Assembly (NCBI RefSeq): GCF_030814815.1
Contig: NZ_JAUSVR010000003.1
Location: 62,001 to 126,000 of the forward strand
Direction: 5' to 3'
Length of the DNA: 64,000 nucleotides
Source: Ancylobacter amanitiformis
GTDB taxonomy: Bacteria; Pseudomonadota; Alphaproteobacteria; Rhizobiales; Xanthobacteraceae
Both the position numbers and the translations under genes were made by a program. Position 1 is the first letter of the stretch. Each line of letters opens with the position of its first letter. The notes under the pieces were generated by a model. It worked only from the letters and a program-made list of their open reading frames with translations, made no database searches and was not told where the DNA came from. This document shows, in pieces, positions 1 through 64,000 of the stretch.

Positions 1-1191
1 CCGGCGCAGGGTCGGCTGATCCTGCTCGCGGCCGGCAAGGCTGCCGGCTCCATGCTCGAGGTTGCCGAGCGCCATTACCTCGATACGCTGGGCTTCGATC
101 CCGCCCGGCTGGCGGGCATCGGCGTGGCCCGCCACGGCTATGGCCGGCCGACCCGGCGGCTGGAAATGGTCGAGGCCGGTCATCCCGTGCCGGATGCCGC
201 CGGGCTTGCCGGCGCGCAGAAATCCATCGACCTCGCGGCCTCGGCCACCGCCGACGATCTCGTGCTGGTGCTGCTATCGGGCGGCGCCTCGGCCAACTGG
301 ATCGCCCCCGCCATGGGCGTGGAGCTGGATGACAAGCGCGCGCTCACCCGCGCGCTGCTGCGCTCGGGCGCCAATATCACCGAGATCAACACGGTGCGAA
401 AGCATCTCTCCCGCATCAAGGGCGGACGCCTCGCCGTGCTGGCGCAGCCCGCCCGCGTGGTGACGCTCGCCATTTCCGACGTGCCGGGCGATGACCCCGC
501 GGTGATCGGCTCCGGCCCCACCGTGCCCGATCCGTCCTCGCTCGCCGAGGCGCGCGACGTGCTGGCGCGCTATCGCATCGACCCGCCGCCTTCGGTCGCG
601 GTGGCGCTGCGCGACAGTGCCAATGAATCGCCCAAGCCCGGCGATGCCGCCTTCGCCAATGCCGAATATCACCTGATCGCCCGCCCGGCCGACAGCTTCG
701 TTGCGGCCGAGCAGCTGGTGCGCGAGGCGGGGCTGGAGCCCATCCTGATCGGCGACAATCTGGAAGGCGAGGCGCGCGAGGTGGCGGCCGAGCAGGCGGC
801 GCTGGCACGGGCGCTGAAGGCGGATGGCCGGAGCGCGGTTCTGCTCTCCGGCGGCGAACTTACCGTCACCATGCGGGGGCAGGGGCGCGGCGGGCCGAAC
901 CAGGAATTCGCGCTGGCGCTGGCCGTCGCGCTCGACGGGGCTTTGGGCATCCACGCGGTGGCGGGCGATACGGATGGCACGGATGGCGGCGGCGGCGATG
1001 CCAGCGATCCGGCCGGCGCCTATGTGACGCCCGACACGCTGGCGCGGGCCGCGGCGGCCGGTCTCGATCCTGCCGCCTTTCTCGCCAATAACGATTCCAC
1101 TGGTTTCTTCGAGGCTTTGGGCGATCTGCTGACGCCGGGACCCACCTGCACCAACGTCAATGATTTCCGCGCCGTTTTCGTCGAGAACTGA
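1..1191 (+). CDS. Glycerate 2-kinase / hydroxypyruvate reductase-like (MOFRL family), 5' end cut by window
   Basis: The reading frame is open from base 1, so the gene begins outside the window; 396 codons are present. The start shows the LLAAGKAAGSM segment usual near the N-terminus of the DUF4147/MOFRL glycerate kinases (GckA/TtuD type), so only a few tens of residues should be missing. LSGGASANW is the nucleotide-site loop, GPNQEFAL and the Asp/Gly-rich AGDTDGTDGGGGDA segment lie in the C-terminal MOFRL domain, and the protein ends with the typical GPTCTNVNDFRAV. The enzyme phosphorylates D-glycerate to 2-phosphoglycerate in the glyoxylate, serine-cycle or tartrate routes. Older annotation calls the family hydroxypyruvate reductase; kinase activity is the better supported role. 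Its 3' end overlaps the upstream part of the next frame by a few codons only. Confidence 0.9.
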   Translation, partial: PAQGRLILLAAGKAAGSMLEVAERHYLDTLGFDPARLAGIGVARHGYGRPTRRLEMVEAGHPVPDAAGLAGAQKSIDLAASATADDLVLVLLSGGASANWIAPAMGVELDDKRALTRALLRSGANITEINTVRKHLSRIKGGRLAVLAQPARVVTLAISDVPGDDPAVIGSGPTVPDPSSLAEARDVLARYRIDPPPSVAVALRDSANESPKPGDAAFANAEYHLIARPADSFVAAEQLVREAGLEPILIGDNLEGEAREVAAEQAALARALKADGRSAVLLSGGELTVTMRGQGRGGPNQEFALALAVALDGALGIHAVAGDTDGTDGGGGDASDPAGAYVTPDTLARAAAAGLDPAAFLANNDSTGFFEALGDLLTPGPTCTNVNDFRAVFVEN

Positions 1192-1219
1192 GGGTATTGC
1201 GGCGGCGGGCCGGCGCGGC

Positions 1220-1699
1220 ATGAAGGCCGGGCGCGGCCTGCTTCTCGCTGCGTCGCTGGCGCTTGTGCTGGCGGCTCTTCTGCCGCGGCCGGCGGCGGCC
1301 GATTTCCGCATGTGCAACCGTTCCCCCAGCCGCGTCGGCATCGCGCTCGGCTACAAGGACGGCAATACGTGGTCGACGGAAGGCTGGTGGAATATCGGTC
1401 CCAATAGCTGCGAGACGCTGCTGCGCGGCGATCTCGTCGCCCGGTTCTATTATGTCTACGCGATTGACTATGATCTCGGCGGCGAATGGTCGGGCAAGGC
1501 CTTCATGTGCACCCGCGACAAGGAGTTCACCATTCGCGGCATCGAGGATTGCCTGGCGCGCGGCTATGACCGCACCGGCTTCTTCGAGGTGGATACCCAG
1601 GAACAGAAAAGCTGGACGGTGCAACTCACCGAGCCGGCGCAGAAGACGGCGGCCCAGCGCGGCGCCGTCGCCCATCCCCCGCCGCAGAAGAAGCCCTGA
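1220..1699 (+). CDS. DUF1036 family exported protein
   Basis: This 159-residue protein begins with a clear signal peptide (MKAGRGLLLAASLALVLAAL, cleavage near AAADF). The mature part, FRMCNRSPSRVGIALGY..., with the WWNI..SC, YYVYA and FMCT segments and four cysteines, matches the DUF1036 family, which is common in alphaproteobacteria and has no established function. An in-frame ATG lies 60 bases upstream inside the previous gene, but the start at 1220 is the one that puts the signal peptide at the N-terminus. It follows the kinase by 28 bases. The C-terminal 25 residues are Gln/Pro/Ala-rich and likely disordered. Confidence 0.8.
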   Translation: MKAGRGLLLAASLALVLAALLPRPAAADFRMCNRSPSRVGIALGYKDGNTWSTEGWWNIGPNSCETLLRGDLVARFYYVYAIDYDLGGEWSGKAFMCTRDKEFTIRGIEDCLARGYDRTGFFEVDTQEQKSWTVQLTEPAQKTAAQRGAVAHPPPQKKP

Positions 1700-1896
1700 G
1701 GGCAGGTCGGCCGGACGGGCGCGCCGGATCGACGCGGCGCAATCCTGATGCAGCAAGATCCTGACGCAGCAAGGCTTGCCGGATCGGCGGGCAAAAGTCG
1801 ATCGGCACGGCGCGATGCCAAGTCCGTGCCGGATGCGGGTGCGCGTCGACACCTGAGCCTGCCGGTGGGCCGAGGTTTGTCTCTCGCATCCGCATG

Positions 1897-1934
1897 AAAA
1901 AATCCCGGCAACGGCACGCGGGCCATTCCGGGAT
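1897..1934 (-). terminator. Rho-independent terminator after degP
   Basis: On the minus strand the arms ATCCCGG and CCGGGAT (plus-strand 1928-1934 and 1902-1908) enclose a 19-base loop and are followed directly by a run of six T. It lies about 50 bases past the degP stop and nothing else on that strand ends here. Confidence 0.75.
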
Positions 1935-1985
1935 CTGTCTTCATTGGCCGAATTGGTCCGCCCGCGATGAGGCGGCCGGTGCGCC

Positions 1986-3569
1986 TCAGTCGATCGGCAG
2001 CGCGGTGAAGCGGATCTGCCCCTGCGGGTCGCTCATCATCAAAAGAGCGGAGCGGCGGCCGTCCTTTTTCAGCGCGGCGAGCCGCTTCTCGATGTCGGCT
2101 GGCGTTGCCGCCGGCTCCTGGTTCACCTCGACGACAAGATTACCTTCGGCGATGCCGCGTTCGGCGGCGGGGGTGCCCTTGTCCACCGACACCACGACCA
2201 CGCCCTTGAGCTCGTCCTTGATCTTGAAGCGGGTGCGCAACTCCGGTGTGAGCGGGGCGAGTTCGAGGCCGAGCAGCTTGCTGGTCTCCAGCTTCGGCGC
2301 CTCCGTCTTGGGCGCGCTCTCCTCGGGGGCGGCCTCAGCGGTTTCGCTCTCGTTCAGCCGGCCCACGACCAGCTTGAGCTTCTCCTCCTTGCCCTTGCGG
2401 ATGACGACGACCTCGACCTCCTTGTCGACCGGCGTGTCGGCGACGATGATCGGCAGGGTGCGCATGTCCTTCACGTCCTTGCCGTCGAAGGTGACGACGA
2501 CGTCGCCCGCTTTCAGCCCGCCCTTGGCGGCTGGGCCGTCATCGGCGACGGAGCCGATCAGCGCGCCGCGGGGCTTGCCGAGCGAGAGGCTCTCGGCGAT
2601 TTCCGGCGTCACCTGCTGGATGCGCACGCCGATCCAGCCGCGCCGGGTCTCGCCGAATTCCTTGAGCTGGGCGATCACCGGGACGGCGGTATTGGAGGGC
2701 ACGGCGAAGCCGATGCCGATCGAGCCGCCCGAGGGCGAGATGATGGCGGTGTTGATGCCGATCACCTCGCCGTCCATGTCGAAGAGCGGGCCGCCGGAAT
2801 TGCCGCGGTTGATGGCGGCGTCGGTCTGCAGGAAATTGTCGTAGGGGCCCGAATTGATGTCGCGGTTGCGGGCGGAGATGACGCCCACGGTGAGGGTGCC
2901 GCCGAGCCCGAACGGGTTGCCGATCGCCATCACCCAGTCGCCGACGCGCAACGCGTCGGAATTGCCGAACTTCACCGCCTTGAGCGGCTTGCCGTCCTCC
3001 GGCTTCACCCGCAGCAGCGCGATATCGACCTTGGTGTCGCGCCCGACCAGTTCGGCCTTCAGCTTGGAGCCATCGGCGAAATTGGCGTAGATCTCGTCGG
3101 CGTCGGCGATGACGTGGTTATTGGTCACGATCAGCCCGGTCTCGTCGATGACGAAGCCGGAACCCAGCGAGGAGACGCGGCGCGGGCCATTATCCTCACC
3201 CTGCTGCTGACGGCGCTTGAAGAATTCTTCGAAGAATTCCTCGAAGGGCGAGCCGGGCGGCAGGTCCGGGGTCGGCACGCTGCGCGACGGCGCCACGGTC
3301 TGCGAGGTCGAGATGTTGACCACCGCGTCCATGATCTTCTCAGCGGTGTCGGCGACGGTGTCGGGACCCTTGGTGGCGGCGGCATGGGCTGGCAGGCCCG
3401 CCCCCGCGAGAGCGCTCGCGGCCAGCACACCCGCGACCAGCAGGCGCCGGGCGAGGCTGGCGAGCGAGCGGCCCGAGCGCGGGGCGAGGGCGTACGCGGC
3501 ACGCTCATGCACGGCGTTGCCGGTCGGCTCGTTGCTTCGGCCCGCAGCCGCGATAACCGCCTGAATCAT
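1986..3569 (-). CDS. degP: Do/DegP-type periplasmic serine endoprotease
   Basis: This 527-residue protein is a HtrA-family protease that degrades or refolds damaged envelope proteins. An N-terminal hydrophobic stretch (about residues 40-62, ending PAHA) is the signal or anchor. The trypsin-like domain carries the triad H152 (TNNHV), D182 (KVDIALL) and S258 (GNSGGP). Two PDZ domains follow, roughly residues 300-385 and 430-520, separated by a Glu/Pro/Ala linker. The start at 3569 is chosen because GAAGGAGG lies six bases before the ATG; the frame runs 45 codons further upstream without a better site. It is the last gene of the hflK-hflC-DUF2065-degP group on the minus strand, a usual Hyphomicrobiales arrangement, with a terminator downstream. 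Confidence 0.93.
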   Translation of the reverse strand: MIQAVIAAAGRSNEPTGNAVHERAAYALAPRSGRSLASLARRLLVAGVLAASALAGAGLPAHAAATKGPDTVADTAEKIMDAVVNISTSQTVAPSRSVPTPDLPPGSPFEEFFEEFFKRRQQQGEDNGPRRVSSLGSGFVIDETGLIVTNNHVIADADEIYANFADGSKLKAELVGRDTKVDIALLRVKPEDGKPLKAVKFGNSDALRVGDWVMAIGNPFGLGGTLTVGVISARNRDINSGPYDNFLQTDAAINRGNSGGPLFDMDGEVIGINTAIISPSGGSIGIGFAVPSNTAVPVIAQLKEFGETRRGWIGVRIQQVTPEIAESLSLGKPRGALIGSVADDGPAAKGGLKAGDVVVTFDGKDVKDMRTLPIIVADTPVDKEVEVVVIRKGKEEKLKLVVGRLNESETAEAAPEESAPKTEAPKLETSKLLGLELAPLTPELRTRFKIKDELKGVVVVSVDKGTPAAERGIAEGNLVVEVNQEPAATPADIEKRLAALKKDGRRSALLMMSDPQGQIRFTALPID

Positions 3570-3710
3570 GGTGCCTCCTTCACGACGCGGAACAAGACGA
3601 CACGCGCCGGCAGGGGCGCGCGATCCATCGTGATCGACGCTATCGCGGATGAGGACCGATGCAAGGCAAAAGCGCGCGAGCGTGGAAGCCCGCGCGCCAT
3701 GCACGCGGCT

Positions 3711-3896
3711 TCAGCCGCGGATCACCCAGATGAGGAGGATGCCGATGATGGCGCCAACCAGGCCGCTGATGCGCATCGGCGCGTCCGGCAACTGGTCTAT
3801 GGCTTCCAACGCCCGGCGCACCGCGCCGGGAGCTGCTGCCATCATCAGTCCTTCGATCACCAGCAGGAGTCCCAGCGCGACGACGAGATCGGACAT
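3711..3896 (-). CDS. DUF2065 family small membrane protein
   Basis: This 61-residue protein has two hydrophobic helices (LVVALGLLLVIEGLMM at 4-19 and LVGAIIGILLIWVI at 45-59) joined by a short loop with APGAVRRAL, which is the pattern of the DUF2065 family. The family regularly sits between hflC and degP in alphaproteobacteria, as here, 12 bases after hflC, which suggests a part in the FtsH/HflKC or envelope proteolysis system. No biochemical role is established. Confidence 0.82.
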   Translation of the reverse strand: MSDLVVALGLLLVIEGLMMAAAPGAVRRALEAIDQLPDAPMRISGLVGAIIGILLIWVIRG

Positions 3897-3908
3897 CGCC
3901 GCGCCGGA

Positions 3909-4850
3909 TCAGTTTGCCGGCGCGGGGGCGGCGGGCACCGGCGAGACCGGGGCGATGGCCGCCGGACCTGCCGGCGGCATCACGGCCACGTCGGGATTGT
4001 TGAAGAAGCGGAAGAAGTTGCTGTCGGGAGACAGCAGCATCCGCGTATCGCCGCTCTTCAGCGAGGCTTCATAAGCCTGCATGCTGCGGTAGAACTCGAA
4101 GAAGGACGGGTTCTGACCGTAGGCCTGAGCGAAGATCTCGTTGCGCTGGCCTTCGCCCTCGCCGCGCAGCTTGTCGGCCGCGGCGTTGGCCTCGGCGACG
4201 ATGATGGTGCTGTCGCGGTCGGCGCGGGCGCGGATGGTCTGCCCCTGCTCGGCACCCTGTGCACGGATTTCCGAAGCCTCGCGCTGGCGTTCGGTCTGCA
4301 TGCGCTGGAACACCGCCTGGCTATTGGCCTCCGGCAGATCGGCGCGACGGATGCGCACATCGATGACGCTGATGCCGAAGCCGGCAGCCTCGCGGTTCAC
4401 CTGATCGCGGATGCGCGCCATCAGATTCTCGCGTTCGTCGCGCACCACCTGGATGAAGGTCGATTCGCCCAGCACCCGGCGGAGGGACGAGTTCAGAACG
4501 GTGGCGAGACGGGAATTGGCGCCCTCCACCGTTCCCACCGACTGGTAGAAGCGCAGCGGATTGGTGATGCGGTAGCGCGCGAAGGCGTCCACCACGAGGC
4601 GCTTCTGGTCGGAGGCGATCACTTCCTGCGAGGGGTTCTCGAGGTCGAGAATGCGCTTGTCGACCAGGATCACGCTGTCCACCAGCGGGATCTTGGCGTT
4701 GAGGCCAGGCTGCTCGATCACCCGCACCGGCTCGCCGAAGCGCAGAACCAGCGCCTGCTGGGTCTGGTAGACGGTGAACAGCGAGGAGTAGACGATGATG
4801 GCGACGATGGCGGCGAGAACCGCGAGGACGATCCCAAGATTGTTCTTCAC
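3909..4850 (-). CDS. hflC: FtsH protease modulator HflC
   Basis: This 313-residue protein is an SPFH/prohibitin-domain protein. An N-terminal transmembrane helix (about residues 5-25) is followed by the SPFH domain and a long Ala/Glu/Arg-rich coiled coil (about 190-260) with RMQTERQREASEIRAQG, typical of HflC. With HflK it forms the membrane ring that encloses FtsH and limits access of membrane substrates. Its ATG overlaps the hflK stop as ATGA, so translation is probably coupled. The C-terminus is a Pro/Ala-rich tail. Length agrees with the family. Confidence 0.95.
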   Translation of the reverse strand: MKNNLGIVLAVLAAIVAIIVYSSLFTVYQTQQALVLRFGEPVRVIEQPGLNAKIPLVDSVILVDKRILDLENPSQEVIASDQKRLVVDAFARYRITNPLRFYQSVGTVEGANSRLATVLNSSLRRVLGESTFIQVVRDERENLMARIRDQVNREAAGFGISVIDVRIRRADLPEANSQAVFQRMQTERQREASEIRAQGAEQGQTIRARADRDSTIIVAEANAAADKLRGEGEGQRNEIFAQAYGQNPSFFEFYRSMQAYEASLKSGDTRMLLSPDSNFFRFFNNPDVAVMPPAGPAAIAPVSPVPAAPAPAN

Positions 4851-6004
4851 TTCGTGGCTCCCTGGGCGGGGGTCGTCGCGGGCGTGCGCCGGTCAAGCGC
4901 GCTGAGCGGCAGATAAGGCACCACGCCCTGTCCGCCGGTGCCGGCGGACTGGTCGATGAGGACCTTGTCCATGCCGCCGAAGACACGCTCCATGGTTTCC
5001 AGATAGAGGCGCTGACGGGTGATGTCGGGCGCCTTCTGGTATTCGGTGAGCACGCTCAGGAAGCGCGAGGCCTGGCCGCGGGCCTCGATGATGGCGCGCT
5101 CCTTGTAACCTTCGGCTCCCTGGGTGATGCGGGCGGATTCACCGCGCGCCTCGGGCACCACGCGGTTGGCATAGGCCTGCGCTTCATTCTGCAGGCGCTC
5201 GGCATCGGCGCGGGCCGCCTGCACGTCGCGGAACGAATCGATGACCTGCTGCGGCGGGTCGACCTTCTGCAATTGCACCTGGGTGACGAGCACGCCGGCA
5301 CGATAGGAATCGAGCGTGCGCTGCATCAGTTCCTGCACCGCCGTTTCCATGTTCTGGCGGGCGCCGGTAAGGATCGGCTGGATGTTGGTGCGCCCGACCA
5401 CTTCGCGCATCGCACTCTCGGCGACCGCCTTGATGGTGCCTTCCGGGTTCTGGACGTTGAACAGGAAGTTGGCCGCGCCGATATCCTCGACCGAGCCGGC
5501 GGCAGCGGGCTTGACCATCCAGAACACCGCGAAGTCGACATCGACGATATTCTCGTCGCCGGTGAGCATCAGGCTCTCTTCGGCAACGTCGCGCGCGTTG
5601 GCGCCGCGGCGCGGGTCGTCACCCGTGCGGATGCCGATGTCGATGCGGTTGACACGCGTCACCTGGGGGGTGAGCACCGTCTCGATGGGGTAGGGAAGGT
5701 GGTAGTTCAGGCCCGGATTGGTGGTGGCGACGAACTTGCCGAAGCGCAGCACCACGCCCTGCTCGTCCGGCTCGACGCGGTAGAAGCCGGACACCAGCCA
5801 CGCAACGATGGCGATGGCGAGAACCGCGATGACGCCCTTGCCGCTGCCGAAGCCGCCGGGCAGCGCCGTGCGCAGCTTTTCCTGGCCGCGGCGAATGAGG
5901 TCTTCGAGATCAGGAGAATTGGGTCCCGACGATTGCGGGCCATTACCCCAGGGACCGCGCGGACCACCACCCCATGGTCCACCGCTCTGGTTCTTCCACG
6001 ACAT
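4847..6004 (-). CDS. hflK: FtsH protease modulator HflK
   Basis: This 385-residue partner of HflC starts with the Gly/Pro/Trp-rich cytoplasmic segment usual for HflK (MSWKNQSGGPWGGG). One transmembrane helix follows at about 57-76 (GVIAVLAIAIVAWLVSGFY), then the SPFH domain (DEQGVVLRFG) and a coiled coil ending in the RFLSVLTEYQKAPDITRQRLYLET region that is conserved in HflK. It is first in the minus-strand group and shares a four-base overlap with hflC. The group lacks the folA-thyA pair that often precedes hflK in related genomes; those genes occur 4-8 kb away here. Confidence 0.95.
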   Translation of the reverse strand: MSWKNQSGGPWGGGPRGPWGNGPQSSGPNSPDLEDLIRRGQEKLRTALPGGFGSGKGVIAVLAIAIVAWLVSGFYRVEPDEQGVVLRFGKFVATTNPGLNYHLPYPIETVLTPQVTRVNRIDIGIRTGDDPRRGANARDVAEESLMLTGDENIVDVDFAVFWMVKPAAAGSVEDIGAANFLFNVQNPEGTIKAVAESAMREVVGRTNIQPILTGARQNMETAVQELMQRTLDSYRAGVLVTQVQLQKVDPPQQVIDSFRDVQAARADAERLQNEAQAYANRVVPEARGESARITQGAEGYKERAIIEARGQASRFLSVLTEYQKAPDITRQRLYLETMERVFGGMDKVLIDQSAGTGGQGVVPYLPLSALDRRTPATTPAQGATK

Positions 6005-6188
6005 TCCGCGGCCACTCCGTTTACGAGCCCGATCCGTCCGGGCTCGCAGATGCGGAACCGCCAGACATCACCGTGCAGCAAGAAACCCGTTGCCTCCCGG
6101 GCGAGAGACACGACGAGGCGGTTATAGGTGACGCGTCACCCGGTTACAACGCACCCGCGCAGCCCGAGATATGGGCAGGCTCCTGCCT

Positions 6189-6467
6189 TTACGCAACGGT
6201 AGATCGCATCGAAACGCCATGACCGGCATGTTCCGGCACGTCGCGCCCGCCCGTCGGATTGCGGAAATGGGCGAGTACATAGAGACGGATCGCTGATGAC
6301 AGGTTGCCCTGGTTGCGACCCGCATCGATGGACGCGACGATTTCGGACAAGGTGGTGCGCCGGTTCGCGGCGATTTCCTTGAGAGCGTCCCAGAACTGGT
6401 CTTCAAGGCTCACGCTGGTCTTGTGACCCGCGATGACGATGGACCGCTTAACCACGGGACTCTTCAT
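6189..6467 (-). CDS. Ribbon-helix-helix domain protein
   Basis: This 92-residue protein has a ribbon-helix-helix core: a beta-strand RSIVIAGHKTSVSLEDQFW followed by helix DALKEIAANRR and helix LSEIVASIDAG..NLSSAIRLYVLAHF. This is the RHH_4 form found as a one-domain protein in many Hyphomicrobiales, generally next to DUF4169 and near fumC and sspB, as here. It is presumably a DNA-binding repressor, but no target is known. Its start overlaps the DUF4169 stop as ATGA. The final 20 residues look unstructured. Confidence 0.8.
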   Translation of the reverse strand: MKSPVVKRSIVIAGHKTSVSLEDQFWDALKEIAANRRTTLSEIVASIDAGRNQGNLSSAIRLYVLAHFRNPTGGRDVPEHAGHGVSMRSTVA

Positions 6468-6652
6468 GACTCGCCCTCTCTTACTCGCCGATGTCCGTCC
6501 AGCGAGGTCTGCCTTTTGCGTTCCTCGGCCGCTTCGGCCTGGCGCTGCACCTTCGTGCGGCCAAACTCCAAACGTCGCGCAGCCGCTGTTTGTTCCGCCG
6601 TGTCACGGGCAAGGCGTTTGCGATGCCGGTGAAGATTAACGATCTCGTTCAT
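6464..6652 (-). CDS. DUF4169 family small basic protein
   Basis: This 62-residue protein has the sequence MNEIVNLHRHRKRLARD..., with NLHRHRKRLAR and LEFGRTK, which is the signature of DUF4169. It is strongly charged and probably helical throughout. Function is unknown; it is co-translated with the ribbon-helix-helix gene through a four-base overlap. A promoter is expected in the AT-rich stretch upstream, on the far side of position 6652. Confidence 0.8.
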   Translation of the reverse strand: MNEIVNLHRHRKRLARDTAEQTAAARRLEFGRTKVQRQAEAAEERKRQTSLDGHRRVREGES

Positions 6653-7099
6653 AGATGTTCGCCTCGGAGTTCATGGTGTGACGCCCTCGCTCCGGTCCGT
6701 CAATGGGCGCCGTAAACACTTGAAATTAAAAAGTCATACTATCTTATGTATAATATGTTCACTGGGGCAGCATCGTGGCCGATGCAAAGCGCAAAACGGT
6801 ATTTCGGTAGGTATAATCATTCAGTATTATTTTGAATTCGACATTATGTTTGTTTAGACGCCTTCGTAGCGGTAATAAATTGCGCGGAGTGCCCAAAAAG
6901 GTACCAGTCTACGCAGATGGGCCGGGATCGATCACGAACTCGTGAGGATCTCCCGGCCTCCTCGGTGATCGCGCCCGCCGGCAGTACCGCCCGAGGTCGC
7001 ATTTGCCCGCGCAGGGGCGCGTGCTAAACGGACCGCGCCTGCGAGTTTCACGTTCCATTGCGCCCCTTTTGTGGATGCCGATCCGAGAGATCCCGACCC
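6653..7099. other. Intergenic region with an AT-rich island between divergent DUF4169 and fumC
   Basis: No gene is seen. Bases about 6712-6880 are clearly AT-rich against the surroundings and contain promoter-like boxes in both directions, for example TTAAAA at 6726 and TATAAT at 6749 with 17 bases between them on the plus strand. Further right a GGCCGGGA...TCCCGGCC inverted repeat (about 6922-6958) could fold. Confidence 0.5.
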
Positions 7100-8491
7100 A
7101 TGAGCACGACCCGCATCGAAACCGACACGTTCGGCCCCATCGAGGTTGAGAGCGACAAGTATTGGGGCGCGCAAGCGCAGCGTTCGCTCGGCAATTTCAA
7201 GATCGGCTGGGAGAAGCAGCCGCTGCCGGTCGTCCGCGCGCTCGGCGTCATCAAGCGGGCGGCGGCGGAGACGAATGTGGAACTCGGCCATCTCGATCCC
7301 GGGCTGGGCGCGGTGATCGTCGAGGCGGCGCAGGAAGTGATCGACGGCAAGCTCGATGCGCATTTCCCTCTGGCGGTCTGGCAGACGGGCTCTGGCACCC
7401 AGTCGAACATGAATGCCAACGAGGTCATTTCGAACCGCGCGATCGAAATTCTCGGCGGTGTCCTTGGTTCCAAGAAGCCCGTGCATCCCAATGACCACGT
7501 GAACATGAGCCAGTCGTCGAACGACACTTATCCGACGGCGATGCATGTCGCCGCGGCCGAAGAGATCGTGCATCGGCTGCTGCCGGCGCTGGCCAAGCTG
7601 CGTGACGCGCTGGCGGCGAAGTCGGAGGCATGGAAGGACATCATCAAGATCGGCCGCACCCATACGCAGGACGCCACGCCGCTCACGCTTGGCCAGGAAT
7701 TCTCCGGATATACGCAGCAGGTCGCCAACGGGATCACCCGCATCGAGCAGACGCTGCCGGCATTGATGGAACTGGCCCAGGGCGGCACGGCGGTGGGCAC
7801 CGGGCTCAATGCGCCCGTCGGCTTTGCCGAGACGGTGGCGGCCCGCATCGCCGCCATTACCGGGCTGCCCTTCACCAGCGCGCCCAACAAGTTCGAGGCG
7901 CTGGCCGCCCATGACGCCATGGTGTTCTCGCACGGGGCCATCAACACCGTCGCCGTGTCGCTGTTCAAGATCGCCAACGATATCCGCCTGCTGGGTTCGG
8001 GCCCGCGCTCTGGCCTGGGCGAGTTGTCGCTGCCCGAGAACGAGCCCGGCTCCTCGATCATGCCGGGCAAGGTGAACCCGACGCAGTGCGAGGCACTGAC
8101 GCAGGTGTGCGTGCAGGTGTTCGGCAACAATGCCGCGCTCAGCTTCGCCGGCAGCCAGGGTCATTTCGAGCTCAATGTCTACAATCCGGTCATGGCATAT
8201 AACTTCCTGCAGTCTGTCCGCCTGCTGTCCGACGCTGCGGTAAGTTTCACCGATAACTGCGTGGTCGGCATCGAGGCGCGGGAGGACAATATCAAGGCGG
8301 CGCTGGAGCGTTCCTTGATGCTGGTCACGGCGCTGGCGCCCAAGATCGGCTATGACAACGCCGCCAAGATCGCCAAGACCGCGCACAAGAACGGCACCAC
8401 GCTGCGCGAGGAAGCGGTTGGCGGTGGCTATGTGACCAACGAAGAATTCGATGCGGTCGTTCGTCCGGAGAAGATGATTTCTCCGGCTTAA
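7100..8491 (+). CDS. fumC: Class II fumarate hydratase
   Basis: This 463-residue enzyme interconverts fumarate and malate in the TCA cycle. It carries the fumarase/aspartase signature [11 protein letters not shown], the substrate-site segment [12 protein letters not shown], and [11 protein letters not shown] and [10 protein letters not shown], all in the order and spacing of class II homotetrameric, iron-free fumarases. The start at 7100 (MSTTRIETD) is used because it matches the family N-terminus; the frame is open 14 codons further upstream. A strong inverted repeat follows the stop. The gene stands alone on the plus strand. Confidence 0.96.
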
Positions 8492-8508
8492 CGAACATTA
8501 ATGAAGAT

Positions 8509-8543
8509 GAACAACCGTTCAGCCGCCAGCTGAACGGTTGTTC
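8509..8543. other. Perfect 14-bp inverted repeat after fumC
   Basis: GAACAACCGTTCAG at 8509-8522 and its exact complement at 8530-8543 flank a seven-base loop. There is no T run, so it is either a terminator of atypical form, an mRNA-stabilising hairpin at the fumC 3' end, or a protein-binding site ahead of the next gene. Confidence 0.6.
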
Positions 8544-8645
8544 ATGCGAGTATCGGTAAGTCTTCGTAGAACATTACCGAAGTTTCATTTGAAGACTTGG
8601 CCATTGCGCGGCACCATCGCCTCAACCAAACAGGAGTTGAGGCCG

Positions 8646-9407
8646 ATGAAACGCACCATCCTCGCCGTTACCGCCGCCGCTCTGCTCGCCAGTGCAACCT
8701 TTGCCATTGCCCAGCCCGGCACGAAGGCGGCAGGCTGGCAGCCGCCCACGCAGCAGCAGCGGGCGGAAAATGCCAGCGCCATGGCCGATGCGCGCATTGC
8801 CGCGCTCAAGGCCGGCCTGCGGCTGACCAGCGATCAGGACAAGCTGTGGCCGGCACTGGAAACCGCGCTGCAGGATTTTTCCAAGGAGCAGTTCGACTGG
8901 CGTGAGCAGCGCCGCGAGCAGCGTGAGGCCATGCGCGGGCCGCGCGGCCCGGGCGCGCCGGGCGCGGGTCCCGGCGTTGCGGCGGGCGGGCCTGCGGCGG
9001 GTCCCGGCCCGGATGCGGGTCCGGCGCCCGAGGCGGATGCGGCCCCCGGTCGGCCGGGTGGACCCGAGCGCGATGTCGTGGCGCAGGTCGAGCAGCGGGC
9101 TTCGCGCATGATCGAGCAGGGCACGGCGCTGAAGCAGCTCGCCGATGCCGCCAAGCCGCTCTACGCGACGCTTGATCCGGGCCAGCGCCACCGATTCAAC
9201 GTGCTGTTCCGTCAGGCCCGGTTCGAGGCGTTCGGCGGGCCGCACCACAAGGGCGGACCGCGCGAGGGGCATCACGGCCAGCGCTTCGGCATGATGCACC
9301 CCCATGGTGATCCGCGTCATGGTGATCCGCGTCATGGTGGCCCGGCGGGCGGGCCTGCCGGCGGGCCGGGCCTGCCGCCGCCCGCCGCCGGCGCCGAGCC
9401 GCTCTGA
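8646..9407 (+). CDS. Spy/CpxP-like LTXXQ-motif periplasmic protein
   Basis: This 253-residue protein has a signal peptide (MKRTILAVTAAALLASATFA, then QPG) and an LTXXQ-type helix (AALKAGLRLTSDQDKLWPAL, about 50-69), with a second helical segment (ERDVVAQVEQRASRMIEQGTALKQLADAA) near 140-170. The two halves are joined by a Pro/Gly/Ala linker, and the C-terminus is His/Gly/Pro-rich with GDPRH repeats. Such proteins act as envelope chaperones or metal-stress sensors in other bacteria; that role is only inferred here. AGGAG precedes the ATG at 8646. The GDPRH repeat is a 15-bp DNA duplication. Confidence 0.75.
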   Translation: MKRTILAVTAAALLASATFAIAQPGTKAAGWQPPTQQQRAENASAMADARIAALKAGLRLTSDQDKLWPALETALQDFSKEQFDWREQRREQREAMRGPRGPGAPGAGPGVAAGGPAAGPGPDAGPAPEADAAPGRPGGPERDVVAQVEQRASRMIEQGTALKQLADAAKPLYATLDPGQRHRFNVLFRQARFEAFGGPHHKGGPREGHHGQRFGMMHPHGDPRHGDPRHGGPAGGPAGGPGLPPPAAGAEPL

Positions 9408-9441
9408 GCCGGGCGCCGGGCCCTCACATCCTGTAAGGCCC

Positions 9442-9517
9442 GGCATCCTGCGAGTGAGGCGTCCTGCGAGTCTGGCGTCCTGCGGGCCAGGCATCCTGCC
9501 AACCCTGGCATCTTGAA
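9442..9517 (+). repeat. Five imperfect 16-bp tandem repeats, non-coding
   Basis: Units beginning GGC(A/G)TCCTGC start at 9442, 9458, 9474, 9490 and 9507, with a period of 16 (once 17). They lie between the stop of the LTXXQ gene and the stop of the convergent GNAT gene. No reading frame or hairpin explains them. Confidence 0.7.
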
Positions 9518-9577
9518 CGACAGCCCCGCCGCCGGCCACATGCCGGCGGCGGCACCACGGATTCCTCGCCCTCGGGC

Positions 9578-10057
9578 TCAACTCTCGGCGAGCGCCTCCA
9601 GCGCCGCGCCGGTGACGCGCTGCACGGTCCACTCCTCCATCGGCACCGCGCCGATGGAGCGATAGAAGCGGATCGCCGGTTCGTTCCAGTTCAGCACCCA
9701 CCACTCGAAGCGCCCGAGCCCCTCGTCCACGCAGCGCCGGGCGAGCCGGGCCATCAGCGCCTTGGCGATGCCCTGTCCGCGAAAGGCAGGGCGGACATAG
9801 AGGTCTTCGAGGTAGATTCCGTGCCGGCCGCGAAAGGTCGAGTAATTGTAGAACCACAGCGCGAGGCCTGCCGGCGCGCCGTGCCATTCGGCGATGTCGC
9901 AGAACACGCGTGGATTGGGCCCGAACAGGTCGCGCTCGATATCGCCGATGGAGGCCACCACTTCGTGGCGCATCTTCTCGTATTCGGCGAGTTCGCAGAT
10001 GAAGTCGACGATAAGCCCGGCCTCGTCGGGCCGGGCTTCGCGGATGAGGAGGCTCAT
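9578..10057 (-). CDS. GNAT family N-acetyltransferase, diamine/thialysine acetyltransferase-like
   Basis: This 159-residue protein has the GNAT fold. LYVRPAFRGQGIAKALM holds the acetyl-CoA pyrophosphate loop (RGQGIA) and FEWWVLNWNEPAIRFYRSIGA is the conserved C-terminal part. The segment DFICELAEYEKM and the overall sequence resemble spermidine/spermine and thialysine N-acetyltransferases, so a small amine is a likely substrate, though this is inference. It lies 13 bases behind thyA on the same strand and was probably transcribed with it. The start at 10057 (MSLLIREARPDEAG) is chosen from the domain boundary. Confidence 0.82.
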   Translation of the reverse strand: MSLLIREARPDEAGLIVDFICELAEYEKMRHEVVASIGDIERDLFGPNPRVFCDIAEWHGAPAGLALWFYNYSTFRGRHGIYLEDLYVRPAFRGQGIAKALMARLARRCVDEGLGRFEWWVLNWNEPAIRFYRSIGAVPMEEWTVQRVTGAALEALAES

Positions 10058-10070
10058 TTCAGGCTGCCCC

Positions 10071-10865
10071 TTACACCGCCACCGGCGCCCGGATGGCGGG
10101 ATGGGGCTCGTAACCCTCGATGGCGATGTCCTCGAAGCGGAAGGCGAAGAGGTCGTCCACCGCCGGGTTGAGCTTGAGCGAGGGCAGGGCGCGCGGCGCG
10201 CGCGACAATTGCTCGTGCACCTGCTCAAGGTGGTTCACATAGATATGCGCGTCGCCGAAGGTGTGGATGAAATCGCCCGGCCGCAGCCCCGTCACCTGCG
10301 CCACCATGTGGGTCAGCAGCGCATAGGAGGCGATGTTGAAGGGCACGCCGAGGAAGATGTCGGCCGAGCGCTGGTAGAGCTGGCAGGAAAGCTTGCCATC
10401 CAGCACATAGAACTGGAACAGGCAGTGGCAGGGCGGCAGCGCCATGTCCGGCACGTCGGCCGGATTCCACGCGGAGACGATCAGCCGGCGCGAATCGGGA
10501 TTGCGCCGGATGTCGGCCACCACCTGCGCGATCTGGTCGATCACCCCGCCGCGCCCATCCGGCCAGGAGCGCCATTGATGGCCATAGACCGGGCCGAGAT
10601 CGCCCCGCTCATCGGCCCACGCATCCCAGATCGAAACGCCGTTCGCCTTGAGATAGGCGATGTTGGTGTCGCCGGCGAGAAACCACAGAAGCTCGTGGAC
10701 GATGGATTTCAGATGCAGCCGCTTCGTGGTGACGAGCGGAAAGCCCTGCGCGAGATCGAACCGCATCTGGTGGCCGAACAGCGAGAGCGTGCCCGTGCCG
10801 GTGCGGTCATCCTTGCGCGTGCCCTCGCGCAGGACCCTCTCCAGAAGCTCGTGATATTGCCGCAT
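10071..10865 (-). CDS. thyA: Thymidylate synthase ThyA
   Basis: This 264-residue enzyme methylates dUMP to dTMP using methylene-tetrahydrofolate. Length equals that of the E. coli enzyme. The catalytic cysteine is C146 in [11 protein letters not shown], the phosphate-binding arginines are in RTGTGTLS and [11 protein letters not shown], and GDAHIYVNH is the C-terminal signature. It produces dihydrofolate, which the folA product encoded at 14.2 kb recycles; in many relatives the two genes are adjacent, here they are not. A TATATAG-like sequence around 10913 on this strand could be the promoter. Confidence 0.96.
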
Positions 10866-11105
10866 GCCCGTCGCCTCATCCGTTTCGGCGGCTGTCGGCG
10901 CCGAACCCTCCCTATATAGCGCAGGGTTGGCGCCGGTGCAGCGCCAGTGCCTCGTCCGAGCCGGTCATCGACAGTTTTTCCGCCGTCCTTCCATCCGCCG
11001 TGCGTGAGGAAAAAGCAGCGGCGCCTCACGCCGGTATCCTGGGAACCTGAAGGGCGCCGCCGGGATTGTCTTGTCGCGGAACCATGCGAAGAGGAGGGAG
11101 CGCTC

Positions 11106-11483
11106 ATGACCGAACAGGCTGCGGACCACATGGCCGATCACATCGCGGACCGGATCGCCGGTCGCGTCACCGACAGCACGCGGGCGCTGGCGATGGAGCA
11201 TCACCGCCTCGCCATGCACCTGAACCTGCTGGAGAAAGATGCGACCCATCCGCTCGATTTCGCGGTCGAGGGCGCCCACACCACGCCGAATCTGGTGCTG
11301 CGCGCCGGGCAGGCGCTGCGCAGCGCGCATTCCGATGTCCGGCTCGATTATGAGCTGATGCGGCAGGTTTTCCTGGAAACGCTGCGCTCCCGCCTCGCCG
11401 AGCTTTCCGAGAAGCTGGCCGGCACGGGAGGCGGCAATCTGCCGATCGAGCGCCTGCAATATGGCGACCAGACCGAGGCGTGA
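11106..11483 (+). CDS. Hypothetical helical protein
   Basis: I do not recognise the family. The 125-residue product starts at 11106, where GAGGAGGGA stands eight bases ahead of the ATG. Its first 25 residues show an Asp/His/Ala repeat (DHMADHIADRIAGRV). The remainder looks helical (EHHRLAMHLNLLEKD, LRSRLAELSEKLAG), with no signal peptide, membrane segment or cysteine. It lies between divergent thyA and the tmRNA gene. A GGAAC sequence at 11041 upstream hints at a stress sigma-factor (EcfG-type) promoter, but the -10 match is poor and I do not rely on it. Confidence 0.6.
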   Translation: MTEQAADHMADHIADRIAGRVTDSTRALAMEHHRLAMHLNLLEKDATHPLDFAVEGAHTTPNLVLRAGQALRSAHSDVRLDYELMRQVFLETLRSRLAELSEKLAGTGGGNLPIERLQYGDQTEA

Positions 11484-11500
11484 GGCAAGCTTGTGCGGGA

Positions 11501-11520
11501 GGGGGCCGCGCGCCCCCTTC
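11501..11520 (+). terminator. Hairpin terminator candidate before ssrA
   Basis: GGGGGC and GCCCCC (11501-11506, 11512-11517) flank a five-base loop and are followed by TTCC only. It sits 17 bases after the hypothetical gene and just before the tmRNA gene. Confidence 0.5.
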
Positions 11521-11552
11521 CAACCGGACGTATGAGGCCCTATATTCGATTT

Positions 11553-11885
11553 GCCGGCGCAAGCCGGATATGGCGATAAACGGAAATCGGAATAAACTCT
11601 TCGGACCCGGGGGCAGTACCCGGCGCCTCCACCAGAGCCCGTCCGGGGCGGGCTGCGGCGGGGGCGAAACAGGATCGACGAGAGCGTAAAGGGTCTTCTT
11701 TCGCCCGGCATGGTACCGCCGTCATCGGACCAAACATATAGTTGCCAACGACAACTATGCTCCGGTTGCTCAGGCCGCGTGAGCGGTTTGATCTCTGGGA
11801 AATAAGTCCAAGCGGGTAGCACCGTAAGGCGGGGTTCGCAGGCACCTGGCAACAGAAGCCTGCACTTACTTCCTTCGACCGGCTG
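11553..11885 (+). ncRNA. ssrA: Two-piece (circularly permuted) tmRNA
   Basis: The acceptor piece comes first: a CCGGC-GCAA-GCCGG hairpin near 11553, then the T-arm-like CCGGGGGCAGTACCCGG and the 3' end CGCCTCCACCA at 11624-11634. About 25 bases later the coding piece starts with GGGGGCG at 11660, which pairs with CGCCTCC of the acceptor end, followed by AAACAGGATCGAC. The resume codon and tag are at 11744-11782 and encode ANDNYAPVAQAA and a stop. This order, acceptor before coding piece, is the alphaproteobacterial permuted form; the linker would be excised. The exact 5' and 3' ends are estimates. A TATATT box at 11541 is a plausible -10. The tag ends in AQAA, fit for ClpXP with SspB, whose gene is next. 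Confidence 0.9.
11744..11782 (+). other. tmRNA tag-peptide reading frame ANDNYAPVAQAA
   Basis: Twelve sense codons and TGA inside the tmRNA coding piece. The ANDNYAPVA part is the form usual in Hyphomicrobiales and carries the SspB contact region at its start and the ClpX degron at its end. Confidence 0.9.
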
Positions 11886-11918
11886 GCGGTCGCGGCCGGA
11901 ATCGGGTTCATTGCCGCC

Positions 11919-12809
11919 ATGAGCGTCGACCTTATCCGATATGACCTGCTAGTTCAGGACGCGCTGCGCGCCGTGGTGCGCCGCGTCCTCACCGATGTCG
12001 CCCGTGAAGGCCTGCCCGGCGACCATCACCTCTTCATCTCCTTCGATACCAAGGCGCCGGGCGTTCGCCTGTCGCCGCGGCTCAAGGAGCGGTATCCCGA
12101 GGAGATGACCATCATCCTCCAGCATCAGTTCTGGGATCTGGTGGTGACGGATATTTTTCTCGAGGTGGGCCTGTCGTTCAACGGCATCCCCGAGCGGCTG
12201 CACGTGCCCTTCGCGGCCCTGAAGGGCTTCTTCGATCCTTCCGTGAAGTTCGGCCTGCAATTCGAGCCGACCACAGCGGCGGCCGAGGACGAGCAGGAGC
12301 CGTCCGCCCCGACGGCGTTGCGCCCCACATCCGTTCCCAGCCTGTCGGTTCCGGGCACCTCCGTTCCCTCGACGCGTCCCGCTGTCGCCGATGTGTCGGG
12401 CGGCAAGGCCGGGCGCGGGGAGGCCAGATCCGAGATCAAGTCGGAGACGAATTCCGAGTCGCGACCCGAGACGGCCGGTGCCAAACCTTTCCCCGCCAAG
12501 CTGTCGCCCGCCGGGGCGGACAAGGCGAAGCCCGAGGCGGCGGCGAAGTCCGACAAACCCAAGACCGAGACCGGTGCGGCGGCAACGGACAAGCCGGAGC
12601 CTGGGAAATCCGCTTCCGGCAAGTCAGAAGCGGGCAAGTCTGAGTCCGGCAAGGCCGATTCGGGGAAGTCGGGCTCGGTCAGGTCCGGTTCCGGCAAATC
12701 GGGTTCCGGCCCGTCCGGCACCTTTCCCTCCGATGAGGACGGGGATGGCAAGGATGGGCCGCGATCCGGCGCGCAGGTCGTGCGTCTCGACGCCTTCCGC
12801 AAGAAATAA
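11919..12809 (+). CDS. sspB: SspB, ClpXP adaptor for tmRNA-tagged proteins
   Basis: The first 120 residues or so (IRYDLLVQDALRAVVRRVL, DHHLFISFDT, VRLSPRLKERYPEEMTIILQ, FDLVV-type strand, FNGIPERLHVPFAALKGFFDPSVKFGL) match alphaproteobacterial SspB, which binds the tmRNA tag and hands it to ClpX. The last ten residues (VVRLDAFRKK) are the ClpX-docking tail. Between them lies a very long linker of about 150 residues rich in Lys, Ser, Gly, Glu and Pro, with a run of SGK(S)-type repeats at about 228-268. At 296 residues it is much longer than usual adaptors. It follows ssrA by about 35 bases, so RNA and adaptor are neighbours. Confidence 0.93.
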   Translation: MSVDLIRYDLLVQDALRAVVRRVLTDVAREGLPGDHHLFISFDTKAPGVRLSPRLKERYPEEMTIILQHQFWDLVVTDIFLEVGLSFNGIPERLHVPFAALKGFFDPSVKFGLQFEPTTAAAEDEQEPSAPTALRPTSVPSLSVPGTSVPSTRPAVADVSGGKAGRGEARSEIKSETNSESRPETAGAKPFPAKLSPAGADKAKPEAAAKSDKPKTETGAAATDKPEPGKSASGKSEAGKSESGKADSGKSGSVRSGSGKSGSGPSGTFPSDEDGDGKDGPRSGAQVVRLDAFRKK

Positions 12810-12919
12810 GCCACCGCGCGCCGCGTCGCCGGAGCCATCGCCCCCGCCATGGCTTGTCGCTGGAACACAGCGGCGGGCATTCGCGCCGGGCGGGACCACG
12901 CCCGAAGAAAGAGTGCCTC

Positions 12920-14197
12920 GTGAGCCATCATCATGACGTGATCGTCGTCGGCGCCGGCGCCGCCGGCCTTGCCGCGGGCGCGCGGCTCCATCGCGCCGGG
13001 GTCGACGTGCGGGTGCTGGAAGCGGCAACCCGCATCGGCGGACGGGCCTTCACCGACACCGGGACATTCGGCGTGGCATGGGATCGCGGCTGCCACTGGC
13101 TGCATTCGGCCTCGGTCAATCCGCTGCGCGCGGCGGCCGATGATCTGGGCCTCGCCTATCTGTCGCGCGGCTCGCGGCAGGCGCGCGCCACCCATCTGGG
13201 CGAACGCTGGGCGGATGAGAGCGAGCGCGAGGCCGCCTGGCGGGGGATCGACAGCGCCTTTGCCGCCATCAAGCGGGCGGGTGAGGCGGGGCGCGACATT
13301 GCCGCCAGCGAGGTGCTGGAGGTGCCGGAGCCGTGGACGCGGCTGGCGCGCCACTGGATCAACCTGATGTCGGCGACCGAGCCGGAGCGGCTGTCGACGC
13401 TGGACTATGTCGCTTATGCCGACACGGGCGAGAATTACCCTGTCGAGAAGGGCTATGGCGCGCTGGTGCAGTCGGTGGCGCAGCGCATGGCGCCGGCCCT
13501 TGCCGTCACCACCGGCTGCCCGGTGACGCGTATCGACTGGTCGGGCCGGGACGTCGCGCTGGAGACGCCGCTCGGCCGGCTGACCGCGAGCCAGGTCATC
13601 GTCGCGGTGCCGACCAGCGTGATCGCGCGCGGCGGGCTGGCCTTCGCGCCGCTGCTGCCGGCGGATCTCGCGGAGGCCTTCGCGGCGCTGCCGCTGGGCG
13701 CGGCGGAAAAGGTGGCCTTCCATTTCGACCGCGACGTGTTCGGCGTCGCGGCGACCAGCTATGTCGACACGATCGACCTGCGCGATCCCGCGCGGCGGCC
13801 GATCAACTTCGTGCTCAACCCGTTCGGCGCGCCGATGGCGATCGGCCAGCTCGGCGGCGACAACGCGGCGCGGCTGGTGGAGGCGGGTCCCGGGGCGATG
13901 GAGGATTTCGGCCTCGCCGCGCTCACGGATGCCTTCGGCGCGGAGATTGCCCGCCATGTCACCGGCGTCGCCACCACGTCCTGGGTGACGGATCCGTTCA
14001 TCGGCGGCGCCTATAGCTGCGCGCTGCCCGGCTTCGCCCATATGCGCGCGCGCCTCGCGCAGACGCTGGGCGAGCGCGTGCGGTTCGCGGGCGAAGCGGT
14101 GTCGCCGCATGCCTATTCGACCGCCCATGGCGCCTATCTCACCGGCCTCGCCGCCGCGGATGCCGCTCTCGCATGGCTCGGAGGGCGGGCGGCGTGA
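12920..14197 (+). CDS. FAD-dependent amine oxidase-like flavoprotein
   Basis: This 425-residue protein begins with a Rossmann FAD-binding motif VIVVGAGAAGLAAGARL, followed by EAATRIGGRAFT, and ends in the flavin monoamine-oxidase pattern RVRFAGEAVSPHAYSTAHGAYLTG. These place it in the NAD(P)/FAD amine oxidoreductase superfamily. The substrate cannot be read from the sequence. A GTG start at 12920 is taken because the Rossmann strand follows at once; AAAGAG is about seven bases ahead. Its stop overlaps the folA GTG start as GTGA, a tight coupling that suggests an operon, although no metabolic link to folate reduction is evident. Confidence 0.82.
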   Translation: MSHHHDVIVVGAGAAGLAAGARLHRAGVDVRVLEAATRIGGRAFTDTGTFGVAWDRGCHWLHSASVNPLRAAADDLGLAYLSRGSRQARATHLGERWADESEREAAWRGIDSAFAAIKRAGEAGRDIAASEVLEVPEPWTRLARHWINLMSATEPERLSTLDYVAYADTGENYPVEKGYGALVQSVAQRMAPALAVTTGCPVTRIDWSGRDVALETPLGRLTASQVIVAVPTSVIARGGLAFAPLLPADLAEAFAALPLGAAEKVAFHFDRDVFGVAATSYVDTIDLRDPARRPINFVLNPFGAPMAIGQLGGDNAARLVEAGPGAMEDFGLAALTDAFGAEIARHVTGVATTSWVTDPFIGGAYSCALPGFAHMRARLAQTLGERVRFAGEAVSPHAYSTAHGAYLTGLAAADAALAWLGGRAA

Positions 14198-14703
14198 GCG
14201 TGCTGACGCTGGTCGCGGCGGTAGCGGAAAATGGCGTGATCGGGCGCGGTGCCGATCTGCCATGGCACATTTCCAGCGACCTGAAGCGCTTTCGGGCCAT
14301 GACCTGGGGCAAGCCGATCCTGATGGGGCGGCGCACCTTCGAGTCGATCGGCAAGCCGCTGCCAGGGCGCACCAGCATCGTCATCAGCCGCGACGCGGGT
14401 TTTCTGCCGCCGGCGGGCGTGAGGGTGGAAAGCTCGCTGGATGCCGCGCTGGAGGCCGGCGCGCGGGCGGCGCGGGAGCTGGGCGTCGACGAGATGGCGG
14501 TGATCGGTGGCGCGCAGATCTATGCGCTCGCCTTCCCGCGGGCGCAGCGGCTACGCCTGACGCGGGTGCATGCCCGCCCGGAAGGCGATGTGCATTTCCC
14601 GCGCTTCGACGCGGGCGAGTGGCGCGAGGCAAGCCACGAAGGCCCTTTTCAGGGCGAGAAAGACGAACATCCGTTCAGCTATGTCGATTACGAGCGGGTG
14701 TGA
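14194..14703 (+). CDS. folA: Dihydrofolate reductase
   Basis: This 169-residue enzyme reduces dihydrofolate to tetrahydrofolate with NADPH. The substrate acid is in LPWHISSDLKRF, and VIGRGADLPW, GKPILMGRRTFESIGKPLPGR and VIGGAQIY are the other conserved blocks, all in place. GTG at 14194 is preferred since it overlaps the preceding TGA; an in-frame ATG seven codons earlier lies within the upstream gene. It serves thymidylate synthesis together with thyA, here 3.3 kb away on the opposite strand. Confidence 0.95.
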   Translation: MSVLTLVAAVAENGVIGRGADLPWHISSDLKRFRAMTWGKPILMGRRTFESIGKPLPGRTSIVISRDAGFLPPAGVRVESSLDAALEAGARAARELGVDEMAVIGGAQIYALAFPRAQRLRLTRVHARPEGDVHFPRFDAGEWREASHEGPFQGEKDEHPFSYVDYERV

Positions 14704-14712
14704 GCGGGGCGC

Positions 14713-15408
14713 TCAGATCGGCCGGCCCTCGACGCTGAGCGACAGCGTCTTCTCCATGTCCTCGACCGATTCGAGGTGGGGATAGATGGCGAGCGCCTGG
14801 CGCGCCGCTTCCAGCGCGTGCTTGTCGTCGCCGATCTCCTTGCAGATGATGGCGATGCCGGCCCAGGCGCCATAATGGCGCGGCTCGCGGGCCACGACCT
14901 GGCGAAGGTCGACCAGCGCGTCGGCGAAATCCTCCTTCAGGTAGAAGACGGTGGCGCGCTTGTTCCAGGCGTCGAGATGGTCGGGCGCGACGCGCAGCAC
15001 GCTGTCGAGCAACTGGATGGTGAGATCGAAATCCTTGGTCTGCAGCGCCTGCGTGGCGCGGGCCATCAAGAGATCCGCGGTATCGCTGCCCGACTGGGTG
15101 AGGGCGATGTCGATGCGGTCGGCGATGCTCTTGGCGGATTCCTTGGTCGGCGCGACCTTGAGCGCGGCGAACAGGGCATCGAGTCGTTTGCCTGGGTCGG
15201 GCTCGGCGCGGCCGGTGTCCAGCGGGCGGGCGCCATCCTTGCCGGCGGCGTCGGGGGATTTCTCGAGCGCCCTGTCGGCGTCCGTCTTCAGCTTGGGGAC
15301 TTCGACCTGAAGCGGCGCGCGCGGCGCCGGCGCCGTCGAATCGCTCGGCGGGGTCAGGGCGACGGCAGGTGTCGCGGCGAGGAGGAGAACAGCAAAGAGG
15401 GCGCGCAT
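14713..15408 (-). CDS. Exported tetratricopeptide-repeat protein
   Basis: This 231-residue protein has a signal peptide (MRALFAVLLLAATPAVA) and a Pro/Asp/Lys-rich segment to about residue 80. At least two TPR units follow, near 112-180 (LLMARATQALQTKDFDLTIQLL and AWNKRATVFYLKEDFADALVDL), with a third ending YPHLESVEDMEK. It is probably periplasmic and binds a partner protein. It converges with folA, nine bases apart. No specific function is assigned. Confidence 0.78.
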   Translation of the reverse strand: MRALFAVLLLAATPAVALTPPSDSTAPAPRAPLQVEVPKLKTDADRALEKSPDAAGKDGARPLDTGRAEPDPGKRLDALFAALKVAPTKESAKSIADRIDIALTQSGSDTADLLMARATQALQTKDFDLTIQLLDSVLRVAPDHLDAWNKRATVFYLKEDFADALVDLRQVVAREPRHYGAWAGIAIICKEIGDDKHALEAARQALAIYPHLESVEDMEKTLSLSVEGRPI

Positions 15409-15514
15409 GGCTCCCAGTCTAGGAGCGATGGCGCCCTCGTCAATCGCGCGCTCCGCAGGCCGCGAAAACGTGATCGCGACCGGAAGAACCGTGCAGGACC
15501 CGCCGTGCGGCCGA

Positions 15515-15640
15515 TCAGCCCTGACGCGCCTTGAAGCGCTTCTGGGTCTTGTTGATGATGTAGACGCGGCCCTTGCGACGCACCAGGCGGTTGTCGCGGT
15601 GGCGGCCGAGCAGCGACTTGAGCGAATTGCGGATCTTCAT
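15515..15640 (-). CDS. rpmJ: Ribosomal protein L36
   Basis: This 41-residue protein ([25 protein letters not shown]..., ending [11 protein letters not shown]) is the alphaproteobacterial form of L36. It lacks the four zinc ligands (CXXC...CXXXH) of the standard form, so it is of the zinc-independent type. The ATG at 15640 is the only start giving the family N-terminus; the open frame continues upstream without meaning. It is a single gene between TPR and rnhA. Confidence 0.95.
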
Positions 15641-15818
15641 GACACGTAACCTTCGGATCGGTGGTGCTTGCGCACGAGACGGCGGCTCCAAGGCCGCGCC
15701 CCGATCCGCGAGCGTCAAATTAGAGGCCGGCTGATAGCGGAGGGCAGGGGCCCTTGTCAATTGCAGTGCGGGTTTTTCCCCGATCGGGGCCGATCCGTGC
15801 CGGCCGCGATCGGCGCTT

Positions 15819-16328
15819 TCAGCGCTTGTAGGGTGCCATGCCGGCGCGGGCGAGCTCATCGGCGCGTTCGTTCATCTCGTCGCCCGCATGGCCCTTCACC
15901 CAGTGCCAGCGAATCTCATGGCGCGCGATGGCCGCTTCCAGCCGCTCCCACAGGTCGACATTCTTGACCGGCTTCTTGTCGGCGGTGCGCCAGCCATTGC
16001 GCTTCCAGCCGGCGATCCATTTGGTGATGCCGTTGCGCATATATTCGCTGTCCGTGTGCAGATCGACCGTGCAGGGACGCTTCAGCGCCTCCAGCGCGGA
16101 GATCGCCGCCATCAGCTCCATGCGGTTATTGGTGGTCGGCGATTCGCCCCCGCACAGTTCCTTCGCCGTGCCGGCATAGCGCAGGATCGCCCCCCAGCCG
16201 CCGGGGCCGGGATTGCCCGAACAGGCACCGTCGGTCCAGATCGCCACGATCCCCTTGGGCGCCTGATTGGGCTCCTCCTTCGATGCATCGTCGGAGAACA
16301 CGCGGGCCGTTCCCGGTGCGCTTTTCAT
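15819..16328 (-). CDS. rnhA: Ribonuclease HI
   Basis: This 169-residue nuclease cleaves the RNA strand of RNA-DNA hybrids. The four metal-binding acids are present in [31 protein letters not shown] and [11 protein letters not shown], and [11 protein letters not shown] has the flexible histidine. It has an extra N-terminal segment of about 25 polar residues before the core. Its ATG overlaps the thrB stop (ATGA), as is frequent in this order, where rnhA follows thrB. Confidence 0.95.
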
Positions 16329-17293
16329 GCGCCCACTCCGTAGTCGCGCGGGCTCTGCGCCGCGCGGTGGAAGCGCAGCTTGCGCAGATATTCCAGCGGG
16401 TCGTGCGGGCGCACCAGCGCGCCGGGCGGCACGTTGAGCCAGTCGACCAGCCGGGTGAGCAGGAAGCGCAGCGCCGCCCCGCGCGCCAGCAGCGGCAGCG
16501 CGGCGATTTCCGCCTCGTCCAGCGCCCGCTCGGCCTGATAGCCGGCGAGCAGGGCCCGCCCCTTGGTGAGGTTGTAGGCGCCGTCCGGCTCGAAGCACCA
16601 GGCATTGAGGCAGATGGCGACGTCATAGGCGAGGAGGTCGTTGCAGGCGAAATAGAAGTCGATCAGCCCCGAGAGCCGGCCATCGGTAAAGAACACGTTG
16701 TCGGGGAAGAGATCCGCATGGATGACGCCGGTGGGAAGGCCCTTCGGCCAGTTCGGCTCCAGCACGGCAAGTTCATCGGCGATGAGCGCGGCGAGGCCGG
16801 GCGCCACCGTGTCGGCGCGCGCGCCGGCCTGATCGAATAGCGGCCGCCAGCCGGCCACCGAGAGCGCGTTGACGCGGGCCTGCGCGGTGAAGTCGGCTCC
16901 CGCCTTGTGCAGCCCGGCCAGCGCGGCGCCCAGCGCGGCGCAATGGGCGGCGCTCGGCCGGCGCACCGAGGTGCCGATGAGGAAGGTGGCGATCAGCGCG
17001 GGGCGCCCGGCGAGGGTGCCCAGCGCCACGCCGTCGCGGTTGCGCACCGGCTGCGGGCAATCGATGCCGCGCGTCGCCAGATGTTCCATCAGGCCGATGA
17101 AGAAGGGCAGGTCGGCCGGGTTCACCCGCTTCTCGTAGAGGGTGAGGATGAAGCTGCCGGCCTCGGTCTGCAGCAGGTAGTTGGAATTCTCCACGCCCTC
17201 GGCAATGCCCTTGAAGGCGCGCAGGCGGCCAAGCTCATAGGTGGAGAGAAAAGCCTCGAGCTCTTCCGGGGTGACGTCGGTGTAGACGGCCAT
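16325..17293 (-). CDS. thrB: Homoserine kinase (aminoglycoside-phosphotransferase fold)
   Basis: This 322-residue enzyme makes O-phosphohomoserine for threonine synthesis. It belongs to the type II ThrB family, with the kinase loop [14 protein letters not shown] and metal site [11 protein letters not shown], and N-terminal [15 protein letters not shown]. The start at 17293 ([12 protein letters not shown]) matches the family; an ATG five codons upstream is less likely. The order ispH, thrB, rnhA on one strand is common in Hyphomicrobiales. Confidence 0.93.
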
Positions 17294-17341
17294 GGGATGG
17301 TTGGGCAACTCGCTGGTGTGGCGCGGGGCGATCCGCGGGGA

Positions 17342-18349
17342 CTATTCCGCGGCGTCGGCGCGCAGCTGCCGGGGCAGGGGGAAGAACACGTCTTCGTGCG
17401 CGGTGTGCACGGTTTCCACCTTCACCGCGAAGCGCTCGGCAAAGGCATCGATGACTTCCTCGACGAGGATCTCGGGGGCGGAGGCGCCGGCCGTGACCGC
17501 GAGCGAGGAAATGTCGCCGAACAGGCTCCAGTCGATCTCGCTGGCCCGCTGCACCAGCACCGCGACCCGGCAGCCGGCGCGCTCGGCCGCTTCGCGCAGG
17601 CGCTGCGAGTTCGATGAATTGGGCGCGCCCACCACGATCAGCGCGTCGACCTCGGGCGCCACGCGCTTGACCGCTTCCTGCCGGTTGGTGGTGGCGTAGC
17701 AGATGTCTTCCTTGTGCGGCGCCACCATGTTGGGAAAGCGCTCGCGCAGGATCGCCACGATGCCGGCGGTGTCGTCGATCGACAGGGTGGTCTGGGTCGT
17801 GAAGGCGAGATTGTCCGGGTCGCGCGGCACGAACAGGCGGGCCTGCTCGGCGGTTTCGACCAGCGAGACGGCGCCGGCGGGCAGCTGGCCCATGGTGCCG
17901 ATCACCTCGGGATGGCCGGCATGGCCGATCAGCACCACTTCACGCCCGCGCTTGTGATGCACCGTCGCCTCGCGATGTACCTTGGTGACAAGCGGGCAGG
18001 TGGCGTCGATGGCGTAGAAATGGCGCGCGGCCGCGTCCTCGGGCACCGATTTGGCAACGCCATGGGCGGAGAAGATCACCGGTGCGCGGGTGCCGGCGGG
18101 CACCTCGTCGAGTTCCTCGACGAAGATCGCGCCCTTCGCCTTCAGGCCCTCGACGACGTATTTGTTGTGCACGATCTCGTGGCGGACATAGACCGGCGCG
18201 CCGTGGATCGCCAGCGCCCGCTCGACCGCGTCGATGGCCCGCACCACGCCGGCGCAGAAGCCGCGCGGGGCGCAGAGCAGCACGCGCAGGGCGGGTTTGC
18301 CGCCGGCCCGATCCGTCATCGAGCGATCCGTCATCGAAGGATTCGTCAT
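17342..18349 (-). CDS. ispH: 4-hydroxy-3-methylbut-2-enyl diphosphate reductase
   Basis: IspH carries out the last step of the MEP isoprenoid pathway, giving IPP and DMAPP. The three iron-sulfur cysteines are in [21 protein letters not shown] and [34 protein letters not shown] and [13 protein letters not shown] are also present. The start is uncertain: in-frame ATGs at 18349, 18334 and 18319 belong to a 15-bp tandem repeat encoding MT(D/N)(R/P)S. The only clear Shine-Dalgarno sequence (GGAGG) stands before an ATG at 18375 that is out of frame and gives a nine-codon peptide ending on top of the 18349 start. Confidence 0.93.
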
Positions 18350-18375
18350 CGGGGATCCGTCATCGAGCGGTTCAT
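18305..18375 (-). repeat. 15-bp tandem repeat carrying the ispH start codons
   Basis: On the minus strand ATGACGGATC-type units start at 18363, 18349, 18334 and 18319. Spacings are 14, 15 and 15, so the first unit is one base short and shifts the frame between ATG 18375/18363 and the ispH frame. Confidence 0.75.
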
Positions 18376-18644
18376 GGCGGTTGCGTTCCTCCGCGGCCCG
18401 CCGCAGCGGCCTCTCATCGTCATGGTTGGCGATCCCCGCCCTGTCAAGCGCGGGGGCCGGAAGGGCGCATCGGACGCGGTGACAGGACCGTATTTCTTTG
18501 GATTTGCAGGACGGCGCGCACGGGCCTATATTCGCCTTATCCCGGTCATCGCGAGACGGTCCGAGGCTTCGCCCCGACAAGGCGGTGGAGCGCGTGAGAG
18601 AGTTTGCGCGGCCGTATGAAGCACATTGGATGGAGACGCGCCCC

Positions 18645-19352
18645 ATGGCCAACGCACCGCTCATGCCGAAGGCCACCGCCGTATGGCTGGTGGAGAATAC
18701 CGCGCTGACCTTCGACCAGATCGCCGATTTCTGTAAGCTCCACGTGCTCGAGGTGAAGGGCATCGCCGACGGCGAAGTGGCGCAGGGCATCAAGGGCAGC
18801 GATCCTGTCACGACCGGCCAGCTCTCGCGCGACGAGATCGAGCGGGGCGAGAAGAATGCCGCCTATCACCTCCGGCTTCTGGAATCGAAGGTGCGCCTGC
18901 CCGAGCCCAAGCGCCGGCGCGGCCCCCGCTATACCCCGGTATCGAAGCGGCAGGATCGGCCGAACGCCATCCTCTGGCTGCTGCGCAGCCATCCGGAACT
19001 GAAGGACAGCCAGATCATGCGGCTTGTCGGCACCACCAAGCACACCATCGAATCGATCAAGGAGCGCACCCACTGGAACGCGCAGAACCTGACGCCGATG
19101 GACCCGGTGACGCTCGGCCTGTGCTCGCAGATCGATCTCGACATCGAGGTGCAGCGCTCCTCGAAGGATCGCCCGGCGACAATGGTCACTGCGGAGGGCT
19201 CGACGCTGCTCCCCGCCGACGTCACCACCGGTCCCGGCGCCATGGAGGAGCCTTTCGTGCCCCAGCGCAAGCCGCGCGAGGAGCCCATCGACCTCGAGAC
19301 CGTATTCGCCAAGCTTGGCGGCTCGCGCAAGACCGCTGCCGAGGAGGAGTGA
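18645..19352 (+). CDS. trcR: DUF1013 family cell-cycle transcriptional regulator (TrcR-like)
   Basis: This 235-residue protein begins [29 protein letters not shown], the hallmark of DUF1013, a family restricted to alphaproteobacteria whose Caulobacter member TrcR controls cell-cycle transcription. The N-terminal part resembles a helix-turn-helix ([22 protein letters not shown]), and a second one can be seen at [22 protein letters not shown]. The last 60 residues are acidic and probably disordered. ATG 18645 has GGAG nine bases upstream; an ATG five codons earlier does not. A strong terminator follows. Confidence 0.85.
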
Positions 19353-19375
19353 TCCTTCTCCGCCGGCCGGCATGC

Positions 19376-19401
19376 AAAGGGGGCCTCGCGGCCCCCTTTT
19401 T
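19376..19401 (+). terminator. Rho-independent terminator between trcR and prpE
   Basis: GGGGGCC and GGCCCCC (19379-19385 and 19390-19396) with a TCGC loop and five T after it. The AAA before the left arm gives a weak T run on the other strand, so it may also serve the convergent prpE gene. Confidence 0.85.
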
Positions 19402-19421
19402 CATGAGGCAGTGGAGCCGGC

Positions 19422-21383
19422 TCAGGCGGCGGAGACCCTGGTGAGGCCGCGCGTCTGCAGCGCGTGCGCAATCTCCTCCAGCGAGGTCGGATCATCGATC
19501 GTGGCGGGCATGTTCCACGCCTGCGCATCGGCAATCTTCTTCATCGTGCCGCGCAGGATCTTGCCCGAGCGGGTCTTCGGCAGGCGGTTCACCGTGATGG
19601 CGATGCGGAAGGCGGCCACCGGACCGATGCGCTCGCGCACCAGCGCGACGATCTCCGCCTCGATCAGCGCCGGCGAGCGGTCGACGCCGGATTTCAGCAC
19701 GAGAAAGCCGCACGGCACCTCGCCCTTGAGTTCGTCATGGATGCCGATGACGGCGCATTCGGCGACGGCCGGATGGGCGGCGAGCACTTCCTCCATGCCA
19801 CCGGTGGAGAGGCGATGGCCGGCCACGTTGATGATGTCGTCGGTGCGGCCCATGATGAAGAGCTGGCCGTCCTCGTCGCAGAAGCCGGCATCGGCGGTCT
19901 TGTAGTAGCCGGGAAACTCGGCGAGATAGCCTTCGGTGAAGCGGAAATCCTGCCGCCAGAGCGTGGGCAGGCAGCCCGGCGGCAGCGGCAGCCTGATGGC
20001 GATCGAGCCCATGCGGTTGGCACCGAGGGGGTGCCCGCCCTCGTCGAGAATGTCGACCTGGTAGCCCGGCATCGGCACGCCGGTGGAGCCGATCTTGATC
20101 GGCAGCGCGCCGAGCCCCACCGGATTGCCGGCGATGGCCCAGCCGGTTTCGGTCTGCCACCAGTGATCGACCACCGGCACCCCGAGCTTCGCCTGCGCCC
20201 ATTCCACCGTGTCGGGGTCGGCCCGCTCGCCGGCGAGGAACAGGGCGCGCAGCGACGAGCGGTCATAGCGGTGCATCAGCAGCCCTTCGGGGTCTTCCTT
20301 CTTGATGGCCCGCAGCGCGGTCGGCGCGGTGAACAGCGCGCTCACCCGGTATTCCTCGATGACGCGCCAGAACACGCCGGCATCGGGCGTGCCCACCGGC
20401 TTGCCCTCGTAGAGCACCGTGGTGCAGCCGGCCAGCAGCGGGGCGTAGATGATGTAGGAATGGCCGACCACCCAGCCAATATCCGAGGCGGACCAGAACA
20501 CCTCGCCCGGCTCGACGCCGTAGAGCCCCGACATCGACCAGCGCAGCGCCACCATGTAGCCGCCGGTGTCGCGCACGACGCCTTTCGGCTTGCCGGTCGT
20601 GCCCGAGGTATAGAGGATGTACAGCGGATCGGTGGCGGCGAGCGGAACCGGCTCGGCGCCGCGCCCCTCGGCCATCGCGCTGGCGCGCAGGCTCGCCCAG
20701 TCATGGTCGCGGCCGGGCAGGAGCTGGGCCTGCGCCTGCGGGCGCTGGAACACGAGGCAGGCTTCCGGCTTGTGCGTCGCCATGGTCAGCGCGAGGTCGA
20801 GCAGCGGCTTGTAGGCAATGAGGCGGCTCGGCTCGATGCCGCAGGAGGCGGAGAGCACCAGCCTCGGCTGGGCGTCGTCGATGCGGCTGGCGAGTTCGGC
20901 CGCGGCAAAGCCGCCGAACACCACCGAATGCACCGCGCCGATGCGGGCGCAGGCCAGCATGGCGAACACCGCCTCGGGAATCATCGGCATGTAGATGACG
21001 ACGCGGTCGCCCTTCTCGACGCCGAGTTCGCGCAGCACGCCGGCCAGCGCGCTCACTTCGGTGAGCAACTCGGCATAGGTGATGGTGCGTCTGGCGCCGG
21101 TGACGGGGCTGTCATAGTGGATCGCCGCCACCGCGCCGCGGCCGGCCGCGACGTGGCGGTCCACCGCGTTGTGACAGACATTGGTGACGCCATCGACAAA
21201 CCAGCGGCCATAGACCCCGGCGGCGGGGTCGAAAATGGTCCGGGGCTCGACATACCAGTCGATGGCACGCGCCGCCTCGCCCCAGAACATGTCCGGATGT
21301 TCGATCGACTGCGCGTAGGCGGCGGGGTAGCGGCTCTCCTGCGGGGCAGGCATCGAGATAGGCGTCGAGACGGGCATCGACAT
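19422..21383 (-). CDS. prpE: Propionyl-CoA synthetase
   Basis: This 653-residue acyl-CoA synthetase activates propionate. It has the AMP-binding P-loop YILYTSGTTGKPKGVVRDTGGYM, where the VRDTGGY continuation is characteristic of PrpE rather than Acs. The HWWQTETGWAIAGN and YYKTADAGFCDEDG motifs and the C-terminal catalytic lysine in TRSGKILRG are also present. The start at 21383 has GGAG seven bases before ATG. The first residues (MSMPVSTPISMP) carry a small internal repeat. It stands alone; no 2-methylcitrate genes are adjacent. Confidence 0.9.
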   Translation of the reverse strand: MSMPVSTPISMPAPQESRYPAAYAQSIEHPDMFWGEAARAIDWYVEPRTIFDPAAGVYGRWFVDGVTNVCHNAVDRHVAAGRGAVAAIHYDSPVTGARRTITYAELLTEVSALAGVLRELGVEKGDRVVIYMPMIPEAVFAMLACARIGAVHSVVFGGFAAAELASRIDDAQPRLVLSASCGIEPSRLIAYKPLLDLALTMATHKPEACLVFQRPQAQAQLLPGRDHDWASLRASAMAEGRGAEPVPLAATDPLYILYTSGTTGKPKGVVRDTGGYMVALRWSMSGLYGVEPGEVFWSASDIGWVVGHSYIIYAPLLAGCTTVLYEGKPVGTPDAGVFWRVIEEYRVSALFTAPTALRAIKKEDPEGLLMHRYDRSSLRALFLAGERADPDTVEWAQAKLGVPVVDHWWQTETGWAIAGNPVGLGALPIKIGSTGVPMPGYQVDILDEGGHPLGANRMGSIAIRLPLPPGCLPTLWRQDFRFTEGYLAEFPGYYKTADAGFCDEDGQLFIMGRTDDIINVAGHRLSTGGMEEVLAAHPAVAECAVIGIHDELKGEVPCGFLVLKSGVDRSPALIEAEIVALVRERIGPVAAFRIAITVNRLPKTRSGKILRGTMKKIADAQAWNMPATIDDPTSLEEIAHALQTRGLTRVSAA

Positions 21384-21755
21384 GGGCGTTCTCCTGGAGC
21401 GACATTTTCTTGCTTGAACTGAATTTCACGGCTCATGACCGGCAATTCAAGAACGCTCAAATGCTTACGACCTTGGTCGTGCCCCAGGGTCATCGCGTCA
21501 GGGTCATCGCGTCCGGAGGTGCCTGCCGCACCATCGCGGTGGCACGCCGCCGCTGCCGCCGTGGGCGCATGGTCCTTCAACGCGAACCGCCGGCCCTGAG
21601 GAGCCGGCGGCGGATGTCTTCGCGGATGGCGCGCAGCGGAAAGGCGCTCTGTCTGCCCGATGTGTCCGCCGCCGGGCAGAATGCCTCAAGCCGCTGGAGC
21701 CGTCCGGGTTAATGCGAATGCATGGAAATGCATGGAAATGTTGCGCCGGGGCCCG
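21384..21755. other. Intergenic region, prpE upstream to YdcH-like gene
   Basis: No gene is supported. It holds two short direct duplications, AGGGTCATCGCGTC twice from about 21487 and an 11-base ATGCATGGAA(A) unit twice near 21718. The prpE promoter should be in the right-hand vicinity of 21384-21480, which is comparatively AT-rich. Confidence 0.5.
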
Positions 21756-21938
21756 TTAGTGGAGGGTTGCTCCCTTGAGCCGCGTGATTTCGTCCTTCAG
21801 CAGAAGTTTCCGCCGTTTCAGATCGGCGACACGGGCGTCATTCGACGCCGGGCGGTTTATCTCTTCCTTCAGTTCGCGCTCGAGTGCCTGATGGCGCCGC
21901 TCAAGTTCCGTGACATGCGCCTGCATGGACATGGACAT
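21756..21938 (-). CDS. YdcH family protein (DUF465)
   Basis: This 60-residue helical protein has the DUF465 pattern: HVTELERRHQALERELKEE, a short turn rich in NRPASND, then ARVADLKRRKLLLKDEITRLKG. The family is abundant in alphaproteobacteria and its role is unknown; a coiled-coil hairpin is expected. A second member lies 240 bases away in the opposite direction. Confidence 0.85.
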   Translation of the reverse strand: MSMSMQAHVTELERRHQALERELKEEINRPASNDARVADLKRRKLLLKDEITRLKGATLH

Positions 21939-22177
21939 TATCTCCTGTCGTCAGATGCGGACGTCATCAGTCTGTCACGAGAGTTTCGCGCTGTCGACGA
22001 CACGATGCGCTGCGCTGCAGCATGCGGGACCGCGCAACGGTCCATGGCGAGGGGGCTCGCGGCCTGCGCCGGTGGTTGCGGAAGCTGTTGCGAGCGGGCC
22101 CGTGGCCGGTGATACTATCCGCCACGCCCCGGCTGGAGGGGCGACTGAGTTTGCGGATCAGGTGTTTGGCAGAACAG

Positions 22178-22387
22178 ATGACGGCGGCGGATGAGGAACG
22201 GGAGCAGAGGGCTCTCCTCGAGCGCCTGCGGCAGGAGCATCGCGATCTCGACGTGGCGATCGCCGCGTTGCAGGAGATGCCGGGCAGCGACCAGCTGCAG
22301 CTGGCGCGATTCAAGAAGCGCAAGCTGCTGATCAAGGATCGCATCGGCTATATCGAAGACCAGATGTGCCCTGACATCATCGCCTGA
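22178..22387 (+). CDS. YdcH family protein (DUF465), second copy
   Basis: This 69-residue protein has LLERLRQEHRDLDVAIAALQEMPGSDQLQLARFKKRKLLIKDRI, the same helix-turn-helix hairpin as its divergent neighbour, with LKRRKLLLKDEI there matching FKKRKLLIKDRI here. The ATG at 22178 is chosen because the domain starts immediately; the ribosome-binding site is weak. The open frame upstream of it is not conserved in character. Confidence 0.8.
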   Translation: MTAADEEREQRALLERLRQEHRDLDVAIAALQEMPGSDQLQLARFKKRKLLIKDRIGYIEDQMCPDIIA

Positions 22388-22546
22388 GCGCGGAGGGCTC
22401 CCGTCGCGCGCCTCGGGGCGCGCGTTCGCCGCGTTTTCGGACGGGAGCGGTTTGGCGTGGCCAGACGGCCAGCCTTCGTGGCGTCGGCGGAAGGCGGGCG
22501 ATTGCGGCGGCCGTCCCCTGCCAGCGGCGAGGACGGCCGGCACGTC

Positions 22547-23032
22547 TCAGAACTGCGTCAGCAGCACGTCGGCATTGGTCTTGTCGGCCTTGCTCGGCAC
22601 GTCCTCGACATTGAGGATCAGCACTTCGCCATCGTCCACCACCGCGGAATAGCGCTTGGAGCGCACGCCGAGGCCGGCGGCCGACGCGTCGAAATCAAGG
22701 CCGATCGCCTTGGCGAACTCGCCATTGCCGTCCGACAGGAAGATGATCTTGCCGCCGGCATTGGAGGCCTTTTCCCACGCGGCGAGCACGAACGGATCGT
22801 TGACCGCCGTCACCGCGATGGCGTCGACGCCCTTGGCGAAGAAATCGTCGGCGCGGGCGATGAAGCTCGGCAGGTGGTTCTTGTGGCAGGTGGGCGTGAA
22901 GGCGCCGGGAACGGCGAACAGGACGACCTTCTTGTTCTTGAAGATCTCGTCGGTGGATTTCGGCACCGGGCCGTCCTCGGTGGCGACGCGGAAGGTGACG
23001 CTCGGCAGCTGGTCGCCGACCTTGATCGTCAT
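22547..23032 (-). CDS. Peroxiredoxin, Prx5 type, one cysteine
   Basis: This 161-residue peroxidase reduces hydroperoxides. The peroxidatic cysteine is C49 in PGAFTPTCHKNHLPSF, the Prx5 (type II/hybrid) signature, and RYSAVVDDGEV is the conserved C-terminal arginine region. C49 is the only cysteine, so it should act as a 1-Cys enzyme with an external thiol such as glutathione or thioredoxin. ATG 23032 begins the domain (MTIKVGDQLPSVTF). Confidence 0.92.
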   Translation of the reverse strand: MTIKVGDQLPSVTFRVATEDGPVPKSTDEIFKNKKVVLFAVPGAFTPTCHKNHLPSFIARADDFFAKGVDAIAVTAVNDPFVLAAWEKASNAGGKIIFLSDGNGEFAKAIGLDFDASAAGLGVRSKRYSAVVDDGEVLILNVEDVPSKADKTNADVLLTQF

Positions 23033-23166
23033 TGGGTGTTTCCTTTCAAGCGCTGGATATGCGGGCGGTCGCCGGGCCGCCAGCCGGCGCCGCGCCTGTG
23101 TCGCGCGCGACCCGTCGGCCCGGTCGGCCGGTAGAATAACCGTTTCCCATTGATCGGGAAGCGTTT

Positions 23167-24057
23167 TCAGCGTGCGGAAAGGAGGGCGTCCACCTCGACG
23201 GCGCGCGGGCCGTCGACCAGCGTGAAGCGTAGCCGCGTGGCCGCGATGTCCGCCCCCTTGGGCACGCCGTCGACCGGCAGGAGGAACACGGTCTGTCCGT
23301 CCGGGCCGGGCTCGCGGGCGGGCAGCGGCAGCGCCCAATCCTCGCTCGGCCCCTCGACGAACAGGTCGGCGGTATCGGGATTGGCCACGCGGGCCACGAC
23401 GCGGATGGTCTGGCCGGGCTGGCCGGCGGCGGGGCCGAGGTCGGCCGTCTCCAGCGCGGTGGCGCCGCCATTACCGAAGGCGGCCAGCTGCGGCACGGTG
23501 GAAAGCGCGGCGGCCAGATCCGGCGGCGTTGATGGTGCGCCATCCGCCGGGAGCGCCAGGGCCACTTCGGCGGTGGCCGGCTGGCAGATCTTCGCGCATA
23601 CCGCGAAATCGAGGGTGAGGCGCAGGTCGACCGGCTTGCCGGGATCGCGCGGCGTCACCCGGAAGGGCAGGGTGACGTCCTTCTTGTAGCCGATGGAGAA
23701 GCTGCCGCCGTCGTCGAAGCGGACCGGCGCCGGCCAGAGGATATCCACCCGCGCGACATTGTCGGAGCCCGACCAGTCAAAATGCGGCGGAACGCCGCTG
23801 TCGCCGGGATAGCGCCAGTAGGTTTTCCAGCCGGCACCGAGCCGGATCTGCACGCCGCCGGTGACGATCTCGCCGTCGCGGGGGCCGGCGAGAAGCCGCA
23901 CCGCCGTACCGTTCGGCGCCGTCCAGGGGGAACTTATGTCCCCGGAGCCAACCACCGGCGCGCTGTCCGCCCGAGCGGGTACGGCGCCGGGGAGCGCGGT
24001 CATGAGGGCTACCATGAGGGCGGCGGGAGCAAGGGCGAGGCGTGCGCGCGAAACCAT
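23167..24057 (-). CDS. Exported DsbD N-terminal-domain protein
   Basis: This 296-residue protein has a signal peptide ([30 protein letters not shown]). The rest matches the thiol:disulfide interchange domain Dsb[24 protein letters not shown], ..[10 protein letters not shown] and the cysteine pair CAKIC in [12 protein letters not shown], which corresponds to the redox-active pair of DsbD alpha. No membrane or thioredoxin-like domain follows, so it needs a separate electron donor. It is often found next to a peroxiredoxin and yqgE in this order, as here. Confidence 0.85.
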
Positions 24058-24191
24058 GCTCTGGCGATAGCCTCTCGCGCCGCCGCCGGAAAGTCTCGCC
24101 AGCGCACTTTCATGTGAGGCCCTTCCCGCAGCGAAATCTTGGGACGCACGCGGCTCTTGCAAATGACCCCGCGAGGATTAGGCTTTTACCC

Positions 24192-24818
24192 ATGTGGATT
24201 GGACGAGAAAGCCGCGACAGGTCCGGCGGCGGTTCTGACGGGGCCTATCTTGAGGGACAGATGCTGGTTGCCATGCCGGGCATGCGCGACGAGCGTTTTG
24301 CCCGTGCGGTGATCTATCTGTGCGCGCATTCACCCGAGGGGGCGATGGGCATCATCGTCAACCAGCCCGCGCCCAACATCAAGTTTTCCGATCTCCTTGT
24401 GCAGCTGGATGTCATTCCGCAGGAGGATCGCATTCACCTGCCGCAGCGCGCCGGCGGCGTGAAGGTACTGAAGGGCGGGCCGGTCGAGACCGGGCGCGGC
24501 TTCGTGCTGCACAGCTCCGATTTCTTCATCGAGGATTCGACGCTGCCGATCGATGATGGCATCTGCCTCACCGCCACGCTCGATATCCTGAAGGCCATTG
24601 CCGCCGGTGGAGGCCCCGCGAGCGCGCTGCTCGCTCTCGGCTATGCCGGATGGGCGCCGGGACAGCTGGAGAACGAGATTCAGCAGAATGGCTGGCTGCA
24701 CTGCCCGGCGGACCAGACGCTGGTGTTCGAGGCCGAAGCGAGCGTGAAATACGACCTCGCCCTGCGCAAGATCGGCATCGATCCCGGCATGCTCTCCCCC
24801 GACGCCGGGCACGCCTGA
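24192..24818 (+). CDS. YqgE/AlgH family protein
   Basis: This 208-residue protein has the UPF0301 blocks [44 protein letters not shown] and [17 protein letters not shown]. The family has a well known fold, but its molecular job is not settled; in Pseudomonas AlgH influences alginate production. It is divergent from the DsbD-N gene, with the 134 bases between them holding both promoters. Confidence 0.92.
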
Positions 24819-25126
24819 GGCCGGGCCGCCCGCCTGCGGGACCGCGCGGGCGAGAAGCCGCGGGCGGATGCCGGCAGCGGCGGATGCCGTGTCGCGCCCT
24901 TTCCGAACGATTCTTTTCGTCTGTTCAGCTTGGCAGTGGCTGTTCGGCTTGGCAGCGACTTTGCGCGTGAACGCCGCGCGTTGCCCGCTCCGCAGACGTA
25001 CCCTGCATTTTGCAAGCCCTGCATTTTGCAAGCCCTGCGTTTTGCAAGCCCTGCGTTTTGCAAGCGCGCCGCTGAAAAGCCCGCCTGCCTGGCAAAAAGC
25101 GCGCCTGCCTGGCAAGAGGCGGGGCC
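24819..25126. other. Intergenic region of short tandem repeats
   Basis: No gene. The left part has a TTC(A/G)GCTTGGCAG pair near 24928 and 24944. The 16-bp array at 25002-25065 follows, then a GCCTGCCTGGCAA(A) pair at about 25083-25113 ending near the stop of the GGDEF/EAL gene. Confidence 0.6.
25002..25065 (+). repeat. Four-copy 16-bp tandem repeat
   Basis: CCTGC(A/G)TTTTGCAAGC occurs four times head to tail at 25002, 25018, 25034 and 25050; the first two copies have A and the last two G at position six. TTTTGCAA is nearly palindromic, so the array can pair with itself. Confidence 0.85.
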
Positions 25127-28100
25127 TTACCCCTGCTGGGCCGGCTTGGTCACCGCCGGAGGCTTGGCCGCAGCAGGCCTCGGTGCCGCGGACGGGGCGG
25201 GGGCACCGCGGGTGCCGGCCTCGGCGGGTGAGGTGGTGGGCCGCGGTGCCGGGCTCGGCGGGGCTGTGGTTGCCGGGGCGCCGCCGAGCACGTTCGCCAG
25301 CTGTTGCAGGCTGGCCGTCGCGCTGCCGGTCGCAATTGCGGCCGACGCCGGGGCAGAATTAGCCGCAGGGGACCTTGGCGCGGGCGGCCTCAGGGGTGCG
25401 GGCCTCAAGGGCGCGGGCCGGGCATCCGGCGTCCTGGCATCCGGCGCCTTGGCATCCGGCGCCCTGGCGTCGGAAACCCTGGCATCGGAAACCCTGGCAT
25501 CGGAAACCCTGGCATCGGAAACCCTGGCATCGGAAACCCTGGCGTCGGCAACCTTCGTGTCCGGCGCCTTGCCGTCCACCGGCCTGGCCGGCGCGGGCCT
25601 CGGGGCGGGCTTGCCGCCGCGTGAGAGCAGGCGGCTGCGTTCCAGAAGCGAGGCCGGGGCGGAATCGGGCTGAAGCTGCCGGCGTGCATCCTCCGCCGAC
25701 ATGGGCTCGCCGAACAGGTGACCCTGTCCGTAGCGGCAGCCGAGGCGGGCCAGCGCGGAAGCGGCCTGCTCGCTCTCGATTCCCTCGGCGACGATGTCCA
25801 TGCCCAGGTCATGGGCCATGTTGATGATGGTGCGCAGGATGACCGGGCGCTGGGCCTTGTTGCCGTTGCGCCCCAGCGCCTTCATGAAGGTGCGGTCGAC
25901 CTTGATCGTGTCGAACGGGAAGCGCTGGAGATAGGCCAGCGAGGAATAGCCCGTGCCGAAATCGTCCAGTGAGAGGCCCGCGCCAAGCTCGCGCATGCGC
26001 AAGAGGATCTGCGCGGAATATTCCGGGTTTTCCATCGCCAGCGATTCGGCCAGTTCCAGCTTCAGCGTGCCGGGGGCCACCACGTTGCGGGCGAGGATCG
26101 CCTTGATGTCCTGCAGCAGGTCGTGGCGCAGCATCTGCCGGGAGGAGATGTTCACCGAGACGAAGATCGGCTCGCCACGCAGGATGCGCTGCCAGCTGCC
26201 CAGCTGGCGTGCGGCACCATCGAGCATGAACAGGCCGATATCGACGATGAGGCCGGAATCCTCGGCAATGCCGAAAAAATCGGCCGGCGCCAACGTGCCC
26301 AGTGTGGGATGCTGCCACCGCACCATGGCCTCGAAGCCGGCAATGGCGCGGGTCGAAAGATCGACCACCGGCTGGTAGACGATGCTGATCTCCGAGCGCT
26401 CCAGCGCCTGGCGCAGATCCGCTTCCATGGTGAGCCGGTCGAGCTTGTGAGTGCGCATCGAGGGCCGGAACACCTCGATGCGGTCGCCGCCCACGCGCTT
26501 GGCGAAATACATCGCCAGCTCCGAATCCTTCATCATCTCGTCCGGCGTCCGCCGTTGCCCGTCCGCCAGCAGAAGGCCGATCGAGGCGGTGATGAAGATC
26601 TCGCGGTCGCCGAAGGTGATGGGCGCGCGCAGCGTGCGGCGCAGCGTGTCGGCGAAGGCGGTGATGCGCTCGGGATCGCGCTCGGACATGAGGATGAGCG
26701 CGAAATGATCGCTGCCGAGCCGCGCCAGCGTGTCCTGCTGCTTGGTGAGGCGCATCAGCCGGCGCGCGACGGTGAGCAGGATGGAATCGCCCGCCGGCAT
26801 GCCGAGGCTGGCATTGACCTGCTGGAATCGGTCGATGTCGATCAGCATGATGGTCGGCTTCAGCGTCTCGTCGGCGCGGGCGAAGCCGTTGGCGGAGGCG
26901 AGGCGGTCGAGAAACAGTTCGCGGTTGGGCAGGCCGGTCAAATTGTCGTGCACCGCGTCGTGCAGCATCCGCTCCTCGGCGGTGCGCATGTCGGTGACGT
27001 CGGACAGCGTGCCGATGCAGCGCACCACCTCGCCATCGGTGCCGACCACCGGCCGCGCGCGCAGGTTGAACCACATGTAATGGCCGTCATGCGCGCGCAG
27101 GCGGAAATCCTGGTCGATGCGCCCGCGCCGCTGGTCCAGCAGCCCGTCCAGCGTGGCGCGGAAACGGTCGCGGTCCATCGGATGGATGATGTCCAGCCAG
27201 CCGGCGGCCTCGGTCTCCAGCGTGCCGTGCTTGAGGCCGAGCATGTGCTCGGCTTCCGGGCTCACATGGATGCGATCGGTGTCGACGTCCCAGTCCCAGA
27301 CGATATCGCCCGAGCCCGCCACGGCGAGCGCGCGGCGCTCCAGTTCCTGCGTGCTGCCGGCCACCGAGCCGGTGCCGGCGAAGGCGTGCTGCATCACCGT
27401 GAAGCCGATCAGCATGACGATCAGCACCAGCCCGCCGAGCAGGGCCGGGGCGACGAGGTCGTTGCCGATGCGCCCCGACACCGCCATGCCGGCGGTGACG
27501 ACCCATACGACCAGAAGCAGGAGGGTCGGGATGATGAGAACGGCGCGGTCATAGCGGTGCAGGGCGAGCCACAGCACCACGGCGAAGCCCATGATCGACA
27601 CCACCAGCAGCGAGGGCCGGGCGATGCCGGCCGCCGCCGAGGGGTCGAGCAGCGCGAGGCCCACCAGCGCGGCGAGGAAGACCAGCCAGCCGGCGGTGAT
27701 GTGCGCATAGCGCACGTGCCAGCGGTTGAGGTTGAGATAGGCGAACAGGAACACGACCAGCGTGGCGGCGAGGATCGCCTCGCCGGCCGCGCGCCAGAAT
27801 TGCTGCGCCAGCGGCGAGATGCCGAACACTTTCGACCAGAAGCCGAAATCGAGGCCGATATAGCCCAGCACGGCCCAGGCCAGAAGTGCCGCGGCGGGGA
27901 ACATCGCGCTGCCCTTCACCACGAACAGGATGGTGAGGAACAGCGCCAGCAGGCCGGCAATGCCAATGACGATGCCATTATACAGCGTGAAGCTGTTGAC
28001 CTTGTCCTTGTAGGCCTCCGGCTCCCAGAGATAGAGCTGCGGCAGGTTGCCGTCGGCAAGTTCCGCCACCAGCGTCACCGTCGCGCCGGGATCGAGGGTG

Positions 28101-28585
28101 ATGAGGTAGACGTCGGCGTCCGGCGCGTTCTGCCGCTCGGGGCGGAAGCCCTGGCTGGCGGTGATGTTGAGGATGCGCCGGTTGCCGAGGTCCGGCCAGA
28201 ACACGCCGGATCCCACCATGCGGTAGTGCGGCGCCACGATCAGCCGGTCGACCTGCTCGTCGGTATTGTTGGCGAGGGCGAACACCGCCCATTTGCTGCC
28301 ATCCGGCCCCGGCGCGACCGAGCGCACCTCGATGCGGCGGACGATGCCGTCGGCGCCCGGCACGGTCGAGACCTGGATGCGGTCGGTCTCGCTCGTATGC
28401 CGCTCGATCGCCGGGGCGAGATCGACCACCAGCGCGTCAAGGCGGATCGCCACCGCGTCCAGCGCGCGGGCGACCGACGCGGGGAACGCGCTGGCCAGCA
28501 CCAGCGCGAGCGCGGCGAATGCCAGCTGCCCGAGGGCTGGCCGGCGCATCGACATACGCAGCGGGAAACGACGGAAGAAGGCCAA
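25127..28585 (-). CDS. Membrane PAS-GGDEF-EAL cyclic-di-GMP protein with a repeat tail
   Basis: This 1152-residue protein has a signal sequence, a periplasmic domain (about 43-200), about seven membrane helices (200-400), a PAS domain (425-530), then GGDEF (550-710) and EAL (725-975). The GGDEF signature is degenerate: ARLGSDHFALIL in place of GGDEF, so cyclase activity is doubtful. The EAL domain reads FEAMVRWQHP, with NISSRQ, ELAES, SLDDFGTGYSS, IKVDRTF and VAEGIE, so the catalytic acids and lysine are present and phosphodiesterase activity is plausible. The last 160 residues are Pro/Ala/Asp-rich, with at least five VSDAR repeats. The likely role is turnover of c-di-GMP in response to an outside signal. 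Confidence 0.88.
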   Translation of the reverse strand: MAFFRRFPLRMSMRRPALGQLAFAALALVLASAFPASVARALDAVAIRLDALVVDLAPAIERHTSETDRIQVSTVPGADGIVRRIEVRSVAPGPDGSKWAVFALANNTDEQVDRLIVAPHYRMVGSGVFWPDLGNRRILNITASQGFRPERQNAPDADVYLITLDPGATVTLVAELADGNLPQLYLWEPEAYKDKVNSFTLYNGIVIGIAGLLALFLTILFVVKGSAMFPAAALLAWAVLGYIGLDFGFWSKVFGISPLAQQFWRAAGEAILAATLVVFLFAYLNLNRWHVRYAHITAGWLVFLAALVGLALLDPSAAAGIARPSLLVVSIMGFAVVLWLALHRYDRAVLIIPTLLLLVVWVVTAGMAVSGRIGNDLVAPALLGGLVLIVMLIGFTVMQHAFAGTGSVAGSTQELERRALAVAGSGDIVWDWDVDTDRIHVSPEAEHMLGLKHGTLETEAAGWLDIIHPMDRDRFRATLDGLLDQRRGRIDQDFRLRAHDGHYMWFNLRARPVVGTDGEVVRCIGTLSDVTDMRTAEERMLHDAVHDNLTGLPNRELFLDRLASANGFARADETLKPTIMLIDIDRFQQVNASLGMPAGDSILLTVARRLMRLTKQQDTLARLGSDHFALILMSERDPERITAFADTLRRTLRAPITFGDREIFITASIGLLLADGQRRTPDEMMKDSELAMYFAKRVGGDRIEVFRPSMRTHKLDRLTMEADLRQALERSEISIVYQPVVDLSTRAIAGFEAMVRWQHPTLGTLAPADFFGIAEDSGLIVDIGLFMLDGAARQLGSWQRILRGEPIFVSVNISSRQMLRHDLLQDIKAILARNVVAPGTLKLELAESLAMENPEYSAQILLRMRELGAGLSLDDFGTGYSSLAYLQRFPFDTIKVDRTFMKALGRNGNKAQRPVILRTIINMAHDLGMDIVAEGIESEQAASALARLGCRYGQGHLFGEPMSAEDARRQLQPDSAPASLLERSRLLSRGGKPAPRPAPARPVDGKAPDTKVADARVSDARVSDARVSDARVSDARVSDARAPDAKAPDARTPDARPAPLRPAPLRPPAPRSPAANSAPASAAIATGSATASLQQLANVLGGAPATTAPPSPAPRPTTSPAEAGTRGAPAPSAAPRPAAAKPPAVTKPAQQG
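25421..25570 (-). repeat. In-frame 15-bp tandem repeat inside the GGDEF/EAL gene
   Basis: Plus-strand units GGC(A/G)TC(C/G)GN..CCT recur every 15 bases. Copies at 25481, 25496, 25511 and 25526 are identical, and those at 25466 and 25541 nearly so. On the coding strand they give VSDAR/APDAK/TPDAR pentapeptides. Confidence 0.85.
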
Positions 28586-28898
28586 ACGGCTACCTCTGGT
28601 TCTGGCGTTGGGTCCGGTCGAAGGCCAAGACGAGTTTCATGCCGAAATTCATGCCGATAGTCGGAACGACATCCGGTGGCGTGGCCGGGTGGTCGTTCCT
28701 GCGTTGCCCGCTTCCCTCGGTGACGCCCTGCGATGAGTAGCGGCGACGCGCGGCGGGAGCAAGGCGTGGCCGGTGGTGATGCGCGGACATTCCGTCGGCA
28801 AGGTCCGTCCCGCGGCTGGTGCCTCCGCTTCGGGCCCTGTGCCCGCGACGGCCCGATGCCGCTGGAGCCGCGCAAGCCCCGTGCCCGCGGGCGGCCGG
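28586..28898. other. Intergenic region upstream of the GGDEF/EAL gene
   Basis: No gene, RNA or terminator is recognised. An ATTCATGCCGA-type duplication occurs at about 28638-28660. It lies upstream of the minus-strand GGDEF/EAL gene and downstream of the minus-strand Sel1 gene, so it should contain the promoter of the former. Confidence 0.5.
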
Positions 28899-29948
28899 CT
28901 ACGGCGCCTGCGGCTGCGTCTCCGGCACCGTCCAGGTCTTGATGCGGGTCTCCAGGCTCGCGCGCTCCTCCGGCGTCAATTCGCTGACCATCTGGCCGAG
29001 CATGAGATCATCGAGCTTCTGCGCCTTGGCCGCGAGGTACCAGGCGGCGGCGGAAACCTTGTCCACCGGCACGCCGCGCCCGGCGGAGAGAATGCGGGCA
29101 TAGCGGTTCTGCGCGATCGGGTTGCCCGCCAGCGCGGCCTTGTGGAAAAGTGTGGCGGCGCGGGCTTCGTCCTTGGGCACGCCGTCGCCGTTGAACACCA
29201 TGATGGCAAGCTCGGTGGTGGCGACCACATTGCCGAGCTGGTCCGCGCGCATCAGCAGGCGCGCGGCCTCGCGCGGGTCCTTGGGCACGCCGTTGCCGTC
29301 GCGATAGAGCGTGGCGAGGGCATAGATCGCGTCCGGCTGGTCCTTGTCGGCGGCGCGGCGGAACCAGTCGGCGGCAATGGCCGGCTCGCGCGGCGCCAGC
29401 TCGCCCTGCAGATAGACGAGGCCGAGATTATAGGCGGCGGCGACATTGCCCTTCTCGCCGGCCTGCCGCAGCAGGTCGATCGCTTCGGTCTTTTCCGCGC
29501 CCTCGCCCGATATGAGCTTCATCGAGCCCAGCGTGAACAGCGCGTCGGCATTGCCCTTGGCGGCGGCGGCTTCGAACCATTCACGCGCGGCCGTGCTGTC
29601 CTGCCGCACGCCGTAGCCCTGCGAGAGGAGTTCGCCCGCCAGCACCATGGCGATGGGATCGTCCTGCGCCCTGGCGCGCTCGACCGCGAGACCCAGCGCG
29701 GTCTTGAACTGACCGCGCTGATAGGCGCCATAGGCGGCATCCTGCGGGGAGGGGGTGGCCGGCGCCGGGCCGGCGTCGAGCTGGATCCGGGCCGGCGCCT
29801 TGGTCGGCGTGGCGCCCGTGCCGGGTGGCAGCGCCGTCACCCCCGGCGGGGTGGTGTCCTTGTCCTCGGCGGCCACGGGCGAGCCCGCGCCTGCGGCGAG
29901 CAGTGCCGCGAGGCATCCCAGGAGGGCCGCAGCGGACGGCAGGCGCAT
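28899..29948 (-). CDS. Exported Sel1-like repeat protein
   Basis: This 349-residue protein has a signal peptide (MRLPSAAALLGCLAALLAAGAGSPVAA) and a Pro/Thr-rich segment. Five or so Sel1-like repeats follow from about residue 75 to 310 (for example AREWFEAAAAKGNADALFTLG, AADWFRRAADKDQPDAIYALATLYRDGNGVPKD). Such solenoids bind proteins, often in signalling or envelope assembly. Its ATG shares one base with the stop of the upstream ThiE-like gene (TGATG), which implies coupled translation. Confidence 0.83.
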   Translation of the reverse strand: MRLPSAAALLGCLAALLAAGAGSPVAAEDKDTTPPGVTALPPGTGATPTKAPARIQLDAGPAPATPSPQDAAYGAYQRGQFKTALGLAVERARAQDDPIAMVLAGELLSQGYGVRQDSTAAREWFEAAAAKGNADALFTLGSMKLISGEGAEKTEAIDLLRQAGEKGNVAAAYNLGLVYLQGELAPREPAIAADWFRRAADKDQPDAIYALATLYRDGNGVPKDPREAARLLMRADQLGNVVATTELAIMVFNGDGVPKDEARAATLFHKAALAGNPIAQNRYARILSAGRGVPVDKVSAAAWYLAAKAQKLDDLMLGQMVSELTPEERASLETRIKTWTVPETQPQAP

Positions 29949-30580
29949 CAGCCGGCTCCCCCGGCCGCCAGCGCGCCCGCCAGCGCCGGCGCGCCCGGGT
30001 CGTCCAGCAGGTCGGCATCCACCGCGATGAAATCGGCGCCGATCGCGACCAGCGCGACAACTTCCTCCAGCGTGCGGGCATAGGCGACGCAGGGCGGCTC
30101 GAACAGCTGCACCCACCATTCGGCGCGCTCCAGCGTCGTCTCGAAGGCCGGCCGGCGGCCCTGGGCGTCGGGCTCGCCGAACATCACGTAATCGGCGCCG
30201 GCCTCGGCTGCGGTCATCGCGTCATGCTTGCTGCGCAGGCCGCCGGCGCCGGCAATGCCGTCCGGGCGCAGGGCCGGAAGCGCGGCCTTGAGCGCCTCAT
30301 GGCCATCGAGATGCGCGCCATCCGCCCCGAGTGCCGCGCCGAGCGCGGTATCCGCCTCGATCAGGCAGGCGGCGCCGATATCCTGGCTGGCGGCGACGAG
30401 CGGGCGCAGAGCGTCGGCCGCGGGCTGGCCGGGGACGGCCCGCAGCAGCACCGCCGCGATGTCGACCTCGCCACCGGCGCGGCGCAGCCCATCCGCCACC
30501 CGGGCGGCATCGGCCACCAGCGGGGCGGGCACGAGAACATAGAGGCGGGGAGCGGTCGGAGCGGGTGCGGAGCGGGCCAT
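29948..30580 (-). CDS. Thiamine phosphate synthase-like protein
   Basis: This 210-residue TIM-barrel protein resembles ThiE: RLYVLVPAP, ...DIGAACLIEAD, DGAHLDG, SKHDAMTAAEAGADYVMFGEP and GADFIAVDADLL. The GPVFPTXTK loop that typical ThiE uses to bind substrate is not recognisable (GEPDAQGRRPAFE is there instead), so it may be one of the ThiE-like proteins without proven thiamine synthase activity. No TPP riboswitch is seen upstream. Start 30580 is preferred over 30610, though neither has a good ribosome-binding site. It is co-translated with the Sel1 protein. Confidence 0.72.
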   Translation of the reverse strand: MARSAPAPTAPRLYVLVPAPLVADAARVADGLRRAGGEVDIAAVLLRAVPGQPAADALRPLVAASQDIGAACLIEADTALGAALGADGAHLDGHEALKAALPALRPDGIAGAGGLRSKHDAMTAAEAGADYVMFGEPDAQGRRPAFETTLERAEWWVQLFEPPCVAYARTLEEVVALVAIGADFIAVDADLLDDPGAPALAGALAAGGAG

Positions 30581-30968
30581 GGGAATGTCTGATGAACTTC
30601 TGAAAGCCATGCCGGAGGATGGCGGCGAAAGCGCGGCATTGCCCGCGCGTCCAGGGGGATGATGTTTCCCTGCTGTCTAGAGCATTTGCCGGCCCGTTGG
30701 AAACAGCCGATCGTGGCGGGGCGCCGGGGTTGGTCCGGTATCGCGCATCCGGGGCGATCTGCGCCTCCGCCTGTTGCGAGGCGGCGCGGCCGGTGCTCCC
30801 GGCGACACTTACCACGATGAGGTGGCATGGTAAGGTTTCCTTCGGGCTGTCGGCAAGCTGTGCGCCTCAGCGATCTCCCTCACTTCACGGTCGTCGCACG
30901 AGAATGCTAGACCTTGGCTGACGCCAATCGGCCGGCCTGCTGCCGGCTGTCCGCTCCCTGGGGGAAAC
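30581..30968. other. Intergenic region between divergent thiE-like and exported-protein genes
   Basis: No gene. It contains TCTAGAGCATTTGCC at about 30676, similar to a start often seen in dispersed Hyphomicrobiales intergenic repeats. An inverted repeat CTTACCA...TGGTAAG is at 30808-30834 and could be an operator or part of the downstream leader. Confidence 0.5.
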
Positions 30969-33395
30969 ATGGTCCTTCGACCCGCCTATCGCTTCGCGGC
31001 CCTGCTGGCCGCCGCGACATTCCTCACCGCGCCGGCCCTGGCGCAGCAGCCGGCCGCGCCCGCCGCGCCGGCGGCCACCAGCGCCGCGCCGTCCGCGATT
31101 CCGCCCGGCCTCGCCTGGCCGCGCAGCTTCGATCTCGGCGACAAGGTGCTGCAAATCTACCAGCCGCTGATCGAGCAGTGGAACGGCGACCAACTGGCCG
31201 GCCGCGCCGCCATCGCCATCGGCCCCAAGACCGGCACGCCGACCTATGGCATCGCCCGTTTCACCGCGCGCGTCGCGGTCGACAAGCCCTCCAAGCTCGC
31301 CCAGCTCGGCCCGATCCAGATCACCAAGGTCGATGTGCCGACCGACCCGACGCAGGACATGGCGCTGATGAGCGCGCTGCAGTCGCACATTCCCGCCGGT
31401 GGCATCACGGTCGCCCTCGATCATCTGCTGACCAGCTATGCCGCCTCCAAGGAACTGACCAAGGCGGAGACGCAGCCGGTCGACAACACCCCGCCCAAGA
31501 TCATCTTCGCCGACAAGGCGACCATCCTGGTGCTGGTGGCCGGCACGCCGGTGGCCAAGCCGATCGACGGCGTGACCGGGTTCCAGCGCGTCGTCAACAC
31601 CCATCCGCTGATCCTCGTGGATGCCTCCGGCGGCTATCACCTGCAGGCGGCCGGCAGCTGGTATCAGGCCAAGGCGATCGAGGGGCCGTGGACGTTGCAG
31701 CGCGCGCCCGATCCTTCGCTCGAGGCGGCCGGCAGCACCGCGAACTATGAATCGGCGGCGGTCTCGCTGCTGCCGGCAAACGGCCAGAAGCCGGCGACGC
31801 CGCCGGCCGTGGTGGTCTCCACCGGCCCGGCCGAACTGGTCATCACCGACGGCGCCGCGCAGATGGTGCCGGTGAGCGGCACCTCGCTGCTGCGCGTCGG
31901 CAATGCCGACCACGCGATCATCCTCGACCCGTCGAACAACCAGTATTACGTGCTGATTTCCGGCCGCTGGTTCCGCGGCCCCGGCCTCAGCGGGCCGTGG
32001 GCCTTCGTGCCGGGCGCCAGCCTGCCGGCGGATTTCAAGAAGATCTCGCCGACCGATCCGGTCGCCAACGCGCTGGTGGCCGTGCCTGGCACGCCGCAGG
32101 CGAAGGAAGCCGCCATCGCCGCGACCGTGCCGCAGACCGCGACCATCAAGCGCGATACCCAGCTCACCATCCAGTATGATGGCGGCACGCCGCGTTTCGA
32201 GCCGATCAAGGGCACGATCCTGTCCTATGCGGTGAACACCCGCACCCCGGTGATCAAGCTCGACGCGACGCGCTACTATGCCCTGGTGCAGGCCGCATGG
32301 TTCGTGGCCAACGCGCCGACCGGGCCGTGGTTCGTGACCGACACGGTGCCGTCGGCGATCTACACCATCCCAAGTTCCTCGCCGCTGCACTATGTCACCT
32401 ATGTGCGCGTCTACGCCTCGACCGCCGACGCGGTGACGGTCGGGTACACGCCCGGCTATCTCGGCGTGATGCTCGAACCGGGCGGCACGGTGGTCTACGG
32501 CACCGGCTATGACTGCGTCGGCTATATCGGCGCCTACTGGTATGGCTGCCCGGCCTCCTACGGCGCCAATGCCGCCTTCGGCTGGACCGACGGCTTCGCC
32601 TTCGGCTTCGCGGCGGGCTATCCCTGGGGTGCCTGGGGCCCGGCCTGGGGGCCCTATTGGGGGCCTGGCCCGTGGGGCGGGCCGTGGGCGGGCGTGAATG
32701 TCAACGCCACCAACATCTACGGCCAGTGGGGCGCCAATGCCGCCTATGCCCATGCCTGGGGCTACAACCCCTGGACCGGCAATGAATGGGCCGGCCGCGC
32801 GGCGAGCGGCGTCACCGCCAACGGCACCGCGTTCCAGGGCCGTTCGGCCGCTGCCTTCAACCCGTGGACCGGCAATTATGCCGGCGGGCGCGAGGGCTCC
32901 TTCTTCAACCCGGCGACGGGTGCCGAAGGCGCGGCGCGCGCGGGTGTCACCGGCAATGCCTATACCGGCAATTTCGCCGCCGGCCGGCAGTCGGAAGCCT
33001 ATAACCCCACCACGGGCGTCGGCCATGCCTCCGAGACCGGCGTCACCGACACCAACGGCCATGTCAGCGTCGACAGCCGTGGCGTCGCCGGCAATGCGCG
33101 TACCGGCAATGCCGTGGCGTGGAACAATGGCAACGTCTACACCGACCATGACGGGTCGATCCACCAGTACGACGCCAATAATGGCTGGCAGCACCAGACC
33201 ATTGACGGCTGGCAGCACGACACCGACGCGGCGCAGACCGACCGGCTCGACCAGCAGCGCCAGTTCCAGAGCTACGGCGACCAGCGCGTGGAGAATTTCG
33301 CCCGTGGCGGCGGTTATGGCGGCGGCGATTTCAATGCCGACCATTTCGGTGGCGGCGATTTCGGCGGCGGCTTCGGCGGCGGTTTCCGCCGCTGA
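30969..33395 (+). CDS. Large exported Trp/Gly/Asn-rich protein with repeated GPW modules
   Basis: I do not recognise this family with certainty. The 808 residues start with a signal peptide (...FAALLAAATFLTAPALAQQ). Three modules with the pattern Y-L-x-G-x-W-(Y/F)...GPW occur near residues 218-248, 324-350 and 434-460. Next is a segment very rich in Tyr, Trp, Gly and Pro (505-585), then repeats of NPWTGN/NPATG/NAYTGN to about 720 and a Gly/Phe/Asp C-terminus (GGGDFGGGFGGGF). Similar proteins have been labelled carbohydrate-binding family V/XII; surface or matrix binding is a guess. It is monocistronic with a strong terminator. Confidence 0.7.
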   Translation: MVLRPAYRFAALLAAATFLTAPALAQQPAAPAAPAATSAAPSAIPPGLAWPRSFDLGDKVLQIYQPLIEQWNGDQLAGRAAIAIGPKTGTPTYGIARFTARVAVDKPSKLAQLGPIQITKVDVPTDPTQDMALMSALQSHIPAGGITVALDHLLTSYAASKELTKAETQPVDNTPPKIIFADKATILVLVAGTPVAKPIDGVTGFQRVVNTHPLILVDASGGYHLQAAGSWYQAKAIEGPWTLQRAPDPSLEAAGSTANYESAAVSLLPANGQKPATPPAVVVSTGPAELVITDGAAQMVPVSGTSLLRVGNADHAIILDPSNNQYYVLISGRWFRGPGLSGPWAFVPGASLPADFKKISPTDPVANALVAVPGTPQAKEAAIAATVPQTATIKRDTQLTIQYDGGTPRFEPIKGTILSYAVNTRTPVIKLDATRYYALVQAAWFVANAPTGPWFVTDTVPSAIYTIPSSSPLHYVTYVRVYASTADAVTVGYTPGYLGVMLEPGGTVVYGTGYDCVGYIGAYWYGCPASYGANAAFGWTDGFAFGFAAGYPWGAWGPAWGPYWGPGPWGGPWAGVNVNATNIYGQWGANAAYAHAWGYNPWTGNEWAGRAASGVTANGTAFQGRSAAAFNPWTGNYAGGREGSFFNPATGAEGAARAGVTGNAYTGNFAAGRQSEAYNPTTGVGHASETGVTDTNGHVSVDSRGVAGNARTGNAVAWNNGNVYTDHDGSIHQYDANNGWQHQTIDGWQHDTDAAQTDRLDQQRQFQSYGDQRVENFARGGGYGGGDFNADHFGGGDFGGGFGGGFRR

Positions 33396-33436
33396 GGCGC
33401 CGGCCTGGGCTGTTGTCCGTATATGTTGACGATGCC

Positions 33437-33466
33437 AAATCCCCGGGCCTGCGCCCGGGGATTTTC
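33437..33466 (+). terminator. Rho-independent terminator after the large exported protein
   Basis: CCCCGGGC and GCCCGGGG (33441-33448, 33453-33460) with a CTGC loop, flanked by AAAT and ATTTTC. It is nearly symmetric, so it may work in both directions. Confidence 0.9.
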
Positions 33467-33530
33467 TTTGTGGCGCGAGCCTGCCTCACCCCGGATGCGC
33501 CGGCGCCACGAATGCGGCTGCCGCCCGGCC

Positions 33531-33562
33531 AAAATGAAGGCGCCGCCCGGGGGGCGGCGCCT
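33531..33562 (-). terminator. Terminator candidate of the aldolase transcription unit
   Basis: The minus strand forms AGGCGCCGCC...GGCGGCGCCT (arms at 33553-33562 and 33538-33547) with a five-base loop, followed by TCATTTT. Confidence 0.7.
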
Positions 33563-33586
33563 CTGGTCTTCCAGGAACGGGCCGAG

Positions 33587-33637
33587 AGCTCTCAGGCCGC
33601 GCCAGCTCTCAGGCCGCGCCAGCTCTCAGGCAGCGCT
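33587..33637. repeat. Three 17-bp direct repeats overlapping the aldolase stop codon
   Basis: AGCTCTCAGGCCGCGCC at 33587 and 33604 and a diverged copy at 33621. Each contains the stop codon (TCA on the plus strand) and the last alanine codons of the aldolase, so the gene end appears three times. Confidence 0.85.
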
Positions 33638-34651
33638 CTTGTGCTCGATTTCCGGCGTCCACTGCCCCAGCGCCGCGAGGTAGTTCATCCGGGCGCGGTG
33701 GGTGAAGGCGGCCTGTCCGGCCGCCCAGTTCTCCGGCTTGCCCGACCACGCCTTCTGCGGCGCCGCCTGCAGCGCGCGGCCATAGGAGAAGGTGAGGTTC
33801 CACGGCAGGGCGCCGGCGCGGATCATCGCGTCGAGATGGGCGGTGGCTTCCTCATCCGACTGGCCGCCGGAGAGGAAGGCGACGCTCGGCACCGCCGGCG
33901 GCACGCAGTTCTTGAGCAGCTTCACGGTCTTCTCGGCAACCTCGGCGACCGAGGCCTGCTTCGCCGACTTCTTGCCGGCAATGGCCATGTTCGGCTTCAG
34001 CACCATGCCTTCGAGCTTCACGCGGCCATAGAATAGCTGCTGGAACACTTCCTTCAGCACCCACTCCGTGACTTCGTAGCAGCGGTCGATGTCGTGGTCG
34101 CCGTCCATCAGCACTTCCGGCTCGACGATCGGCACGATGCCGGCGGCCTGCGCCAGCGCGGCGTAGCGGGCCAGCGCCTGGGCATTGGCGAGGATGGAGG
34201 TGTAGCTCGGGATATCGGCGCCGATATCGATCACCGCGCGCCATTTCGCGAAGCGGGCGCCGAGGTCGTAATATTCCTTGAAGCGCTCGCCGAGGCCGTC
34301 GAGGCCCTCGGTGATGGTCTCGCCGGGGCAGCCCGGCTGCGGCTTCGCGCCGAGATCGACCTTGATGCCGGGGATCGAGCCGGCCTGGGCGATCAGCTCG
34401 ACCAGCGGCGTGCCGTCCTTGGCCTTCTGGCGGATGGTCTCGTCGTACAGGATGACGCCCGAGATATAATCGGTCATCGCCTCGGTCGACCGGAACAGCA
34501 GCTCGCGATAATCGCGGCGGTTGTCGAAGGTGGATTCGACGCCGATGGCATCGAAACGCTTCTTGATCGTGCTCGTGCTCTCGTCGGCGGCCAGAATGCC
34601 CTTGCCGCCCGCCGCCAGCTTGTACGCAACCTCTTCGAGGCTCGCCGTCAT
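33626..34651 (-). CDS. Class I fructose-bisphosphate aldolase
   Basis: This 341-residue aldolase splits or forms fructose-1,6-bisphosphate by a Schiff-base mechanism. GKGILAADESTSTIKKRF, LYDETIRQ, the charged VEPEVLMDGDHDI segment and the active lysine in GMVLKPNM are those of the eukaryote-like class I family, so no metal ion is used. Start 34651 (MTASLEEVAYKLA) fits the domain; the frame is open twelve codons more. It is the downstream member of the pgk-aldolase set and can serve glycolysis, gluconeogenesis or the Calvin cycle. Confidence 0.95.
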   Translation of the reverse strand: MTASLEEVAYKLAAGGKGILAADESTSTIKKRFDAIGVESTFDNRRDYRELLFRSTEAMTDYISGVILYDETIRQKAKDGTPLVELIAQAGSIPGIKVDLGAKPQPGCPGETITEGLDGLGERFKEYYDLGARFAKWRAVIDIGADIPSYTSILANAQALARYAALAQAAGIVPIVEPEVLMDGDHDIDRCYEVTEWVLKEVFQQLFYGRVKLEGMVLKPNMAIAGKKSAKQASVAEVAEKTVKLLKNCVPPAVPSVAFLSGGQSDEEATAHLDAMIRAGALPWNLTFSYGRALQAAPQKAWSGKPENWAAGQAAFTHRARMNYLAALGQWTPEIEHKSAA

Positions 34652-34786
34652 ATCTCTCTCCCGCGCGAAACAGATAGTCCCGGCCACGCGGCATGTTTAA
34701 CCCACGCGACCGGGCCGGTTACATCAATAGCATCCGGCCCGGACCTGTCCCGATTGGCGGGCTTCTCCACCGGGCCGGAGGATCGT

Positions 34787-36010
34787 TCAGCGGCGCAGCG
34801 CCTCGACGCCCGGCAGGGCCTTGCCCTCCAGCCATTCGAGGAAGGCACCGCCCGCCGTCGATACATAGGTGAAGCGTTCCGCCACACCCGCATGGTTGAG
34901 CGCCGCCACCGTGTCGCCGCCACCGGCGACCGAGAGCAGCTTGCCCGCATCGGTCAGCTCGGCCGCCGCCTTCGCCACCGCGACCGTCGCGGTGTCGAAG
35001 GGCGGCAGTTCGAAGGCGCCGAACGGGCCGTTCCACACCACGGTCTTCGCGCCGTGCAACTTCTCGATGACCTGCGCGATCGAGGCCGGGCCGGCATCGA
35101 GGATCATTTCGTCCGGCCCGATATCGTCGACCGTGGCCACCCGGTGCGGCGCATGGGCCTTGAACGCGGTAGCCGCCAGCGCGTCGACCGGCAGCACGAT
35201 CTCGCAGCCCGCCGCCTTGGCCTTGTCGACGATTTCCAGCGCCGTTGGCGCGAGGTCATGCTCGCACAGCGACTTGCCGACATCCTTGCCCTGCGCCGCA
35301 AGGAACGTGTTGGCCATGCCGCCGCCGATGACCAGGATGTCGACCTTGGCGACGAGATTGCCGAGCAGTTCCAGCTTGGAGGAAACCTTGGCGCCGCCGA
35401 CCACGGCGAGCACGGGGCGCCGCGGCTTCTCCAGCGCCTTGGCCAGCGCCTCGATTTCCACCTGCATGCAGCGTCCGGCAAAAGCCGGCAGCTTGTGCGC
35501 CAGTCCCTCGGTGGAGGCGTGGGCGCGGTGCGCGGTGGCGAAGGCGTCGTTGACATAGAGATCGCCGAGCGCGGCCAGCGCGGCGACGAAGTCGGGGTCG
35601 TTCTTCTCTTCCCGCTTGTCGAAGCGGGTATTCTCCAGCAGCAGCACCGCGCCGGGCTGCAGCTTTTCCACCGCCGCCCGGGCCACCTCGCCGATCGTGG
35701 CGGGGGCGAAGGCGACCGGCCGGCCGAGCCGGGAGGCGACTTCGCCGGCGATGGGCGCCAGCGACAGCGCCGGGTCCTCACCCTTGGGCCGGCCGAAATG
35801 GGCGAGCAGAATGACCTTGCCGCCCTTGTCGGCGATTTCGCGGATGGTCGGCAGCACGGCCTGGATGCGGGTGTCGTCGGTGACGCGGCCGGCATCGACC
35901 GGCACGTTCAGGTCCACGCGCACGAGCACGCGTTTGCCGGCGACATCGGCGTCGTCGAGCGTGCGGAAGGCCGAAGCCTCGCCGGCAGCGCCACTAGATG
36001 CCTCACTCAT
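34787..36010 (-). CDS. pgk: Phosphoglycerate kinase
   Basis: This 407-residue enzyme interconverts 1,3-bisphosphoglycerate and 3-phosphoglycerate. [23 protein letters not shown] holds the substrate-binding segment, and [16 protein letters not shown]-type [14 protein letters not shown] and [15 protein letters not shown] are the other signatures. GAGGAGG precedes ATG 36010 by six bases. It follows gap by 76 bases on the same strand; gap-pgk is a usual pair. Confidence 0.96.
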
Positions 36011-36086
36011 GGATTCCTCCTCGGGTTTTGTTGATCTTGATGCGAAACGGCCGGGCCTCTTGGCGGAGGGCCCGGCCGGAACTCGT

Positions 36087-37094
36087 TCAGATCAGCTTGC
36101 CGAGGGCGACCGCCGTATCCGACATGCGGTTCGAGAAGCCCCATTCATTGTCGTACCAGGACAGTACCCGGACGAAATTGCCTTCCAGCACCTTGGTCTG
36201 GTCGAAATGGAAGATCGAGGAATGGGGATCGTGGTTGAAGTCGGAGGACACGTTCGGCTGCGTCGTGTAGCCGAGAATGCCCTTGAGCGGACCATCGGCG
36301 GCGGCCTTGATCGCGGCGTTGATCTCGTCCTTCGTCACGTTCTTCTTGGCGACGAACTTGAAATCGACGACCGAGACGTTCGGCGTCGGCACGCGCAGCG
36401 AGGTGCCGTCGAGCTTGCCGGCGAGTTCGGGAAGCACGAGGCCGACCGCCTTGGCGGCGCCGGTGGTGGTCGGGATCATCGACAGCGCCGCGGCGCGGGC
36501 GCGGTAGAGATCCTTGTGCATGGTGTCCAGCGTGGGCTGGTCGCCGGTATAGGAGTGGATGGTCGTCATGAAGCCGTGGTCGATGCCGAACGCGTCGTTC
36601 AGCACCTTGGCCACCGGCGCCAGGCAATTGGTGGTGCAGGAGGCGTTGGAGATGACCAGGTGATCCTTGGTCAGCTTGTCGTGGTTCACGCCGAACACCA
36701 CCGTCAGATCCGCGCCGTCGGCGGGGGCGGAGACCACCACGCGCTTGGCGCCGGCCTCCAGATGAAGGGCGGCCTTGTCGCGGGCGGTGAAGATGCCGGT
36801 GCATTCCAGCGCGATGTCGACGCCCAGCGCCGTGTGCGGCAGTTCGGCGGGATTGCGCACCGCCGTCACCTTGATCGGGCCACGGCCCACGTCGATGGTG
36901 TCGCCGTCGACCTTCACCTCGCCGGGAAAGCGGCCGTGCACGCTGTCGAAGCGGAACAGGTGGGCATTGGTCTCGACCGGGCCGAGATCGTTGATGGCAA
37001 CGACCTCAATGTCGGTGCGGCCCGATTCGATGATGGCGCGGAGCACGTTCCGGCCGATGCGTCCGAAACCGTTGATGGCAACCTTGAGCGTCAT
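36087..37094 (-). CDS. gap: Glyceraldehyde-3-phosphate dehydrogenase
   Basis: This 335-residue enzyme has the NAD-binding start [16 protein letters not shown] and the catalytic cysteine in [24 protein letters not shown] and [13 protein letters not shown] are family blocks. It converts glyceraldehyde-3-phosphate to 1,3-bisphosphoglycerate. Aspartate at the end of the second strand ([11 protein letters not shown]) favours NAD over NADP. In autotrophic Xanthobacter a gap-pgk unit is under CbbR control; whether that holds here is not shown. Confidence 0.96.
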
Positions 37095-37204
37095 GCGTCT
37101 ATCCCCAAGTAAGCTTATCTGTCGAAACCAGCCGCGCCATGGGCCTCATAGCGCGGTCGCCGTTACGACACCAGTCGCTCTTAGGGCTGATGCTTGCCCT
37201 GTGC

Positions 37205-37235
37205 GCAGCTGACGCAGCCTTTATGCGTCAGCTGC
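37205..37235. other. Perfect 12-bp inverted repeat between tkt and gap
   Basis: GCAGCTGACGCA at 37205-37216 and its complement at 37224-37235 with a seven-base loop. No T run is present on either side. It is 51 bases past the tkt stop and 110 bases upstream of gap, so it may end tkt transcription or bind a regulator of gap. Confidence 0.65.
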
Positions 37236-37285
37236 ATGGCTAGGGCGTTCATTGCTTGTAATTTCAGCCCTTTTTACCGGTGATG

Positions 37286-39280
37286 TCAGGACTTCAGGCG
37301 GCTCAGCGCGGTCGCGACCACGCCTTCCACCGTGATGCCGAAATGCGCGAAGACTTCCGGCGCCGGGCCCGAGGCGCCGAAGCCGTGCATGCCGACGAAG
37401 GCGGCATCCGAGCCGACAATGGCATCCCAGCCCTGGCGGATCGCCGCTTCGATGGCGATCTTCACCGGCGCCTTGCCCACTACCTGCTTGCGGCTCTCGT
37501 CCGGCTGGTTGAGGAACAGTTCGAAGCTGGGCACGGAGACCACGCGGGTCGGCACGCCCTGCGCCTGCAGCTGCTCGCGCGCAGCCATGGCGAGCGAGAC
37601 CTCGGAGCCGGAGGCGAACAGCGAGACCTTCGCCTCGCCCGAGGCCGCCACCAGCTCATAGGCGCCGCGCGCGGTGAGACAGCGCTCGGTGCCCGCGTCG
37701 GTGCGCAGCAGCGGCAGGTTCTGGCGGGTGAGCGCCAGAACGCTCGGGCCGGTCTTGTGTTCCAGCGCCAGCTTCCAGGCCTCGGCCGTCTCCACCGTGT
37801 CGCACGGGCGGAAGACGAGGAGGTTGGGAATGGCGCGCAGCGCGGCGATCTGCTCCACCGGCTGGTGGGTGGGACCGTCCTCGCCGACGCCGATGGAATC
37901 ATGGGTGAAGACATAGACGACGCGCACGCCCATCAGCGCCGCGAGGCGGATGGAGGGGCGGCAATAATCGGAGAACACCAGGAAGGTGCCGCCATAGGGG
38001 ATGAAGCCGCCATGCAGGGCGATGCCGTTCATCGCCGCCGCCATGCCGTGCTCGCGGATGCCCCAGTTCATATAGCGGCCGTCATATTTCGGCGGCTCGA
38101 CATAGACCGAGGTGGCCTTGGTCTTGGTGTTGTTGGAATGGGTGAGATCGGCCGAGCCGCCGAGCATTTCCGGCAGCGCGGCGGTGAGCGCCTCCAGGAC
38201 GATTTCCGACGACTTGCGGGTGGCGACGGCGCCGCCATCGGCGCGCGCCTTGGCGATCACGCCGGCAACCACATCGGAGGTGCGGGAGGGCAGGTCGCCG
38301 CGCACGCGACGCTCGAACTCGCCGCGCTTCTCGAGATCGGCGGCCTTGAGCCGCTCCAGCCACGCCTTGTGCGCCTGGCGCGAGCGCAGGCCGGCGAGGC
38401 GCCAGGCGTCCAGAACGTCGCTGGGGATCACGAAGGGCTCGTATTCCCAGTTGAGGAAGGCACGGGCGGCGGCGATTTCCGCAGCACCGAGCGGGGCGCC
38501 ATGCACGCCATTGGTGCCGCCCTTGTTGGGCGCGCCATAGCCGATGGTGGTGCGGCAGGCGATGAGCGAAGGCTTGTCGGAGGTCTTGGCGCGCTCGATG
38601 GCGGCGAGGATGGCGTCCGGGTCATGGCCGTCGACGCGGGTGGCGTCCCAGCCGGAGGCCTCGAAGCGGGCGAGCTGGTCGGTGGCGACCGAGAGCGCGG
38701 TCGAGCCGTCGATGGTGATGTGGTTGTCGTCCCAGAAGACGATCAGCTTGTTCAGCTTCTGGCGGCCGGCGATCTCGATCGCCTCCTCCGAGAGGCCTTC
38801 CATCAGACAGCCGTCGCCGCAGATGACATAGGTGTGGTGGTCGACGAGGTCGCCGCCGAACTGCGCCGCTAGCATGCGCTCCGCCAGCGCGAAGCCGACC
38901 GAGTTGGCGAGGCCCTGGCCGAGCGGGCCGGTGGTGGTCTCGATGCCGACCGTGTGGCCATATTCCGGGTGGCCGGGCGTACGCGAGCCGAGCTGACGGA
39001 AATTCTTGAGGTCGTCGAGCGTCATCCCCTCATAGCCGGTGAGGTACAGCAGCGCGTAGATGAGCATCGAGCCGTGGCCGGCGGAGAGGATGAAACGGTC
39101 ACGGTCCGGCCAGTGCGGGTCGGTCGGATCGAATTTCAGCACCTTGCCGAACAGCACCGTCGCGACATCCGCCATGCCCATGGGCATGCCGGGGTGGCCC
39201 GACTTGGCGGCTTCGACGGCATCCATGGCCAGCGCGCGGATGGCGTTGGCCATGCGATCATGCTTTTCGCGGTTCGACAT
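37286..39280 (-). CDS. tkt: Transketolase
   Basis: This 664-residue thiamine-diphosphate enzyme has the ThDP motif [10 protein letters not shown]...[10 protein letters not shown], the N-terminal [13 protein letters not shown] and [13 protein letters not shown], and the substrate segment [17 protein letters not shown]. It transfers two-carbon units in the pentose phosphate and Calvin cycles. Length is typical. With gap, pgk and the class I aldolase downstream it forms a compact set of triose/sugar-phosphate enzymes on one strand. Confidence 0.96.
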
Positions 39281-39594
39281 GAGGGCTGATGTCTCCGAGG
39301 GGGAACGCGTTGTCTCTTAGGCGTGCGTGCATCGCGGGTCGCTTCGATGCGACACCGGCTGATTGGGTCTGCCGCGGTGCGGGAGGCCGGGTCGAGTGAT
39401 AGCACCACGCCGGTCTCTGTCAAACGCGCCGGGCGCTACAAGCGTATGACAGCGTTTGAATACCAGGCCGCGGAATGGCGCATCGGTTGACGCCTGACCC
39501 AATGGAAGGCTCAATAGCGCCAAAATCCCCTGCGAGATCGCGGGAAAGCGGCCTCTTCCGGGGCCGCCCGATCCCAGACCGGAGCGTCGATGCC
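39281..39594. other. Intergenic region between divergent tkt and DUF4164 genes
   Basis: No gene seen. A TTGACG sequence at about 39487 facing right is a possible -35 box for the DUF4164-zapA unit, but the -10 match is weak. Nothing else is recognised. Confidence 0.45.
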
Positions 39595-39930
39595 ATGAAT
39601 CCTTCGGCGAACCATCATCCTTCGGCGAGCCCGTCGGCGATCGATCCCGCCGGTGAGCCCACCGCGCTCCAGGCCGCGCTCAAACGCTTCGACGATGCTG
39701 TCGAGACGCTCGGCGTGGCGATCCAGCGCCGGCTGGAGGTGGAGCGCCAGGAGGCCGCGCTGGCGCAGCAGCTGCACGTCTTCGGAGCCGACCGTTCGCG
39801 GCTGGCCGACGAACTGGACGGCGCACAGGCCCGGGCCGAGCGGCTGGAAGGGGCCAATGAGGAGGTCTCGCGCCGGCTCGGCAGCGCGATGGAAACCATC
39901 CGCGCGGTGCTTGCCGCGCATCAGCGCTGA
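39595..39930 (+). CDS. DUF4164 family coiled-coil protein
   Basis: This 111-residue protein has ALKRFDDAVETLGVAIQRRLE, LHVFGADRSRLADELDGAQARAERLEGANEEVSRRL and SAMETIRAVLAAH, which fits DUF4164, a short coiled-coil family that stands before zapA in Hyphomicrobiales. Function is unknown; the position suggests a link to cell division. ATG 39595 is used since the upstream part of the frame is not typical. zapA follows ten bases after the stop. Confidence 0.82.
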   Translation: MNPSANHHPSASPSAIDPAGEPTALQAALKRFDDAVETLGVAIQRRLEVERQEAALAQQLHVFGADRSRLADELDGAQARAERLEGANEEVSRRLGSAMETIRAVLAAHQR

Positions 39931-39940
39931 GAGGTCGGCC

Positions 39941-40324
39941 ATGGCCCATGTCACCGTCACCATTGGCGGGCGCGCCTATCGCATGGCCTGCGACGACGGG
40001 CAGGAGGACCACCTCGCCCGGCTCGGCGAGCAGGTGGACGAGCGGATCGACCAGTTGCGCATCGCTTTCGGCGAGATCGGCGACCAGCGCCTCAGCGTCA
40101 TGGCGGCGATCACCCTTGCCGACGAACTGAGCGAGGCGCGCCGGCGGATCCAGGCGCTGGAACGCGACAGCGCGGCCGAGCGCGGCGCGCGCGACCAGGC
40201 GGTGCGGCAGATGATCGAGGCCGAGGCGGAGATCGCCGGCACCATCGTCACCGCCGCCGAGCGGCTGGAAGACCTGGCCCGCGAGCTGGGCCCCAGCCCG
40301 TCCGGCCGGGTCGGCATGGGCTGA
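39941..40324 (+). CDS. zapA: Cell division protein ZapA
   Basis: This 127-residue protein starts VTVTIGGRAYRMACDDGQEDHLARLGEQVDERI, the ZapA globular head, followed by a long coiled coil (LADELSEARRRIQALERDSAAE). ZapA bundles FtsZ filaments at the division site. In related bacteria zapA is followed by 6S RNA and 5-formyltetrahydrofolate cyclo-ligase; here 11 kb of other genes stand between them. Confidence 0.92.
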   Translation: MAHVTVTIGGRAYRMACDDGQEDHLARLGEQVDERIDQLRIAFGEIGDQRLSVMAAITLADELSEARRRIQALERDSAAERGARDQAVRQMIEAEAEIAGTIVTAAERLEDLARELGPSPSGRVGMG

Positions 40325-40399
40325 GTAAACGTCAGAATAGTGTTGCGCGCAAAGGTTGTATTATCTATCGTTTCCCGAAAAGGTAGTTCGGGGGAAGGT

Positions 40400-41656
40400 A
40401 TGGACCGCATCTTCATTCGCGTGCCGTCGCAAGACCTGAGACTGGATCTTCTGACGGGTGCCGCTCTGGAACTGAAGGGCCGTCGGCCGGTCGCCTCCTT
40501 CTCGCAATCCGACACGCTGCTGATGGATGTCGATGATGACGAGCGTCATCGCCTGCTCATGCTCGGCGCGCAGGTCTTCAGCGACGTACAGTTCGACGTG
40601 CTGCCCGGATTTTCCGGCGGGGAGGACGGCCGGCGCGGCGCCCACGAGAGCGGGCCCGCCGACAGTCGCCTTTTTCCGGCCGGGGGAGCGGTCGCCGGCA
40701 ATCTCCGTGAGGTGGTCGCGCAGATCGGCGCGCCTTCGGCCTGGGAGAACGCGCGCGGACAGGGTGTCACCATCGCCGTCGTCGACACGGGCATCGTGCA
40801 GAATCTGCGCGAACTGCCTATGCATCGGCGTTCCGCCGTCGACCTGAGCGATGCTTTCCGCGGACAGATCTGGGCGGATGAGGTGGGGCATGGCTCGATG
40901 TGCGCGGCCATTGCCGCGGGATCATCGACTACCGGGGCCTATGACGGCGTGGCGCCGGAAGCTCGCGTGCTGTCCGCGCGCAGCAACCTCAGATCGGTCG
41001 ATCTCTTCCGCATCTACGACAATCTGTTGCGCTCCCTCGACAATGGCGATTTGCAGGGGCGGGTGGTGGCGACGAATTCCTATGGTCTCTACCTCTGCGA
41101 TTCGCCCGGCGTCATGCCGAAGGACCATCCCTTCATGAACGTCATCGAATCCGCCATCGCCGCAGGCGTCTTCGTGTGCTTCGCCGCCGGCAACAACCAC
41201 TACGACGACGTGTGTCGCTACGAGCCGGACCAGTGCGGCCCCAACTCGATCTGGGGCCCGAATTCGCACGACATGGTCGTCAGCGTGGGCACGGTCAACC
41301 GGGCGCTCAGCAACCGCGATTCCCTGACGCCTCATGCCAATTCCAGCCGTGGTCCGGGCGAATGGGCGAAGCACCATCCCAAGCCGGATTGCGTCGCGCC
41401 GACCTATGGCATCGTGCCGTGGGGGGACCGTTATGAGGACATGCCTTGGTGGGGAACCTCGGGCGCGTGTCCTCAAGTCGCCGGATTGGCGGCGCTCGTG
41501 CTGTCCGTCGCTCCGCAGGCGTCGCCGGCCCAGGTCGCGGCTACCATCCGGGACACTTGCACGGCCTTGCCCGAGGGGGCAAACTGCGTCGGCCGGGGCA
41601 TGATCAACTGTGAGGCCGCGGTCCACAAAGCCATGTGGGATTTGCGCATCGCGTGA
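40400..41656 (+). CDS. Cytoplasmic subtilisin-like (S8) serine peptidase
   Basis: This 418-residue protease has the full S8 set: D129 (AVVDTGI), H164 (EVGHGSMCAA), the oxyanion asparagine N265 (FAAGNNHYDD) and S354 (WGTSGACPQVAG). There is no signal peptide or membrane helix, so it probably acts inside the cell. The first 70 residues form a separate beta-alpha-beta-type domain (FIRVPSQD, SFSQSDTLLMDV, LLMLGAQVFSDV) in the place of an I9-like prodomain, followed by a Gly/Ser linker. GGGGGAAGGT precedes ATG 40400. A relatively AT-rich 75-bp spacer separates it from zapA. The next gene encodes a protein like its N-terminal domain. Confidence 0.88.
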   Translation: MDRIFIRVPSQDLRLDLLTGAALELKGRRPVASFSQSDTLLMDVDDDERHRLLMLGAQVFSDVQFDVLPGFSGGEDGRRGAHESGPADSRLFPAGGAVAGNLREVVAQIGAPSAWENARGQGVTIAVVDTGIVQNLRELPMHRRSAVDLSDAFRGQIWADEVGHGSMCAAIAAGSSTTGAYDGVAPEARVLSARSNLRSVDLFRIYDNLLRSLDNGDLQGRVVATNSYGLYLCDSPGVMPKDHPFMNVIESAIAAGVFVCFAAGNNHYDDVCRYEPDQCGPNSIWGPNSHDMVVSVGTVNRALSNRDSLTPHANSSRGPGEWAKHHPKPDCVAPTYGIVPWGDRYEDMPWWGTSGACPQVAGLAALVLSVAPQASPAQVAATIRDTCTALPEGANCVGRGMINCEAAVHKAMWDLRIA

Positions 41657-41767
41657 TGGGCGTCGCGTGGCAAGGGCGCGATTGGCGCTGGCGAAGGCGC
41701 GGATGGTGCCTATATATTCTGCTCACGCATGGGTTGTGGGGTGCGTCCCGGACGTTCGGAGGTGGAA

Positions 41768-41995
41768 TTGCTGCTACGTTTCTCAAGCCGCGACGAACTG
41801 GCCGAATTCGTGAGGCAGGTCAGTCGAGAGGCGCCCGCAATCGCGAGCCAGATCAGGTCGTCCTATTCCCAGCCGACCGTTGCGACCGTGACGCTGGACG
41901 ACTTTCACGACGAGCAGCGACTGAGGTCCATGGTGGCGGGCTCATCGGTGAAGATCTTCGACGACGTGACGCTCAAGGTGATGGGCGCGTCGTGA
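41768..41995 (+). CDS. Small protein resembling the N-terminal domain of the adjacent subtilase
   Basis: The start is open: TTG 41768 has GGAGG five bases ahead; GTG 41762 and ATG 41729 are in frame without a proper ribosome-binding site. The product of 75-88 residues aligns by eye with residues 4-69 of the subtilase: LLRFSSRDE with FIRVPSQD, SYSQ with SFSQ, and DEQRLRSMVAGSSVKIFDDV with DERHRLLMLGAQVFSDV. It is therefore probably a stand-alone prodomain or inhibitor homologue. No such arrangement is known to me by name. A TATATATT box at 41710 could be its own promoter. Confidence 0.65.
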   Translation: MLLRFSSRDELAEFVRQVSREAPAIASQIRSSYSQPTVATVTLDDFHDEQRLRSMVAGSSVKIFDDVTLKVMGAS

Positions 41996-42096
41996 CGCGG
42001 GACGAACCGGGGCGATGGTTTATCACTTGACGCTGGCGCCGTCGGGCGGCAGAGGGTGCAGCCTTCTCCTGTCCGTCCCGCGCCGGAACCGCCGCC

Positions 42097-42885
42097 ATGA
42101 TCCGCACCCCTTTGATGACCGTCATGGTCCAGGCCGTCCGCAAGGCCGGTCGTTCCCTCATCCGCGATTTCGGCGAGGTTGAGAACCTGCAGGTCTCGCT
42201 CAAGGGGCCGGGCGACTTCGTGTCCAATGCCGATCGCAAGGCCGAGCGCATCCTGCATGACGAACTTGCCAGGGCTCGGCCGAGCTTCGGCTTCCTCATG
42301 GAGGAGAGCGGCGAGGTCGAGGGCAGCGATGCCAGCCACCGCTGGATCATCGATCCGCTCGACGGCACGACCAATTTCCTGCACGGCATCCCGCTCTTCG
42401 CCGTCTCGCTGGGGCTGGCGCGCGACGGCGTGCCGATCGCCGGCGTCATCCATAATCCGGCGACCGACGAATTGTTCATCGCCGAGAAGGGCGCGGGCGC
42501 CTTCATGAACGACCGGCGCATCCGCGTCGCCGCGCGCCGCAACCTCGCCGACAGCGTCATTTCCTGCGGCCTGCCGCATATGGGCCGCGGCGATTTCGCG
42601 CGGTTCGGGCGCGAATATGGCGCGCTGGGCCCGAAGGTTTCCGGCCTGCGCCGCACCGGCGCAGCGGCGCTGGACCTCGCCTGGGTGGCGGCGGGGCGGT
42701 TCGACGGCTTCTGGGAACGCGGGCTGAAGCCGTGGGACATGGCGGCCGGAATCGTGCTGGTGCGCGAGGCGGGCGGCTATGTCAGCGATCTCGACGATGG
42801 CGACAAGATGCTCGCCAAGGGCGACATCATCGTCGGCAACGAGACCATCCGCCGCGACCTGCTCGGCGTGCTGCGCGGGGTCTGA
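42097..42885 (+). CDS. suhB: Inositol monophosphatase family protein
   Basis: This 262-residue phosphatase has the three metal-binding motifs of the family: LMEESGE, WIIDPLDGTTNFLHGIP and GLKPWDMAAG. It may act on inositol-1-phosphate or related sugar phosphates; in E. coli the homologue SuhB also joins rRNA antitermination complexes. Length and order of motifs are typical. It precedes the MotA-like gene by 130 bases; a GTAAGATTAAGCAAAT stretch near 42907 could be part of a promoter. Confidence 0.92.
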   Translation: MIRTPLMTVMVQAVRKAGRSLIRDFGEVENLQVSLKGPGDFVSNADRKAERILHDELARARPSFGFLMEESGEVEGSDASHRWIIDPLDGTTNFLHGIPLFAVSLGLARDGVPIAGVIHNPATDELFIAEKGAGAFMNDRRIRVAARRNLADSVISCGLPHMGRGDFARFGREYGALGPKVSGLRRTGAAALDLAWVAAGRFDGFWERGLKPWDMAAGIVLVREAGGYVSDLDDGDKMLAKGDIIVGNETIRRDLLGVLRGV

Positions 42886-43015
42886 GCTTCTGCCGGTAAA
42901 CATCCTGTAAGATTAAGCAAATCCGCAGCATTTCATTTCCCCCCGTCTGTGGCATAGTCCCGAACAGGGTTGTCTCGGGGCGGGACGGCCGCCGATATGA
43001 GAGACGGCTTGGGGC

Positions 43016-44074
43016 ATGGACGCGACGGATCCCTTTCATAAACTTTCTTCGCCGCGCATCTTTCTGGTGCGGATGTTCGTGTTCCTGTTGCTGTGCATCG
43101 CGCTCGCATCCGTTCTGCACGAACAGATCTGGCGCGCCTTTCTCAACAATCCCGGCCTCAACGGGGTGATCTTCGGCGTGCTGTTCATCGGCACGGTATT
43201 CGCCTTCCGCCAGGTGGTGCGCCTCCTGCCCGAGGTGGAGTGGGTCAACAGCTTCCGCGTGGCCGATCCTGGCCTCGAGGTTCGGCGCGGGCCGCGGCTG
43301 CTGGCGCCGATGGCGTCGCTGCTGGGCGACCGGGTCGGGCGCATGGCGATCTCGCAGGCCACCATGCGCGGGATCCTGGAATCGATCGGCACCCGCCTCG
43401 ACGAGGCGCGCGACCTGCTGCGCTATCTCACCGGCCTCTTGATCTTCCTCGGCCTGCTCGGCACCTTCTGGGGCCTGCTCGACACGGTGGGCTCGATCGC
43501 CCGTGTCATCAGCTCGCTGAATGTCGGGCCGGAATCGGCCTCGGTTCTGGACACGATGAAGTCCGGCCTCGCCGCGCCGCTCGGCGGCATGGGCCTCGCG
43601 TTCTCGTCCTCGCTGTTTGGTCTGGCCGGCTCGCTGGTGCTTGGCTTCCTCGATCTCCAGGCCGGCCAGGCGCAGAACCGCTTCTACACCGACCTTGAGG
43701 ACTGGCTTTCCACCACGGTGGAGGATCTGAGCCTCGAAGGGCAGCTGAAGCGCGTGGTGCCGGTGCCCACCACCTATGTGCCCTCGGCAACCCCGCCCGC
43801 GCGGCCCGCCGCCGCGCTGCCGCCGCCGCCCGATTTCGCTCCGCTCACCGAGGCCATCGCGCGGCTGGACCGCACCATGACCGAGGCGGGCTCGCAGCGC
43901 GTGACCACCGCGATGGCGCATCTGGCCGAGAGCCTGCAGGGGCTGGTGCAGCACATGCGCGGCGAGCAGCAGATGGTGCGCGACTGGGTGGAGGCGCAGG
44001 CCGAGCAGCAGAAGGACATCAAGAAGCTGCTGGAACGCCTCGCCGAGGCCAAGAGCGATCGCGAGCGCGTCTGA
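43016..44074 (+). CDS. MotA/TolQ/ExbB-type proton channel protein
   Basis: This 352-residue membrane protein has hydrophobic helices at about 16-34, 47-64, 138-160 and 195-215; the third and fourth (LTGLLIFLGLLGTFWGLLDTVGSIA and GGMGLAFSSSLFGLAGSLVLGF) are the conserved MotA/TolQ/ExbB channel helices. The C-terminal 110 residues contain a Pro/Ala segment and a coiled coil. It is paired one base apart with an OmpA-type partner. The pair is widespread in Hyphomicrobiales near suhB and is distinct from tolQ, whose start lies at the end of this window. Its physiological role is not established. Confidence 0.82.
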   Translation: MDATDPFHKLSSPRIFLVRMFVFLLLCIALASVLHEQIWRAFLNNPGLNGVIFGVLFIGTVFAFRQVVRLLPEVEWVNSFRVADPGLEVRRGPRLLAPMASLLGDRVGRMAISQATMRGILESIGTRLDEARDLLRYLTGLLIFLGLLGTFWGLLDTVGSIARVISSLNVGPESASVLDTMKSGLAAPLGGMGLAFSSSLFGLAGSLVLGFLDLQAGQAQNRFYTDLEDWLSTTVEDLSLEGQLKRVVPVPTTYVPSATPPARPAAALPPPPDFAPLTEAIARLDRTMTEAGSQRVTTAMAHLAESLQGLVQHMRGEQQMVRDWVEAQAEQQKDIKKLLERLAEAKSDRERV

Positions 44075-44075
44075 T

Positions 44076-45110
44076 ATGGCCCTGGGACGCAGCCGCCGCG
44101 GCGAACGCACCATCGACTACTGGCCCGGCTTCGTCGACGCGCTGTCGACCCTGCTGCTGGTCTTCGTCTTCCTGCTGTCGGTCTTCGTCCTCGCACAGTT
44201 CGTGCTGACGCAGGAAATCGGCACCAAGGACGATGCCATGGCGCGGCTGCAGGCGCAGATCCGCCAGCTCACCGACCAGCTGGCACTGGAGCGCGCCAGC
44301 ACATCCGACACGGATAGCGAGATTGGCGCGCTCCGGGCGAGCCTGAGCAAGCTGGAGCAGGAGCGCGACCTGCTGCGCGAGGCCGCCGCCGCCATCGCGA
44401 CCCCCGAGGAGATCGCGGCGGCCGAGACCCGCGCCGTCGAACTGGCCCGCAAGCTCGGCAACGAGCAGGACTCCGTCGCGCAGGCGGCGGCGCAGATCGC
44501 CATCCTCAACGAGCAGATTTCCGCGCTGCGCCGGCAGATCGCGGCGCTGGAGGAAGCGCTGTCCATCTCCGAGCAGAAGGACAAGGAAAGCCAGTCGCGC
44601 CTTGCCGATCTCGGGCGCCGGCTCAATGTGGCGCTGGCCCAGCGGGTGCAGGAACTGACGCGCTACCGCTCCGAATTCTTCGGCCGGCTCAGCGCCATTC
44701 TCGGCAACCGGCCGGGCATTCGCCAGGTGGGCGACCGCTTCGTGTTCCAGTCGGAAATCTTCTTCGACCTCGCCTCGTCGCAGATGCGGCCCGAGGCGGC
44801 TTCCGCGCTGGATGACATCGCCAAGGCGCTGGCCGATCTCGAGCGCGAGATTCCGCCGGATATCGCCTGGGTGCTGCGCGTCGACGGCCATACCGACAAC
44901 CGGCCGATCCAGACGCCGCAATTCCCTTCTAACTGGGAACTCTCCGCCGCGCGGTCCATCGCGGTCGTGCAATATCTGGCGAGCAAGGGAATTTCGCCCA
45001 AGCACCTTGTCGCCGCCGGATTCGGCGAGTACCAGCCGCTCGACCCCGCCGATACCGACGAGGCGCGCGCCCGCAACCGCCGCATCGAACTCAAGCTCAC
45101 CGAGAGATGA
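44076..45110 (+). CDS. OmpA/MotB-like peptidoglycan-binding protein with one membrane helix
   Basis: This 344-residue protein has one transmembrane helix at about 20-42 (ALSTLLLVFVFLLSVFVLAQF), preceded by a conserved DYWPGFVDAL in which the Asp is placed like that of MotB/ZorB stator proteins. A long coiled coil (50-205) follows, then an OmpA-like domain (220-344) with VDGHTDNRPI, NWELSAARSIAVVQYL and DEARARNRRIEL, which binds peptidoglycan. With the preceding MotA-like protein it should form an ion-driven unit anchored in the cell wall. Confidence 0.88.
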   Translation: MALGRSRRGERTIDYWPGFVDALSTLLLVFVFLLSVFVLAQFVLTQEIGTKDDAMARLQAQIRQLTDQLALERASTSDTDSEIGALRASLSKLEQERDLLREAAAAIATPEEIAAAETRAVELARKLGNEQDSVAQAAAQIAILNEQISALRRQIAALEEALSISEQKDKESQSRLADLGRRLNVALAQRVQELTRYRSEFFGRLSAILGNRPGIRQVGDRFVFQSEIFFDLASSQMRPEAASALDDIAKALADLEREIPPDIAWVLRVDGHTDNRPIQTPQFPSNWELSAARSIAVVQYLASKGISPKHLVAAGFGEYQPLDPADTDEARARNRRIELKLTER

Positions 45111-45120
45111 TCCGCCCGCG

Positions 45121-45597
45121 ATGACCCCCCCCGCGCCCGCCGAGCTCGTCAGCTTCGAGTGGGGCCGAATGCCGGCCATGGCGGACCTCTGGGTGGAAGC
45201 CTGGCAGGAAGCGATTCCGGAGATCGATTTCGAGACCCGGCGCGGCTGGCTGTGCCACCGCGTCGGCGAGTTGATTGGCGAGGGCGCGCTGTTCGTGCTG
45301 GCGGTGAGCGCGGGCAATCCCTCGACGCTGCTGGGCTTTGCCTGCATCAATCCGCGCACCGGCTATGTCGACCAACTGGTGGTGCATCCCGACCAGTGGG
45401 GCGGCGGCATCGCGCGCGATCTGGTCGAGGCCGCGGCCTCGCACACCCGCCACCCCTTGCAGCTCGACGTGAACGAGCAGAACGGCCGGGCGGTGCGCTT
45501 CTATGAGAAGGCGGGCTTCGTCGTCATCGCCCATGGCGTCAACCCGACCTCCGGCCGGCCGACGCTGAAGATGGAGCGGCGCGCCGCGCCCGTGTGA
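45121..45597 (+). CDS. GNAT family N-acetyltransferase
   Basis: This 158-residue protein has the GNAT core: VDQLVVHPDQWGGGIARDLVEAA with the acetyl-CoA loop WGGGIA, and LDVNEQNGRAVRFYEKAGFVV. The substrate cannot be told. It begins ten bases after the OmpA-like gene on the same strand and is probably co-transcribed, though a functional tie to the stator pair is not evident. The stretch TGACCCCCCCC at the start is a homopolymer run of C. Confidence 0.85.
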   Translation: MTPPAPAELVSFEWGRMPAMADLWVEAWQEAIPEIDFETRRGWLCHRVGELIGEGALFVLAVSAGNPSTLLGFACINPRTGYVDQLVVHPDQWGGGIARDLVEAAASHTRHPLQLDVNEQNGRAVRFYEKAGFVVIAHGVNPTSGRPTLKMERRAAPV

Positions 45598-45604
45598 GGC
45601 GGGC

Positions 45605-46579
45605 TCAGTCGGCCCATTCCCGATCGCCGGTGAAAATGATGGTGAGCCAGCGGTCCGGGCTGTCCGGGCCGATAGCCTGGCCGATCTCGTCGCGAATGGC
45701 GTCCCATTCGCCGATGCGCCGGGCCGGCGCCTCGGCCGGCACGATGAAATAGAGCTCGATCTGCTGCGCCCGGCCGACCTTCGCGACATAGGCGCGAAAG
45801 GACAGCAGGCCATGGCGCGCCACGGCGGCGATGGCGACGCTGTCCACATGCGCCTTCAGGCCGGCGGGCGTGACCAGCAGGATATCGGCAAGCGCCTGCT
45901 TCACCGTGCCGATCGGCAGCGGGATGATGACGAGGCATACCAGCGCCAGCACTGCCGGATCGACATAGGGCGCCAGCCAGGCGTGGCGGGTGCCTTCCAC
46001 ACCATAGCCGATGCAGAACGCCACCAGCAGCGCCGTGGTGATGCCGCCGGACATCAGCCAGGAATGCACGTCCAGCCGGATGAAGTCCGAGCGGATGCGC
46101 CGGTTGGCACGCCATTCCAGCAGCGCCGCGATGGCGCAGGCGATCACCGTCACCACGGCATAGGCGATCGCGAAGCCGAATTCGAGTTCGCGCCCGCCAT
46201 CCAGCAGCAGCGTCACCGCATTGAAGAAGGCATAGGCCGAGACCCCCATCAGCAGGATGCCGTTGAGGCCCAGCACCATGGGCTCCAGATGCCAGAAGCC
46301 GACGGTGAACCGCTCCCGCAGCCGCCGCCCGGCTGAGGAGGCCTCATGCGTGTAGGTGTGGATGAGCCGCACGACGGCGAGCGCCAGCAGGCTCATGCTG
46401 GCGTCCACCAGCGAGTAGATGCCGTCGAACAGGATCGAGAACGAGCCCGACAGCAGGCCGAAGGCGATGCCGAATACCGCGATGGACACGGTGATGGCGA
46501 TGGAGATGCGCAGCACGCCGCTTTCGTCGCGCAGGTCGAACGTCGTGCGCAGGTCGAAGGTTTTGCGCAGGGACGGCAT
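45605..46579 (-). CDS. Cation diffusion facilitator-type transporter
   Basis: This 324-residue protein has six membrane helices in the first two-thirds and a cytoplasmic C-terminal domain of about 90 residues, as in cation efflux proteins. The helix 2 segment [19 protein letters not shown] and helix 5 segment [11 protein letters not shown] fit the family, but the classical DxxxD and HxxxD metal pairs are incomplete (YSLVD and HSWLM), so metal choice or activity is open. Two near-identical 18-bp repeats encode (K/R)TTFDLR at the N-terminus. It lies eight bases from the convergent GNAT gene and 35 bases after the ABC exporter. Confidence 0.8.
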
Positions 46580-46614
46580 GCGCGCTCCCGTCGGTTATCG
46601 CGCCGTGCGCGGGT

Positions 46615-48444
46615 TCACCCGGCGTCGCCGAATTGCAGCGCGGCCAGCCGGGCATAGAGCCCGCCCTGCGCGACCAGATCGGCATGGGTGCCTTCCTCCA
46701 CCACCCGGCCGTGCTCCATGACGATGATGCGGTCGGCCGAGAGGACGGTGGCGAGGCGGTGGGCGATGACCAGCGTCGTGCGCCCCTGCATGGAGCGGTC
46801 CAGTGCCTGCTGCACCAGCGTCTCGCTCTCGGCGTCGAGCGCGGAGGTCGCCTCGTCGAGCAGCAGGATCGGCGCGCGCCGCAGGATGGCGCGGGCGATG
46901 GCGAGGCGCTGGCGCTGGCCGCCCGAGAGCGTCACGCCGCGCTCGCCGACCGGGGTCTCCCAGCCATCCGGCAGCCGCGTGACGAATTCGTCGGCGCGTG
47001 CCAGCCGGCCGGCTTCCTCCACTTCCGCGTCGCTCGCTTCCGGCCGGCCGAGCCGGATGTTCTCGCGAATCGAGGTGGCGAAGATCGCCACGTCCTGCGG
47101 CACCAGGGCGATGCACGCGCGCACCGCTTGCGGATCGGCCCTGGCAATGTCGACGCCGTCCACCTCGACGCGGCCGTCGACCGGGTCGTAATAGCGCAGC
47201 AGCAGCTGGAACAGCGTGCTCTTGCCGGCGCCCGAGGGGCCGACAATGGCGACGCGCTCGCCCGGCTTCACCGTGAGGCTCACGCCGGTGAGCGCGGGCA
47301 GGTCCGGGCGGGTGGGGTAGGCGAAGGCGACATTCTCGAATCGCACCTCGCCGCGCGGCGGCGTCGGCAGCGCGAGCGGGGTGGCCGGGCGCGTGACGCG
47401 CGGCGTCTCGTCCAGCAGTTCGGCGATGCGCTCGGTGGCGCCGGCGGCCTGCGCGATCTCACCCCAGACCTCGCCAAGCTGGCCCAGTCCACTGGCCGCC
47501 AGCACGGCGTAGAGCACGAACTGGCCGAGCGTGCCGGCGGTCATGGAGCCGGCGAGCACGGCATTGGCGCCGGCCCACAGGATCGCCACCACGCTGGCGA
47601 AGATGAGGAAGATGGCGACGCCGGTGAGCAGGGCGCGGGCCCGCACCGCATCGCTCGCCGCGGTGAAGGCGTGCTCCACCTCGCCGTCGAAGCGCCGGGC
47701 GGCGGCGGTCTCCGCCGTGTTGGCCTGCAGGCTGCGCACCGCGCCGATGGCTTCGGCGGCGTAGGCGGAAGCTTCCGCCAGCGTGTCCTGCGCCTCGCGC
47801 GAACGTTTGCGCACACCGCGCCCGGCGCCGATGAGCAGCGCGACGATGACGGGAATGGCGACGAACAGCGTGGCCGAGAGCCAGGGGCTGGTGATCACCA
47901 TCATCACCGCCGCGCCGATGAACAGCACGATGTTGCGCAGCGCGATGGAGGCGGACGCGCCGACCGCGGACTTGATCTGCGTCGTGTCGGCGGTGAGGCG
48001 CGAGATCAGCTCACCCGATTTGGCCTGGTCGTAGAAGCCGCCATCGAGGGTGAGCAGATGCGCGAAGACCTGGGCGCGCAGGTCCGCCACGATGCGCTCG
48101 CCGAGCGTCATGACAAGGAAGTAGCGCGCGGCGGATGCCACCGCCAGCACCGCCACCACGCCGATCATCACCCCGAAATAGCGGTCGATGAAGCCGGCAT
48201 GCTCGACATCGAAGCCGAAATCGATCATGCGCCGCACCGCGATCGGCACTACCAGCGTGGCGAGCGCGGCGACGACGAGCGCGACGAATGCCGCGCTCGC
48301 CCGGCCGCGATAGCGGCGGATAAGCGGCCAGAGCGCCTTCAGCGGGGTGATGCGCGAGCGGCGGGGGGCCGGTGCGTCCGGCAGGCCGCCGGGGGAAGCG
48401 ATGTCGGCACGGGTGGAGGATCGGCGTGGGGCGGCTTGTGTCAC
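46615..48444 (-). CDS. ABC exporter, fused permease and ATPase (MsbA-like)
   Basis: This 609-residue half-transporter has six membrane helices (about 45-330) and a C-terminal ATPase with Walker [11 protein letters not shown]-loop VPQDVAIF, signature LSGGQRQR, Walker [13 protein letters not shown] and switch histidine IAHRL. It resembles lipid/multidrug exporters of the MsbA/LmrA type (often called ABC transporter transmembrane protein in this order), working as a dimer. Start: GTG at 48444 ([10 protein letters not shown]) with AAGAG just before it; there is no ATG until inside the membrane domain. It is divergent from rpmE. Confidence 0.88.
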
Positions 48445-48552
48445 ACTCTTGTCTCGGTTATAGAGCCGCTCGGATTTCCGGCAGGATCGTTTTGTAGATC
48501 GCCGCGTGGCTCCCGCAAGGGGCCGGCCGTGCGGCGACTGAGGATGCACCCC

Positions 48553-48777
48553 ATGAAGAGCAACATCCATCCCAACTACCACTTCGTCAAAGTGGTGATG
48601 ACGGACGGCACCGAGTACACGACCCGCACGACCTGGGGCAAGGAGGGCGATGTCCTCCAGCTCGATATCGATCCCAAGGTTCACCCGGCGTGGACCGGCG
48701 GTTCGACGCAGCTGCTCGATCGTGGCGGCCGCGTGTCCCGCTTCCAGAAGAAGTTCGCGGGCTTCCTCAAGGCCTGA
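48553..48777 (+). CDS. rpmE: Ribosomal protein L31
   Basis: This 74-residue protein ([21 protein letters not shown]..., ending [16 protein letters not shown]) is the alphaproteobacterial L31. It has no cysteines, hence no zinc site, like L36 in this window. Divergent from the ABC exporter, an arrangement that is frequent in Hyphomicrobiales. Three imperfect 16-bp repeats (GGC(T/G)T..TCGGCC) begin just at its stop codon. Confidence 0.95.
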
Positions 48778-49134
48778 GGCGTCTCGGCCTGAGGCTTCTC
48801 GGCCCAAGGTTTCCGACGTCGCAGCATGCTGAAACGCGCGGGGTTTCGGCCGGGTCTGTCCCGGTCGTGGGCCTTCTGCCGATAGCATGAGCGGTTTTGC
48901 GGGTTCTGCCTGCTGCCGCGCATCGGGACGGCGGACGAGGATCGCCTGACGAATCAGCAAACCCTCGCGCGCGGTTCACCGCCCTGCGCGAGGGTTTTTG
49001 CATGTCTGCCGTCCGGCGAGGTATGCGGGCCGACGATCGGTGGGGGGCGTTGCATCGACGTGCCTCCGGGCGCGCGAGAGAACGCGCGAGCCAGCCGCCG
49101 CGACGGGCGCGTGGTGGGACGGTCCGGCCGGGTG
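48778..49134. other. Region between rpmE and DUF1465 gene
   Basis: No gene. Imperfect duplications GAGGCGTCTCGGCCT / GAGGCTTCTCGGCCC are at 48776-48810, and the rpmE terminator is at 48959-48999. The rest, to 49134, shows nothing recognisable. Confidence 0.5.
48959..48999 (+). terminator. Rho-independent terminator after rpmE
   Basis: ACCCTCGCGC (48961-48970) pairs with GCGCGAGGGT (48986-48995), with a 15-base loop and TTTTT. It is about 180 bases after rpmE, the only plus-strand gene nearby. Confidence 0.85.
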
Positions 49135-49662
49135 TCAGCGCCGCTCGAAGGCAGTGCGCAGCCGGCCGATCTGGCCGGCGACGGCGTTCGGGAGTGATTC
49201 GGTGGCGATGTCGGCGCCGGGCCGGAGCGCCGCGTCGAGCTGGTCGATCTGCCGCTGCAGATCGTAGCTGCGGGCGATGAGATCGCGCAGCGGCTCGGGC
49301 AGCAGCGCCTCCGGCTCGGTCTCCCGCGCCGGGCCCTTGAGGTCGATCCGGCCGCGCTCGCGCTCGGCGGTCTGGGCCGACAGGTCCCCCTCCGCCACGG
49401 CGCGCTGCAGCAACAGCCAGGAGGCGAGGTGCATCAGCCGTGTCGACAGGCGCATGCTCTGCTGCGCGTAGGCGGTGAGCGCGGCGCGCGCGAGGGTGCG
49501 GCTCTCGCGGCGGCCGTCGCCATCGAGATAGGCGGCAGCCTCGTCCACCAGTTCCATGCCCTGCCGGAACAGTTCGCCGAAGGCCTGGGAGGCGATGCGG
49601 CGCTCGGCAAGGTTGATCGGCACGCCGTGCTGGTGCTCGTCCTTCTTGCCCGCCGATGCCAT
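49135..49662 (-). CDS. DUF1465 family protein
   Basis: This 175-residue, largely helical protein has SQAFGELFRQGMELVDEAAAYLDGDGR, AYAQQSMRLSTRLMHLASWLLLQRAVAEG and PEPLRDLIARSYDLQRQIDQLD, which matches DUF1465, an alphaproteobacterial family that includes regulators of cell-envelope or cell-cycle processes in some annotations; I regard its function as unknown. It follows DUF1192 on the minus strand, with a terminator between them, so it may have its own promoter. Confidence 0.85.
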   Translation of the reverse strand: MASAGKKDEHQHGVPINLAERRIASQAFGELFRQGMELVDEAAAYLDGDGRRESRTLARAALTAYAQQSMRLSTRLMHLASWLLLQRAVAEGDLSAQTAERERGRIDLKGPARETEPEALLPEPLRDLIARSYDLQRQIDQLDAALRPGADIATESLPNAVAGQIGRLRTAFERR

Positions 49663-49799
49663 CGCCTGCCCTCTATACGCCCCTTGCCGGGGCGCCGTTC
49701 CCGTTCCGCCGCCGCTCCGCGCCGGCCGGGGTCTCGGCTACAAGATAGCGTAGCCGCCGACCATTGGCAGCGCCTGACGACGCAGGACGGACGGGATAA

Positions 49800-49828
49800 A
49801 CAAAAAAAGAGCCGCCCGGAGGCGGCTC
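49800..49828 (-). terminator. Rho-independent terminator between DUF1192 and DUF1465 genes
   Basis: On the minus strand GAGCCGCC and GGCGGCTC (49821-49828, 49809-49816) enclose four bases and are followed by seven T. It stands 120 bases after the DUF1192 stop. A second, weaker hairpin (AGGCCCG/CGGGCCT, about 49930-49946) touches that stop. Confidence 0.85.
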
Positions 49829-49947
49829 GAAAGTCATAGACAGGGATGCGTCAAACAGAGTGGACAGGGCCACTCACGGTCAAAAATGGACCGACCCCAG
49901 TAATAGTTCAGAAAGCTTAACGCATGGTTAACAGGCCCGTTCCGGGC

Positions 49948-50151
49948 CTATCGCTTGAAAACGTTCTCCGCCGCCTCGCGCGAGGCCCGCTTGGTCGCGA
50001 GGGTCTGCCTCAGCCGTCCGATCTCCACTTCGAGCCGGCCGATCCGCTCCTCGATTTCGGTTTCCGACAGCGTCGAAAGATCACCGCCGACATCGAGACC
50101 GGCGGCCTTCCTCAGCGGCGGCACCGCGAAGGGATCATCGTCCAGGGCCAT
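49948..50151 (-). CDS. DUF1192 family protein
   Basis: This 67-residue protein starts MALDDDPFAVPP and contains LDVGGDLSTLSETEIEERIGRLEVEIGRLR, the signature of DUF1192. A short coiled coil is expected. The family is found next to a quinone oxidoreductase and DUF1465 in Hyphomicrobiales, as here. Function is unknown. ATG 50151 gives the family N-terminus; a start 13 codons upstream is less likely. Confidence 0.85.
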   Translation of the reverse strand: MALDDDPFAVPPLRKAAGLDVGGDLSTLSETEIEERIGRLEVEIGRLRQTLATKRASREAAENVFKR

Positions 50152-50274
50152 GTGCCTTCTCCCCATTTTCTGCGTGGACCGTCTCGCCACTCCGCCGCGT
50201 AGTATCTATGGCGCAGCCCGGCCGGTTGCCAGTGCCGGCGGCTTCACCTAGGACACCGGGGTCAACCGAGAAGG

Positions 50275-50325
50275 ATGGGAAACGCCATGACCGAGCCCGC
50301 CATGACCGAGCCCACCATGACCGCC
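50275..50325 (+). repeat. 15-bp duplication of the quinone oxidoreductase start codon region
   Basis: ATGACCGAGCCC(G/A)CC at 50287 and 50302, then ATGACCGCC at 50317, giving three in-frame candidate starts. Confidence 0.8.
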
Positions 50326-51297
50326 ATCGGCCTGCCGACCCCCGGCGGCCCGGAGGCTCTGGTTCCCGAGCAGCGCCCGGTGCCCCGGCCCGGTCCGGGC
50401 GAAATCCTGGTCAAGGTCGCCGCCGCCGGCGTGAACCGTCCGGACGTGATGCAGCGCAAGGGGCTCTACCCGCCGCCGCCCGGCGCCTCGGACATTCCCG
50501 GCCTGGAAATTGCCGGCGAGGTGGTGGCGCTCGGCGAGGGCGCGACCGGCTGGACGCTCGGCGACAAGGTGTGCGCGCTGGTGTCGGGCGGCGGCTATGC
50601 CGAATACTGCCTGGCCGACGCGGCCTCGGCGCTGCCGGTTCCCGCCGGGCTCTCGCTCATCGAGGCGGCGGCGCTGCCCGAGACCTTCTTCACCGTGTGG
50701 ACCAATGTGTTCGACCTCGCCGGGCTGAAGGCGGGCGAGAACTTCCTTGTCCATGGCGGCACGTCCGGCATCGGCACCACGGCGATCCAGCTGGCCAAGG
50801 CGTTCGGCGCGCGGGTGTTCGCCACCGCCGGCAGCGCGGAGAAATGCGAGGTCTGCCGCGCGCTCGGCGCGGATGTCGCCATCGACTACAAGACCGAGGA
50901 CTTCGTCGCGGTGATCAAGGAGAAGACCGGGGGCAAGGGCGTCAACGTCATTCTCGACATGGTCGGCGGCTCCTATATCCCGCGCAATTACGAGGCCGCC
51001 TCGCCGCAGGGGCGCATCGTGCAGATCGCCTTCATGGAAGGCTCGAAGCTGCAGATGGATTTCATGCGGCTGATGCTGAAGCGCCTCTCGCACATGGGCT
51101 CGACGCTGCGCTCGCGCCCCAAGGCGGAAAAGGCCGCCATCGCGGCGTCGCTGCGCGAGAAGGTCTGGCCGCTGATCGAGGCCGGCACGGTGAAGCCGGT
51201 GCTGGACCGCTCCTTCCCGCTCGCGCAGGCCAGCGCCGCCCACGCGCTGATGGAAACCAGCGCCCATATCGGCAAGATCATGCTGAAGGTGGGCTGA
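50287..51297 (+). CDS. NAD(P)H quinone oxidoreductase, PIG3 type
   Basis: This zinc-free medium-chain reductase has GVNRPDVMQRKGLYPPPPGASDIPGLEIAGEV, the nucleotide-binding LVHGGTSGIGTTAIQLAKAFGA and DMVGGSYIPRNYEAAS, which places it in the PIG3-like NAD(P)H quinone oxidoreductase family. The N-terminus carries a 15-bp tandem duplication, so ATG occurs at 50287, 50302 and 50317 as MTEPAMTEPTMTA, and at 50275 as MGNA. GAGAAGG lies just before 50275, leaving a spacing that suits 50287 best. It is divergent from DUF1192. Confidence 0.9.
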   Translation: MTEPAMTEPTMTAIGLPTPGGPEALVPEQRPVPRPGPGEILVKVAAAGVNRPDVMQRKGLYPPPPGASDIPGLEIAGEVVALGEGATGWTLGDKVCALVSGGGYAEYCLADAASALPVPAGLSLIEAAALPETFFTVWTNVFDLAGLKAGENFLVHGGTSGIGTTAIQLAKAFGARVFATAGSAEKCEVCRALGADVAIDYKTEDFVAVIKEKTGGKGVNVILDMVGGSYIPRNYEAASPQGRIVQIAFMEGSKLQMDFMRLMLKRLSHMGSTLRSRPKAEKAAIAASLREKVWPLIEAGTVKPVLDRSFPLAQASAAHALMETSAHIGKIMLKVG

Positions 51298-51579
51298 GGG
51301 ATTCGGCCGAAGCGTTGAGTTCGGGGGACGAGTTGGACTCGGTGCAACCGTCTCGCGCGGGGTCCCGCTCTCCGCGCGCGACGGCTTCGGCTACGCTGGT
51401 CCGGGAGACAGGGTGTCGACGTCTCCCGGACATGTAACGGCGCAGGCGGAAGGTCGATCCCGAATCCAGCACCGAATTCTTCCGCCGAATCGCCTGGCTT
51501 CCGCTCCTGCTCGCGGAAAGCTGTTCACCTTCGGCATCACCCCTCTGGCAATTCGGACCCGGTCGTCCTAGATTTGTCA
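51298..51579. other. Region between quinone oxidoreductase and 6S RNA candidate
   Basis: No gene. An 11-bp inverted repeat GTCCGGGAGAC...GTCTCCCGGAC is at 51399-51431 and may end the oxidoreductase transcript, though without a T run. The 6S promoter boxes are in the last 35 bases. Confidence 0.5.
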
Positions 51580-51737
51580 CGCGGGGCTGTGAGGTTCGTC
51601 CGGAGAACATATTCCCCGGGGCCTTATCGATCTCAAAGGGAGCTGTCCCTGACCGGACCCGTGGGTCCGGACACACGGCGCCCACCTACGTTGTAGGTTC
51701 CCGGGATCGATCCTCCAACGGCCATCGCGGCTCCGCA
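51580..51737 (+). ncRNA. ssrS: 6S RNA candidate
   Basis: The ends pair over 12 bases: GCGGGGCTGTGA at 51581-51592 with TCGCGGCTCCGC at 51725-51736 (including G-T pairs). Inside are a CCGGACCC-GT-GGGTCCGG hairpin (about 51656-51673), CATATTCCCCGGGG and ACCTACGTTGTAGGTTCCCGGGATCGAT. The length of about 157 bases, one long rod and a position directly before 5-formyltetrahydrofolate cyclo-ligase fit the 6S RNA, which binds RNA polymerase in stationary phase. TAGATT at 51569 is a likely -10 and TGGCAA at 51546 a weak -35. I assign it from structure and context, not from a covariance search. Confidence 0.75.
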
Positions 51738-51748
51738 CTCATCGCATC

Positions 51749-52354
51749 ATGTCCCGCAAGTCCGACCTCGCACCCGACAAGGCCAGCCTCCGATCCATCG
51801 CCCTAGCACGCCGGGCGGCGATGCCGTCGGCCGCGCGCGAGGCGGCGGCAGAGATGGCAGCCGCCAACGCGCTGGACTGGCTGGGCGAGGTAAGCGGCGA
51901 GGTCGTCTCGGTCTTCGCCGCCATCGGTTCGGAAATCCCGACCGCTCCGCTGGTGCGCCGCCTGCGCGCGGCGGGCGCTTCGATCGCGCTGCCGGTGGTG
52001 GTCGAGTGCGGCAAGCCGCTGCTGTTCCGGCTGTGGGAGCCGGGCGAGGAACTGGTGCTCTCCTCCGGCCCCGGCCGCCTGCAGATCCCCGTGCCGCCCG
52101 AAACCGCGCCGGCCGTCTCGCCGGATGTGCTGGTCGTGCCGCTGGCGGCGTTCGACGCGCTGGGCAACCGGCTCGGCTATGGCGGGGGCTTCTATGACCG
52201 CACGCTGGCGCTGCTGCGCCGGGCCAAGCGGGTCGAGGCCGTGGGCTATGCCTTCGCGGTGCAGCAGCTTCCCACCGTTCCCGTCGAAGCTCATGACGAG
52301 CGGCTCGATGCCATCGCCACCGATGCCGGCATCGTTCTGCCGGCCGGGGAATGA
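51749..52354 (+). CDS. 5-formyltetrahydrofolate cyclo-ligase
   Basis: This 201-residue enzyme (FthC/YgfA) converts 5-formyl-THF to 5,10-methenyl-THF with ATP. LGYGGGFYDRTL is the nucleotide/substrate loop, and VVPLAAFDALGNR and AFAVQQLPTVPVEAHDERLD are conserved. It lies twelve bases after the 6S RNA candidate, the same order as ssrS-ygfA in many proteobacteria, so a long 6S transcript may read into it. It is followed by the phosphoesterase gene three bases later. Confidence 0.94.
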   Translation: MSRKSDLAPDKASLRSIALARRAAMPSAAREAAAEMAAANALDWLGEVSGEVVSVFAAIGSEIPTAPLVRRLRAAGASIALPVVVECGKPLLFRLWEPGEELVLSSGPGRLQIPVPPETAPAVSPDVLVVPLAAFDALGNRLGYGGGFYDRTLALLRRAKRVEAVGYAFAVQQLPTVPVEAHDERLDAIATDAGIVLPAGE

Positions 52355-52357
52355 AGC

Positions 52358-53173
52358 ATGCGCATCCTGTTTCTTGGTGACGTGGTCGGCCGGCCGGGGC
52401 GTCAGGTCGTGCTGCAGCATCTTCCCCGTCTGCGTCGGGAATGGGCGCTCGATTTCGTTGTCGTGAACGGGGAGAACGCCGCCGGCGGCTTCGGCATTAC
52501 CGAAGCGATCTATGACGAGTTCCTCGAGGCCGGCGCCGACGCGGTGACGCTCGGCAACCATGCGTTCGACCAGCGCGAGGCGCTGGTTTTCATCGAGCGC
52601 GCCCCGCGCCTCGTGCGCCCGGCCAATTATCCGCCGGGCACGCCGGGACGCGGCGCGGCGCTGGTGGAGGCGCAGAATGGCGCGCGGGTGCTGGTCGTCA
52701 ACATGATGGGCCGTGCCTTCATGGATCCGATGGACGACCCCTTCGCGGCGATCGACCGCGAGCTTGATGCCGGCCCGCTCGGGCTGGTCTCGGACGCGGT
52801 GATCATCGATTTTCACGCCGAGACCACCAGCGAGAAGCAGGCCTTCGGCCATTGGTGCGACGGGCGCGCCAGCCTCGTGGTCGGCACCCACACCCATGTG
52901 CCGACCGCCGATCACCGCATTCTCGCCGGCGGCACCGCCTACATGACCGATGTCGGCATGTGCGGCGCCTATGACGGGGTGATCGGCATGGACAAGGAAG
53001 AGCCTCTCCGCCGCTTTACCCGCAAGATCGGCTCCTCCCGCTTCGAACCGGCATCGGGGCCCGGCACGCTCTCGGGCCTCGCGGTGGAGACAAATGGCGC
53101 CGGACGCGCGGTGAGGGTGGCGCCGGTGCGCATCGGCGGCGCGCTGGACGAGGCCGTGCCCGCCTTCTGGTAG
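52358..53173 (+). CDS. YmdB-type metallophosphoesterase (TIGR00282)
   Basis: This 271-residue protein shows the calcineurin-like metal motifs in order: FLGDVVGRPGR, NGENAAGGFGI, TLGNHAFDQ and VGTHTHVPTAD. The family includes YmdB, a 2',3'-cyclic nucleotide phosphodiesterase that affects global gene expression in Bacillus. It starts four bases behind the cyclo-ligase stop and is probably in the same operon. Length is typical. Confidence 0.92.
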   Translation: MRILFLGDVVGRPGRQVVLQHLPRLRREWALDFVVVNGENAAGGFGITEAIYDEFLEAGADAVTLGNHAFDQREALVFIERAPRLVRPANYPPGTPGRGAALVEAQNGARVLVVNMMGRAFMDPMDDPFAAIDRELDAGPLGLVSDAVIIDFHAETTSEKQAFGHWCDGRASLVVGTHTHVPTADHRILAGGTAYMTDVGMCGAYDGVIGMDKEEPLRRFTRKIGSSRFEPASGPGTLSGLAVETNGAGRAVRVAPVRIGGALDEAVPAFW

Positions 53174-53256
53174 GGGTGCCCCGTCGCGCCCGGTCTTTGC
53201 CCGCGCGATATTCCCGACCGGCGACGTGCCTTGCAAAGACCCGCCAACGGAGCGCG

Positions 53257-54273
53257 ATGATCATGAACCTTCTTCGCCGGATGGCCCTTGGCGCCATGCT
53301 GCTGGTGGTCGGCCCGCTCGCGGCGCAGGCCGCCGATCCCGCGGTCGGTCACCGCATCCTGTCGGTGACGGCGCCGGAGCGCGGCGTCCCTATCGAGGTC
53401 GACCTGTGGTATCCCGCCGCCGCCGGCGGCGTGGCCGAGAGTTATGGAGCCTCGCCGCTCTTCGTCGGTGTTCCCGCGCAGAAGGACGCGCCCGTGGCGG
53501 AGGGCCGGTTTCCGCTGGTCCTGCTCGCCCATGGCGGGCTGCGGTCCAATCCGCAGATGGCGGGCTGGATTGCCGGGCGTCTCGCGGCGCAGGGCCGTCT
53601 CGTGGCCGTGGCGCACCCGCCCGTGCTGGGGGCCGGCGCGGCGCGCGCGGCGGTGGAGGAAATCCGCCTGCGCCCCGGCGACCTGGAGGCGACGCTTTCC
53701 GCCGTGGAGGCCGATCCGGCCGTGCGCGCCCATCGGGCGGCGGGCAAGGTCGGCGCGGTCGGCTTCTTCCTCGGCGGCAGTTCGGTGCTGGCGCTGGCGG
53801 GAGCGCGGCTCGATACCGCGCGCCTGCGCGCCGCGTGTGACGCACCGGCCGAGGGGCCCGATTGTCGCTGGTTCGCGAAGAGCGGCGTCGACCTGCACGC
53901 GGTCGTCGACGAGCGTTTCGCGGCCTCGCATCGTGACACGCGCATCGGCCTGGTCGTGGCCGTCGCTCCGGAATTTCTCGACCGCGTCCAGCCGGACAGC
54001 CTGCGCGGCATCGATCTCCCGGTCACACTCATTGATCTCGGCCCGGCCGATAGTCCGGCGCGCGCGGCCGCCGCGCTCATTCCCGGCCTGCGCGTCGAGA
54101 CACTGCCGGACCCCACGCCGTTTGCCGCGTTCAGCCGTTGCACGCCGCGCGCGGCGGTCCTGCTGGCGGAGGAGGGCGAGGACGATGCCCTGTGCCGCGA
54201 AAGGCCGGGTCGCTCCCGGCTCGTCCTGCACGAGGAGATGGCGCGGCTGATCGCGGCGGCGCTGGCGCGCTGA
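53257..54273 (+). CDS. Exported alpha/beta-hydrolase-fold protein lacking the nucleophile serine
   Basis: This 338-residue protein has a signal peptide (LLRRMALGAMLLVVGPLAAQA) and a dienelactone-hydrolase/PAF-acetylhydrolase-like fold: VDLWYPA, FPLVLLAHGGLRSNPQMAGWIAGRLAAQG and VGAVGFFLGGSSVLALAG. In the nucleophile elbow the expected GFSLGG reads GFFLGG (codon TTC where TCC would give Ser), so the usual catalytic serine is missing. The two serines after the elbow cannot easily replace it. It may be a non-catalytic binding protein or a decaying gene. GGAG precedes ATG 53257; ATG 53263 is also possible. Confidence 0.75.
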   Translation: MIMNLLRRMALGAMLLVVGPLAAQAADPAVGHRILSVTAPERGVPIEVDLWYPAAAGGVAESYGASPLFVGVPAQKDAPVAEGRFPLVLLAHGGLRSNPQMAGWIAGRLAAQGRLVAVAHPPVLGAGAARAAVEEIRLRPGDLEATLSAVEADPAVRAHRAAGKVGAVGFFLGGSSVLALAGARLDTARLRAACDAPAEGPDCRWFAKSGVDLHAVVDERFAASHRDTRIGLVVAVAPEFLDRVQPDSLRGIDLPVTLIDLGPADSPARAAAALIPGLRVETLPDPTPFAAFSRCTPRAAVLLAEEGEDDALCRERPGRSRLVLHEEMARLIAAALAR

Positions 54274-54430
54274 GCCCGCGCCGTCGCACGGCGGGCCGGG
54301 CGTGACGCGCGCATAGCCAGCTTTACGTGCCCGCACCCTTGCGCCTATAAGCCACGCGACATTTCGTACAGGCGACAAGCGCGGCGAAGGACCGTCAAGG
54401 GCCCCGGCCGCCAGACGTGGAGAGGCGGTC

Positions 54431-55177
54431 ATGGCCGGTCATTCGCAATTCAAGAACATCATGCACCGCAAGGGCAAGCAGGACGCGGTGCGCTCCAAGC
54501 TGTTCTCCAAGCTGGCGCGCGAAATCACCGTGGCCGCCAAGCTCGGCATGCCCGATCCCAACATGAACCCGCGCCTGCGTGCCGCCATCCTCGCGGCCCG
54601 CGCCGAGAACATGCCCAAGGACAATATCGACCGCGCCATCAAGAAGGCGCTGGGCGGCGATGCCGAGAACTATGACGAGATCCGCTACGAGGGCTACGGC
54701 CCCGGCGGCGTCGCCGTCATCGTCGAGGCGCTGACCGACAACCGCAACCGCACCGCCTCGGAAGTGCGATCCTACTTCACCAAGTCGGGCGGCGCGCTGG
54801 CGGAAACCGGGGCGGTCTCGTTCATGTTCGACCGCATCGGCACGGTCGAGTTCGATGCCTCCCGCGCGTCCGCCGACGACATGCTGGAAGCCGCCATCGA
54901 GGCCGGCGCGGATGACGTGACCTCCGACGAGAACGGCCACGAGGTGGTCTGCTCGATCGAGAACCTGCACGAGGTTGCCCGTGCGCTGGAATCCCGCTTC
55001 GGCGAGCCGCGCAAGTCCGGCCTGGCGTGGCGCCCGCAGAACACGATCGCGGTCGATGACGAGGTGGCGGAGAAGCTGGTCCGCCTCATCGACACGCTGA
55101 ACGACAATGACGACGTGCAGAACGTCTATGCCAATTTCGAACTGTCCGACGCCTTCATCGCCAAGATGAGCGACTGA
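54431..55177 (+). CDS. yebC: YebC/PmpR family protein
   Basis: This 248-residue protein begins [19 protein letters not shown] and contains [28 protein letters not shown] and [24 protein letters not shown], the three-domain YebC fold. The family has been described as transcription regulators (PmpR) and, more recently, as a translation factor relieving stalls at proline runs. It is commonly found upstream of ruvC; here three genes and a permease have come between. GGAG is about seven bases ahead of the start. Confidence 0.94.
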
Positions 55178-55191
55178 GGGGCAGTTCCTCT

Positions 55192-55345
55192 CCCCGTCGG
55201 GGAGAGATGGCTCGCCGACGGGGCCTGCCTTTGGCAAGACCGAGGACAGTCTCCGCGGGTCGGTGAGGGGAGACGCGCTTGCGGCGCGAAGAAGACCCCT
55301 CACCCCAACCCTCTCCCCCAGGGGAGAGGGAGCGAAAGGGTGGCG
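55192..55345. repeat. Dispersed palindromic intergenic repeat of the CTCTCCCC-GGGGAGAG kind
   Basis: CCTCTCCCCGTCGGGGAGAG at about 55188-55207 and CCTCACCCCAACCCTCTCCCCCAGGGGAGAGGG at 55298-55331 are two palindromic parts of an element common between genes of Hyphomicrobiales. A shorter relative (CTCTCCCCGGCGGGGAGAG) is at about 61720 after ruvB. No gene is present from 55178 to 55504. Confidence 0.75.
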
Positions 55346-55504
55346 GGGCACGGAGGTCGCCCCTGCGCAGACAAGCCAACTGCCCCTGCGTCACTCTATA
55401 AAATCGGTATGAAATGGCGCTGCGCGGGTCTGGCGCCGCGCGGCGGCAGCACATAGCTCTCTCGGCGGGCCGGCTCCACACCGGCGGGCACGCTCGGAGG
55501 GAAC

Positions 55505-56833
55505 ATGGCCCAGTCGCGACAGCTCCATCTCGGCGCGTTCATGCGCCCGGTCAGCATCCATACCGGCGCGTGGCGCTATCCCGGCGCTTATCCCGACGCC
55601 AATTTCAACCTCGCCCATGTCAGGCACTTCGCCCGGACGCTGGAAGCGGCGAAGTTCGACGCCTTCTTCATGGCCGACCACCTGGCCGTGCTCAACATGC
55701 CGGTCGAGGCGCTCAAGCGCAGCCACACGGTCACGTCCTTCGAGCCCTTCACTCTGCTCTCGGCACTGGCCGGGGCGACGGAGCGGATCGGGCTGATCGC
55801 CACCTGTTCCACCACGTTCGAGGCGCCGTTCAACCTCGCCCGGCGCTTCGCCTCGCTCGATCACATCAGCGGCGGGCGGGCGGGGTGGAACATCGTCACC
55901 ACTTCCAATCCCGACGCGGCGCTGAATTTCGGGTTGGAGGAGCAAGTCGAGCACGATGCGCGCTATGTCCGGGCCCGCGAATTCCACGACGTGGTAACGG
56001 GATTATGGGACAGTTTCGCCGATGACGCCTTCGTGCGCGACGTGGAGAGCGGCATCTTCTTCGATCCCGCGCGCATGCATGTGCTGGACCACAAGGGCCC
56101 GCATTTCGCGGTGCGCGGTCCGCTCAATATTGCGCGCCCGGTGCAGGGCTGGCCGGTGATCGTGCAGGCGGGCGCCTCGGAGGCCGGCCGCCAGCTCGCG
56201 GCCGAGACGGCGGAAATGGTGTTCTCCGCGCCGGGTCGGATCGAGGATGCCCGCGCCTTCTATGCCGATGTGAAGGGCCGGATGGCAGCGCTCGGCCGCG
56301 CGCGCGATCATCTCAAGATCCTGCCGGGCGCCTTCGTGGTGGTCGGCGATACGGTGGAGGAGGCGCGCGCCATCCGTGCCCGGCTCGACAGCCTGGTCCA
56401 TTATGAGAGCGCGATAGCCTCGCTCTCCATCATGCTTGGCCACGATGCCTCCGGCTTCGATCCGGACGGCCCGCTGCCGGACATCCCCGAGACCAATGCC
56501 AGCCAGAGCGGGCGTGAGCGGGCGATCGCGCTGGCGCGGCGGGAGAATCTCACCGTGCGCCAGCTCGCCCAGCGGCTCGGCGGTTATGGCGGGCTGTCCC
56601 TTGTCGGCACGGCGGCAACCATCGCCGATGCCATGGAGGAATGGTTGCTGACCGAGGCGAGCGACGGATTCAACGTCATGTTTCCGTATCTGCCGGGTGG
56701 GCTGGAGGATTTCTGCGCCAAGGTGGTGCCGGAACTGCAGCGGCGCGGCCTGTTCCGCACGGAATATGAGGGCACCACGCTGCGCGAGCATCTGGGCCTG
56801 CCGCGCCCGGCCAACCGGTTCTTTCCCGCGTGA
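55505..56833 (+). CDS. LLM-class flavin-dependent monooxygenase, NtaA/SnaA/DszA type
   Basis: This 442-residue enzyme has the bacterial luciferase-like barrel with LHLGAFMRPVSIHTGAWRYP, FDAFFMADHLAVLN, LDHISGGRAGWNIVTTSNPDAALNFG and PVIVQAGASEAGRQLAAETAEMVF, typical of the nitrilotriacetate/dibenzothiophene-sulfone monooxygenase group that uses FMNH2 from a separate reductase. The substrate is unknown; organosulfur compounds and polyamino acids are usual. The convergent neighbour is a TauE/SafE permease, a family that moves sulfite or organosulfonates, which mildly favours a sulfur role. Confidence 0.87.
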   Translation: MAQSRQLHLGAFMRPVSIHTGAWRYPGAYPDANFNLAHVRHFARTLEAAKFDAFFMADHLAVLNMPVEALKRSHTVTSFEPFTLLSALAGATERIGLIATCSTTFEAPFNLARRFASLDHISGGRAGWNIVTTSNPDAALNFGLEEQVEHDARYVRAREFHDVVTGLWDSFADDAFVRDVESGIFFDPARMHVLDHKGPHFAVRGPLNIARPVQGWPVIVQAGASEAGRQLAAETAEMVFSAPGRIEDARAFYADVKGRMAALGRARDHLKILPGAFVVVGDTVEEARAIRARLDSLVHYESAIASLSIMLGHDASGFDPDGPLPDIPETNASQSGRERAIALARRENLTVRQLAQRLGGYGGLSLVGTAATIADAMEEWLLTEASDGFNVMFPYLPGGLEDFCAKVVPELQRRGLFRTEYEGTTLREHLGLPRPANRFFPA

Positions 56834-56841
56834 ACCCGACG

Positions 56842-57588
56842 TCAGCGGCCGAACAGGCCGTCGAATAGCGGCAGGCTGAGGAAAGCCGCGCAGGCGATGA
56901 TCCAATAGGCGGCGAGGCGGAAATGGCGGTCGCTGGCGCCGCGAAAGGCGCGGGAGCCCGCGAAGAGACCGGCGGCATAGGCCGGGCCGAGCACCAGCGA
57001 CAGCCGGCCGACCTCCAGCGTCATCAGGCCGTTGGCGACGTAGGCGGTGCCGCTCGCCAGCGTCACCAGCGCGAAGAAGCCGAACAGGTTGGCGCGCACC
57101 AAAGCCGACGGCTGGCCGCTGCCCAGCCAGTAGGCCACGACCGGCGGACCGGACATCTGCGCCGCGCCGCCCAGCGTGCCGGCGAGCGCGCCGATCGCCA
57201 GCGTGGTGGGCAGCCCGTGCCGGCCGGAATGGCGCCAGCCGGAGACGAGAATGCCGAGCAGCACGATGCTGAGCCCCGCCAGCGCCCAGCGCAGCGTGAG
57301 CGCATCGACATGGCGCAGCACTAGGACCCCGAACGGCACCGCCACCACCGCGCCGACGGCGAGCGGCGCCACCTGCCGCCAGATGCAGGCGCGCAGCGCG
57401 GAGGCGACGAAGGGCAGGGTCAGGGCGGTGTCGATGACCAGAAGCGTCGGCGCCGCCACCTTGGGCCCGAATGCCGCGCTGACGAGCGGCACGAAGATCA
57501 GCGCGCCGCCGAAGCCGGAAAAACCGCGCGTCGCCCCGGCAATGAGGGCGACCAGGGCGGCCGAGACGAGGGCCATATCGAACGGCAT
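56842..57588 (-). CDS. Sulfite/organosulfonate exporter family permease (TauE/SafE)
   Basis: This 248-residue membrane protein has about eight helices and the two-fold pattern of TauE/SafE: ALIAGATRGFSGFGGALIFVPLVSAAFGPKVAAPTLL in the first half and LAGTLGGAAQMSGPPVVAYWLGSG in the second. Members transport sulfite, sulfoacetate or similar anions. It ends eight bases from the convergent monooxygenase gene. Confidence 0.87.
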   Translation of the reverse strand: MPFDMALVSAALVALIAGATRGFSGFGGALIFVPLVSAAFGPKVAAPTLLVIDTALTLPFVASALRACIWRQVAPLAVGAVVAVPFGVLVLRHVDALTLRWALAGLSIVLLGILVSGWRHSGRHGLPTTLAIGALAGTLGGAAQMSGPPVVAYWLGSGQPSALVRANLFGFFALVTLASGTAYVANGLMTLEVGRLSLVLGPAYAAGLFAGSRAFRGASDRHFRLAAYWIIACAAFLSLPLFDGLFGR

Positions 57589-57802
57589 GGGATGTCCGGG
57601 GGCGGGAATGTGCGCGTTGAGCTGGATGTGGAGCTAGACCCCAGCCACACGCGCGTCAACGCGCCTGTCCATCAGCTTTCGTGACCATGCGGATCGGCAA
57701 AACTCATTTGCCATGATGCATCGCGCGCGCCACATTCCGGCAACTCCGCCGCGCGGCGGCATAACGCGATTGGAAGGCCGCCGTGGCGGCCGGCAGATCC
57801 CC

Positions 57803-58735
57803 ATGCAGAAATCATCGACCGTGACCGTGGCGGGAGCCGTGGTCGATCCATCCCTCACCGACCGGCTGGTCGGCATCGGCGCGGCGCTGCTCGCCGTCGC
57901 CATCTGGGGCGGCTGGATCGTTTCCACGCGCCATGCCGTGCATGGCCATCTGCCGCCGGTCACGGTTGGCTGGCTGCGCTTCATCGTGCCGGCCGCGATG
58001 CTGGCACCGGCCTGGCTGCGGATCGGCCTGTGGCCGCGCAAGGGTCTGGTGCCGTTCCTGTTCTGCTTCTTCGGTTCCGGCGTGCTTTTCTTCCTCGTCG
58101 TCGGCAATGCGATGCGCTTCGTGCCGGCGGCCGATGTCGGGCCGCTGCTGCCCGGCACCATGCCGCTGGTGGTGGCGGTGATCTCGGTCGTCGCGCTGCG
58201 CGAGCGGCTCGGCCTCGCACGGGCTCTCGGCTTCGCCTGCATCGCGCTCGGGGTTCTCGCGCTGGGCGGGCGGGGCGTGATGTTTCCGCAGGACGGGGCG
58301 TGGCGCGGCCATCTTCTGCTGCTGTGCGGGGCGACGATGTGGGCCGGCTACACGCTCGCTTTTCGCCGCACCGGCATGAAGGCGACCGAAATCGTCGGCC
58401 TTATCGGCCTGTGGTCGGTGATCATCCTCACTCCGTTCGGGCTGCCGGGCGTGGTGCAGGCGGTGTCCGATGGCTATGGACGCGAGGTGCTGGTGCAACT
58501 CGTGGTGCAGGGCGTGCTGTCGGGCGTGGTCGCGCTGGTGGCGTTCGGAATCGCCATCCAGCGGCTGGGCTCCTCGCGCGCGGCGGCCTTTACCGGGCTG
58601 GTGCCGGCGCTGGCGGCGCTGATCGCGGTGCCCGTGCTCGGCGAGCATCCCGATGCCGCCGCGATTGCCGGCGTGGTGGCGACCGGCTTCGGCGTCGCTC
58701 TGGCGAGCGGGGCGTTCAGCGGGCGAGGGCGATAG
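57803..58735 (+). CDS. DMT/EamA family transporter
   Basis: This 310-residue permease has ten hydrophobic helices with two EamA repeats (about 30-160 and 175-300): GIGAALLAVAIWGGWIVSTRHAV, PLLPGTMPLVVAVISVVALRERLG and the second FTGLVPALAALIAVPVLGEHPDAAAIAGVVA. Family members export or import amino acids, nucleosides or other small metabolites; no substrate is implied. Start is taken at ATG 57803; an open frame with ATG at 57713 would add 30 polar residues and has no ribosome-binding site. Confidence 0.85.
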   Translation: MQKSSTVTVAGAVVDPSLTDRLVGIGAALLAVAIWGGWIVSTRHAVHGHLPPVTVGWLRFIVPAAMLAPAWLRIGLWPRKGLVPFLFCFFGSGVLFFLVVGNAMRFVPAADVGPLLPGTMPLVVAVISVVALRERLGLARALGFACIALGVLALGGRGVMFPQDGAWRGHLLLLCGATMWAGYTLAFRRTGMKATEIVGLIGLWSVIILTPFGLPGVVQAVSDGYGREVLVQLVVQGVLSGVVALVAFGIAIQRLGSSRAAAFTGLVPALAALIAVPVLGEHPDAAAIAGVVATGFGVALASGAFSGRGR

Positions 58736-58895
58736 CCGCCACGGCGCCAGCGTCAACCTCTCCGCGCATGGCCGACCGTATCGCGACGGGAAGGGACCCC
58801 CGCCTTTACCGATCGTTAACCCTGTGGGCGGGGTGGAACGCCAATGCCGGCGCGCGGCCTTCACGTTCGTCCTTTGTTCGGGTACGCCCTAGGCC

Positions 58896-59411
58896 ATGGC
58901 TGCATCCGCGATTCGCATTCTCGGGCTCGATCCCGGCCTCCGCCGCACCGGCTGGGGGGTGATCGACACCCTCGGCACGCGGCTCACCTTCGTCGCCTGC
59001 GGCACGGTGATGCCGCCGGAGGACGCGGCGCTGGCGGTGCGGCTGGCCTTCCTGCATGCGGAACTCGCCAAGGTGCTGCGCGCCCACGCGCCGGACGAGG
59101 CGGCGGTGGAGGAAACCTTCGTCAACATGAACCCCGCCTCGACGCTGAAGCTCGGCCAGGCGCGCGGGGTGGTGATGCTCACCCCCGCCATGGTCGGGGT
59201 GCCGGTCTCCGAATATGCTGCGCTGCTGGTGAAGAAGACCGTGGTCGGTGCCGGGCGGGCGGAGAAGGGGCAGATCCGCCTGATGATGAAGGTTCTGCTG
59301 CCGCAGGCCGATTTCGAGACGGACGACGCGGCGGACGCCCTTGCGGTGGCCGTCACCCACGCGCAGCATCGCGGCATGGCGGCGCTCAAGGCACGGGTGG
59401 CCGCGCGGTGA
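58896..59411 (+). CDS. ruvC: Holliday junction resolvase RuvC
   Basis: This 171-residue endonuclease cuts Holliday junctions. The four acidic residues lie in [26 protein letters not shown] and [14 protein letters not shown]. It is first in the ruvC-ruvA-(orphan)-ruvB unit, 13 bases before ruvA. Length is typical. Confidence 0.96.
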
Positions 59412-59424
59412 TCGGCAGCGGGAC

Positions 59425-60042
59425 ATGATCGGAAAACTCAGGGGCGTGGTGGACAGCTACGGCGAGGATCACATCATCCTCGACGTGCAGGGCGTGGGCT
59501 ATCTCGTGCACTGCTCGGGCCGCACGCTGCAGGCGCTGCCGGGCATTGGCGAGGCGGCGACGCTGTTCATCGAAACCTTCGTGCGCGAGGACATGATCCG
59601 CCTCTACGGCTTCGTCTCGCAGGCCGAGAAGAGCTGGTTCATGCTGCTTCTGAACGTGCAGGGCGTCGGCACCAAGGTCGCGCTCAACGTGCTGTCCATC
59701 CTCTCGCCGGGCGAACTCGCCAATGCGGTGGCGGTGGGCGACAAGGCGATGGTGGCGCGGGCGAACGGGGTGGGGCCGAAGGTCGCCGCCCGCATCGTCA
59801 TCGAGCTGAAGGACAAGGCGCCGGGCTTCGCCAGCATCGATCCCGTCGTCGCCGGGCTCGCCGGCTCGATCGAGGATCGCAGCGCGCCCGCGCCGGTGGC
59901 CGATGCGGTCTCGGCGCTGGTCAATCTCGGCTATGCGCAGCTGCAGGCCAGTGTCGCCGTGGCGGCCGCGCTGCGCGAGGCGGGGGACGGGGCGGACGCT
60001 GCCCGGCTGATCCGTCTCGGCTTGCGGGAGCTGGCGAAATAA
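59425..60042 (+). CDS. ruvA: Holliday junction DNA helicase subunit RuvA
   Basis: This 205-residue protein binds the junction as a tetramer. [32 protein letters not shown] is domain I, the helix-hairpin-helix parts [16 protein letters not shown] and [19 protein letters not shown] follow in domain II, and the C-terminal domain III ([16 protein letters not shown]) contacts RuvB. ATG 59425 begins the domain. The gene usually next to it, ruvB, is displaced by an AT-rich gene of 206 codons. Confidence 0.96.
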
Positions 60043-60056
60043 GGGAGGCGAGACCT

Positions 60057-60677
60057 ATGGGCCTGAAGATCACGACAATCGAGCGGCTTCCGATTGCAAC
60101 TGATCGGGATTATTACATCTATTTTCTAGATTATGGTTGGGAAGAGCCTCTTAGCCAAGCTCTATATAATAATTTTGATATAGTCGCTTCTTTTGCAGCT
60201 GAAAACAAGTCTTTGCTAATATCCGGTCTTTACCGAAGGGAATTTGCAAATGAAATCTTAAGTTGGCATCACATAAATGGTGAGAATGCCGAAAAGTTTC
60301 TTCCTGCGGTGATGGTTTCAGATTGTGACCCCAGAGCTTTAGCAGGTTCGAATGAATCTTTCTCGTCTGAGAAATCCTATTTAAATAGATCTACCCGGAA
60401 TCCGATTCCAGCAAGATTTATTTTAATTCCTCTGCGAGAAGTATGTAAGACACAAACTGATGTCGTGGATGTTCTCGGTAAATTGATGAATGACATTCGA
60501 CATAAGAGAGAGATATGCAATTTTGAATTGCAGAATATTTTAAATCATCCTGAGCGTGGTCTCTCTGAGGCATTTGTTCTCCGGCCGTCACTATATGGAG
60601 TTGGTGTCGATTTGAAAGAATTGTGGCGACTCGGTTCAAATTATTTCAAGGCGCGGCGGACGGGAGCCGATGACTAA
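60057..60677 (+). CDS. AT-rich gene of unknown family between ruvA and ruvB
   Basis: I do not recognise this 206-residue protein. Its body (about 60100-60640) is about 40% G+C by hand count against some 68% around it, with codons such as TTA, AAT, ATA and AGA that neighbours avoid, so it looks acquired. The first 40 and last 30 bases have native composition. It has a good ribosome-binding site (GGGAGGCGAGACCT before ATG) and its stop lies eight bases inside ruvB (ATG 60670). There is no signal peptide or membrane helix. Notable segments are [47 protein letters not shown] and [15 protein letters not shown]. Three cysteines are seen. Confidence 0.85.
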
Positions 60678-61710
60678 CCCCCCCCGCCGTCTCGTCACTC
60701 CGGACAAGCGCGTGGATGATCCCACGGAAGCGTCGCTGCGGCCGCAGAATCTGGTCGAATTCGTCGGGCAGGAGCAGGCACGCGCCAATCTGCGGGTGTT
60801 CATCCAGGCCGCGAAGGCGCGGGGCGAGGCGCTGGACCATGTGCTGTTCGTCGGTCCGCCGGGGCTGGGCAAGACCACGCTGGCGCAGATCGTGGCGCGC
60901 GAGCTGGGGGTCGGCTTCCGCTCGACCTCCGGCCCGGTCATCGCCAAGGCGGGGGATCTGGCGGCGCTGCTGACCAATCTCGAAGAGCGCGACGTGCTGT
61001 TCATCGACGAGATTCACCGCCTCAACCCGGCGGTGGAGGAGATCCTCTATCCCGCGATGGAGGATTACGAGCTGGACCTCATCATCGGCGAGGGGCCGGC
61101 GGCGCGCTCGGTGAAGATCCAGCTGTCCAAATTCACGCTGGTCGGCGCGACGACGCGCTCGGGCTTGCTGACCACGCCGCTGCGCGACCGTTTCGGCATC
61201 CCGATCCGGCTGAATTTCTACACGATCGACGAGCTGGAGCTGGTGGTGACGCGCGGCGCCCGGGTGCTGGGCATTCCCATCTCCAAGGACGGCGCGCGCG
61301 AGATCGCGCGGCGCGCGCGCGGCACGCCGCGCATTGCCGGCCGGCTGCTGCGCCGGGTGCGCGACTTCGCCCTCGTGGCCGGCAAGGACATCATCGACCG
61401 CGCGGCGGCGGATCACGCGCTGTCGCATCTGGAGGTCGACAGTTCCGGCCTCGACCAGATGGACCGGCGCTACCTCACGGTGATCGCCATGAATTATGGC
61501 GGCGGGCCGGTGGGCGTGGAGACCATCGCCGCCGCGCTCTCCGAGCCGCGCGACGCGATCGAGGAGATCATCGAGCCCTATCTCGTGCAGCAGGGCTTCA
61601 TCCAGCGCACCCCGCGCGGGCGCATGCTCACCGCGCACGCCTTCAAGCATCTCGGCCTCGCCGCCCCGCCGAGCACCAGCCCGATGCCGCTGTTCGACGA
61701 CGGCGAGTAG
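60670..61710 (+). CDS. ruvB: Holliday junction DNA helicase motor RuvB
   Basis: This 346-residue AAA+ ATPase drives branch migration. Walker A is [13 protein letters not shown], Walker [10 protein letters not shown], sensor 1 [11 protein letters not shown], arginine finger LRDRFGI, and the winged-helix C-terminus ends [18 protein letters not shown] 60670 gives [14 protein letters not shown] and overlaps the upstream orphan by eight bases, so its translation now depends on ribosomes ending the orphan. Length is normal. Confidence 0.97.
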
Positions 61711-61790
61711 CGCCGCCCGCTCTCCCCGGCGGGGAGAGGTCTCGCGACATCGCTCGACGTGCCACCCTCCGTGATGTAAGCCCCTTTCAC

Positions 61791-62426
61791 ATGAGCTGGA
61801 CCAAGAACGGCGGCGAATCCCGCGGCTATCATCACGGCAACCTTCGGGAAGCACTGATGAAGGCCGCGCTCGAACTGATCGCGGAGAAGGGCACCGCCGG
61901 CGCCACCTTCGCCGAGGCGGCGCGCCGGGCCGGGGTGAGCCCGGCCGCGCCCTATCGCCATTTCCGCGACCGCGACGAACTGATCGCCGCCGTGGCGGCG
62001 GAGGGCTTCGAGCGCTTCACCAAGGCGCTGCAGGCGGGCTGGAACGAGGGCCGGCCGACTCCGGTGGAAGCTTATGAGCGCATGGGGCGGGCCTATCTCG
62101 ACTTCGCGCGCCGCAACCCGGCGGAATATGTCGCGATGTTCGAGACCGGCCTGTCGAGCGAGGCGCATCCCGCGCTCGACCAGGCGGGCCAGCGGGCTCT
62201 TGGCGTGCTGCGCGAGGCGGCGGAGGTCGTGGTCGCGTCCATGCCCGCGCCGGGACGTCCGCCCGCGCTGATGGTGGCGCTGCACACCTGGGCGCTGGCG
62301 CATGGCGTCGCTTCGCTGTTCGGCCGCTCCGACGGTTCCCGCCGCAAATTGCCCATGCCACCGGAAGACCTGCTTGAAGCCGCATTCCTGGTCTATCTCC
62401 GGGGGCTCGGCGCGCCCGGCAACTGA
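61791..62426 (+). CDS. TetR/AcrR family transcriptional regulator
   Basis: This 211-residue protein has the N-terminal TetR helix-turn-helix: HHGNLREALMKAALELIAEKGTAGATFAEAARRAGVSPAAPYRHFRDRDELIAAVA, the YHHGNLR start being a well known subgroup. The rest is a helical ligand/dimer domain (TetR_C_33-like, with YVAMFETGLSSEAHPALD). The regulated genes are not evident; both neighbours are core genes. It is 80 bases after ruvB, behind a palindromic repeat. Confidence 0.88.
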   Translation: MSWTKNGGESRGYHHGNLREALMKAALELIAEKGTAGATFAEAARRAGVSPAAPYRHFRDRDELIAAVAAEGFERFTKALQAGWNEGRPTPVEAYERMGRAYLDFARRNPAEYVAMFETGLSSEAHPALDQAGQRALGVLREAAEVVVASMPAPGRPPALMVALHTWALAHGVASLFGRSDGSRRKLPMPPEDLLEAAFLVYLRGLGAPGN

Positions 62427-62592
62427 CCGGGAGCGGCCCGGCAAGGGCGCTTCGTCCTGTTTTGCCGTCTCGGCGCGCGGCAAAGCCGCCCGGATCCGCC
62501 ACAAAAGGATTTCAATGTAACGATCCTTGACAAGCTGCCGCAGCGTGCCTACCTATGTGAATGTGATTAACATTAACCCAGGAACGGATGCC

Positions 62593-63024
62593 ATGGAGCT
62601 CGCTCAAAAGCTCGATAGTTACGGCAAGCCCGCCTGGATCGCGCTCACGGTCCTCGGCTTCATGGCCTGGTGGCCCCTGGGACTGGCGATCCTGGCTTTC
62701 TCGATAGGGAGTGGACGAATGTTTTGTGGCAAGCGTCGCGGCCTCGGCCGCTGGCAGGAAGACGGCGCGGAAGCGGTTCGCAACGCCTTTGGCGGTCGAT
62801 TCCGCGGGTTCCCTTCCAGCGGCAACCGCGCTTTCGATGAGTATCGCGAGGAGACGCTGCGCCGTCTCGAAGACGAGCAGCAGGAGTTCAAGGGCTTCCT
62901 GGATCGTCTGCGCCAGGCCAAGGACAAGGCTGAGTTCGACCAGTTCATGGCCGATCGCCGCAACCGCCCCGCGCCCTCGCCGGCGCCCGCTCCCGAGCAG
63001 CCGCAGGACTGGGAGCAGAACTGA
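62593..63024 (+). CDS. DUF2852 family membrane-associated protein
   Basis: This 143-residue protein has one hydrophobic segment (PAWIALTVLGFMAWWPLGLAILAFSIGSGRM, about 13-43) then a polar, helical part with AFDEYREETLRRLEDEQQEFKGFLDRLRQAKDKAEFDQFM, the pattern of DUF2852. Its role is unknown. ATG 62593 is preceded by AGGAACGG; the frame upstream has an earlier ATG at 62527 that is less likely. A TGTGATTAACATTAACC sequence about 30 bases ahead may be part of the promoter. Confidence 0.85.
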   Translation: MELAQKLDSYGKPAWIALTVLGFMAWWPLGLAILAFSIGSGRMFCGKRRGLGRWQEDGAEAVRNAFGGRFRGFPSSGNRAFDEYREETLRRLEDEQQEFKGFLDRLRQAKDKAEFDQFMADRRNRPAPSPAPAPEQPQDWEQN

Positions 63025-63148
63025 CCGGCAGCCGAACGCCTTGACCCGTGAGGGGGCCCGATCCGTCCCTTGATCCAGTCTCCCTCCGATGGTCGACCGG
63101 GCCGCGTCCTTTGTTCACAAAGGGCGCGGTCTCGTTTATGAGGGCCGG

Positions 63149-63658
63149 ATGAACGAGCGCCCCGATCCCTTTACCCCCGAAGCCCTGAAGTCGGATCCCT
63201 ATCTGCACCTCGCCGGCCGGCTGGTGCCGGGCGGGCATGTGCTGCCCGTGCGGGTCTATTACGAGGACACCGACTTCTCCGGCATCGTCTACCACGCCAA
63301 TTACCTCAAGTTCATGGAACGGGCGCGCTCGGACAACCTGCGCCTCATCGGCGTGGTGCAGGGCGACCTGTTCGGCGAAGCGCTGGCCGAGGCTCCCGGC
63401 TTTGCCTTCGTGGTGCGCTCGATGGAGCTGCAATTCCTGCGCCCCGCCCGCATCGACGATGTGCTGGAAGTTCACACCAGCCCCAGCGAGGTGGCGGGCG
63501 CCTCGATCACGCTGACCCAGAAGGTGATGCGCCGCGACGAACTCATGGTGGTGGGGCAGGTCAAGGTTGCCTTCGTCTCGCAGGGACGGGCGCGTCGCAT
63601 TCCCGATGCGCTGCGAACGGCGATGAAGGCCGCGCTGGATCATCCGGGAAAGCCGTGA
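63149..63658 (+). CDS. ybgC: Tol-Pal-associated acyl-CoA thioesterase
   Basis: This 169-residue hotdog-fold thioesterase has VRVYYEDTDFSGIVYHANYLKFMERARSD, where the Asp of DTDFSG is catalytic, and GDLFGEALAEAPGFAFVVRSMELQFLRPARIDD. YbgC acts on acyl-CoA or acyl-ACP in connection with the envelope and is always close to tolQ, as here. ATG 63149 has GAGGG close by; an ATG 20 codons upstream would add MVDRAASF... and is less likely. Confidence 0.93.
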   Translation: MNERPDPFTPEALKSDPYLHLAGRLVPGGHVLPVRVYYEDTDFSGIVYHANYLKFMERARSDNLRLIGVVQGDLFGEALAEAPGFAFVVRSMELQFLRPARIDDVLEVHTSPSEVAGASITLTQKVMRRDELMVVGQVKVAFVSQGRARRIPDALRTAMKAALDHPGKP

Positions 63659-63943
63659 GCTTCTCACGCCTGTCGCAGGAGCGCCCTATCGCTGTTGCGT
63701 TGCGGCAACGCTAACCCGGCATTAACCCTATCGGCCGCTTAATCTGGCTGGCGCAAGCCCTTGTGCGCCCTAGTTTCGGCGGATTCGCCGTCGAACACGG
63801 GCTAAGGATTCAGCGGATGGAATCGGCATCTTGCCGGTTCGTTCCGCCGAAGGGGCGGTTCAGTCGAAGGGCGTTGCGCATCGTGCGTTCCGGCCGACCG
63901 TCCGGACGGTGGCCGGTCCTTGTTCTGAGGTTAAAGAGATCAC
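63659..63943. other. Leader region of tolQ
   Basis: No gene is seen. CGTTGC-G-GCAACG forms a small hairpin at about 63690, and GCATTAACCC/CTTAATCTGG at 63720-63745 is the AT-richest part and may hold the tol promoter. The rest shows GTTC/GGCGG duplications without clear meaning. Confidence 0.45.
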
Positions 63944-64000
63944 ATGAATCCTGCCGATGTGGCGCAAACGGCCATGGCAGCCCCCGCCGGCGACCTTTCG
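63944..64000 (+). CDS. tolQ: TolQ, N-terminal fragment
   Basis: Nineteen codons (MNPADVAQTAM..., ending GDLS) are seen before the window ends. The start and the position after ybgC fit alphaproteobacterial TolQ, the proton-channel subunit of the Tol-Pal envelope machine. AAAGAG precedes the ATG by six bases. Confidence 0.75.
   Translation, partial: MNPADVAQTAMAAPAGDLS

Follow-up and report, generated by a model that had tools for sequence, protein, structure and literature searches.

A foreign gene between ruvA and ruvB of Ancylobacter amanitiformis, possibly a mobile anti-phage gene taken up by an SOS operon

The described systems nearest to the locus reported here are the thioredoxin superfamily, integron cassettes and single-gene mobile defence genes, effector-associated domains (EADs), and the Mza, AbiD and AbiL systems. 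Its regulation can be compared with the SOS response of Caulobacter crescentus. The available text of a study of this species (PMC9578287) lists GTTCN7GTTC as its SOS box and reports that its ruvCAB operon is upregulated. We analysed a stretch of 64,000 nt of contig NZ_JAUSVR010000003.1 of Ancylobacter amanitiformis (the window), in which a gene of foreign composition lies between ruvA and ruvB, in an operon behind a conserved box of this type. Our best explanation is that a piece of mobile conflict cargo, probably anti-phage, was taken up by an SOS operon. Taken as a whole, we give this explanation about even chances.

The captured gene and its place in the ruv operon

The operon runs on the + strand and consists of ruvC (58896–59411, GC3 0.90) and ruvA (59425–60042, 205 aa, GC3 0.91), both named by recognition, followed by ruvB (60670–61710). 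Between the latter two, on the same strand, an intact open reading frame with an ATG start is found at 60057–60677. It encodes 206 residues, and we refer to this mobile orphan gene as the captured gene. The spacer from the ruvA stop codon to its ATG is 14 nt. GGGAGG, read from the sequence as the likely ribosome-binding site, occupies 60043–60048 of the + strand (−14 to −9 from the ATG). The stop codon of the captured gene lies inside ruvB with an overlap of 8 nt, and the translational coupling of ruvB to the captured gene is visible in the sequence. Both the ribosome-binding site and the end inside the ruvB start had been described in the original prediction. The overlapped first codons of ruvB differ from those of the sister species, in which the protein starts with MTTKRLVTP.

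The original prediction also described a gene of about 40% G+C in an operon of about 68%, and the measured values are close to this. The G+C content of the captured gene is 0.414 over its whole length and 0.39 in its core, against a window mean of 0.682 (540-nt stretches, sd 0.033). The window minimum for such stretches, 0.383, falls at the captured gene, and the next lowest value elsewhere is 0.522. This lowest stretch outside the captured gene (0.52) lies at 6372–6911; a tmRNA gene is found at 11542–11873 of the window. By codon position, the captured gene has GC1/2/3 of 0.50/0.38/0.36, compared with GC3 of 0.90–0.91 in ruvC, ruvA and ruvB. At its own base composition, a frame would stay open for 206 codons after a given start with a chance of about 1.4e-6. 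It is present as a single copy in its genome.

The GC-rich ends of native character that had been claimed are found only in part. At the 5′ end the G+C content is only 0.50 over the first 60 nt, and these encode the N-terminus of the protein's own family (MGL...P) and therefore do not come from the host. At the 3′ end, G+C rises to 0.64 over the last 33 nt, for which a host origin is at most possible; only the final few codons extend beyond the ends of the relatives.

Could the captured gene be a non-functional remnant in decay? It is foreign and recent, and one relative (in genome G1234) is frameshifted. However, its 206 codons are intact, it has a ribosome-binding site, and its protein aligns with the relatives over almost the full length, which makes decay highly improbable.

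Among 30 genomes of the genus, ruvB is found in all 30 and the ruvA–ruvB junction was read in each, and the captured gene is present in only one (1/30). Since it is missing from the sister species and its composition is sharply different, its recent acquisition by horizontal transfer is supported, and the recent transfer that had been claimed stands. The ruv loci of close relatives had been named as a place to look for the same gene at normal composition; none of the 29 carries it.

The same spot holds another gene, gene X (142–150 aa), in ten of the 29 relatives (L017–L019, L021, L026, L028, L032, L038, L040, L042). In the remaining 19, the distance from the ruvA stop codon to the first aligned ruvB codon is 5–133 nt. 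The normal adjacency of ruvA and ruvB that had been assumed thus applies to 19 of the 29 relatives and fails in the ten with X between. Gene X has normal G+C, and its presence and absence are scattered over the tree of ruvA and ruvB. No Pfam match was obtained for the one copy scanned (L017). Seven X-less genomes (L022, L023, L027, L029, L030, L044, L045) have a spacer of 85–133 nt, and an ACCTCAC-type stretch is common to five of these long-spacer genomes by eye (L023, L027, L029, L030, L045).

The nearest relative, with RuvA 97% and RuvB 99% identical, carries X at this very spot. In a tree of ruvA and ruvB, it is the sister of the window genome with support 1.00. Identity between the two runs upstream up to the ruvA stop codon and resumes downstream in the first ruvB codons. 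In the window's own genome, X was not convincingly found elsewhere (best E 0.0137). By synteny and tree, it is well supported that the captured gene replaced a resident X after the split from the nearest sampled species. An exchange for X, and not a plain insertion, is the simplest reading of these sequences. The original prediction was accordingly right about the position between ruvA and ruvB, but the plain insertion it assumed does not fit, as the sister and nine more of the 29 relatives have X there.

The junctions were examined for traces of the exchange. The idea that the captured gene has kept the end of X at its 3′ end was rejected: against the ten X rows this end scores 6–12, compared with shuffle means of 7.0–8.1 and maxima of 12–17. 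The same 3′ end beats all 300 shuffles against the X-less L027 (13) and L029 (14), that is, in two of 29 rows. That the 3′ end shows no significant likeness to X but exceeds shuffles against two X-less rows counts against our explanation of the locus. A direct repeat at the two junctions was also rejected as weak, since 2.5% of shuffles reach the same score and each copy contains a ribosome-binding site. Neither a clear element end nor a target duplication is seen at the junctions. No attC core (RYYYAAC or GTTRRRY) occurs on either strand of 59901–60800, and the window copy does not classify as an integron cassette.

The LexA (SOS)-type box GTTCN7GTTC is found at 58865–58879 of the + strand and starts 31 nt before the ruvC ATG. 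The operon promoter has a LexA-type operator, as in the SOS regulon, at this place. In 20 of the 20 genus relatives fetched (of 29), a LexA-type box stands at −30 to −32 before ruvC. With two matches to the motif in the window against 1.36 expected by chance, it is the conserved position and not the count that carries weight. The second match lies at 32831–32845 and may be due to chance. Inside the captured gene no promoter-like match is found on the + strand. One is present inside ruvA on the + strand (59450–59477), and a weak terminator-like match lies in the captured gene on the + strand (60559–60571; two in the region against 1.7 expected). Either of these could make the captured gene less dependent on the ruvC promoter. 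Because of the conserved box before ruvC, the captured gene is probably SOS-expressed and co-transcribed with the ruv operon. A role in the damage response had been guessed originally, and the conserved box of the operon favours it, SOS expression being a prediction here.

An undescribed family and its genomic settings

Profile and sequence searches found 11 further distant members, so the captured gene is not an ORFan. Two of them belong to the same order (3/397 genomes including its own, after two chance matches were dropped), and the same two were found among 15 genomes of their family. The two dropped matches of the order search, L004 and L005 (E 0.005 and 0.009), have no family-like open reading frame at the place, and in L005 the match is antisense to a different kind of ORF (509 aa). 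One member came from a draw across the phylum (2/398 including its own), and two more were found in the order of that phylum-draw genome (3/300 including that genome). A class search matched 5/274 genomes, which are three new members, the known G1234, and G1424 with the tail only. Furthermore, one member is found in a Flavobacteriales record and two in viral contigs.

Elsewhere the searches were negative. A class draw of 385 genomes gave only the window's own copy, and no family match was found in plasmids searched by protein or in E. coli genomes searched by DNA only. Three family queries against 50,697 phage records gave nothing better than E 0.6, and two phage records with about 29% identity at that E value were excluded from the members.

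Identity to the captured protein is 23–43% in seven members and 38–41% for L059–L061, the latter by a pairwise method that gives 36% and 29% where the other alignment gives 32% and 23%. The conserved stretches of the family include MGL...P, DYGWxEP, SWHxING, LPA and LxPxxxGxG. The member in G1144 is strongly diverged and that in G1234 is frameshifted. Amino-acid identity exceeds nucleotide identity in four of four pairs compared, with dN of 0.14–0.30; dS could not be computed in the compared pairs and is probably saturated.

The captured protein has no match in Pfam, NCBIfam, PHROGs or PADLOC, and for these four libraries the statement that it matches no family holds. Wider scans of members gave chance-level matches only in Pfam (8 members), PHROGs (4) and NCBIfam (11, best E 0.062). 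Against PADLOC-DB 2.0.0, the 11 members gave no match to a defence model (best E 0.027), which counts against a defence reading. Literature searches on a gene intervening between ruvA and ruvB, on thioredoxin-fold or tail-bearing defence, on integron defence and on SOS-controlled defence returned, among the matches listed and in their available text, no paper on the family. SNaCT was considered as a lead as well, but the available text of PMC12169576 contains no sequence for comparison, and no claim is based on it.

Of the 11 other members, nine are placed in a mobile or defence setting, a count from selected neighbours that were scanned, with no random-gene control. The relative L011/L015 is an integron gene cassette, with attC-like sites on both sides (L015 7494–7548 and 8143–8196) and an integrase in the locus. 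The attC-like pattern was written after seeing the L015 sites and has no match in 200 shuffles. The integrase ORF of L015 (11543–12532) has Pfam phage-integrase domains, and its identity as IntI was assigned by eye. One relative adjoins a tail-fibre assembly gene at the phage tail end of a viral contig. Another is beside a tyrosine integrase and an AbiLi/AbiLii-like gene pair, and one lies 143 nt after a tRNA-Ser. Downstream of MzaC/D/E-like genes one more is found, and a further one has a DpnII-like nuclease gene on one side and AbiD, followed by type III restriction, on the other. Three have transposases or transposase-like ORFs nearby: one beside an IS91-type transposase, RelA/SpoT, NA37 and a DNA methylase, one beside an AlbA_2/Schlafen gene and a transposase-like ORF (the latter by eye), and one beside IS4-type transposase-like ORFs (by eye). 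L006 has only a ParB-like neighbour, and L013 is flanked by apparent housekeeping genes, named by eye. Two neighbours in L051 scanned with PADLOC gave no match. Many relatives being in mobile elements or beside defence genes, the earlier guess of phage exclusion is favoured, with the function itself predicted from such neighbourhoods.

These settings also bear on whether the captured gene serves the cell at all. It might be selfish or counter-defence cargo that benefits mobile elements, such as a phage-excluding moron or an inhibitor of host defence, with the chromosomal copy a recent chance passenger. The phage tail-end and integrase settings agree with this, and so does the rare and patchy distribution (1/30 in the genus, 3/397 in the order, 2/398 in the phylum, its own copy only in the class draw of 385). 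However, other members form an integron cassette or adjoin chromosomal defence genes, the captured gene is intact and fitted to the translation of ruvB, and 50,697 phage records gave nothing better than E 0.6. We consider selfish cargo unlikely, though well short of negligible.

No RuvA, RuvB or RuvC is found in the stretches around the 11 members (5.6–18 kb each; tblastn, E up to 1), and the same tblastn recovered the window's own ruvA, ruvB and ruvC. Selection for co-expression with the branch-migration machine had been inferred originally; a functional link to that machine is not supported by this result. A partner of RuvAB that modulates branch migration or Holliday-junction processing would account for the operon position and the ruvB overlap, but the spot was already variable in the genus (X in 10/29, none in 19/29) and the stretches around the 11 other members gave no ruv match. 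Such a partner is highly improbable, and a branch-migration role of the captured gene is not supported.

Predicted fold and C-terminal tail

Two AlphaFold2 models were built from four-row alignments, for the captured protein (pLDDT 60.6) and for the L006 protein (64.3). They suggest a thioredoxin-like core at residues 17–148 (60105–60500, + strand) that lacks CxxC, with low-confidence loops at residues 59–76 and 96–117. Among the 50 PDB matches listed per model, most are of thioredoxin type, with other kinds of protein too. The best Foldseek E values against the PDB are 0.019 for the captured protein and 0.0081 for the L006 protein; the models are weak and no fold match reaches E 0.001. In a viral library, the L006 model agrees with the thioredoxin type at a best E of 0.0097, and PDB sequence searches gave nothing convincing. 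The profile and structure tools that had been recommended thus gave no profile match, and a possible thioredoxin-like fold in models of low confidence.

The thioredoxin-type fold matches, none of which is significant, would be explained if the captured protein were a member of the thioredoxin family that serves in stress or redox reactions of the housekeeping type. However, it has no CxxC, its only cysteines being at positions 90, 130 and 154, and the rare and patchy distribution also speaks against such a role. We regard this role as improbable. No strongly hydrophobic segment is found in the protein.

Behind the core, residues 175–203 (60579–60665, + strand) form a C-terminal tail with LxPxxxGxG and a short basic stretch, modelled at low confidence. 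The same tail is found on other proteins. In G1424 it ends two ORFs (E 3.8e-5 and 2.0e-4 per genome; 274 genomes), which were detected by a family profile from which they had been left out. In one locus, L058, it ends a 311-aa ORF with COR-A and COR-B domains. In the other, L057, it is on a separate 107-aa ORF that has no Pfam match and adjoins a Roc/COR-A/COR-B ORF. L057 and L058 are two Roco-type loci, and their tail is almost identical to that of the family. In G1414 the tail ends a 156-aa ORF (E 1.4e-5 per genome; 142 genomes), the L058 tail being part of the profile in this case. All these G1424 and G1414 matches are modest once corrected for the genomes searched. The 156-aa ORF (L078:1114–1584) combines an unrelated N-terminus with the same tail motif, and a 268-aa ORF comes after it.

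A tail profile run over 20 genomes found only the captured gene's own copy in its genome and none in ten genus relatives. With no second tail protein, its genome therefore has no docking partner of that type. The amphipathicity of the tail helix is not significant in seven of eight tails. Searches for further proteins of this kind can start from the common C-terminal tail.

Proposed explanation and comparison with known systems

We propose that X was displaced from its position between ruvA and ruvB by a mobile accessory gene that belongs to an undescribed family. The captured gene probably encodes a single-gene conflict protein, directed most likely against phages or mobile elements. The thioredoxin-like domain of this protein, lacking the redox motif, would be a binding or sensing module, accompanied by a variable loop. 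The C-terminal tail, also present on a COR-domain (Roco-type) ORF, may dock the protein to a partner or assembly. Standing behind the conserved LexA-type box, the captured gene would probably be transcribed with the repair operon. DNA damage, as in phage infection or prophage induction, would then induce it, while ruvB would stay translated. The operon would provide a damage-inducible promoter, and the captured protein need not touch Holliday junctions. For the captured gene, both the defence function and the SOS expression are what we infer from sequence and context.

A more specific idea follows the family as a whole. It may be an undescribed single-gene conflict family that combines a redox-motif-less thioredoxin-like sensor or binding module with a portable tail common to Roco-type (COR-domain) proteins, one mobile copy of which was wired into the SOS regulon on replacing a gene of a repair operon, so that defence would be switched on by DNA damage. 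We put this forward tentatively, as a possible but doubtful reading. As the family is outside all four libraries and some members adjoin known defence systems, it is directly clonable and testable. The locus is also a naturally occurring example of a mobile gene that seems to have gained ready-made damage-inducible control on replacing one gene of a core repair operon.

The PADLOC systems Mza, AbiD and AbiL are neighbours of three relatives, and the captured protein matches none of their models. With the thioredoxin superfamily (PDB 5yry, the APR1 redox domain, and 4gwr, a PDI P5 domain), the captured protein shares, in models of low confidence, the predicted order of strands and helices. It differs in the lack of CxxC, the long insertions and the extra C-terminal tail, and has no match at E 0.001 or better. 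From integron cassettes and mobile defence genes of the single-gene kind (integron defence papers as referenced in PMC13092281), the window copy differs in lacking both an attC-like core and a clear element end, whereas one relative does lie between two attC-like sites with an integrase ORF in the locus. Compared with the EADs, as far as the available text of PMC7159879 and PMC8195603 describes them, the family tail consists of the C-terminal ~20–30 residues and not of a globular helical domain, and the captured gene's own genome has no second tail protein. What it has in common with EADs is a short module carried on otherwise unrelated proteins, one of them of Roco type.
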